Positions 1 through 34,248 of a DNA stretch of 34,248 nt are shown in pieces. This stretch comes from Burkholderiales bacterium (GTDB lineage Bacteria; Pseudomonadota; Gammaproteobacteria; Burkholderiales; JAEUOS01), in assembly GCA_947473125.1 (NCBI GenBank), contig CANJDH010000049.1:1-34248 (forward strand). Direction: 5' to 3'. A program made the position numbers and the translations under genes. A model generated the notes under the pieces. It was not told where the DNA came from. It ran no database searches and saw only the letters and a list, made by a program, of their open reading frames with translations. Every line of letters begins with the position of its first letter. Within the stretch, counting starts at the first letter, position 1.

Positions 1-710
1 ACCAGGCCGGTCATGGGGTTGAGATACAGCAGCCACTGCCAGCGCTCCGGCACCAGGGTCACCGGGAAGATCACCGGCGTGACATACATCCAGATCTGCA
101 CCAGAAAAGGGGTGAGGTGCGTGAAGTCACGATAGGAGACGGTGAGCGCCGAAAGCAATGTGCCCACCCCCAGCGCGGCAAACACCACCGCCACCAGCAA
201 CAGCGGCACGGCCAGCAGATGCCAGGTAAAGCCGACACCGTACCAGAGCATCAACAGCAGCAAAATTCCGGTGGAGATCAGCAAATCGATCAGCCCCGCC
301 CCCACTGACGAAAGCGGAATGATCAGCCTTGGAAAATAGACCTTGCTCACCAGATTCGAGGAGCCAATCAATGATTGCCCGGAGGTGCTGATCGCCGCTG
401 CGAAGAAGGTCCAGGGCAACAGCGCGGCGTAGACGAAGACCGGATACGGGTAGCCGTCGGACGGCATTTTCGCCAGCTGGCCGAACACCACGCTGAAAAT
501 CACCATGGTCAGAAACGGGCGGATGATCGCCCAGCCCGCGCCGAGCACGGTTTGCTTGTAGCGCACCTTGATGTCGCGCATGGTGAGCACCGACAACAAT
601 TCGCGGTAGGCCCAGAGCTCGCGCCAGTCCAGCATGCGCCAACCTCTGGGCGGGGTGATTTCGGTCACATGCTGGTGGCCGAAGAACTGGTCTTGCAGCC
701 GGTCATTCAT
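1..710 (-). CDS. wzm: ABC-2 type polysaccharide export permease (Wzm-like), C-terminus off the window
   Basis: The inner-membrane permease of an ABC exporter that moves lipid-linked polysaccharide to the periplasm. Translating the minus strand from the ATG at 710 gives about 236 residues before the window edge. They include the family-typical cytoplasmic lead-in (MRDIKVRYKQTVLGAGW), then hydrophobic segments around VIFSVVFGQL, FVYAALLPWTFFA, LISTGILLLLMLW and LLLVAVVFAALGVGTLL, and the conserved VSYRDFTHLTPFLVQIWMY region. Full-length members are about 260-280 residues, so roughly 30-40 are missing. It lies 50 bp downstream of the short gmd-like gene on the same strand and is probably in that operon. 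The partner ATPase (Wzt) would be expected beyond the left edge. No clear Shine-Dalgarno precedes the ATG and the frame stays open upstream, so the start is provisional. Confidence 0.88.
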   Translation of the reverse strand, partial: MNDRLQDQFFGHQHVTEITPPRGWRMLDWRELWAYRELLSVLTMRDIKVRYKQTVLGAGWAIIRPFLTMVIFSVVFGQLAKMPSDGYPYPVFVYAALLPWTFFAAAISTSGQSLIGSSNLVSKVYFPRLIIPLSSVGAGLIDLLISTGILLLLMLWYGVGFTWHLLAVPLLLVAVVFAALGVGTLLSALTVSYRDFTHLTPFLVQIWMYVTPVIFPVTLVPERWQWLLYLNPMTGL

Positions 711-760
711 GGAGCGGCGACACTTTCTGCATGCTCTGCATACTCTGAATACACCGGCGG

Positions 761-1726
761 CTAAGCATGCACCACCCTGGTTTCGTCTTCGCACATCAGC
801 CGCACGACATCATGCATCACGTATTTCGCCTGCCAGCCAAGCCGGTCCCGGGCCTTGGCTGCGTTGGCCTGGCTCACCCGCAATTCATTCGGCCTGGCGA
901 TCCCGGTATCGGTCACCACGTGCTTGCGCCAGTCGAGCCCCAGGTGGGTGAAAGCGGTTTCGACAAACGCCTGAAGGGTTGTGGTTTTGCCGGTGGCAAC
1001 CACGTAGTCGTCCGGCGTGTCTTGCTGCAGCATCAGCCACATGGCCTCGACATACTCCGGCGCCCAACCCCAGTCGCGCGCGATGGCGAGGTCCCCCAGT
1101 TGCAAGGTCTCCTTTGATCCAGCAGCGATGCGACAAGCCGCAGCAATCACCTTGCGCGTCACAAAACGTTCCGGGCGCAACGGCGACTCGTGGTTAAACA
1201 GGATGCCGGAGCAGGCAAACAAACCATAGGCCTCGCGGTAATTGACCACTTCCCAAAATGCCGTCGCCTTGGCCACTGCGTAGGGGCTTTTCGGGCGAAA
1301 CGGCGTGTTTTCGTCGGCTGGAGCGTCCGGCAGGTTGCCAAAACACTCTGAAGAGCCGGCATTGTAGAGTCTGACCGCCTTGCCGTTGAAGCGAATCGCT
1401 TCGAGCAGGTTGAGGGTGCCAAAGGCAATGCTTTCGAGCGTCTCCACCGGTTGCTCAAACGAGAGGCCGACCGAGCTCTGGCCTGCCAGGTTGTAGACCT
1501 CGTCCGGATCAACCTTGCTCAGCGTTTGCAGCACACTGCGAAAGTCGTTCAGGCTGACCGATTCGAGCGTGACGCGCTCACGTATCCCCAGGCGCACAAG
1601 ATTGGCGAAAGAGGTGATCTGCGCATCGCGCGAGCCGCCGACCACGCGATAGCCCTTCTCCAGCAGCAAGCGCGCGAGATACGCGCCGTCCTGACCGGAA
1701 ATGCCGAGAATCAGGGCAGTTTTCAT
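761..1726 (-). CDS. GDP-mannose 4,6-dehydratase-like SDR, short form
   Basis: An extended short-chain dehydrogenase of the Gmd type, 321 residues. It has the NADP-binding motif GISGQDGAYL (residues 8-17) and a catalytic set of Glu127 (in SSECFG), Tyr149 and Lys153 (YAVAK). The Gmd-typical stretch [19 protein letters not shown] follows. Known family members convert GDP-mannose to GDP-4-keto-6-deoxymannose. It lacks the arginine-rich [11 protein letters not shown] segment of the longer Gmd encoded at 13784-14935, and its residues 30-45 read quite differently. It could therefore feed a different sugar (for example GDP-rhamnose) or act on another nucleotide sugar. Its ATG overlaps the stop of the upstream fusion gene as ATGA, with a strong GGAGG just before it, which indicates translational coupling. 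Confidence 0.82.
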   Translation of the reverse strand: MKTALILGISGQDGAYLARLLLEKGYRVVGGSRDAQITSFANLVRLGIRERVTLESVSLNDFRSVLQTLSKVDPDEVYNLAGQSSVGLSFEQPVETLESIAFGTLNLLEAIRFNGKAVRLYNAGSSECFGNLPDAPADENTPFRPKSPYAVAKATAFWEVVNYREAYGLFACSGILFNHESPLRPERFVTRKVIAAACRIAAGSKETLQLGDLAIARDWGWAPEYVEAMWLMLQQDTPDDYVVATGKTTTLQAFVETAFTHLGLDWRKHVVTDTGIARPNELRVSQANAAKARDRLGWQAKYVMHDVVRLMCEDETRVVHA

Positions 1727-4626
1727 GGACCTCCAACCGAGCGCGCCGGGTTTGGAAGCACTTGCCCGATCAGGGCATGCACCCGCGCCTCGAAGTGGGA
1801 GAAGGAAAAATACGCCAGCCCTTCGGGCACAACCCCGGTTGGGCGCTCCAGGGTTTCCAGAATGGCGCGTTTCAGGCTGTCAGCATCGCCAGGGTCTACC
1901 AGCATGCCCAATTGTCCGTCTCGCACCGCTTCCCTGCCTCCGTCAAGTTTGCTGGCCACCACCGGCACACCGCAGGCCATTGCCTCAAGCAGTACAAAGC
2001 CGAATCCTTCGCCTCGGCTTGCCATGATATAGGCATCGGCCAGGCGATAGTGATCGGCCTTTTCGGCCTCTGGCACGAGGCCGGCAAACACAACGCGATC
2101 GACCAGGCCGAGCGCTCTGACTTTCTTCTCCAGGCGGCGGCGGTCGGAGCCTTCGCCGACAACCAGGTAGGCCAGGTCGGACCTTACCCCAGCGAGCGCC
2201 GGCAGGATGTCGAGCACTTCATCGAAGCCTTTGTGGCGCTCGGCAGACACCAGCCGCCCCAGGGTCATGAGCACGGTTTTGCCTTCGAGCCGGTAGCGCT
2301 GCAGCAGGGCTGGGTTCTTGGCGCCGGGGCCATACCATTCAGGGTGGATCGCGTTCGGCAGCACCAGCAGCTGCTGGGCGCCGGCGCGGGTCCAGGCACG
2401 AAACTTCTGCGCGGTGATATCGCTGATGGAGACCACCCAATTGGGCTTGTGGGCGAGCCAATTGGCAAGACGGCTTTTGGTCGGCTGCCAGGCATCAATG
2501 CCGTAGATCATCAGGATCAACGGCACCTTCAGCAGCCGGCTCGCCAGCCATGCCAGCGGCAGCAGGTTGATGTGACCACACAGCACGACATCAAAGCTGC
2601 GATCGTGGCGCAGTTGCCGCACCGCCGCAGCCAGGTAGCGCAGCTTGCCGCCGACTGCAGCGTCGAGATAGGTGAGCTTTTCCGGCATCGGCTCGGCGGG
2701 GTTCGGCATGTGCCGCGGTATCGCCACTCCGCTGGCACATGTCGGGTTGCTGCATAGCGCCTGCAACAGATCGCGGTTGTACAAGGCGATGCCGCCGTGC
2801 CCCCCGAAACCGTCGGTAATAAATGCCAGAAAGCGGTTGCCGCCCTTGCTACGCCTGATCACCTGGGACCAGCCGCGCAAACCCCTCTGGCCCGCCAGGC
2901 TGGGCGCATCTTCACGCAGCCAGTCGCGCACCGGCACCGAAAAGCCGGTCTTCTTGCGAGCGGCAATCGCGTCGGTGAGCGGGTGGGCCACGGCGCGCCC
3001 CAATTGCGCCTTGGTCGGCGGGTTGCGGCCGGCCAGCAAGGGGGCGAGGGCACGGATCACGGTGACATCGGCAAACGGCACCCGGATCTCGACACCGTGA
3101 TGCATCCCGGCCCAGTCAGAGTCACGCAGCAACTGGTTGCGCATGTACCAGGAGAGCTCCAGTGTCGCCACGATGCAGCGCTCGCTCGTCAGCCCTTGCA
3201 CCGTGCGTTCAAGGTGTTCAAGCGGGCGCAACGCCTGCAGCGCGACTTGGGCGCGCTCGCGGCCCATCAGCCGCGACAGCTCCCACGGCATATGCAGGGA
3301 GCGGCGCAACAAATAGGCGCCCGCGTAGCTGCCGCCGTATTCAAGCAGCCCGGCATATTTGGGGGAGGTGAAGCGGCCCAACAAGGGATCGGACAATGCG
3401 CGCGCAGCGCGGCCCAGGGCCGGCATGTGCGGAACCCAGCGCCGTATACGCGGCACATCGCGAAAGCTCGGGTAGCCGCCGAACAGTTCGTCGCCGCCAA
3501 GGCCGGATATTGCCACCTTGAGTTGACTGAGGGCAGCAGATTGCGCTACCAGATAGCTGTTGACGCCGTCAGTGGAAGGCTGGTCCATGGCAGTAAAAAA
3601 ATGTGGCCATTCACCGCGAAAATCGCTGCGCTGGATCCAGCGCGTGGTGTGCTCGATGCCGAGGCTTTCGGCGGTCTTGGCGGCAATGATGGTTTCGTCA
3701 TCCAGACTGCCTTGATACTCGCGAAAACCGAGTGTGATGGAGCGCAGGCTGCCCGGGCTTTGTCCGGCGCCCAGGGCCGCGAGGATGCTGGAGTCCACCC
3801 CCGCAGACAAAAAAATGCCCACCGGCACATCAGACACCAAGTGGTGATTCATGGAGTCACGCAGCGTGGCGCGAATCAACTCTTCGGCGCCCTCGGGCGA
3901 GAGCGTGACCGGCGCGTCCTCGGCTTTCCGGAATTCCTCGGCCAGGCTGAAATAGGGTACCGGCTCGTGCATGCGGTCGCGCCCGACCCGCAGCGTGGCG
4001 CCGGCCGGCAAGGCGTGGACCGCGCGATGGAAGGTGTGTGGGTCCGGCACGCAGCCAAACAGATGGAAGCCAGCTACCCCGGCCAGGTCTTCGCCGGTAT
4101 CGACCTGCCCGCCCTTGATCAAGGCACTGACCTGCGATGCAAAGCGGAATGTGCTGCCGTTGTCGGCGTAGTAGAGCGGTTTGATGCCCAGCGGGTCGCG
4201 CGCGAGAAACAACTCCTGCGCGCGCTCGTCCCAGATGCCGAAAGCGAACATGCCGCGCAAGGCATGCACCATGGCCTCACCACGCTCTGCATAGAGGTGG
4301 AGCAGCACCTCGGTATCGGAGTGGGAGCGAAATACGCAACCCTTGGCTTCGAGCTCGCGGCGCAGCTCGCGGTAGTTGTAGATCTCGCCGTTGAACGTAA
4401 TGCACAACCGGCCATCAGCGCTAAACATGGGTTGGGCGCCGGCATCGGAAAGATCAATGATCGCCAGGCGCCGGTGCGCCAGCCCGATGCGCTGGTCGTT
4501 GGAGATCCACAAGCCGGCACCGTCCGGCCCGCGCCGGAGCATGGCCTCGCGGATACGCAGTAGTTCTTCGCGGTCTACCGGGGGCGCCGAATCGCGATAG
4601 CTGTAGATGCCGGCAATGCCGCACAT
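1723..4626 (-). CDS. Fusion protein: asparagine-synthetase-type amidotransferase + GT4 glycosyltransferase
   Basis: One uninterrupted 967-residue frame. Residues 1-596 are a glutamine-dependent AsnB-type amidotransferase. They contain the nucleophile Cys2 (MCGIAG), RGPDGAG (32-38), NGEIYNY (79-85), SHSDTE (101-106), the PP-loop as SAGVDSS (274-280; usually SGGxDS) and GLGGDELFGGY (375-385). From about residue 597 (NRFLAFITDGFGGHGGI) it becomes a GT-B glycosyltransferase of the GT4 type, ending with the EX7E motif at E873/E881. The GT part resembles the separate gene at 5555-6685. The frame is open 42 codons further upstream, but ATG 4626 is chosen because AsnB enzymes need Cys at position 2 and because this start clears the upstream gene by 46 bp. 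In polysaccharide loci AsnB homologues amidate uronic acids. I infer that this protein both amidates and transfers a sugar. Confidence 0.88.
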   Translation of the reverse strand: MCGIAGIYSYRDSAPPVDREELLRIREAMLRRGPDGAGLWISNDQRIGLAHRRLAIIDLSDAGAQPMFSADGRLCITFNGEIYNYRELRRELEAKGCVFRSHSDTEVLLHLYAERGEAMVHALRGMFAFGIWDERAQELFLARDPLGIKPLYYADNGSTFRFASQVSALIKGGQVDTGEDLAGVAGFHLFGCVPDPHTFHRAVHALPAGATLRVGRDRMHEPVPYFSLAEEFRKAEDAPVTLSPEGAEELIRATLRDSMNHHLVSDVPVGIFLSAGVDSSILAALGAGQSPGSLRSITLGFREYQGSLDDETIIAAKTAESLGIEHTTRWIQRSDFRGEWPHFFTAMDQPSTDGVNSYLVAQSAALSQLKVAISGLGGDELFGGYPSFRDVPRIRRWVPHMPALGRAARALSDPLLGRFTSPKYAGLLEYGGSYAGAYLLRRSLHMPWELSRLMGRERAQVALQALRPLEHLERTVQGLTSERCIVATLELSWYMRNQLLRDSDWAGMHHGVEIRVPFADVTVIRALAPLLAGRNPPTKAQLGRAVAHPLTDAIAARKKTGFSVPVRDWLREDAPSLAGQRGLRGWSQVIRRSKGGNRFLAFITDGFGGHGGIALYNRDLLQALCSNPTCASGVAIPRHMPNPAEPMPEKLTYLDAAVGGKLRYLAAAVRQLRHDRSFDVVLCGHINLLPLAWLASRLLKVPLILMIYGIDAWQPTKSRLANWLAHKPNWVVSISDITAQKFRAWTRAGAQQLLVLPNAIHPEWYGPGAKNPALLQRYRLEGKTVLMTLGRLVSAERHKGFDEVLDILPALAGVRSDLAYLVVGEGSDRRRLEKKVRALGLVDRVVFAGLVPEAEKADHYRLADAYIMASRGEGFGFVLLEAMACGVPVVASKLDGGREAVRDGQLGMLVDPGDADSLKRAILETLERPTGVVPEGLAYFSFSHFEARVHALIGQVLPNPARSVGGP

Positions 4627-4672
4627 GGTGGTTGATCTGTTCCCGTTTGTTGGTTGGTTGAGCGTGTGCCGG

Positions 4673-5485
4673 TTATGCCGCCTGCATAGCCACGACATCG
4701 GCAGGTACCGCAGGGTCACCGGCCGCCGGCACGGCGTAGATTTCGTCCACAAATGGGGCGTCCGCCGTCAGCGCTTGCCCGTCAAGCGTAAACGCCTCGT
4801 ACCCCGCCTCGTGCAGCAACGTCAAACACGCGCGCATGGGCACGTCGCCGTGCAGGGCAACCAGCAGCACGACGGTGCGGTGCCGCAACAGCGTCTTTGC
4901 GCCCTCCAACACCGACGCTTCAGCGCCCTCCACATCCATTTTGATGAGGTCGGGCATGGGCACGGTGCCATTCTGAATCAAAACATCGAGCGCAACCGTT
5001 GGCACCAGATACCCTTTGGCCTGCGCGGCAAGCATCCCCATGGAATTGCTTTGCGCAATTTGAAAGCCGGCAACACCCGGTCGATCGGCAACAGCGGCTT
5101 GCACCAGGGTGACGTTGCCGATCGCGTTCAGGCGCAGGTGGTGCAACACGTTGGAAGCGTTTTCGGCAAAGGGCTCGAACGCCCAGACATGACCGCCAGC
5201 GCCCGTCAATCTCGAAAATGCCAGGGCGTAAAAGCCGGCGTTCGCGCCAATGTCGAAAATCTTCATGCCAGGTTTGACCAGGCGCGCGACCAGCGCCTGC
5301 TTGTCATGCTCGTAGTGCCCGAGCCAGCAGCCATGAATGCTTGAACCGGCAATCCATTTCATGCCGGCGTTAAGACCGGACCGGACCGTCATGACCGCCT
5401 GCTTCGGCACCAGCCGTAAGGGCAAACGCAAGACTTGTCCGAGCAGACTGGTTGGCGAGAGCCGCGATAGTTTGGCAGTGGTCAT
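4673..5485 (-). CDS. FkbM-family SAM-dependent methyltransferase
   Basis: A 270-residue methyltransferase of the FkbM family, which O-methylates sugars and small molecules. The SAM-binding glycine motif is KPGMKIFDIGANAGFYAL, the acidic ribose-binding strand is WAFEPFAENASNV, and the family signature DLIKMDVEGAEASVLEGAK follows. The frame continues 18 codons upstream. ATG 5485 (MTTAKLSRL) is preferred because the upstream stretch is cysteine/arginine-rich and unlike the family, but there is no good ribosome site at either start. It lies between the GT4 gene and the amidotransferase-GT fusion on the same strand. A role in methylating a sugar of the exported glycan is inferred from context. Confidence 0.87.
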   Translation of the reverse strand: MTTAKLSRLSPTSLLGQVLRLPLRLVPKQAVMTVRSGLNAGMKWIAGSSIHGCWLGHYEHDKQALVARLVKPGMKIFDIGANAGFYALAFSRLTGAGGHVWAFEPFAENASNVLHHLRLNAIGNVTLVQAAVADRPGVAGFQIAQSNSMGMLAAQAKGYLVPTVALDVLIQNGTVPMPDLIKMDVEGAEASVLEGAKTLLRHRTVVLLVALHGDVPMRACLTLLHEAGYEAFTLDGQALTADAPFVDEIYAVPAAGDPAVPADVVAMQAA

Positions 5486-5554
5486 GTGCAAGTTATTTCG
5501 GCGCACACCGAGAGCGCACAAGAGTACTGCTCTCGGCACAAGTGTTCACAAGCA

Positions 5555-6685
5555 TCACAGGATTTTTCCTGGCTTCAAAAGCCCAGCATTCAGCGTCACG
5601 CTCGACGCAGGGGCAAACCGATGAAGCAACTCATCAAGCCGCTTTACAAAATTTTCGTAGGAGAAATAGTCCAGCAATTCCGGCACAACCCTGGGCTTCG
5701 CCAACGCACGAATAATGGCCGCTTTCAGCGATTCGGGATGGTCCGGATTTGCCACTTCCCCGAGCTTTCCATCAAGGACGGCATTCCGGCTGCCATCGAG
5801 CTCGCTCGCGACAACTGGCGCCCCGGTCGCCAACGCTTCAAGAAAGACGAAACCAAAACCTTCCTGCCGTCCCGCCATCGAGTAAACGTCGCACAAACGA
5901 TAGTGATCGGCCTTTTCATCTTCACTGATCCTGCCGGCAAACTTGACTCTGTCTCGAAGTCCCATTTCGGCAACTTTCGCTTCCAATCTTGGACGATCGT
6001 CGCCATCGCCGGCGATCAGAAATACCAGTGCCGGAACACTGGAAACAAGACTCGGCATGAGTTCGATAAGCTCGTCAATACCCTTTTGACGCTCTTGGGC
6101 ATCAAGTCTGCCCAGCGTAAGAAGCACGGTCTTTCCCGCAAGCCCGTATCGTTCTACCAAATAGGCCGGCTTCGGGCCGATTCCGTATCTGCTGGCATGA
6201 ACCGCATTGGGCAACAGCCCGATACGGCTTTCGGGGACATGGGCCCATTGCTGGAAGCGGGATCGTGTGAATTCAGAAATCGCGATCAGCCCGTCACACT
6301 CGCGTGCGAGGCGGTCGACCAAAAAACGACCTGTCGGATTCCATGCTTCGACGCCGTAAAGCACGCCGATGATCGGCGTACGCCGCCTCAACGCCGCCAT
6401 TCTGGCAAAAGGCAAAAGGTGAAGATGGCTGCACAAAATCGCATCATGGTGTTCGAAAGCAGCCTTTGCGACTTCTTTGCAAAAGGATGCCAGTCCATCG
6501 GCAGCGGTCCTGACCATATCGACTTTGGCAGGCAAGTCAGCGGGATCGGCACGCAAAACCCTTGGCAGGAGTTTCAATTCGCTGACTCGCGATAACTCGC
6601 AACAGGCATCGACGAGATCGCGGTTATAGACGGCAATGCCGCCGAATCCGCCATGGGCCTCCGGAACAAGAGCCAGTATTTTCAT
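5555..6685 (-). CDS. Glycosyltransferase, GT4 family
   Basis: A retaining GT-B-fold glycosyltransferase of 376 residues. The N-terminal Gly-rich loop is HGGFGGIAVYNRDLV and the acceptor-side domain contains GVLYGVEAWNPTGR. The C-terminal Rossmann domain opens at GKTVLLTLGRLDAQERQKG and carries the EX7E motif in EGFGFVFLEA, followed by ATGAPVVAS. It is clearly paralogous to the GT half of the fusion protein at 1723-4626: both share GGIAxYNRDL, GxxAWxPT, KADHYRLxDxYxM and the C-terminal YFSxxxF region. Donor and acceptor cannot be told from sequence. The gene is visibly more AT-rich than the manC-gmd half of the locus, which suggests separate acquisition. It starts 22 bp after the upstream methyltransferase gene ends, consistent with one operon. 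Confidence 0.9.
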   Translation of the reverse strand: MKILALVPEAHGGFGGIAVYNRDLVDACCELSRVSELKLLPRVLRADPADLPAKVDMVRTAADGLASFCKEVAKAAFEHHDAILCSHLHLLPFARMAALRRRTPIIGVLYGVEAWNPTGRFLVDRLARECDGLIAISEFTRSRFQQWAHVPESRIGLLPNAVHASRYGIGPKPAYLVERYGLAGKTVLLTLGRLDAQERQKGIDELIELMPSLVSSVPALVFLIAGDGDDRPRLEAKVAEMGLRDRVKFAGRISEDEKADHYRLCDVYSMAGRQEGFGFVFLEALATGAPVVASELDGSRNAVLDGKLGEVANPDHPESLKAAIIRALAKPRVVPELLDYFSYENFVKRLDELLHRFAPASSVTLNAGLLKPGKIL

Positions 6686-6707
6686 TACATTGCGCTTGCC
6701 AGCCGGA

Positions 6708-7649
6708 TCATTGCTTGCTCATGTGAACCGTGAGAAACGATCCCCACTCGAGCTGGTTGGTGGCAAACCGCGTAAGGCTGTCGGGCAACATCCGCGCAAG
6801 AAATGTCTTCACAGCGCCGGCGGGAATTGGAATCATCTCAACCTTGAGTCCTGTCACACGAAATTCATCGATCCGGAAGAGATCCCCAGCCAGGGCCGCC
6901 CATTCGTCCTTGCGATAGTAGCGAGCGATCGCGCCATCGGTTGCCGCCTGGTTGATGCCATGCAGAGAACGCTTCCTGAAGAAGTTTCCAAGCATCAAAC
7001 CCTTGAGTAAGCCGTCGGCAACATAGTATTTCCAGAAAGAGCGGTGATAGACCATCACATTCGCCCGCCCCCCCGGGCGCAGCACTCGATGCATTTGTTC
7101 GAGCACGCGCCGCGTATCTGCCGAATGATGGATCACACCCCAGGACCATATGTAGTCAAAGCTGGCATCCGGGGATGTCATTTCCTCCGCATCCATCTGC
7201 AAGACTCTGGCTTCGGTGAGGCCGAGTTGTTCGAGCCGCCTTTGAGTCGCTTCAACGGCTGGTTCAGTGATGTCGATGCCGGTAAACGACTTGGCGCGCG
7301 GCGCGATCAGGCTGGCGTGCGAACCCTGGCCCACACCGATCTCAAGCACATCGAGATTCGCAAGTTGGTCAAACGGGATTTCCCGCTCGAACGGCAGATT
7401 CCGCCATGGCATGTAAGGGCGCACCGACGCGAAAAAACGCGCGTCAATCTCCTGGAAATACTCGGCGCTATATTTGGCGTGCGCAATTTCTTCACGCCAG
7501 TCGTATTTCATCGGCGTTGAGGACCACCAGGCCCAGTTTGCCTCCTGCCACTTCTTGCGTTGCTCGTCGGTCGTTGGGCGCTGGGTTGGCGAAGAAAAGC
7601 CCTCAGCCTTGTTCTGAAAATCGCCCCCAACGACATTGCGTCTTGACAT
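6708..7649 (-). CDS. Class I SAM-dependent methyltransferase
   Basis: A 313-residue protein with a Methyltransf_11-type core. Motif I is LEIGVGQGSHASLI, the acidic strand 2 is FTGIDITEPAVEAT, then comes LQMDAEEM, and IWSWGVIHHSADTRRVLEQM leads to LRPGGRANVMVYH. The N-terminal ~90 residues contain a tryptophan-rich stretch (WQEANWAWWSSTPMKYDW) and the C-terminal ~100 residues are family-specific; neither part gives the substrate. Its place in the minus-strand polysaccharide operon, between the UDP-xylose synthase and GT4 genes, suggests methylation of a sugar or lipid-linked intermediate. Like the following GT4 gene, its base composition is lower in GC than the flanking genes. Confidence 0.85.
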   Translation of the reverse strand: MSRRNVVGGDFQNKAEGFSSPTQRPTTDEQRKKWQEANWAWWSSTPMKYDWREEIAHAKYSAEYFQEIDARFFASVRPYMPWRNLPFEREIPFDQLANLDVLEIGVGQGSHASLIAPRAKSFTGIDITEPAVEATQRRLEQLGLTEARVLQMDAEEMTSPDASFDYIWSWGVIHHSADTRRVLEQMHRVLRPGGRANVMVYHRSFWKYYVADGLLKGLMLGNFFRKRSLHGINQAATDGAIARYYRKDEWAALAGDLFRIDEFRVTGLKVEMIPIPAGAVKTFLARMLPDSLTRFATNQLEWGSFLTVHMSKQ

Positions 7650-7721
7650 GCTTGAATCCCTTTATCAGACGCGAATCAGGCGCGACTTGCCAAACAAGAA
7701 TGAATCACCATGCGCACCATT

Positions 7722-8675
<954 letters not shown>

Positions 8676-8749
8676 CTATTTGTTTTTCATGGATGTCTGA
8701 AGCCTATTTTACGGTGACATTCGCAGTGCGGCCAGCAGCGCGGCTCCGG

Positions 8750-8804
8750 CGGGCCAGGTGCGGAGAGGGAAAATGCCCTGAAACCGTTGGTGTGAGCGGT
8801 TCTT
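8750..8804. repeat. 55-bp dispersed direct repeat, left copy
   Basis: This segment matches 10018-10072 in the same orientation, 45 of 55 bases with no gaps. Shared blocks include a GGG-AAAT-CCC mini-hairpin and an AACCG...CGGTT inverted pair ending in GCGGTTCTT. The two copies sit just outside the HEPN/wHTH-MNT gene pair. No similar copy was noticed elsewhere in the window. Confidence 0.75.
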
Positions 8805-8815
8805 CGGCCTATGTT

Positions 8816-8869
8816 GTATTGACCTCGACGCAAACGCAATGGGTCTGTGCGGGCTTATTCAGTATTTCC
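8816..8869. mobile_element. Degenerate right end of an IS5-like MITE (possible third copy)
   Basis: The end of this stretch, TGCGGGCTTATTCAG, matches 14 of 15 bases of the right end of the MITE at 26648-26757. Weaker matches (GTATTGA; GCAAACGCAATG versus GCAAGAGCGGTG) lie to its left. The left end is not recognisable. The TAA stop of the HEPN gene falls inside this inverted-repeat end. The assignment is tentative. Confidence 0.4.
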
Positions 8870-9325
8870 CTGGTCTTTGCCTGAAAGCAGGTCGGAGCGA
8901 TGGACGCCAAGCCATGCGCGAACCCGGTCACCGAGAGCGCTGGTCAGTTCAATGAGGTCGCGGGCTTCTGCATCTGACGCATTTGTCAGGCCGGCGTACT
9001 CCGAAGCATTGCGTTTGGTGTGGTACCGCGCCAAGGCCGACCATTCCGCAGCGGGCGAAGCGACAGTATGTGCCAGCGTCGAGAAGACGATCATGCGATG
9101 TCCAAGGCCCCGGCCCGGGCGGTATCCGTGTGCCCGCAACGCGGCGAGCGCAAAAGCATGGGCTGCGTCATAGGCGAGCGAGAAGCGGCTCGCCGGGCTC
9201 AGGGTTGTGGTGCGCGCATCGGCAAGTTGCTGTTCGGCACACAGTAAATATCCCGAAATCTCGTCGAGAGAGGTCTCCTCGGGGAGCAGTTGGCCTGTTC
9301 CAGCCAGGTTTTCAAGCGCTGCCAC
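8855..9325 (-). CDS. HEPN-domain protein, putative partner/toxin of the wHTH-MNT gene
   Basis: A small all-alpha protein of 156 residues. The segment PASRFSLAYDAAHAFALAALRAHGYRP and the later YHTKRNASEYAG are typical of the HEPN superfamily and resemble HEPN proteins paired with nucleotidyltransferases. The usual toxin motif RX4HXY is not intact: the candidate site reads R105-N106-A-S-E-Y110, with Tyr where His would sit. Ribonuclease activity is therefore uncertain, and Tyr110 might instead be a modification site. The start is a GTG at 9325 that overlaps the end of the upstream MNT gene by 14 bp, a tight coupling typical of two-gene toxin-antitoxin operons. Its last codons run into a MITE-like end, so the C-terminus may not be original. 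Confidence 0.72.
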   Translation of the reverse strand: MAALENLAGTGQLLPEETSLDEISGYLLCAEQQLADARTTTLSPASRFSLAYDAAHAFALAALRAHGYRPGRGLGHRMIVFSTLAHTVASPAAEWSALARYHTKRNASEYAGLTNASDAEARDLIELTSALGDRVRAWLGVHRSDLLSGKDQGNTE

Positions 9326-9923
9326 GCAATGCTTTCAGGTTCGTTTCGTCGCCAATGAGAAACAGCTTCGGCCCCGCGACCACCTTCGAGACGAAATGAT
9401 CGCGCTTTTTGATCCGGCTCAAAAATTCCGCGCGATCGAAAATTGTCGTCGATACCGGGAGGCCGAGCTTTTTTTCCACTCCTGACAGCGGCACGGCAAG
9501 CTGCGAAAGAAGAACCTCGCCCACGAAGAACACGTCAATATCGCTACCGGCATGGTGCTCGCTGCGCGCCACAGAACCGTAGATGAAGGCGACATCGATC
9601 AGACCCCCCAGTGGCGCGAGCGCAGCCCGGATCACATCGGCGATGCCGAAAGTCTTGGTGATCAGCCCCGAAAGTTCGGTGAATACCGGTGCATCCGGGT
9701 TCACGCAAAAGTACACCTGGTTGGCGCGCCGCTCGCGAATCAGCAGGCCGGCACGCGTGAGCTGGTCCAGTTCCTTCTGCACCTGGCTCGCCCCGGCACC
9801 CGCAGCGGCAACAATCTCACGGGTGTAGAAGGTCTTGCCGGGTTGGCCGAACAAGAGTGCAAGCACCGCACGCCGCGTCTTGCCAAACAACGCCTGGGCG
9901 ATCGGAAACGTGGCATCAGTCAT
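9312..9923 (-). CDS. Winged-helix DNA-binding domain fused to MNT nucleotidyltransferase
   Basis: A protein of 203 residues. Residues 1-75 form a winged helix-turn-helix of the ArsR/MarR kind (YTREIVAAAGAGASQVQKEL as the recognition region, then LTRAGLLIRERRANQVYF as the wing). Residues ~95-203 are a minimal nucleotidyltransferase with the signature GSX10DXD (G116-S117, D128, D130; YGSVARSEHHAGSDIDVF). Known MntA-type proteins AMPylate a HEPN partner. The extra DNA-binding domain suggests that this one also represses its own operon, and two palindromes lie just upstream of its start at 9953-9985. It overlaps the HEPN gene by 14 bp. Confidence 0.85.
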   Translation of the reverse strand: MTDATFPIAQALFGKTRRAVLALLFGQPGKTFYTREIVAAAGAGASQVQKELDQLTRAGLLIRERRANQVYFCVNPDAPVFTELSGLITKTFGIADVIRAALAPLGGLIDVAFIYGSVARSEHHAGSDIDVFFVGEVLLSQLAVPLSGVEKKLGLPVSTTIFDRAEFLSRIKKRDHFVSKVVAGPKLFLIGDETNLKALRGSA

Positions 9924-9952
9924 GGATATCGGGTTTGTGTGTACTTAATACA

Positions 9953-9966
9953 GGTACGATTGTACC
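9953..9966. promoter_or_regulatory. Palindrome GGTACGATTGTACC, putative operator
   Basis: A perfect 5-bp inverted repeat with a 4-bp spacer, starting 30 bp upstream of the wHTH-MNT start codon, in a locally AT-rich stretch. It shares the GTAC core with the second palindrome at 9972-9985. Probable binding site for the winged-helix domain encoded just downstream (inferred). Confidence 0.55.
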
Positions 9967-9971
9967 GAATT

Positions 9972-9985
9972 ACAGTACGTACTGT
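9972..9985. promoter_or_regulatory. Perfect 14-bp palindrome ACAGTACGTACTGT, putative operator
   Basis: An uninterrupted self-complementary 14-mer, 49 bp upstream of the wHTH-MNT start. Its centre is 19 bp from the centre of the neighbouring palindrome, close to two helical turns, so two dimers could bind the same face of the DNA. It is a likely autoregulatory operator of the toxin-antitoxin operon. Confidence 0.6.
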
Positions 9986-10017
9986 CCAGAACAAGGTCAA
10001 CCGTTGCGCCGCCCTGA

Positions 10018-10072
10018 CGGGCCGCGCGCGGCGAGGGGAAATGCCCCAAAACCGATGGTGGTAGCGGTTCTT
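10018..10072. repeat. 55-bp dispersed direct repeat, right copy
   Basis: Matches 8750-8804 at 45 of 55 positions in direct orientation. It contains GGGGAAATGCCCC (hairpin) and AACCG...CGGTT. It lies between the wHTH-MNT promoter and the 3' end of hepT, so the two copies bracket a unit of about 1.2 kb containing just the HEPN/MNT pair and its promoter. Confidence 0.75.
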
Positions 10073-10133
10073 GGAGCACTGTATGGGGCCGGTTTCTTTG
10101 CCTGCGCGAAGCGCCGCGCGGCATGCCGGCCGA

Positions 10134-10571
10134 TCAGGGTTGTGGGGGGATTTCGGCGGGAGGGGTGATCGGCTGCATAAGAAACTCGGTAACGAGTCGA
10201 TAGCGCTGGTCGCGCACCAGTTTCAGCACGAATGCCATGTCAATGTTCATGTAGTCGTGAACAATGCGGTTGCGAAGCCCAATGATGGAGTTCCACTCCT
10301 CAATGGTGCCACCACCCAGTCTCCCCAGCTGGTTTAGCGATGAAAATGCATCGTAGGCAGAAACCGGGACCGGGACATTGCATGCCTTGACGGTATGCTT
10401 TGCCTTGCCGATGGCGTTTTCCACAAGCACTTGCAGGGCATGCAGCACGCCACTTTCTTCAAGCCGATTGAGGGGTTGGCCAGCAACAAGGCGCTGACGG
10501 GCCTGATCCAGCAAACTGGCCTGCTCGTGGGCGATGCGGGCTGTTTCAGCCAGGTAGAGGTCAAGCCGCAT
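10134..10571 (-). CDS. hepT: HepT-like HEPN toxin (RNase)
   Basis: A 145-residue HEPN protein (DUF86-like) with the intact catalytic/modification motif RX4HXY: R100-NRIV-H105-D-Y107 in GLRNRIVHDYMNI. In the described type VII systems HepT is an RNase (tRNA or mRNA, depending on the system) that is silenced when MntA AMPylates a tyrosine in this motif. ATG 10571 (MRLDLYLAET) is chosen because it overlaps the mntA stop by 11 bp and begins at the conserved first helix; the frame is open 24 codons further upstream. The C-terminus is Pro-rich (ITPPAEIPPQP). With mntA it forms a complete two-gene module immediately upstream of the second HEPN/MNT pair. Confidence 0.85.
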   Translation of the reverse strand: MRLDLYLAETARIAHEQASLLDQARQRLVAGQPLNRLEESGVLHALQVLVENAIGKAKHTVKACNVPVPVSAYDAFSSLNQLGRLGGGTIEEWNSIIGLRNRIVHDYMNIDMAFVLKLVRDQRYRLVTEFLMQPITPPAEIPPQP

Positions 10572-10971
10572 GGGCGCGGTCCCAATAGTGGTCTTCGAGC
10601 TCACGCCAGGTCGTGGTTTGAAAATAGGCCCAGGCGAGCTCATCCTTGAGGTTCAAGATTGTTCCCTCCTCGGCAACCTGCGCTTTCATGGTCAGGCCCG
10701 CCGAGGCTAGATCAATCAGGTCAATTTTGTCGTCGGCAATGTTCAGACACTGCGCCAGACGGCGCCGCAGCGACTCGTGCTGCCCAAGGCGTGCAAAGGC
10801 TGCGTCGGCCGACGGGGCAGCCGGTTTCCATAAAACCGCGATATCCCAGTCGCTGGCATCGCTTGCCGTGTGATTGGCGCGGCTGCCAATCAGAACAGCA
10901 AAAGCTACTGCCGGTGTTTCCGCGAGTTCTTGTGCGAGACGTTCGATTGCGGTCAGGGGCTGGTTGGTCAT
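10561..10971 (-). CDS. mntA: MntA-like minimal nucleotidyltransferase antitoxin
   Basis: A 136-residue MNT-fold protein with the diagnostic GSX10DXD motif (G29-S30, D41, D43; IGSRANHTASDASDWDI) and a third acidic strand near KIDLIDLA. In characterised pairs MntA transfers AMP to HepT and so neutralises it. The gene precedes hepT and overlaps it by 11 bp, the standard order for this system. An imperfect inverted repeat at 10972-10997 touches its start codon and may regulate it. Unlike the neighbouring MNT protein it has no DNA-binding domain. Confidence 0.87.
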   Translation of the reverse strand: MTNQPLTAIERLAQELAETPAVAFAVLIGSRANHTASDASDWDIAVLWKPAAPSADAAFARLGQHESLRRRLAQCLNIADDKIDLIDLASAGLTMKAQVAEEGTILNLKDELAWAYFQTTTWRELEDHYWDRAHAA

Positions 10972-10997
10972 GGGCGTGAGTTTATTCGCTTACGCCC
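10972..10997. promoter_or_regulatory. Inverted repeat directly upstream of mntA
   Basis: GGGCGTGAG and CTTACGCCC form a 9-bp stem (8 Watson-Crick pairs plus one G-T) around an 8-base loop, immediately before the mntA ATG. It could be an operator or an mRNA hairpin covering the ribosome site; no Shine-Dalgarno is visible there. Confidence 0.4.
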
Positions 10998-11090
10998 GTG
11001 CGGGTTGCAGGGGCTGCGCGGTTTGATGCTGGCCGATAGATCACCATCGGGCATGCCGCCAACCCGGTGTCGATATGATTCCAGGACGCA

Positions 11091-11115
11091 GTCGCGCGCA
11101 AGCGCGCTCCTACAG
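11091..11115. repeat. REP-like palindromic element
   Basis: The segment reads as a GTCGCGCGCAAGCGCGCTCC stem-loop followed by TACAG. This is the form of the widespread REP sequence (GTAGGAGCGCGC...GCGCGCGAC) scattered in intergenic regions of many Proteobacteria. It lies in the ~290-bp gap between mntA and manC, which are divergent. No other copy was noticed in the window. Confidence 0.6.
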
Positions 11116-11260
11116 CGTATGTATCTGGTTGGGGCTGATTGTGTAATATCGCGTGGGTAGCCTCTTTTTCATTGCATCCGACGTCGTAGAACGGTGAACC
11201 GGCTGGCGACTCAGCGGTGGCAACCTATCCCATTCCGCGCCCTGCCAACCCCAAAACAAC

Positions 11261-12751
11261 ATGAATCCCACCATCGTGCCGCACGTGCTGTGTGGCGGTT
11301 TCGGCACCCGCCTCTGGCCCATGAGCCGCGAGGCCTACCCGAAGCAGTTTGTGCCGCTGATCAACGGGCGCAGCCTATTGGTGTGCACGCTGGAGCGTGC
11401 CGCGCAACTGGGCGGGCGCCTGGTGTGCATCGGCAACGCCGAGCATCGCTTTTTGGTCGATGCGGCCTTTGGTGAAATCAGCGCGGCGGGCAATGCGCCG
11501 GTGCTGCAGCAGATCCTCGAGCCGATCGCGCGCAACACCGCTGCCGCCATGGCCTGCGCCGCACTGCTGGCCGCGCCCGATGAGCTGCTGTTGTTCTTGC
11601 CGGCGGACCATTACATTCCTGATGTGAAGGCCTTTGCCGGCACGATCCACTCCGGGGTGGCGGCGGCGCAGGCAGGGTATCTGGTCACTTTCGGGGTGAC
11701 GCCGAGCTTCCCGAGCACCGCCTACGGCTATATCAAGCAGGGCACGCCGCTGGCCGGCATGCCCGGCACCTCAGTTGCGTGCTCGGTGGCATATTCGGTG
11801 GCGCGCTTTGTCGAAAAGCCGAATCCGGAAACGGCGCAGCAGTTGCTGCTGGCCGGCGGCCATGTGTGGAATGCGGGCATCTTTCTGGTACGTGCGCAAA
11901 CGCTGGTGGCAGCGCTGGAGCAGCATGCACCGGATATTCTCGCCGCATGTCGCGCGGCGTGCGCAGAGGCCACCCACCCGTTCGGCCACACGCTGCTGGG
12001 CCGAGCCGCACTTGAAGCCTGCCGCAGCGAGTCGATCGATTACGCCGTGCTCGAAAAGCACGAGCGCGTGGCGGTGCTGCCCTTTGCCGGCGCCTGGAGC
12101 GACGTCGGCAGCTGGAACGCGGTGGCAGAGCTCACACCGGCTGACGCCGCAGGCAACCGCCTGGCCGGCCAGGCCTATGCGTTCAGCAGCCGCAACGTTT
12201 TTATTCGCGCGCAAGAAAAATCGGCCACCGGCAGGCCGGTGGTGGCGCTGGGGTTGCAAGATACGATCATTGTCGATACACCCGACGCCCTGCTGGTGGC
12301 GCACCAGAGCCACGCCGAAGCGGTAAAAGACGTGGTGCGCCAGCTCAACCTCGATGGCGCCGGGCAAACCGTGCAGCACCGCAAGGTGGCACGGCCGTGG
12401 GGGTTTTTTGACAGCGTCGATGCCGGGCCGCGCCACCAGGTGAAGCGCATCACCGTGAAACCGGGTGAAAAATTGAGCCTGCAACTGCATCACCACCGCG
12501 CCGAGCACTGGGTGGTGGTTAAAGGCACGGCGCGCGTGACCCGCGGTGACGAAGAAATTTTGCTTTCCGAAAACCAGTCCACCTATATTCCGCTGGGGGT
12601 CAAGCATCGGCTGGAGAACCCGGGCAAGACTGACCTCGAAATCATCGAGGTGCAGTCGGGCAGCTACCTGGGCGAAGACGACATCGTGCGCTTTGAAGAC
12701 CACTACGGGCGGCAGGCCGATGGCGACATGCCGGGCGGGGCCTTGAAATGA
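11261..12751 (+). CDS. manC: Mannose-1-phosphate guanylyltransferase / mannose-6-phosphate isomerase
   Basis: A bifunctional type II enzyme of 496 residues that makes GDP-mannose. The N-terminal nucleotidyltransferase domain carries [19 protein letters not shown] (residues 12-30), FLPADHYI, the [10 protein letters not shown] metal/sugar region and [12 protein letters not shown]. The C-terminal cupin domain (about 385-485) with [30 protein letters not shown] and FEDHYGR is the isomerase part. The length fits the family. It is the first gene of the plus-strand GDP-fucose operon, and fcl overlaps its stop as ATGA. A slightly unusual Phe replaces the common Ser/Thr in the GGxGTRLWP loop. No clear Shine-Dalgarno is seen. 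Confidence 0.94.
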
Positions 12752-13743
12752 GCACGCTGCCGCAAGCACAGCCGAAGATTTTCGTGGCGGGGCACCGTGG
12801 CATGGTGGGCAGCGCGATCGTGCGCACACTGGAACGGCGCGGTTTTACCAACCTGGTGGTGCGCACCCGCGCCGAACTCGACCTGGTGGACCAGCGCGCG
12901 GTGCGCGAGTTTTTTCAATCCGAGCGGCCCGAGCAAGTCTACATGGGCGCAGCGCGGGTCGGCGGCATTCATGCCAACAACACCTTTCCCGCCGAGTTCA
13001 TTTACCAGAACCTGATGGTCGAAGCCAACCTGATCCATGAGGCATGGGCCAGCGGCGTGAAGCGCCTGCTGTTTCTGGGCTCGAGCTGCATCTACCCGCG
13101 CGCAGCGCCGCAGCCGATGGCCGAAGATGCCCTGCTTTCCGGCCCGCTCGAGCCGACCAACGAGCCCTATGCCATCGCCAAGATCGCCGGCATCAAGCTG
13201 TGCGAAAGCTACAACCGCCAGTATGGCAAGCCCACGGCCAACGTGGAAGGCATCGACTATCGCAGCGTGATGCCGACCAATCTCTACGGCCCGGGCGACA
13301 ATTACCACCCCGAAAACAGCCACGTGATACCGGCATTGATCCGGCGCTTTCACGAGGCCAAGGCAGGCGCCGCCCCGCAGGTGATGATCTGGGGTTCGGG
13401 CCGCCCGCGCCGCGAGTTTTTGCATGTGGACGACATGGCCGAGGCGTCTGTCCACGTCATGGAGCTCGATGCGGCGCTGTACCGGAAGCACACGCGGCCG
13501 ATGCAAAGCCACATCAACGTGGGTTATGGTGATGATGTCAGCATCCGCGACCTGGCGACATTGATCGGCAGCGTGGTCGGCTACACCGGCGAGATTGCCT
13601 TTGACACCAGCAAGCCGGACGGCTCGCCGCAAAAACTGATGGACAGCACGGTGCTGCGTACCCTGGGCTGGCGCCCGCAGGTGCCCCTTGAACAGGGTTT
13701 GCGGGATGCCTACGCCAATTTCCTGGCCGGGCATCGGGAATAG
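12748..13743 (+). CDS. fcl: GDP-L-fucose synthase
   Basis: An SDR of 331 residues performing the epimerase and reductase steps that turn GDP-4-keto-6-deoxymannose into GDP-L-fucose. Seen are the NADP-binding [10 protein letters not shown] (15-24), the family-typical [26 protein letters not shown] around the catalytic Ser/Cys, Tyr141/Lys145 (PYAIAK) and [24 protein letters not shown]. It overlaps the manC stop by 4 bp and precedes gmd by 40 bp, so the three genes form a complete GDP-mannose to GDP-fucose operon. Confidence 0.95.
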
Positions 13744-13783
13744 CGACTACAACAATGAGACTACGCGAGGCAATGGCGCAGAC

Positions 13784-14935
13784 ATGACGACACCAGATCC
13801 GATTCACGGCGGCACCGGCAAGGTGGCGCTGATCACCGGCGTCACCGGGCAGGACGGCTCCTACCTTGCCGAGTTTTTGCTGGCAAAGGGCTATGTGGTG
13901 CATGGCATCAAGCGGCGCTCGAGCTTGTTCAACACGCAGCGGGTGGACCACATTTATGAAGATCCGCATGTCAGCAACGCCCATTTTCGGCTGCACTACG
14001 GCGACCTCACCGACTCGAGCAACCTGACCCGCATCGTCCAGGAGACGCAACCGGACGAGATCTACAACCTCGGCGCGCAGAGCCACGTGGCGGTCAGCTT
14101 CGAGAGCCCGGAATACACCGCCGATGTCGACGGCATGGGCACGCTGCGCCTGCTCGAAGCAATCCGCATCCTCGGGCTGGAGAAGAAAACCCGCTTTTAT
14201 CAGGCGTCCACTTCAGAGCTGTACGGCCTGGTGCAGGAAGTGCCGCAGCGCGAAACCACGCCGTTTTACCCGCGCAGCCCCTACGCGGCAGCCAAGCTCT
14301 ATGCCTACTGGATCTGCGTCAACTATCGCGAAGCCTACGGCATGTACGCGTGCAACGGCATCCTGTTCAACCACGAAAGCCCGCGGCGTGGCGAAACCTT
14401 TGTGACGCGCAAGATCACCCGCGGCCTGGCGAACATTGCCCAGGGCCTGGAGCAATGCCTGTACATGGGCAACATGGATTCCCTGCGCGACTGGGGCCAC
14501 GCCAAGGATTTCGTGCGGGCACAGTGGCTGATGCTGCAGCAGGAAAAGCCCGAAGACTTCGTGATCGCCACCGGGGTGCAGTACAGCGTGCGCCAGTTTG
14601 TCGAGAAATCGGCTGCGCGCCTCGGGGTGACGCTGGGCTGGCAGGGCAAGGGCGTCGACGAACAAGGCGTGGTGCAGCGGGTGGAAGGTGATGCCGCGCC
14701 CGCGCTCAAGGTCGGGCAAACGGTGGTGCGCATCGACCCGCGCTACTTTCGGCCGACCGAGGTTGAAACCCTGCTCGGCGACCCATCGCGCGCCAGGCAG
14801 CGCCTGGGCTGGGAGCCGACGATTACGCTTGACCAGATGATCGATGAAATGGTCAGCACCGATCTGGCTCAAGCTCGCCAGAACCGGCTGCTGCGACAGC
14901 ACGGGTATGCGGTGCGGATCAGCAGCGAAGGCTAG
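13784..14935 (+). CDS. gmd: GDP-mannose 4,6-dehydratase
   Basis: Full-length Gmd, 383 residues, catalysing the first committed step to GDP-L-fucose. It has [19 protein letters not shown], the GMD-specific [16 protein letters not shown] segment, STSELYG with the catalytic Glu, [13 protein letters not shown] (Tyr/Lys) and [20 protein letters not shown]. The frame is open 32 codons upstream into fcl; ATG 13784 (MTTPDP) is chosen because it follows the fcl stop and gives the usual N-terminus. A GAGG lies about 14 bases ahead of it. It converges with the asnB gene 15 bp downstream, with no obvious terminator between them. Confidence 0.95.
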
Positions 14936-14950
14936 GCCGGGGCTGCGGGG

Positions 14951-16936
14951 TCAGACAGGAAAAGTTGCGGGTCGGGCCGATTGCTGTTCCGCCCACGCCT
15001 GAAACATCAGCACATTCCATAGCTGGTGCTGCCAGTTGCGCGCGCCTGATTGGTGTTCGCGCCACGTCGCGGTCACCAGCGCGGCATCAAAATAGCCTTC
15101 ACGCGTCAGGCGTGCCGGTTCGAGCAGGGCTTCGGCCCAGGGTTTAAGCGGCCCGCGCAGCCAGGCATCGAGCGGCACACCGAAGCCCATCTTGGGTCGT
15201 TCGATCAGCTCGCGCGGCACGTGTTTGTAGAGCACCTGGCGCAACGCCCACTTGCCTTCGAAACCGCCGGCCCCACTGCGGATCTTCATTGACAGCGGCA
15301 GGCGCCAGGCCAATTCGGCCACGCGGTGGTCGAGAAACGGCATGCGCCCTTCCAGGCTCACGCCCATCGCGGCGCGATCCACTTTTACCAGTATGTCGTC
15401 CGGCAGGTAGGTCACGCCGTCGAGGTACATCATGCGCTGCTCGAATGTGGATGCCTGCGCCCAGCTGTGCGCATCGCTCAGCAGGGTGGGCGGCTCGCTC
15501 GACGCGCGCACCAGCGTCGCCGGGTCAAGCCATTGCGACACCAGGCAGGTGTACATCGCCTCGGGGCTGCCCGCATCGAGGATGCGGGCCAGCTTGTGGG
15601 CCTTGTCGCCCACCCGCTGGGTGCGCAGCCTTACCGGCACCAGTGGGCGCATGGTCTGATACAGGCTGTCCCAGGTTTGCGGTGAAAGCGCGTGGATGCC
15701 CGCTGCCAGCGCCGCGCGCAGGGGCGCCGGCAACCAACCCAGGCGGCGCCAGATGGCCCTGGCAGTGAAGTAACGGTTGTAGCCGCCAAAGAGCTCGTCT
15801 CCCCCGTCACCGGAGAGCGCTACGGTAACGTGCCGGCGCGCCATTTGCGCCACCAGAAACGTCGGGATCTGTGAAGAGTCGGAAAACGGTTCGTCATACA
15901 AGGTCGGCAAGCGCGGGATCACGGCTAGCGCCTGTTCCGGGCTCACATAGAGCTCGGTGTGGTCAGTGCCCAGGTGTTTGGCCACCGCCTTGGCGTGCTC
16001 GGCCTCGTTGTAGTCTGCCTGGTCAAAGCCGATGGTGAAGGTGCGCACCGGCTGGCCCGATTGTGACTGCATCAGGGCCACGATCAACGAGGAATCGACC
16101 CCGCCGGAAAGGAAGGCGCCGAGCGGTACATCCGAGAGCATCTGGCCCTTGACAGCAACGCGCAGCACGCGCTCGAGCTCGTTGACAGCCTCTTCGTCCG
16201 ACCCGGTGAAAGGGTTGGCCTGGCCGGCGCGCACGGCATCGGCGAGTTGCCAGTAGGGCGCCGGCGCGGCATTGCGCGTATGCGCACCTTCTTTGTCGCC
16301 CAGCGGCAAGGTGAGGAAGGTGCCGGGCAGCAGCTTGCCGATGCCCTGGTAGATCGAGTACGGCGCGGGCACGTAGCAGTAGCGCATTTGCAGCGCAATC
16401 GCATTGCGGTCGATGTCGTTGCGAAACGCCGGATGCGCGCGCAGCGCGTTCAACTCCGAGCCGAACAGAAAGGTCTTGCCCTGCCAGCCGTAGTAAAGCG
16501 GTTTCTCGCCCATGCGGTCGCGCGCCAGGGTGAGGGTGCGTTCGCGGCGGTCCCACAGGGCGATGGCAAACATGCCGACGGCTTTTTTGAGCGTGGCTTC
16601 GAAGCCCCAGGCCTCGCAGGCAGCAAGCAATGTCTCGGTATCAGAGTGGCCGCGCCATTCCTGCTCGCCCAGTTCGCGCCGCAGGTCGAGGTGGTTGTAG
16701 ATCTCGCCGTTGAACATGATGACAAAGCGGCCGCTGGCCGAGGCCATCGGCTGGTGGCCGGCGGGCGACAGGTCAAGGATCGACAGGCGGCGAAAAGCAA
16801 AACCGATGCCGGCGGCTTCGTCGAGCCAGATGCCTTCGTCGTCGGGGCCGCGGTGGCGAATGCTGTCCGCCATGGCCGTGAGCACCTGTGCGTTGACCAG
16901 GGCGTCAGATGTGAAGTAACCGGCGAGGCCGCACAT
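14951..16936 (-). CDS. asnB: Asparagine synthase (glutamine-hydrolysing) family amidotransferase
   Basis: A 661-residue AsnB homologue. The N-terminal Ntn glutaminase starts MCGLAG with nucleophile Cys2, then RHRGPDDEG, NGEIYNHLDLR and GHSDTETLL. The synthetase domain has the canonical PP-loop FLSGGVDSS and SGDGGDELFGGYNRY, and ends with MGFGVPLDAWLRGPL. Length and layout match the AsnB subgroup found in surface-polysaccharide and exosortase loci, where amidation of a sugar carboxylate is the expected role; free asparagine synthesis is the alternative. Unlike the copy fused to a GT (1723-4626), its catalytic loops are canonical. A 38-codon remnant of a close relative lies at 18308-18423. Confidence 0.9.
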   Translation of the reverse strand: MCGLAGYFTSDALVNAQVLTAMADSIRHRGPDDEGIWLDEAAGIGFAFRRLSILDLSPAGHQPMASASGRFVIMFNGEIYNHLDLRRELGEQEWRGHSDTETLLAACEAWGFEATLKKAVGMFAIALWDRRERTLTLARDRMGEKPLYYGWQGKTFLFGSELNALRAHPAFRNDIDRNAIALQMRYCYVPAPYSIYQGIGKLLPGTFLTLPLGDKEGAHTRNAAPAPYWQLADAVRAGQANPFTGSDEEAVNELERVLRVAVKGQMLSDVPLGAFLSGGVDSSLIVALMQSQSGQPVRTFTIGFDQADYNEAEHAKAVAKHLGTDHTELYVSPEQALAVIPRLPTLYDEPFSDSSQIPTFLVAQMARRHVTVALSGDGGDELFGGYNRYFTARAIWRRLGWLPAPLRAALAAGIHALSPQTWDSLYQTMRPLVPVRLRTQRVGDKAHKLARILDAGSPEAMYTCLVSQWLDPATLVRASSEPPTLLSDAHSWAQASTFEQRMMYLDGVTYLPDDILVKVDRAAMGVSLEGRMPFLDHRVAELAWRLPLSMKIRSGAGGFEGKWALRQVLYKHVPRELIERPKMGFGVPLDAWLRGPLKPWAEALLEPARLTREGYFDAALVTATWREHQSGARNWQHQLWNVLMFQAWAEQQSARPATFPV

Positions 16937-17003
16937 GGATCAGGCTGATTGAGTGGGAAAAGTGGGCATGAATTGGCAGTATGTCCGATTCATGTCTTGT
17001 TGA

Positions 17004-18140
17004 TCATGCCGCCAACCCGGCGAGCCAATCGGCGGCGCGAACAATCGATACTGCGCCGCGCCGCTCTTGCTGGCGCAGTTCGCGCACCACCTGCAGGGCT
17101 TGTGCCTGCGGAAACTGCGCCGCCAGGTTGATCAGCATGCGCGAGATTGCCGCGTCAGCATGCTTGCACTCGGCCAGTAACACCGGCAGGTTGTCGCGGC
17201 ACACCACCAGATCCACCTCGCCACCCTGCTTGTCGCGGATGTAATGCAACGCCACCGCCTGGCCTTGCACGTCCTGCAAAAAATGCACGTGCTTGAGCAG
17301 CATCGCCGCGCAGGCATTTTCGAGCTGGGCGCCGGCGTCGCCCTTGATCAGCCCGGTGTCGAAAAAGTACACCTTGGGCGCCTTGAGAATGGCCCGTGCA
17401 ATGTTGCGGTGATGATACGGACGCACCGTAAACACAATGTACAGCGCCTCTAGGATATCGAGGTATTTTGCGATCGTGGCGGGTGCCACCTGCAGATCGC
17501 GCGCGATCGAAGCCAACGAGAGCGGCGAGCCGACCCGCTCGCGCAATATCTCGACAAACAGGCGCATGGCGCGCACCTCGCCGATGCGGGAAAACTCGAC
17601 CACGTCCTCACGAATCAGGTCTTCCAGGTATTGCCGGCGCCAGCGGTCCGCATCGACGACATTCGGTGCGAGGAAAGGCTCGGGAAAGCCGCCGCGCTCG
17701 ATCAGGCGGTCAAGGGCGCTTTCCGGGGTTGCCGAAGAGGCATCGCACCACTCGCGCACCGAAACCGGATGCATGCGCAATGAAACATAGCGGCCGGCAA
17801 GCGAATCGCCACTCTGGCGGAAGGTGTCCATGCGCGCACTGCCGGTCACCAGAATCGACTGGCCTTCGCTGCAGCCATCCCACGCGCCCTTGAGGTATCC
17901 CTTCCAGTCGCGCATTTTGTGGATTTCATCCAGTACCAGCAGCGTTGCCCGGGGGCTCCAGGTTTGTTCCATGATGATTCGGCGATCATTGGTGACATCC
18001 CAATTGAGATACTGCGCCCCGGCGTAATCGGCCATCAGTGCCTTGGCGAGCGTGGTCTTGCCGACCTGGCGCGGGCCCACCAGAAACACCATCTTGCGGG
18101 CGAGATCGGCCGCTACCAGTGATTTAAGGGTTCGTTGCAT
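17004..18140 (-). CDS. AAA ATPase with DUF4143 C-terminal domain
   Basis: A 378-residue protein of the AAA_14/DUF4143 family, of unknown biological role. The N-terminal ATPase has Walker A GPRQVGKTT (22-30), Walker B LLVLDEIHK, sensor-like ILVTGSARMDTF, and the GGFPEPF motif. The C-terminal domain contains a winged-helix-like segment (SLASIARDLQVAPATIAKYL), FFDTGL, and GGEVDLVV with LAECKHAD, resembling a PD-(D/E)XK nuclease fold core. Such genes are often stand-alone accessory cargo. It sits between asnB and an asnB remnant, with a strongly AT-rich, palindromic upstream region (18141-18205) unlike its surroundings, consistent with insertion into the locus. Confidence 0.85.
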   Translation of the reverse strand: MQRTLKSLVAADLARKMVFLVGPRQVGKTTLAKALMADYAGAQYLNWDVTNDRRIIMEQTWSPRATLLVLDEIHKMRDWKGYLKGAWDGCSEGQSILVTGSARMDTFRQSGDSLAGRYVSLRMHPVSVREWCDASSATPESALDRLIERGGFPEPFLAPNVVDADRWRRQYLEDLIREDVVEFSRIGEVRAMRLFVEILRERVGSPLSLASIARDLQVAPATIAKYLDILEALYIVFTVRPYHHRNIARAILKAPKVYFFDTGLIKGDAGAQLENACAAMLLKHVHFLQDVQGQAVALHYIRDKQGGEVDLVVCRDNLPVLLAECKHADAAISRMLINLAAQFPQAQALQVVRELRQQERRGAVSIVRAADWLAGLAA

Positions 18141-18152
18141 TTGACTATATTG

Positions 18153-18203
18153 TACAACTATTAATAAAAGTTACAACTATATTGAATATACATAACTTTT
18201 ATT
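18153..18203. promoter_or_regulatory. AT-rich inverted and direct repeats upstream of the ATPase gene
   Basis: AATAAAAGTTA (18163-18173) and TAACTTTTATT (18193-18203) are perfect reverse complements around a 19-base loop. TACAACTAT occurs twice as a direct repeat (18153-18161, 18172-18180), 19 bp apart. The segment starts 13 bp upstream of the ATG. It probably holds the promoter and an operator of the ATPase gene, but could instead be a boundary of inserted DNA. Confidence 0.5.
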
Positions 18204-18307
18204 GCCTTCAGTGACAACAGCCTGCCGAGCCGTTCTCGCAAACTCTCTACTTTAAGCGCTCGTAGCGTTGCCGGGTCAGGCGTGAATCCGAGGCGCGAAA
18301 CCGCCTG

Positions 18308-18423
18308 TCAGGCCTGTTCCCGCCACGCCTGAAACATCAGCACGTTCATGAGCCGGTGTTGCCAGTTGCGCGAGCCTGCCTGATGTTCGCGCCAGGTGCG
18401 ATTGACCAACTCGGCATCAAAAC
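18308..18423 (-). pseudogene. C-terminal remnant of an asnB gene
   Basis: The minus frame reads FDAELVNRTWREHQAGSR... through QAWREQA and a TGA at 18308. Over 37 residues it matches the C-terminus of the asnB product at 14951-16936 at 28 positions, and the DNA is also visibly similar. There is no start and no upstream domain: the homology begins exactly where the wecA frame ends, and the wecA stop (18417-18419) lies inside the remnant. It is the 3' tip of a lost or recombined amidotransferase gene. Confidence 0.82.
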
Positions 18424-19466
18424 TTCCCGGTCGAATCCGTACGCGCGCCGCGCCCGAAGAACCTTTTGGCGAACACCGTGTAGCCCACAAAAATCACCAT
18501 GCTCAGATAGAACATCACATACTCGGGCACACCCGCTTTCTCGGCAAACAGGGCAAAGCCGCCGAAGCTGAAACTGATCAGCAGCATCAGCACGACCGCA
18601 CGGCCGCTCGACGCGCCTGCGTCCTGGAGCAGATGGTGCAAATGCTCGCGGTCGGGGCTGAACGGGCTGCGGCGGCGCCAGGCACGGCGCAGCATCAGCG
18701 ACACCGAATCGCAGATCGGCACCGCGAGAATCCACACTGCGGTGACCGGCTTCAACGGGGCAAACGGCGACATCGCCAGCTCGATCGCCAACCAGGCCAG
18801 GATCAGGCCGAGCAGCATGCTGCCGGCGTCGCCGAGGAATACCTTGAACTTCCGCGCCAGCGGGCCGCCGGCATTGAACAGCAGGTAGGCCGCCACTGCA
18901 CAGGCAAACAGGCCGATCAGCGAAGCGTGGGCCGGCATGCCGGCGAGCCATGCGGCCAAGCCAAACCAGAACAGTGCCGAGAGCGTGATGCCGCCGGCAA
19001 GGCCGTCGGCGCCGTCGATCATGTTCATTGCGTTCATCACGCCGACCACGCCGAGGATGGTGAAGGGCACGGCCAGCATGCCGCCCAGCCCCTGCACTGC
19101 GGGCGAAAACAGCGCACCCACATGAAACAAGACCACCCCGCCGAATTCCACCAGCACGCTGGCAGCAAAGATTTGCAGCAGCAGCTTGATGCGTGCCGAG
19201 AGCTCGATGCGGTCGTCGATGACGCCGCCGATCATCACCACCAGGGCGCTGGCCATCAAGGCGGTTGGCGCCGGCTCGAGCGAGCCGCGTGCGGCGAGCG
19301 CCACCGCGAGCCCGATGCCGATGGCGAGGCCGCCTACCAGCGGCACGGCGGCGTCGTGCTGACGCCTGCCACCGGGGTGGTCGAGCAACCCGGCGCGATG
19401 CGCGACAGTCCGCAACACGGCGATCGCCAGTACCACACCCAGAACAGCCGTGATCTTGAATTGCAT
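18417..19466 (-). CDS. wecA: Undecaprenyl-phosphate GlcNAc-1-phosphate transferase-type protein (WecA/MraY family)
   Basis: A polytopic inner-membrane enzyme of 349 residues that starts glycan synthesis by loading a sugar-1-phosphate onto undecaprenyl phosphate. Family motifs are present in order: the IDDR Mg-binding site (83-86), NMIDGADGLAGG (148-159), FLGDAGSM (210-217), and the cytosolic DREHLHHLL (272-280) that stands for the HIHH loop of WecA. About ten hydrophobic segments are visible. The last residues (GARTDSTGKF) run into an asnB remnant, so the C-terminus may have been reshaped. Its ATG is only 17 bp from the end of the tRNA-Arg gene on the same strand. There is no room for a separate promoter, so co-transcription with the tRNA is likely. 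No Shine-Dalgarno is visible. Confidence 0.88.
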   Translation of the reverse strand: MQFKITAVLGVVLAIAVLRTVAHRAGLLDHPGGRRQHDAAVPLVGGLAIGIGLAVALAARGSLEPAPTALMASALVVMIGGVIDDRIELSARIKLLLQIFAASVLVEFGGVVLFHVGALFSPAVQGLGGMLAVPFTILGVVGVMNAMNMIDGADGLAGGITLSALFWFGLAAWLAGMPAHASLIGLFACAVAAYLLFNAGGPLARKFKVFLGDAGSMLLGLILAWLAIELAMSPFAPLKPVTAVWILAVPICDSVSLMLRRAWRRRSPFSPDREHLHHLLQDAGASSGRAVVLMLLISFSFGGFALFAEKAGVPEYVMFYLSMVIFVGYTVFAKRFFGRGARTDSTGKF

Positions 19467-19483
19467 TGATTGGGGGTTCTACA

Positions 19484-19560
19484 TGGCGCGCCCGACACGA
19501 TTCGAACGTGTGACCCCTGCCTTCGGAGGGCAGTACTCTATCCATCTGAGCTACGGGCGC
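19484..19560 (-). tRNA. tRNA-Arg (anticodon CCG)
   Basis: On the minus strand a complete cloverleaf can be drawn. The acceptor stem is GCGCCCG/CGGGCGC and the D arm is GCTCAGATGGATAGAGT. The anticodon stem CTGCC/GGCAG has the loop CTCCGAA, giving anticodon CCG (19524-19526). The T arm contains GTTCGAATC. The discriminator is G and CCA is encoded (19484-19486). It has a perfect TATAAT -10 at 19585-19590. Confidence 0.96.
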
Positions 19561-19580
19561 GGCGGTACAGGATGGCTGCA

Positions 19581-19653
19581 GCAAATTATACCGCCGCGCG
19601 CATTGGCCCTCGCAACGCACTGCAACAAGCGTGTAAACCCCGGTATAATTTGC
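19581..19653. promoter_or_regulatory. Divergent, mirror-image promoters of tRNA-Arg and the cytochrome c gene
   Basis: GCAAATTATACCG (19581-19593) and CGGTATAATTTGC (19641-19653) form a perfect 13-bp inverted repeat. Each arm contains a consensus TATAAT: 19585-19590 for the minus-strand tRNA (about 24 bases before its first base) and 19644-19649 for the plus-strand cytochrome gene. The -35 regions must lie in the 47 bp between the arms; a weak TTGCGA is seen for the tRNA side. Confidence 0.7.
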
Positions 19654-19722
19654 GGTCTTGTCATCCGCCTGCACGGCCCGTTATGGGCCCGAAGCACGCA
19701 TCGTTCGCCGAAAGGATTTGCA

Positions 19723-20565
19723 ATGAGCGATCACCACGAATCGCCAATCAAGACGCCCAAGGACCTGATCACGGTCATTGTGCTGGCATTCGCCATTCCG
19801 ATTTCATTGATTGGTTTTTTGGTGGCCTACGTAACCGGAGGCACCCACGGCGACGCGCCGCAGGGCGCCAAACCGGAGTCGGTGGCCGAGCGCATCATGC
19901 CGGTGGCTGCGGTCACGGTACGCGATGCAAACGCCCCCAAGGTGTTGCAAAGCGGCGAGCAGGTCTACAAGGCGATTTGCGCCGCGTGCCATGACACCGG
20001 TGCCGCCAATGCGCCCAAGACGGGCGACAAAACCGCCTGGGCGCCGCGCCTCAAAATGGGCGGCGACGAGCTGATCAAGAGCGCCATCAAGGGCAAAAAC
20101 GCGATGCCGGCCAAGGGCGGCAACGCCGACCTCGACGACGTTGAGGTGGCGCGCGCCGTGGTGCTGATGGCCAATGCCTCGGGTGCAAGCTTCAAGGAGC
20201 CGGCTGCCCCGGCCGCCACACCCGCCGCCAAAGCCGAAGAAAAGAAAGACGCCGCGCCGGCAGCTGCCGCAGTGGTGATTCCGCCCCCGGTGGTTGCTGC
20301 AGCGGCTCCCGCCACCGGCAAAGCCGATGTCGGTAAAGCGCTGTACGACACCGCCTGCCAGGTGTGCCATGCTGCCGGCGTTGCAAATGCTCCCAAGTTT
20401 GGCGACAAGGCCGCTTGGGCGCCGCGCATTGCCACCGGCATCGATGCACTGACGCAAAGCGTGATCAAGGGCAAGGGCGCGATGCCTCCCAAGGGTACGG
20501 CGATGGCGGCTTCGGATGCCGACCTCAAGGCGGCTGTCGCCTACATGGTGGGCGCGGCCAAGTAA
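19723..20565 (+). CDS. Membrane-anchored diheme cytochrome c (cytochrome c5-like)
   Basis: An electron carrier of 280 residues. An N-terminal membrane anchor (LITVIVLAFAIPISLIGFLV) is followed by two class-I cytochrome c domains. The first has CAACH (Cys86, Cys89, His90) with axial Met in NAMPAKGG, the second CQVCH (Cys212, Cys215, His216) with Met in GAMPPKG. The two domains are near duplicates (NAPKxGDKxAWAPR in both), joined by an Ala/Pro-rich linker of ~50 residues. It probably passes electrons between the bc1 complex and a terminal oxidase. ATG 19723 is preceded by AAAGGA; the longer upstream frame would cross the tRNA. A strong terminator follows at 20629. Confidence 0.92.
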   Translation: MSDHHESPIKTPKDLITVIVLAFAIPISLIGFLVAYVTGGTHGDAPQGAKPESVAERIMPVAAVTVRDANAPKVLQSGEQVYKAICAACHDTGAANAPKTGDKTAWAPRLKMGGDELIKSAIKGKNAMPAKGGNADLDDVEVARAVVLMANASGASFKEPAAPAATPAAKAEEKKDAAPAAAAVVIPPPVVAAAAPATGKADVGKALYDTACQVCHAAGVANAPKFGDKAAWAPRIATGIDALTQSVIKGKGAMPPKGTAMAASDADLKAAVAYMVGAAK

Positions 20566-20628
20566 GGGTTGGCTGCATTCGCCGGCGCCATTGTGCACAT
20601 TGTGCATTGCGCGCGCCGCACCAACTAG

Positions 20629-20660
20629 AAACGGCGCCGACAGGCGCCGTTTTGGTTTTT
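20629..20660 (+). terminator. Rho-independent terminator of the cytochrome c gene
   Basis: AAACGGCGCC, loop GACA, GGCGCCGTTT is a perfect 10-bp stem, followed by TGGTTTTT. It lies 64 bp after the cytochrome stop. The reverse orientation lacks a T-run, so it is probably unidirectional. Confidence 0.88.
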
Positions 20661-20728
20661 CGCCGGCCCGCCCTATCCCGATGGATGGCCCCATGGTTCG
20701 GCACCCGCGTATTGGCAGCGTCGACGGG

Positions 20729-23071
20729 TCAGATATCGAGCGGGTCGACCTCCAGGTGCCAGCGCACATTGTTCGGTGCATTGGCGTAAAGCCAGGCAAC
20801 CCATCCGGTTAGAAACGCCTGCAGCGCCGGCCGCGAGGGCGATTCCACCATCAGCTGCGCGCGTTCCACGTTCATCAGGCGTGTCAGGGTCATCGGCACC
20901 GGGTCATACATGATCACCTGGGGCGCCTCTTCGCCGTGGGCCGCGGCGCCGCGGAGAAACTCGAGCGCATCCGCAAGCGTTTTCGCTTCGGCGCGCAGCA
21001 TGGCCTGAAAGCCCGAGGGCGGCAGCCCGGCAACCTGGCGTTCCTTGAGCAGCGAACGGGCAAAGCGGTCGTAGTCGTGTGTGAGCAGCGCCTGAAACAA
21101 CGGGTGGCCGCCATTGCGCGTCTGGATCAGGACCTCGCCGGGCTTTTCGGTACGGCCGGCACGGCCCGACACCTGCATCAATTGGGCAAACAGGCGTTCG
21201 CTGGCGCGAAAATCGGCGCTGAACAGGGCGGCATCGACGTTAAGTGCCGCCACCAGGGTGAGGCGTTTGAAATCGTGGCCCTTGGCGAGCATTTGCGTGC
21301 CGACCAGGATGTCGGCGCCGCCGGCGTCCGGGTGGGCGTGTGCCTGGGCCAGCAGGCGCTCGGCAGAACCCTTGCGTGCGGTCGAGTCGCGGTCAATCCG
21401 CAACACCCGCGCCGCGGGGAAGCGCTCGGCGAGGCGCGATTCGAGCCGCTGCGTGCCCTGCCCGTAGGCACGTACATCGAGGTTGCCGCAGGTAGGGCAG
21501 CGCTCGGGTACGCTGGTGTCGAGGCCGCAGTGATGGCACACCAGGCGCCCATGTGTGAGCATGCCGTCACTGCGCAGGTTGGCGGCATGCCCCTGGCGGT
21601 GCAGCACCATGTATGAGGTACATCGAGTGCAAGCACTCACCCAACCACAACCGGCACAGGACAGTACGGGCGCAAAGCCGCGCCGGTTCAGGAACACCAG
21701 GCTTTGCTCGCCGGCATCGAGGCGCTGCTTCAAGGCCGCCCAAACCGGGTTGGTCACGCCGTGTTCGTGCGGGGCGGTATTGAGGTCTACCAGCCCGATC
21801 GCGGGTAGCACCGCATTGGTCACCGCGCGGGTGCGCAGCAACAGCTTGTCGTAGCGGCCGGATTCGGCATGCGCGTAGGTTTCGAGCGACGGCGTGGCCG
21901 ACCCGAGCACGACGGGCAGGTTTTCACGATGGCCGCGAAACACTGCGAGATCACGCGCCGAATAGCGCATGCCCTCCTGCTGCTTGAAGGAAGGATCGTG
22001 CTCTTCGTCGACCACGATCAGCCCGAGGCGCGGCAAGGGCGTCATCACCGCGAGCCGGGTGCCGAGCACGATATCGGCTTGCCCGGTGTGCGCGAGCAGC
22101 CACCCGTGCAAGCGCTCGCTATCGTTCAACTCGCTGTGCAGGGCCACAATGGTGCTCGATGAAAATCGCTCGCGCACCAGTTGCAGGAGGCGCGGCGTGA
22201 GGTTGATCTCTGGCACCAGCATCAGCACCTGGCGGCCGCGTGCCAGCACTTCGGCAGCAACATGCAGGTATACCTCGGTCTTGCCGCTGCCGGTAACGCC
22301 ATGCAGTAGCTGCGGGCGATGCTGGCGCGCGTCGAGGGCTGCCACGACCGCGTCAACCGCCGCCGCCTGTTCAGGATTGAGCGGGGGCGCTGCGGAGGCG
22401 ACATAGGGGGTGGCCGGCACTTCACCGATCAAACCGGCGACGCGCCAGGCAGCGAGATGCTCAAGCGCCTTGGGCGAGATGCGCGTGAGTTCGCAGCCGA
22501 ATGCTCCAGCGGCTCCTGCGATTCCTGCGGCTCCAACGGTTCCAGCAATTGCAGCATTTGTGGCGACGCCAGCACTGCCCGGCACAGCGGAGAAACCGGG
22601 CGGCCCAATCACGCCAGGTACACCGTCCGTCGGGGGATTGCCCAGGCGCGCGGCGAGAGCCGTCTTGGTGCGCTCGCGTTTGGTCCAGGTGGTCGGCGGC
22701 CCGCACCACGCCAGGCGCGTCCAGAGCAAGGAGTCGATCAGGTTGGCAGTCTTGTATCCGCTGGGCAGGGCAGACAACACCGCGCTGCCCAGCGGATACT
22801 GGTAATAGGCCGCGCAAAACTGCAAGAGCGCAATCCAGTTCCGCCCGAGTGCCGGCACATCGCGCAACACCATGCGTACCGGTTTGATTTTTGACGCGTC
22901 AAACGCGCTCTCGGCCGCCACTTCAATCACCACGCCCACGAGGTTGCGACGCCCGAACGGCACCACCACGCGGCGCCCGACGATGTCATCGGGCGTACCG
23001 CAAGCCGCATCGAGGCTGTAATCAAACAGCCCCGGCCGCGGAACGTCGAGGGCAACTTTGGCAAACAGCAT
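20729..23071 (-). CDS. priA: Primosomal protein N' (replication restart helicase PriA) with a low-complexity insertion
   Basis: A 780-residue superfamily-2 DNA helicase that reloads the replisome at stalled forks. Seen are the N-terminal 3'-DNA-binding domain (residues 1-~105), Walker A GVTGSGKTEVYL (258-269), the DEEH box in VVDEEHDPSFKQQEGMRYS, the zinc-binding cysteines (CAGCGWVSACTRC, CHHCGLDTSVPERCPTCGN), GTQMLAKGHDF and QVSGRAGR. It is longer than the E. coli protein (732 residues). Much of the excess is a Gly/Ala/Pro-rich stretch at about 145-192, inside the winged-helix domain, built from 9-bp repeats. The zinc and helicase motifs are intact, so the enzyme is probably functional. Confidence 0.95.
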   Translation of the reverse strand: MLFAKVALDVPRPGLFDYSLDAACGTPDDIVGRRVVVPFGRRNLVGVVIEVAAESAFDASKIKPVRMVLRDVPALGRNWIALLQFCAAYYQYPLGSAVLSALPSGYKTANLIDSLLWTRLAWCGPPTTWTKRERTKTALAARLGNPPTDGVPGVIGPPGFSAVPGSAGVATNAAIAGTVGAAGIAGAAGAFGCELTRISPKALEHLAAWRVAGLIGEVPATPYVASAAPPLNPEQAAAVDAVVAALDARQHRPQLLHGVTGSGKTEVYLHVAAEVLARGRQVLMLVPEINLTPRLLQLVRERFSSSTIVALHSELNDSERLHGWLLAHTGQADIVLGTRLAVMTPLPRLGLIVVDEEHDPSFKQQEGMRYSARDLAVFRGHRENLPVVLGSATPSLETYAHAESGRYDKLLLRTRAVTNAVLPAIGLVDLNTAPHEHGVTNPVWAALKQRLDAGEQSLVFLNRRGFAPVLSCAGCGWVSACTRCTSYMVLHRQGHAANLRSDGMLTHGRLVCHHCGLDTSVPERCPTCGNLDVRAYGQGTQRLESRLAERFPAARVLRIDRDSTARKGSAERLLAQAHAHPDAGGADILVGTQMLAKGHDFKRLTLVAALNVDAALFSADFRASERLFAQLMQVSGRAGRTEKPGEVLIQTRNGGHPLFQALLTHDYDRFARSLLKERQVAGLPPSGFQAMLRAEAKTLADALEFLRGAAAHGEEAPQVIMYDPVPMTLTRLMNVERAQLMVESPSRPALQAFLTGWVAWLYANAPNNVRWHLEVDPLDI
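22503..22583 (-). repeat. Degenerate 9-bp tandem repeat within priA encoding Ala-Gly-X triplets
   Basis: Nine consecutive 9-bp units are visible on the plus strand: GCTCCAGCG, GCTCCTGCG, ATTCCTGCG, GCTCCAACG, GTTCCAGCA, ATTGCAGCA and three more diverged ones. On the coding strand they give collagen-like AG-X steps (AGI, AGA, AGA). The period is a multiple of 3, so unit gain or loss keeps the reading frame. Confidence 0.7.
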
Positions 23072-23543
23072 GGACGAAAGGCCGGTATTTTTCGGGATTG
23101 CAGTTAATGTGAAAGGTTAAAAGAAAGCCCTAAATACCAGCGCGAAAACAGCCTTTGGAGATGTGCACAAAAGCTGTGGACAATTATGTTGACAACTTTG
23201 CACCATGCCCCGGAAACCCTGATGGATCAACGTTCTCGACCTCTCTGCACAAAAAACATGCGCAATTTAACCGTAAATAAATCAATGGGTTACAGTGCAT
23301 GACGCGGTCATGCGTTGCGGCAGCGCAACGATTCCCGGAAAAGCGGAAATTTGTGCATAAGTCAAGCAGCAATTCCACTGTTTCCTGCCTTCCGACAACC
23401 GCATGAATACTCGATTTGCGAGGCAATGGCCTTGAAACCCGCATGGTTGGCCGCATTGCAGGCCGGTACCCTTGAAACCCTTGTGCCTGCTGCTTCTTTG
23501 GCCCGTCAATCAGACGTTTCCCGGCAGGGCCCATCTCACACGT
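23072..23543. other. 472-bp hemE-priA intergenic region with DnaA-box-like motifs and palindromes
   Basis: No convincing gene. It holds the upstream region of priA. DnaA-box-like nonamers on the minus strand are TTGTGCACA (23162-23170), TTGTCCACA (23175-23183) and TTATGCACA (23352-23360; exact match to TTATNCACA). There is an AT-rich run at 23250-23285. Two adjacent inverted repeats are GCATGAC-GCG-GTCATGC (23297-23313) and CGTTGCG-GCAG-CGCAACG (23313-23330). An imperfect CCTTGAAACCC repeat lies at 23429-23480. Confidence 0.45.
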
Positions 23544-24620
23544 TCAAGGCCCTTCGCGGTGATAGGCAGGGCTCAGTTCGTGCACCGCCGCAACCAACGC
23601 GGCGGCATGATCTGGCGGCGTAAATTGCGAGATGCCATGCCCTAGATTGAAAATGTGGCCATGCCCCCGGCCGTAAGAGGCGAGCACCTTGGCCGTCTCG
23701 GCACGAATCGTTTCGGGTTGGGCAAACAGCACATTGGGGTCAAGGTTGCCTTGCAGCGCCACCTTGTCGCCCACCCGGCGGCGCGCTTCGGACATCTCGA
23801 TGGTCCAGTCGAGCCCGACCGCGTCGCAGCCGATCGCCACGATATCTTCAAGCCACAAGCCGCCACCTTTGGTAAACACGATAGCAGGCACCCGCTTTCC
23901 GTCCACCTCGCGCTTCAGACCGGCCATCACCTGCTCGAGGTAGCGCAGCGAAAACTCGCGATAAGCGCCGGCCGATAGCACCCCGCCCCAGCTGTCAAAC
24001 ACCATCACGGCCTGGGCGCCGGCCTCGATCTGGGCATTGAGGTAGGCAATCACCGCACGCGCGGTGACGTCGAGCATGCGATGCATCAGGTCGGGCCGCT
24101 GGTACATCATGGTCTTGACCAGGCGGTAATCGTCGCTGCCCTGGCCTTCGACCATGTAGCAGGCGAGGGTCCAGGGGCTGCCGGAGAACCCGATCAGCGG
24201 CACCCGGCCCTTGAGCGCAGTGCGGATCTGCGCCACAGCGTCGGTCACGTACTTGAGCTCCGCGCCGATGTCGGGCACGACCAGTTTGGCGACGGCGGCT
24301 TCGTCGCGCACCGGCCGCTCGAACTTGGGGCCTTCACCTTCGGCGAAGTACAGGCCGAGGCCCATCGCGTCGGGGATCGTCAGGATGTCGGAAAACAGGA
24401 TCGCCGCATCCAGCGGAAAGCGCTCAAGCGGCTGCAGGGTGACTTCGGTCGCGGCCGACGGCGTCTTGCACAGCTTGAGGAACGAGCCGGCCTGCTTGCG
24501 CGTGGCGTTGTATTCGGGCAGGTAGCGGCCCGCCTGGCGCATCATCCACACGGGGGTGTAGTCGGTCGGCTGGCGCAGCAGGGCGCGCAGGAAAGTGTCG
24601 TTCTGGAGTGCGATGGTCAA
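23544..24620 (-). CDS. hemE: Uroporphyrinogen decarboxylase
   Basis: A cytosolic heme-pathway enzyme of 358 residues that removes four acetate carboxyls from uroporphyrinogen III to give coproporphyrinogen III. Signatures are [15 protein letters not shown] (RQAGR at 28-32), the substrate-site aspartate in [37 protein letters not shown], and [12 protein letters not shown] near the C-terminus. The length is typical. The start is a TTG at 24620: it gives the family N-terminus ([18 protein letters not shown]) and no ATG is available nearby. It begins one base after the TGA of the 6-phosphogluconate dehydrogenase gene, so the two are probably translationally coupled. Confidence 0.96.
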
Positions 24621-24621
24621 A

Positions 24622-25584
24622 TCAGTCCTTGGTTGCGGTGTGGGTGGCAGGCGGAGTCGCGGCTTGTGTCAACACCGCGTGGCCGCCAAACCCCTGGCGC
24701 ATCTTGGCGAGCAGTTTGGCCGCGTAATCATTGTTGCCTTGCGTGGCGTAACGCATCATCAGTGCAAGGCTCATCACCGGCGTGGGCACGCCGAGCTCCA
24801 CCGCTTCGACGGCAGTCCAGCGGCCTTCGCCCGAATCGGGTACCACCGGCAGGACGCCGGCAAGCGTGGCGTCGGCCTTGAGCGCCTCGGCAGTGAGGTC
24901 GAGCAGCCAGGAGCGCACCACGCTGCCGTGCTGCCACAGCGCGCCGATGCCGGCCAGATCGAGATCGAATTCCTTTTTGGCGCCCATCAACGCAAAGCCC
25001 TCGGCCAGCGCCTGCATCATGCCGTACTCGATGCCGTTGTGGACCATCTTGACGAAGTGGCCGGCGCCGCTCGGGCCGGCATGCAGCCAGCCGGTGTCAG
25101 GGCTCGGTGCCAGCAGGCGCAGATAGGGCCGCACGCGTGCGACGGCATCTTCGTCACCCCCCACCATCAGGCAGTAACCATTGGCCAGGCCGTGCACGCC
25201 GCCGGAAACCCCGGCGTCGACGAACTGCAGGGCGTTGCGCTTGAGCATGGCAGCGCGGCGTACCGAATCCTTGTACAGGCTGTTGGCGCCGTCAACGATC
25301 ACGTCGCCGTCCGACAACAGCGGTGCGAGCGTACTGATGGCGCGCTCGGTGGCGTCGCCGGCAGGCAGCATCAGCCACACGACGCGCGGCGCGGTGACCT
25401 GCTCGACCAATTTGGCAAGGCTCGCGGCCGACGGCGCGCCCAGCTCTGCCGCCAGCGCCGTGGTCACCTCAGGGCGCTGGTCGAACAGGGCTGCGCGTAC
25501 GCCGCCCTGGGCAAGACGCCGCGCCATATTGGCGCCCATCTTGCCCAGGCCGACCAGGGCAAATGAAGTTGTGACGGAGGTCAT
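24622..25584 (-). CDS. gnd: 6-phosphogluconate dehydrogenase, short (NAD-type) form
   Basis: Oxidative decarboxylation of 6-phosphogluconate to ribulose-5-phosphate. The protein has 320 residues, like the short, often NAD-dependent class, not the ~470-residue E. coli type. It has the N-terminal Rossmann motif [14 protein letters not shown] (GxGxMG), [13 protein letters not shown], the substrate signature [21 protein letters not shown], and catalytic Lys/Asn in [19 protein letters not shown]. It ends one base before hemE. Its start region is part of an 11-bp inverted repeat shared with the divergent neighbour (25582-25637). A few bases upstream of the ATG no Shine-Dalgarno is seen. Confidence 0.9.
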
Positions 25585-25637
25585 CGCAAAAGCAGGGGGC
25601 GAAACGCGCTATTCTACCGAAGCACCCTTTTGCGATG
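25582..25637. promoter_or_regulatory. 11-bp inverted repeat in the divergent gnd / dehydrogenase intergenic region
   Basis: CATCGCAAAAG (25582-25592) and CTTTTGCGATG (25627-25637) are perfect reverse complements, 34 bp apart. The left arm includes the gnd start codon; the right arm ends in an ATG in frame with the divergent dehydrogenase. It could be a shared operator or a duplicated leader. Confidence 0.4.
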
Positions 25638-25688
25638 CCGTTGCCTTCCGAACCTTCCGGCTTTTTGCCCTCCCCTTCCCAACACATC

Positions 25689-26579
25689 ATGACCACTTCG
25701 ATCGGCCTCATCGGCCCCGGCGCCATGGGCCTCGGCATCACCCACGCCTTGCTGCGCGGCGGCTTTCGCGTCCTGGTGCGCGACATCAACCCGGAACGCA
25801 ACCGCCTCGCCAGCGAGGCCGGCGCAGTCGTGTGCGAGCACGCCGCCGCGATCGCGCGGGAAGCCGAGATCGTCATCACGGTGGTGGTGAGCGCAGCGCA
25901 AACACGCGAGGTGTGCTTCGCCAGCAACGGCCTGGTCGAGACCATGGCGCCCGGCGGCGTGGTGCTGATGTGCTCGACCATCGCCCCCGAAGACACCGCG
26001 GCCATCGCGGTCGACCTGGCCGCACGCGGCATCAATATGATCGACGCGCCGATCTCCGGCGGGCCGGCACGCGCGGCGGCCGGCACCATGAGCATGATGC
26101 TGGCCGGCGGCGATGGCGCGCTCGAAAAATGCGCCGCCGTGCTCGCCACCATGAGCGACAAGCGCTTCGTCATCAGCCCGACACCGGGTGACGGCTCGAA
26201 GATGAAACTGGTCAACAACCTGATGGCCGGCATCAATGTCGCCGCCGGTGCCGAGGCGTTTTCGCTGGGCATCAAGGCCGGCCTCGACCCGAAGAAGATT
26301 TACGAGGTGGTGATGGCAAGCTCAGGCCAGAGCTGGATGGTGGCCGACCGCATGAAGCGCATCATCGAAGGCGACCGCAGCGTCACCGCCGCCGCCGCCA
26401 TCATCACCAAGGACGTGGGCCTGGCTCTCGACATGGCGCAGACACTCAAATTTCCGCTGCCGATCGGCGGCCAGGCGCACCAGGTGTTCCTGAGCACGCT
26501 GGCGCTCGGCCACGCGCTTGAAGACGACAACGCGGTGATCCGCTATTACCAGGCCCTGACGGGGATCCCCCTGCCGTGA
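25689..26579 (+). CDS. NAD(P)-dependent beta-hydroxyacid dehydrogenase (3-hydroxyisobutyrate / L-threonate dehydrogenase family)
   Basis: A 296-residue oxidoreductase. It has Rossmann motif IGPGAMGLG at the N-terminus, MCSTIAPEDTAAIA, the substrate-binding DAPISGGPARAAAGTMSMM, and the catalytic Lys in GDGSKMKLVNNLMAG. The family includes 3-hydroxyisobutyrate, tartronate-semialdehyde (GarR) and L-threonate (LtnD) dehydrogenases. The fit looks closest to the LtnD/GarR side but the substrate cannot be fixed from sequence. ATG 25689 is chosen because it begins the conserved strand; an in-frame ATG at 25635 would add an unrelated Pro/Ser-rich lead. It is divergent from gnd. A MITE lies 68 bp after its stop. 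Confidence 0.87.
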   Translation: MTTSIGLIGPGAMGLGITHALLRGGFRVLVRDINPERNRLASEAGAVVCEHAAAIAREAEIVITVVVSAAQTREVCFASNGLVETMAPGGVVLMCSTIAPEDTAAIAVDLAARGINMIDAPISGGPARAAAGTMSMMLAGGDGALEKCAAVLATMSDKRFVISPTPGDGSKMKLVNNLMAGINVAAGAEAFSLGIKAGLDPKKIYEVVMASSGQSWMVADRMKRIIEGDRSVTAAAAIITKDVGLALDMAQTLKFPLPIGGQAHQVFLSTLALGHALEDDNAVIRYYQALTGIPLP

Positions 26580-26647
26580 CGATGCGTGGTGGAAGCGGCA
26601 TGCAGCCCTTGATCGATTGCCGCTCGTGCTTGTTGTCAATACGCTAA

Positions 26648-26757
26648 GGAAAAGCTGAATAAGTCCCTGATCTGCGGGCTACCGCACGACAGTATTGAAC
26701 GAAATCAGGGTGTTGCAAGAGCGGTGTTCCTTCCCTGCGGACTTATTCAGCCCTTCC
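26648..26757. mobile_element. 110-bp MITE with IS5-like terminal inverted repeats (copy A)
   Basis: The ends are GGAAAAGCTGAATAAGTCC and, inverted, GGAAGGGCTGAATAAGTCC (17 of 19 identical). Both are flanked by CTAA (26644-26647 and 26758-26761), a 4-bp target duplication fitting the YTAR rule of IS5-group elements, whose ends also start GGAAGG. There is no coding capacity. The interior matches copy B at 27647-27754 (AAGTCCCTG, AATCA, TTGCAA blocks). Confidence 0.82.
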
Positions 26758-26838
26758 CTAATTTTGACCCAGTGACCCGGTGACCTTGGCGACCCTGAGG
26801 GCCGCCACGCGGCATGCCGCGGCGCCGCGCCAAAACCT

Positions 26839-27639
26839 TCAGCGCCCGGCCAGCAGCATATTGGCCAGTTCAGCGAATCCTGCGCCGCCGTCCGAGGGCG
26901 TGACGTACGACGGCGCTACCGGCAGGAGCGCATCGACGGCGTCCCGCACATTGGCGACGCCGACCGACAGCGGGAAAAATTCGAACATGGCCGCATCATT
27001 GGCCGAATCGCCAATGAACAGCCACTGGTCGCGCGTGGCATCGAGGTCTTCGCCCCATAGCTCCTTGACCATCAGCCTGGCCATGACCAGCTTGTCGTAG
27101 TCGCCAAAGTAGGCGTTGATGTGGATGGAGCTTTTTTTCGTGGTCATGCCGCGCCGCTTCAACAGCGCCACGATGTGGTCGTGCAAATCGCTTGGCAGCG
27201 GCGTGCCCTTGACGTTGAACAACTCGATCGCCAGGTCGAGCTCGCGATAGCTGTGGTCCGACGACAATCTGACGCCGGGCAATTCGGACAGCAGCGCCTC
27301 GCGCGCCGCCTTCATCATCTGGCGCCGGCTGCGTTTTTCTTCTTCGTCGAACCAGAAGCGCTTTTCCAGTTTGTCGGTAGCCGGGTCCATGTGAAAGTAG
27401 AACGCGCCGCCCTCGCCGATCACCGCATCCACACCCCAGGCGCGCGCCATGTGGTCGCACCAGCCGGCCGGCCCGCCGGTGACCGGCACCACGCGCAAAC
27501 CCTTGTCGATCAGGGCCTGCAGGGCGCCGTATGCCTGCGCCGAGAGGTGCCCGCCGCTGGTGAGGGTATCGTCCACATCGGTGAACACGCCTTTGACACG
27601 GCGCAATTGGGCGGCAGGGATGTCACTGATCGGTTTCAT
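26839..27639 (-). CDS. HAD-superfamily phosphatase (class IIB, Cof-like)
   Basis: A cytosolic phosphohydrolase of 266 residues. The catalytic DVDDTLT motif (residues 21-27; Asp nucleophile and acid/base Asp), the motif-II Thr in VPVTGGPAGW, a Lys in YFGDYDKLVMARLM, and GDSANDAAMF (Mg-binding) are all present. The long cap between about 90 and 190 places it in subfamily IIB, which acts on small sugar or cofactor phosphates. The exact substrate is unknown. The gene is bracketed by two MITE copies (26648-26757 and 27647-27754), the second ending 7 bp before its ATG. The element therefore forms its whole upstream region and probably carries or replaces its promoter. Confidence 0.87.
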   Translation of the reverse strand: MKPISDIPAAQLRRVKGVFTDVDDTLTSGGHLSAQAYGALQALIDKGLRVVPVTGGPAGWCDHMARAWGVDAVIGEGGAFYFHMDPATDKLEKRFWFDEEEKRSRRQMMKAAREALLSELPGVRLSSDHSYRELDLAIELFNVKGTPLPSDLHDHIVALLKRRGMTTKKSSIHINAYFGDYDKLVMARLMVKELWGEDLDATRDQWLFIGDSANDAAMFEFFPLSVGVANVRDAVDALLPVAPSYVTPSDGGAGFAELANMLLAGR

Positions 27640-27646
27640 GGCTTGG

Positions 27647-27754
27647 GGTTCCGCTGATCAAGTCCCTGGCTCTCGGACTCGCCGGCGAAGTGATAAACGG
27701 AATCAACAGCTTGCAAAGGCGACTTTGGCATTTTCGGACTGGATCAGCGATTCC
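27647..27754. mobile_element. 108-bp MITE with IS5-like terminal inverted repeats (copy B)
   Basis: The ends are GGTTCCGCTGATCAAGTCC and, inverted, GGAATCGCTGATCCAGTCC (15 of 19). The interior aligns with copy A in the same orientation. The right flank TTAG (CTAA on the other strand) fits the same YTAR target and contains the glpD stop codon; the left flank TTGG is one base off a perfect duplication. It appears to have inserted exactly at the end of glpD. Confidence 0.72.
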
Positions 27755-29305
27755 TTAGGTGAGGTATGCCGACACGCGCGCTTGTTGCTGCTGATTCATG
27801 AAAAGTCCGCACTTGCTGCGGCGCATGAGCACCGCAGCCGCGGCGCGCGCGGCACAGACCCTGTCATTTTGCACCCATTCGGTTGCCACCATGTGATCCA
27901 CTTCGGACGCATACAGGCCCGCGCCAAAGTGCTCTCCCAAATCTTCTAGTCGTTGTGCGCCATCTAGCCAGCCCCGCGCCAGGGTGCCGTGTCGTTTGGC
28001 AATGCCCAGCAGATGCGGCGGCGGCACGAAAGGATAAGCGCCTTTGAGTTCGGCCACAAGTGTTTCAAGCCCGCCGCTGAAATCTCCCCCGGGCAGGGGC
28101 TCTCGCGCCGTCCACGGCGCGCCCATCGCCGGGAAGTGCGGCGCCAGTTTCGCCAGGGCATGCTCGGCCAGCTTGCGGTAGGTGGTGAGTTTGCCGCCGA
28201 ACACGCTGAGCAGCGGCGCGCCGGCATCGGCATCGAGTTTGAGCACGTAGTCGCGCGTTATCGCCGACGCGTTGGCCTGGCCATCGTCGTACAGGGGCCG
28301 CACGCCGCTGTAGCTCCAGACCACCTGCGCGGGGGTCACCGGCTGCTGCAGGTATTCGCTGGCGATCGCGCACAGGTAGGCGGTTTCCGCAGCCGAGATC
28401 GCCGGCTCGTCCCAGGCTTCGACCGCAATGTCGGTGGTGCCGATCAGGGTGTACTGCTCATGGAACGGGATCACGAAGACGATGCGCTTGTCGCGGTTTT
28501 GCAGCAGGTAGGCGTGTTCGCCTGCATGCACGCGCGGCACGACGATGTGGCTGCCCTTGACATGGCGCACGCGCTCGCGTGACGGTTTCAGGCCTTTCAC
28601 GCCGCCCTGCACGCGCATCACCCAGGGGCCTGCAGCGTTGACCATGGCGCGAGCACGGTGCTCGATCTGCTCCCCGGTTGGCACATCCTGCAAGGTCACG
28701 TGCCAGGTGGCGTCCATCACGCGCGCACTGACAAACCGCGTATGCGGCGACACGACGGCGCTACGGTCGGCCGCACCACGGGCGTTGAGAATCGTCAGGC
28801 GCGCGTCGTCGGCGCGCGCATCGTAGTAGCTGAACCCGTTGGTGTAGGCCGATTTCAGGCCGACACCCTTTGAAGACCCTTGCAGCACAAGGCTTTTCGA
28901 GGCAGGCACTGATTTGGCCCCGCCGAGAATGTCGTACAGATAAAGGCCGGCACGAATCATCCAGCGCGGCCGCAAGTGCGGCTCGTGCGGCACGATGAAT
29001 TCAAGCGGCTGGATCAAATGCGGTGCCGCCTTAAGCAGCACCTCGCGCTCGGCGAGCGATTCGGCGACCAGGCGGAATTCGTAATGCTCAAGATAACGCA
29101 GGCCGCCGTGGATCAGCTTGCTGCTCCACTGGCTGGTAGCCGAGGCCAGGTCGTCCTGCTCGACCAGCAGCACCGACAAGCCGCGCCCGGCGGCATCGCG
29201 CGCGATGCCGCAGCCGTTGATGCCGCCGCCGATGACCAGAAGGTCGAACGGGGAGGCGGGCCCGTTGCTGCCCTGGGTAGCTGTGGATGAACCGGCCGAA
29301 ACCAT
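27755..29305 (-). CDS. glpD: Glycerol-3-phosphate dehydrogenase (FAD, respiratory)
   Basis: A peripheral membrane flavoprotein of 516 residues that oxidises sn-glycerol-3-phosphate to DHAP and passes electrons to quinone. It has the FAD-binding VIGGGINGCGIARDAAGRGL, SSKLIHGGLRYLEHYEFRLV, IGTTDIAVEAWDEP, YSGVRPLYDDG and the GGKLTTYRKLAEHAL signature. ATG 29305 is preferred over a TTG eight codons upstream. The C-terminal helix is odd: where relatives carry a DVLWRRxKxGL segment soon after an EW pair, this protein has about eight extra, Ala-rich residues (CAARAAAAVLMRRSKCGL). Its TAA stop coincides with the MITE target site. It is divergent from dsbD. Confidence 0.94.
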   Translation of the reverse strand: MVSAGSSTATQGSNGPASPFDLLVIGGGINGCGIARDAAGRGLSVLLVEQDDLASATSQWSSKLIHGGLRYLEHYEFRLVAESLAEREVLLKAAPHLIQPLEFIVPHEPHLRPRWMIRAGLYLYDILGGAKSVPASKSLVLQGSSKGVGLKSAYTNGFSYYDARADDARLTILNARGAADRSAVVSPHTRFVSARVMDATWHVTLQDVPTGEQIEHRARAMVNAAGPWVMRVQGGVKGLKPSRERVRHVKGSHIVVPRVHAGEHAYLLQNRDKRIVFVIPFHEQYTLIGTTDIAVEAWDEPAISAAETAYLCAIASEYLQQPVTPAQVVWSYSGVRPLYDDGQANASAITRDYVLKLDADAGAPLLSVFGGKLTTYRKLAEHALAKLAPHFPAMGAPWTAREPLPGGDFSGGLETLVAELKGAYPFVPPPHLLGIAKRHGTLARGWLDGAQRLEDLGEHFGAGLYASEVDHMVATEWVQNDRVCAARAAAAVLMRRSKCGLFMNQQQQARVSAYLT

Positions 29306-29373
29306 ATTGTCATTATCCCAAGGAACCAAGCCCTGCGCGCCGCCTCCAACCGAAGGTTCATAATTCGCCTTCC

Positions 29374-31536
29374 ATGTCTACATCCCTCCTGAAAACCGCC
29401 GCGCTGCTGCTGCTATTTCTGTCGCTCGGGGCGGGCGCCAAGCCGGTGCGTACCGACTACGTCGAAGCGGAACTGATCGCGCGCACGTCTGCCGCCGAGC
29501 CGGGCGGCAAGCTGTTGCTGGGCCTGCGCCTGAAAATGGACCCGCACTGGCACACCTATTGGCAAAATCCCGGCGATTCGGGCATGCCGACCACGATCCA
29601 GTGGAAGTTGCCCGCCGGATTCAAGGCCGGGCCGATACAGTGGCCGCTGCCGCAACGCCTGCCGATCCCGCCGCTGATGAATTACGGCTACGAAGGCGAA
29701 ATCGTGCTGCCCGTCGAGATCACGCTGCCCAGCGATGCAACCCTCAGCCTGGTAGGGCACTCCGCGCGACTCGCGGCCCGAGCCGACTGGCTGGTGTGCA
29801 AGGACGTGTGCCTGCCGGGCGGGGCCGACCTGGAGCTGACGCTGCCGGTTGTCAATGGCAACCCGGCGCCCGATGCGAAATGGGCCGCCCTGTTCGAAAA
29901 GGCCTTGGCAACACTGCCGTTGCGCGCGCTGCAGGGCGTAAAGGCCAGCACAGCCGACGGGGCGATCAGCCTGCTGTTGCCGGGCGTGAAAGCGCCGGCG
30001 CTTAAAGACGTGTACCTGTTCCCGACCATCGAAGGCCTGGTGGAGCCTGCCGCGATGCAGACCGCGCGCGACACGCCCGACGGCCTGGCGCTCACCTTGG
30101 CAGTCAGTAATCAGCTCGTCGCAAGCGAAGCACGGATTGCCGGCATCGTCACCGGCATCGATGCGCGACCAGTATCGTTCGATGCGCCGATGCCCGGCAA
30201 GCTGGTGCCGGGCAAGGGCATCCCTGCGGTAGCGGCGGTCGCCCCTGCGGCGTCATCTGCGGATACGCTGTCGCTGGGGTTGGCGCTGGTGTTTGCCTTG
30301 ATCGGCGGCTTGATCCTGAACCTGATGCCGTGTGTGTTCCCGGTGCTGTCGTTGAAGATCCTCGGGTTCGCATCGGGCGGAACCGCGGGCACGGTAGCGG
30401 ATGCCGCGGCAACGGGCGCCTCCGTCGGGGAGCGGCGCACTGCAGAGGCGGGCGCTTCACGTCGCGCCATGCGCACCCACGGCGTCGCCTTTGCGGTCGG
30501 CGTGGTGCTCAGCTTTGTGGCACTGGCCGCGGTGTTGCTCGGCCTGCGCGCCGCCGGTGAAGCCGTGGGTTGGGGCTTTCAATTGCAGTCGCCCCTGGTG
30601 GTGACATTGCTGGCGCTGCTGTTTTTCGTGATCGGCCTGAATTTGTCGGGCGTGTTTGAATTCGGCAACGTCGTGCCGGGCGGGATTGCCGGCGCCACGC
30701 TCAAGCACCCGGTAGCGGATGCGCTGTTTTCAGGGGTGCTGGCGGCATTGGTGGCGTCGCCGTGTACTGCGCCGTTCATGGGCGCGGCGCTCGGATTCGC
30801 GCTCACCCAAGGCACCAGCGCCGCACTCGCGGTGTTCGCGGTGATGGGGCTGGGCATGGCCCTGCCCTATGTGCTGCTGTCGTTTTTCCCGGGCTGGTTG
30901 AAGCGCCTGCCCCGGCCCGGCCCCTGGCTTGTCACCTTCAAGCAGCTGATGGCGTTCCCGATGTATGCGACCGTGGTCTGGCTCGCCTGGGTGCTGCTGG
31001 TGCAGGTCGGCGTGGATGGCCTGGTATGGTTCGGCGCAGCGTTGGTGCTGCTCGGTTTTGGCGCATGGTTGCTGGGCCGCTCCCGACATGCCATCGGCCG
31101 CTGGGCCGCTCTGGCAGCCATTGTTGCGGCGGTATGGGTCGCCAACCCGCCTGCACCAATGGTTTCCGGGCAGGGCTCGGTGAACAATCCTTCCACTTCG
31201 GACTGGGAAATTTATTCCGCGGCACGGATTGCCGAGCACAACGCGGCCGGCAGGGCGGTGTTCGTCGACTTCACCGCTGCGTGGTGCGTGACTTGCCAGG
31301 TGAACAAGAAGCTTGTACTCGAAACCCGGGTGGTGCGCGATGCCCTCACAGCCGGCAAGATCGTGCCGATGCGCGCCGACTGGACCCGCCGCGACCCGAC
31401 CATCACGGCGGCGCTGGCCGCGTTTGGCCGCAGCGGCGTGCCGGTGTACGCGCTCTACGCACCGGGCAAGGCGCCGGTGCTGTTGCCCGAGATCCTGTCG
31501 GAGCGCATCGTGCTCGACGCGTTCAAATCGCTTTAA
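29374..31536 (+). CDS. dsbD: Thiol:disulfide interchange protein DsbD (cytochrome c biogenesis DipZ type)
   Basis: An inner-membrane protein of 720 residues that carries reducing power from cytosolic thioredoxin to the periplasm. A signal peptide (LLKTAALLLLFLSLGAGA) leads to an N-terminal periplasmic domain with Cys142/Cys146 (VCKDVC). The membrane core has its cysteine pair Cys320 (MPCVFPV) and Cys464 (SPCTAPF). The C-terminal periplasmic thioredoxin domain carries CVTC (638-641). Between the first two helices there is an Ala/Gly/Thr-rich extension ([18 protein letters not shown]) longer than usual. ATG 29374 is chosen for the signal peptide. The redoxin gene follows 18 bp later and is a plausible partner. 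Confidence 0.93.
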   Translation: MSTSLLKTAALLLLFLSLGAGAKPVRTDYVEAELIARTSAAEPGGKLLLGLRLKMDPHWHTYWQNPGDSGMPTTIQWKLPAGFKAGPIQWPLPQRLPIPPLMNYGYEGEIVLPVEITLPSDATLSLVGHSARLAARADWLVCKDVCLPGGADLELTLPVVNGNPAPDAKWAALFEKALATLPLRALQGVKASTADGAISLLLPGVKAPALKDVYLFPTIEGLVEPAAMQTARDTPDGLALTLAVSNQLVASEARIAGIVTGIDARPVSFDAPMPGKLVPGKGIPAVAAVAPAASSADTLSLGLALVFALIGGLILNLMPCVFPVLSLKILGFASGGTAGTVADAAATGASVGERRTAEAGASRRAMRTHGVAFAVGVVLSFVALAAVLLGLRAAGEAVGWGFQLQSPLVVTLLALLFFVIGLNLSGVFEFGNVVPGGIAGATLKHPVADALFSGVLAALVASPCTAPFMGAALGFALTQGTSAALAVFAVMGLGMALPYVLLSFFPGWLKRLPRPGPWLVTFKQLMAFPMYATVVWLAWVLLVQVGVDGLVWFGAALVLLGFGAWLLGRSRHAIGRWAALAAIVAAVWVANPPAPMVSGQGSVNNPSTSDWEIYSAARIAEHNAAGRAVFVDFTAAWCVTCQVNKKLVLETRVVRDALTAGKIVPMRADWTRRDPTITAALAAFGRSGVPVYALYAPGKAPVLLPEILSERIVLDAFKSL

Positions 31537-31554
31537 TGCCCGAAGGAGGTTGCC

Positions 31555-32160
31555 ATGCTGCGTAACGCTGCTGTTGCCCTGTGCTTCACCACCGCCACAC
31601 TGGTTTCGAGCGCCGGGTGGACTGCCAACCCGGGCCAGGCGGCGCCCGATTTCACGCTCACCAGCACCGACGGCAAACCGGCCCGGCTCTCCGACCACAA
31701 GGGCAAGTGGGTGGTCCTCGAGTGGCTCAATCCGGGCTGCCCTTACGTGCAAAAGCACTACGACAGCCGCAACATGCAGGGCCTGCAAAAGGAGTTCGGC
31801 GGCAAGGAGATTGTCTGGCTTGCCGTCAACTCGACCAAGCCATCGCACTATGACTACATGAAACCGGCGGCACTGCAGGGCTGGATGAAAGACAAGGGCG
31901 GCATGCCGCGCGCCACACTGATGGACGAAGACGGCAAGGTCGGGCGCGCCTACGATGCCCGCACCACGCCGCACATGTACATCGTTAATCCTGAGGGCAA
32001 GTTCGTCTATGTCGGGGCGATCGACGACAGGCGCTCGGCCAATCCCGGCGATGTGAAGACGTCGAAGAATTTCGTGCGCACCGCCCTCAATGAGGCGCTG
32101 GCCGGCAAGGCGGTGACGACGGCGAGCACCTCGCCCTACGGCTGCACCGTAAAATACTGA
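31555..32160 (+). CDS. Exported redoxin (AhpC/TSA, thioredoxin-like fold)
   Basis: A periplasmic thioredoxin-fold protein of 201 residues. A signal peptide (VALCFTTATLVSSAGWTA) is followed by GQAAPDFTLTSTDGK, the peroxiredoxin-like opening. The active site is NPGCPYVQKHY with a single Cys62, not a CXXC pair, which points to a peroxiredoxin-type rather than a TlpA-type reductase. The cis-Pro region is TTPHMYIVNPEGKFVYVGAIDD. A second cysteine sits at the very end (YGCTVKY, Cys197) and could be the resolving cysteine. An excellent AAGGAGG precedes the ATG. DsbD, encoded 18 bp upstream, probably keeps it reduced. Confidence 0.88.
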   Translation: MLRNAAVALCFTTATLVSSAGWTANPGQAAPDFTLTSTDGKPARLSDHKGKWVVLEWLNPGCPYVQKHYDSRNMQGLQKEFGGKEIVWLAVNSTKPSHYDYMKPAALQGWMKDKGGMPRATLMDEDGKVGRAYDARTTPHMYIVNPEGKFVYVGAIDDRRSANPGDVKTSKNFVRTALNEALAGKAVTTASTSPYGCTVKY

Positions 32161-32201
32161 CTCTGCGCGCCGCAACCACCTTACACACCGAATCGAGAAC
32201 C

Positions 32202-34248
32202 ATGAGCAACGAGACGAACTTTGCACGTTTTGGCAGCGGCCAGTCGGTCAACCGCATGGAAGACCAGGCGCTGGTGTCCGGCACCGGCTGCTACACCGAC
32301 GACGTGACCCTGGAGAACCAGACGCACCTGATGTTTTTGCGCTCGCCTTATCCGCACGCCAAAATCGTCTCGATCGATGCCGCCGCCGCTCAGGCCATGC
32401 CGGGCGTGCTGCTGGTGGTGACCGGCGCGGAACTCGCTGCGGCGGGCGTCAAACCTTTGCCCGGCTGCCCCTTGCCGAAACGTCCCGACGGCCAGCCCGG
32501 CGCCAACCCGGCGCGGCGCCCGCTGGCGCACGAGGTGGCGCGGTTCGTCGGCGAGACCGTAGCCGCGGTGGTCGCCACGTCGGTGGAAGCGGCGCGTGCC
32601 GCAACCGAAGCGATCGTTGTCGAGTGGCAGGAACTGCCGCTGGTGCCCACCATTGCCGCAGCGCTGGCCGACGGCGCGCCCCTGTTGGCGCCGAATGTAC
32701 CGTCGAATATCGCGGCCGAAATGAAACATGGTGATGCGGCCAAGGCAGACGCCGCTTTCGCGCAGGCCGCTCATGTAGTGGGGCTCGACATCATCAACCA
32801 GCGCGTTGCGGCGGTGACGATGGAGCCGCGCAGCGTGCTGGCCGGCTACGACGCTGCGGCCGACCGTTTGACGATACGCATGAGCACGCAGATGCCGTCG
32901 TCGATGCGCGACACGTTGTGCGACGGCGTGTTGGGGATCCCGAAGGAAAAGGTGCGCGTGCTGGTCGGCGACGTTGGCGGCGGCTTCGGCATGAAGACCG
33001 GCATTTATCCGGAAGACTGCGTTGTGGCCTGGGCGGCATTCAAACTCAAACGCAACGTCAAATGGGTGGCCGAGCGCGGCGAGGAATTCCTGTCCACCAC
33101 CCACGGGCGCGACATCGAGACACGCGCCGAGATGGCGCTCGACGCCAGCGGAAAAATACTGGCGCTGCGGATCCGCACCTTCGCCAACCTGGGGGCCTAT
33201 GCGACACCGGCCGGCACGATGATCCAGCTGATGATCGGGCCGTGGGTGCAGACCAGCATATACGACATCCAGACCATTGCGTTCCACATGACCGCGGTGC
33301 TGACCAACCAATCGCCTACCGGCCCGTATCGCGGTGCGGGACGCCCCGAGGCGATTTACAACATGGAGCGCCTGATGGACGAAGCGGCGCGCCAGACCGG
33401 CATCGACCGCGTGGCGCTGCGCCGCCGCAACATGATCCGCCCGGACCAGATGCCCTACAAGAATCCGATGGGGCAGATCTACGATTGCGGCCAGTTCGAG
33501 TCGGTGATGGACCAGGCGCTGGAACTGGCGGACTGGAAAGGCTTCGAGGCGCGCCGGGCAGGCTCGGCGGCGCGCGGCAAGCTGCGCGGCCAGGGCATTT
33601 CAACGTTCCTCGAATGGACCGGCGGCAATGCGCTCGAAGAACGCGTCACCGTGTCGGTCGCCGCCGACGGCATGATCGAGATTTTTTCGGCAGTCCAGCA
33701 AATGGGCCAGGGCATCGCAACCACGCTGCGGCAACTTGCCGTCGACACCTTCAAATTGCCGCCGGAGCGGATTCGCATCGTGCTCGGCGACACCGACCGC
33801 GGCGTCGGCTTCGGCAGCGCCGGTTCGCGCTCGCTGTTCACCGGCGGCGGTGCCGTCAAGGTGGCCAGCGAAAAGACCATCGACAAGGCGCGCGAGCTCG
33901 CCGCCGAAGAGCTCGAAGTCGCCGCCGGCGACATCGAGTACGCCGATGGCACGCTGCGCGTCGCCGGCACCGACCTCAAGGTCGATTTGTTCGAGCTCGC
34001 CAAACGCCAGCCGGGCCAGCGCATATTCATCGACTCGTCGACTATCGCCGGAGCACCTTCCTGGCCGAACGGCTGCCACGTAAGCGAGGTAGAAGTCGAT
34101 CCCGACACCGGCCGGGTTGATATCGTCGCGTATGCCTCGGTGAACGACGTGGGCCGGGTCGTCAACCCGACGATTGTGCGCGGCCAGCTCGACGGCGGTG
34201 CGATTCAGGGTATCGGCCAGGCGCTTGCCGAGAGGGTGGTGTACGACA
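32202..34248 (+). CDS. Xanthine dehydrogenase family molybdopterin-binding subunit, form-II CoxL-like (3' end off the window)
   Basis: The large, molybdenum-cofactor-binding subunit of a CO/aldehyde/xanthine dehydrogenase-type hydroxylase. 682 codons are present and the frame is open to the edge; relatives are about 770-800 residues, so roughly 100 are missing. Seen are the N-terminal aldehyde-oxidase a/b hammerhead domain (GTGCYTDDV, LRSPYPHAKI, VGETVAAVVATS), GDVGGGFGMKTGIYPED (cofactor contact) and QQMGQGIATTLRQ. The active-site loop reads YRGAGR (376-381), the form-II pattern, not the AYXCSFR of true aerobic CO dehydrogenase; the substrate is therefore unknown. The medium and small subunits may follow beyond the edge. 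No strong Shine-Dalgarno is seen. Confidence 0.92.
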   Translation, partial: MSNETNFARFGSGQSVNRMEDQALVSGTGCYTDDVTLENQTHLMFLRSPYPHAKIVSIDAAAAQAMPGVLLVVTGAELAAAGVKPLPGCPLPKRPDGQPGANPARRPLAHEVARFVGETVAAVVATSVEAARAATEAIVVEWQELPLVPTIAAALADGAPLLAPNVPSNIAAEMKHGDAAKADAAFAQAAHVVGLDIINQRVAAVTMEPRSVLAGYDAAADRLTIRMSTQMPSSMRDTLCDGVLGIPKEKVRVLVGDVGGGFGMKTGIYPEDCVVAWAAFKLKRNVKWVAERGEEFLSTTHGRDIETRAEMALDASGKILALRIRTFANLGAYATPAGTMIQLMIGPWVQTSIYDIQTIAFHMTAVLTNQSPTGPYRGAGRPEAIYNMERLMDEAARQTGIDRVALRRRNMIRPDQMPYKNPMGQIYDCGQFESVMDQALELADWKGFEARRAGSAARGKLRGQGISTFLEWTGGNALEERVTVSVAADGMIEIFSAVQQMGQGIATTLRQLAVDTFKLPPERIRIVLGDTDRGVGFGSAGSRSLFTGGGAVKVASEKTIDKARELAAEELEVAAGDIEYADGTLRVAGTDLKVDLFELAKRQPGQRIFIDSSTIAGAPSWPNGCHVSEVEVDPDTGRVDIVAYASVNDVGRVVNPTIVRGQLDGGAIQGIGQALAERVVYD

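Follow-up and report, generated by a model that had tools for sequence, protein, structure and literature searches.

ERIC, BIME/REP and Correia-type repeats are short, hairpin-forming, intergenic sequences that often lie within transcribed units, and ERIC and BIME repeats are transcribed spacers between genes. The miniature inverted-repeat elements (MITEs) described here resemble them as short intergenic hairpins, whereas the ends of those repeats and the enzymes that mobilise them are different. An Rfam scan of positions 26500–27900 gave no match at E ≤ 1. For IS5, the target is given as Py-T-A-Pu, with CTAG the commonest (PMC5493358). IS5-derived MITEs are described from archaea, where a table lists four of 140–252 bp that are likewise short and non-autonomous, with inverted ends and assigned IS5-family partners (PMC3852290). 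By contrast with the family described here, the archaeal MITEs, as tabulated there, come from other hosts, are longer, and have direct repeats of 0 or 3 bp; the present elements are ~110 bp long, have 4-bp YTAR duplications, and fall, within one genome, into several diverged subfamilies that share an interior. Neither this family nor MITEs at stop codons are described among the matches listed in a literature search that covered titles, abstract openings and few subscription journals. The two elements add one more case to an established class and do not make up a mobile gene cassette. What is new here is its siting: at 14 of the 22 copies found, the stop codon of a neighbouring gene (e.g. glpD, recG, recN, iscS or boxC) lies inside the target duplication.

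The window, meaning the whole stretch of 34,248 nucleotides analysed, is contig C49 of G000, a draft genome whose 209 contigs total 4,877,126 bases. Copy A (110 bp, 26648..26757, plus strand) belongs to a young subfamily, A, with eight places in G000, and is flanked by identical CTAA duplications on the plus strand at 26644..26647 and 26758..26761. Copy B (108 bp, 27647..27754, plus strand) belongs to an older subfamily, B, with relatives in contigs C31, C122, C40 and C53; its right duplication is TTAG (27755..27758, plus strand) and its left one has changed to TTGG (27643..27646, plus strand). The CTAA/TTAG targets noted from the sequence are corrected to CTAA/CTAA for copy A and TTGG/TTAG for copy B. 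Between the two copies, which are 889 bp apart, lies a gene for a HAD-IIB phosphatase of 266 amino acids (26839..27639, minus strand; TIGR01484, 60.4 bits against a cut-off of 41.8), an old neighbour of the glycerol-3-phosphate dehydrogenase gene glpD (27755..29329, minus strand; NF008899, 672 bits against a cut-off of 360, profile positions 5–496 of 508). Copy A is flanked by the 3′ ends of the HAD gene and of a convergent L-threonate dehydrogenase-like gene (25635..26579, plus strand; NF043037, 310.6 bits, below the cut-off of 350). Read on the minus strand, the TTA at positions 27755–27757, within the right duplication of copy B, forms the stop codon of glpD, and 112 of the 115 nt between glpD and HAD consist of copy B plus one duplication. 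Copy B does lie at the glpD stop codon, as had been noted from the sequence; it is the spacer between two same-strand genes, and so not a free-standing upstream region of HAD. In the flanks fetched for HAD homologues, a GlpD-like match was present at six of 28 loci from several phyla, of which one is only 24% identical and another (L041) is apparently on the same contig as that of the relative G001; this gives a hint that the HAD protein may act near glycerol phosphate.

Of 19 positions in the inverted arms, 17 agree in copy A and 15 in copy B, and matches to a covariance model bore out the claim that the copies have the same orientation. Identity between A and B is 59% in an 11-copy alignment (A1). 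With the outer 20 bp removed, the interiors of A and B nevertheless align with z = 4.0, upholding the claim of common interior blocks, and each aligns with the interior of a further subfamily, C, which was found through loose end-motif matches in contigs C61 and C143 (A–C, z = 8.6; B–C, z = 6.6); none of 300 shuffles equalled the score for any of the three pairs. These comparisons indicate that A and B are one family, in different subfamilies.

A BLAST search of G000 placed copy A at eight sites, five of which, including A itself, are 99–100% identical, with contigs C101 and C44 carrying copies that are 100% identical over the query. It is these five of the eight family A copies that have the same 4-bp duplication on both sides (CTAA, TTAG or CTAG); the two sides are unlike in the other three and in all 14 copies of subfamilies B, C and D. 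The copy B query matched four further places at E ≤ 2.5e-8 (C31, C122, C40 and, partially, C53), a count that leaves out three weaker matches of 24–26 bp, and in alignment A1 copy B shares 77–85% identity with those in C31, C122 and C40. A covariance model of subfamilies A, B and C (R1; 117 positions, 20 pairs) was searched against five genomes of the taxonomic family, with 150 of 1488 candidates scored. In G000, 33 matches at E ≤ 1 corresponded to at least 22 places, 11 of which were matched on both strands; 11 of the 22 sat in the model alignment and so match by construction. At 19 of the 22 places, the match had E ≤ 2.4e-6. The other three, in C5 (E 3.6e-4), C149 (E 0.008) and at C9:9712 (E 0.0195), are less certain members, and we group them with the copy in C120, itself a stronger match, as a diverged set, D; this grouping is less certain for the weak three. 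Thus, the BLAST and covariance-model copies bear out the view of the sequence-only reading that A and B belong to a MITE family that has IS5-like ends and is spread across the genome: the elements are short, mostly ~110 bp, numerous, and bounded by inverted ends with no room for a transposase gene, their target duplication has the fixed length of 4 bp where family A retains it, and undecayed copies sit at CTAA, TTAG or CTAG, which are Py-T-A-Pu targets of the IS5 type. Two B copies are longer than the rest: the one in C122 (L011, 1501–1623) has 14 extra interior bases that nearly repeat their surroundings, and the one in C53 (L158, 1501–1668) has about 50 extra interior bases.

We found no complete partner IS in the draft assembly of G000 with the PF01609, PF13586 and NF033581 profiles. 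PF01609 and PF13586 gave no match, and NF033581 (IS5_4) detected a single remnant near the start of contig C85 (150.9 bits, profile positions 1–144 of 285), whose transposase frame departs from the family after about 160–175 residues. A search of the genome for an IS5-family transposase, proposed from the sequence, thus returned a truncated transposase of IS5_4 type and no complete element with matching ends; because the assembly is a draft, the missing partner is weak evidence of absence. Contig C85 starts inside an IS5_4-like end (L136, 1–578), its first 13 bases being ACTGAACAAGTCC, and carries the truncated transposase, an arrangement pointing to a repeated IS as the place where assembly broke off. 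The left end of C85 has no clear similarity to the MITE interiors.

Outside G000, PF01609 matches were present in nine of 23 genomes searched, and among the 30 loci listed for 33 such matches, eight hold the loose end motif beside YTAR. Similar ends occur on elements with an IS5-family transposase in two genomes: G144 carries one complete element, bounded by both ends and with TTAA to either side (L109, 542–1705), and G183 has five copies of 1158 bp, 97–99% alike over 1200 bases, with identical YTAR on both sides in four and TTAG/CTAG in one. The transposases score 318.9 (G144) and 351.9 bits (G183) against NF033581, for which the cut-off is 140. Like the MITEs, these IS5_4-type elements have ends of the form GGAA..CTGAACAAGT and variants beside YTAR duplications; unlike the MITEs, they carry a transposase of 318–329 amino acids, and their interior likeness to the MITEs is weak at best. 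These elements link such ends to IS5-family transposases, without identifying the parent of A or B. End similarity yielded no acceptable parent IS: the best of 24 comparisons, between the left end of A and the left end of the G183 element (with the G183 slice beginning three bases early), had z = 7.2 with the inverted ends and fell to 3.4 once these were removed.

Outside G000, the DNA of copy A matched none of 59 relatives at E ≤ 0.001 and nothing in plasmid and phage collections, and R1 had no match at E ≤ 1 in the family relatives G002, G003 and G004. In the fourth relative, G001, R1 matched five places (E 0.013 to 0.98) that hold elements of 107–109 bp with an unlike interior; this genome carries its own element set, with similar ends and a different interior (L138, L139, L140, L142 and L162). 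Wider model searches, with strict filters and nine candidates scored per genome, matched 20 of 369 genomes of the class at E ≤ 0.01 and 15 of 399 genomes of the order at E ≤ 1e-4, with G000 included in both counts. Nothing stands out when the interiors of seven of the 19 outside loci inspected are compared with those of A and C. At six loci in three genomes (L164, L165, L166, L181, L182 and L183, in G510, G637 and G754), similar ends with YTAR enclose the palindrome GTCATTCCGGCGAAAGCCGGAATCC and variants of it, which we take to resemble the dRS3 repeat. Five of these six loci align with the interior of B with z = 2.3–2.9 (0 to 5 of 300 shuffles as good) and the sixth with z = 0.8 (64 of 300 shuffles); we read this likeness as probably reflecting shared palindromic composition, and a distant link to B is possible. 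Genomes G389 and G081 have similar ends around another palindrome, and in G136 the ends almost touch, forming a bare-ends element of 46 bp including YTAR, with 2 bp between the modelled arms (L079, 1501–1546).

Genes around all 22 places in G000 were called with a gene finder based on codon usage. The 14 stop-codon places are in C122 (the A copy), C14, C153, C49 (copy B of the window), C31, C53, C61, C9 (position 12656), C107, C4, C120, C5, C149 and C9 (position 9712). In C4 the stop codon is TGA, so that the site, CTGA, is not YTAR, and in C149 the site lies one base off. The B copy in C122 is a fifteenth case, at the same stop codon behind the A copy. Curated full-length models, scoring above their cut-offs, show five of the 14 genes to be whole, namely those for RecG (profile to position 704 of 705), RecN (553 of 553), BoxC (548 of 548), IscS (406 of 406) and GlpD (496 of 508); the other nine have domain matches or sub-cut-off matches only, and truncation caused by the element is possible for them. 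The diverged member at the boxC stop codon lies between boxC and boxB (L200, 3701–3813; C120), and that at the iscS stop codon, which is the weak match in C149, lies between iscS and iscU (L202, 3232–3348). Seven places lack such a stop codon: copy A of the window and the copies in C101, C44, C67, C40, C124 and C143. In C124 a predicted gene runs 19 bp into the element before ending, and in C143 the element contains a predicted start.

Most of this siting has a plain explanation in target choice. Elements end on stop codons because the target contains TAA or TAG and many non-coding sites of this kind are stop codons, and the stop codon is kept in place because the target duplication repeats it. 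As background, we counted YTAR sites in 234,248 bases (ten 20-kb pieces plus the window): of 196 sites, 103 are coding, 36 are on stop codons and 57 are elsewhere, such that stop codons make up 36 of the 93 sites outside coding sequence in this G+C-rich genome (18 of 28 for CTAG, 13 of 34 for CTAA/TTAG and 5 of 31 for TTAA). Measured against every YTAR site, 14 of 22 copies on stop codons is a strong excess (p = 3.6e-6), but selection has probably removed insertions that hit genes. With the 93 non-coding sites as the reference, the excess has p = 0.016, or p = 0.009 (Fisher 0.018) for 14 of 21 separate sites, and p = 0.07 for the 11 of the 19 strongest copies that are on stop codons. Raising the gene-finder threshold lowers the background share of stop codons itself from 0.40 to 0.29. 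Counting as CTAG copies those with CTAG on at least one side and leaving out C153, which has TTAA on the stop side, all nine are on stop codons (binomial p = 0.019, Fisher p = 0.038), or eight of eight without the nested copy (binomial 0.029, Fisher 0.052). By contrast, CTAA/TTAG copies are on stop codons at four of nine places, with no excess (p = 0.47). The elements at stop codons are oriented 10 to 4, which is not significant (p = 0.18). We conclude that target choice and selection explain most of the siting, and that a modest, uncertain excess is left.

The sequence-only reading had offered two accounts of A and B, a composite mobile unit or two independent insertions, and had named relatives with HAD in the same place without either element as the sign of the latter. 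Two family members in the same orientation around a single gene are what a unit in which two MITEs moved the phosphatase gene together would look like. We detected HAD in three of the four family relatives (G001, G003 and G004), the fourth, G002, being 84% complete and without a match, and in all three glpD directly precedes HAD on the same strand, too close for an element to fit between them: in G003 and G004 an ATGA combines the stop of glpD with the start of HAD, and in G001 the genes are 16 nt apart. The DsbD-like gene is also in place in G003 and G004, as in the window (DsbD–glpD–HAD). Because relatives have glpD–HAD without an element, the elements did not bring HAD in, and copy B split an old glpD–HAD junction. 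Moreover, A and B share only 59% identity and differ in age, HAD occurs once in G000, and the outer duplications around A–HAD–B differ (CTAA and TTAG), each element pairing with its own duplication, in the case of B with one base changed. A composite unit is thus extremely unlikely, and that option is refuted by the relatives, in favour of independent insertion. For copy A there is no orthologous empty site, because the sequence after HAD differs in the relatives, none of which is of the same genus. In C122, a family A copy is sited precisely at the CTAG to the left of a B copy, which implies that A moved after B, and later activity of A agrees with its near-identical copies. Overall, we consider it very probable that A and B both belong to one old family of non-autonomous miniature elements of the IS5 type and that they inserted independently.

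Independent insertion leaves two further readings of what the elements might do, that copy B supplies the HAD promoter and that the elements are retained as transcribed spacers, like ERIC or BIME repeats, that uncouple neighbouring genes and tune their expression. Copy B fills nearly all of the interval from the glpD stop to the HAD start, which speaks for a promoter; however, a consensus scan of 26500–27900 gave no sigma-70-like site, which is weak evidence against a promoter in B, and the abutting or overlapping of glpD and HAD in relatives suggests transcription from glpD, making this reading very unlikely. A spacer role has the surroundings of the copies in its favour. Nine of the 14 stop-codon copies have a same-strand gene next behind the element, within 70 bp in six: 3 bp for glpD–HAD, 9 bp for boxC–boxB, 20 bp for iscS–iscU, 5 bp for a LivF-like gene followed by an acyl-CoA ligase-like gene, 20 bp for a TctC receptor followed by a dehydrogenase, and 68 bp for a MarR-type regulator followed by an aldolase-like gene. 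If these pairs are operons, polymerase must cross the element, and a strong terminator is unlikely; a terminator scan of 26500–27900 found three terminator-like sites, none of them inside A or B. The RNA fold of A is more stable than those of shuffled sequences on both strands (z = −4.7 and −6.7), and the frequency of stop codons in the duplications, above all among CTAG copies, would fit the same role. That frequency is mostly accounted for by target choice, though, with no excess among CTAA/TTAG copies, a p-value that weakens to 0.07 for the strongest copies and no significant orientation bias, and the fold of B, taken from position 27648, is only slightly more stable than those of shuffles (z = −2.1 and −1.6). 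An effect of the elements on the expression of neighbouring genes is possible, whereas their retention as spacers of the ERIC or BIME kind is unlikely. It is quite unlikely that selection has filtered the 110-bp elements of this lineage into a perhaps useful set at natural stop codons, in which target duplication preserves a stop and a transcribed hairpin uncouples the genes of an operon; if this were true, insertion would rewire operons such as glpD–HAD, boxC–boxB and iscS–iscU without breaking a protein.

In the independent-insertion reading that we favour, the elements would have been excised at their ends and reinserted at YTAR by an IS5_4-type DDE transposase working in trans. Copy B would have landed on the stop codon of glpD, and the four duplicated target bases would have kept a stop codon at the end of the gene, so that glpD would have stayed intact apart, perhaps, from a few residues at the C-terminus. 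GlpD in the window is 4 to 8 residues shorter at that end than in the three relatives, and its stop codon may be derived rather than ancestral, although, judging by the duplication, CTAA preceded the arrival of B. The insertion would have put a hairpin-forming spacer of 112 bp between glpD and HAD, and copy A would have landed later, between two convergent gene ends, without visible harm. These results settle that the HAD gene is not mobile cargo. They also show by example how YTAR targeting brings an element onto stop codons in a G+C-rich genome; such elements are to be expected between neighbouring genes, and should not be taken for promoters by default.
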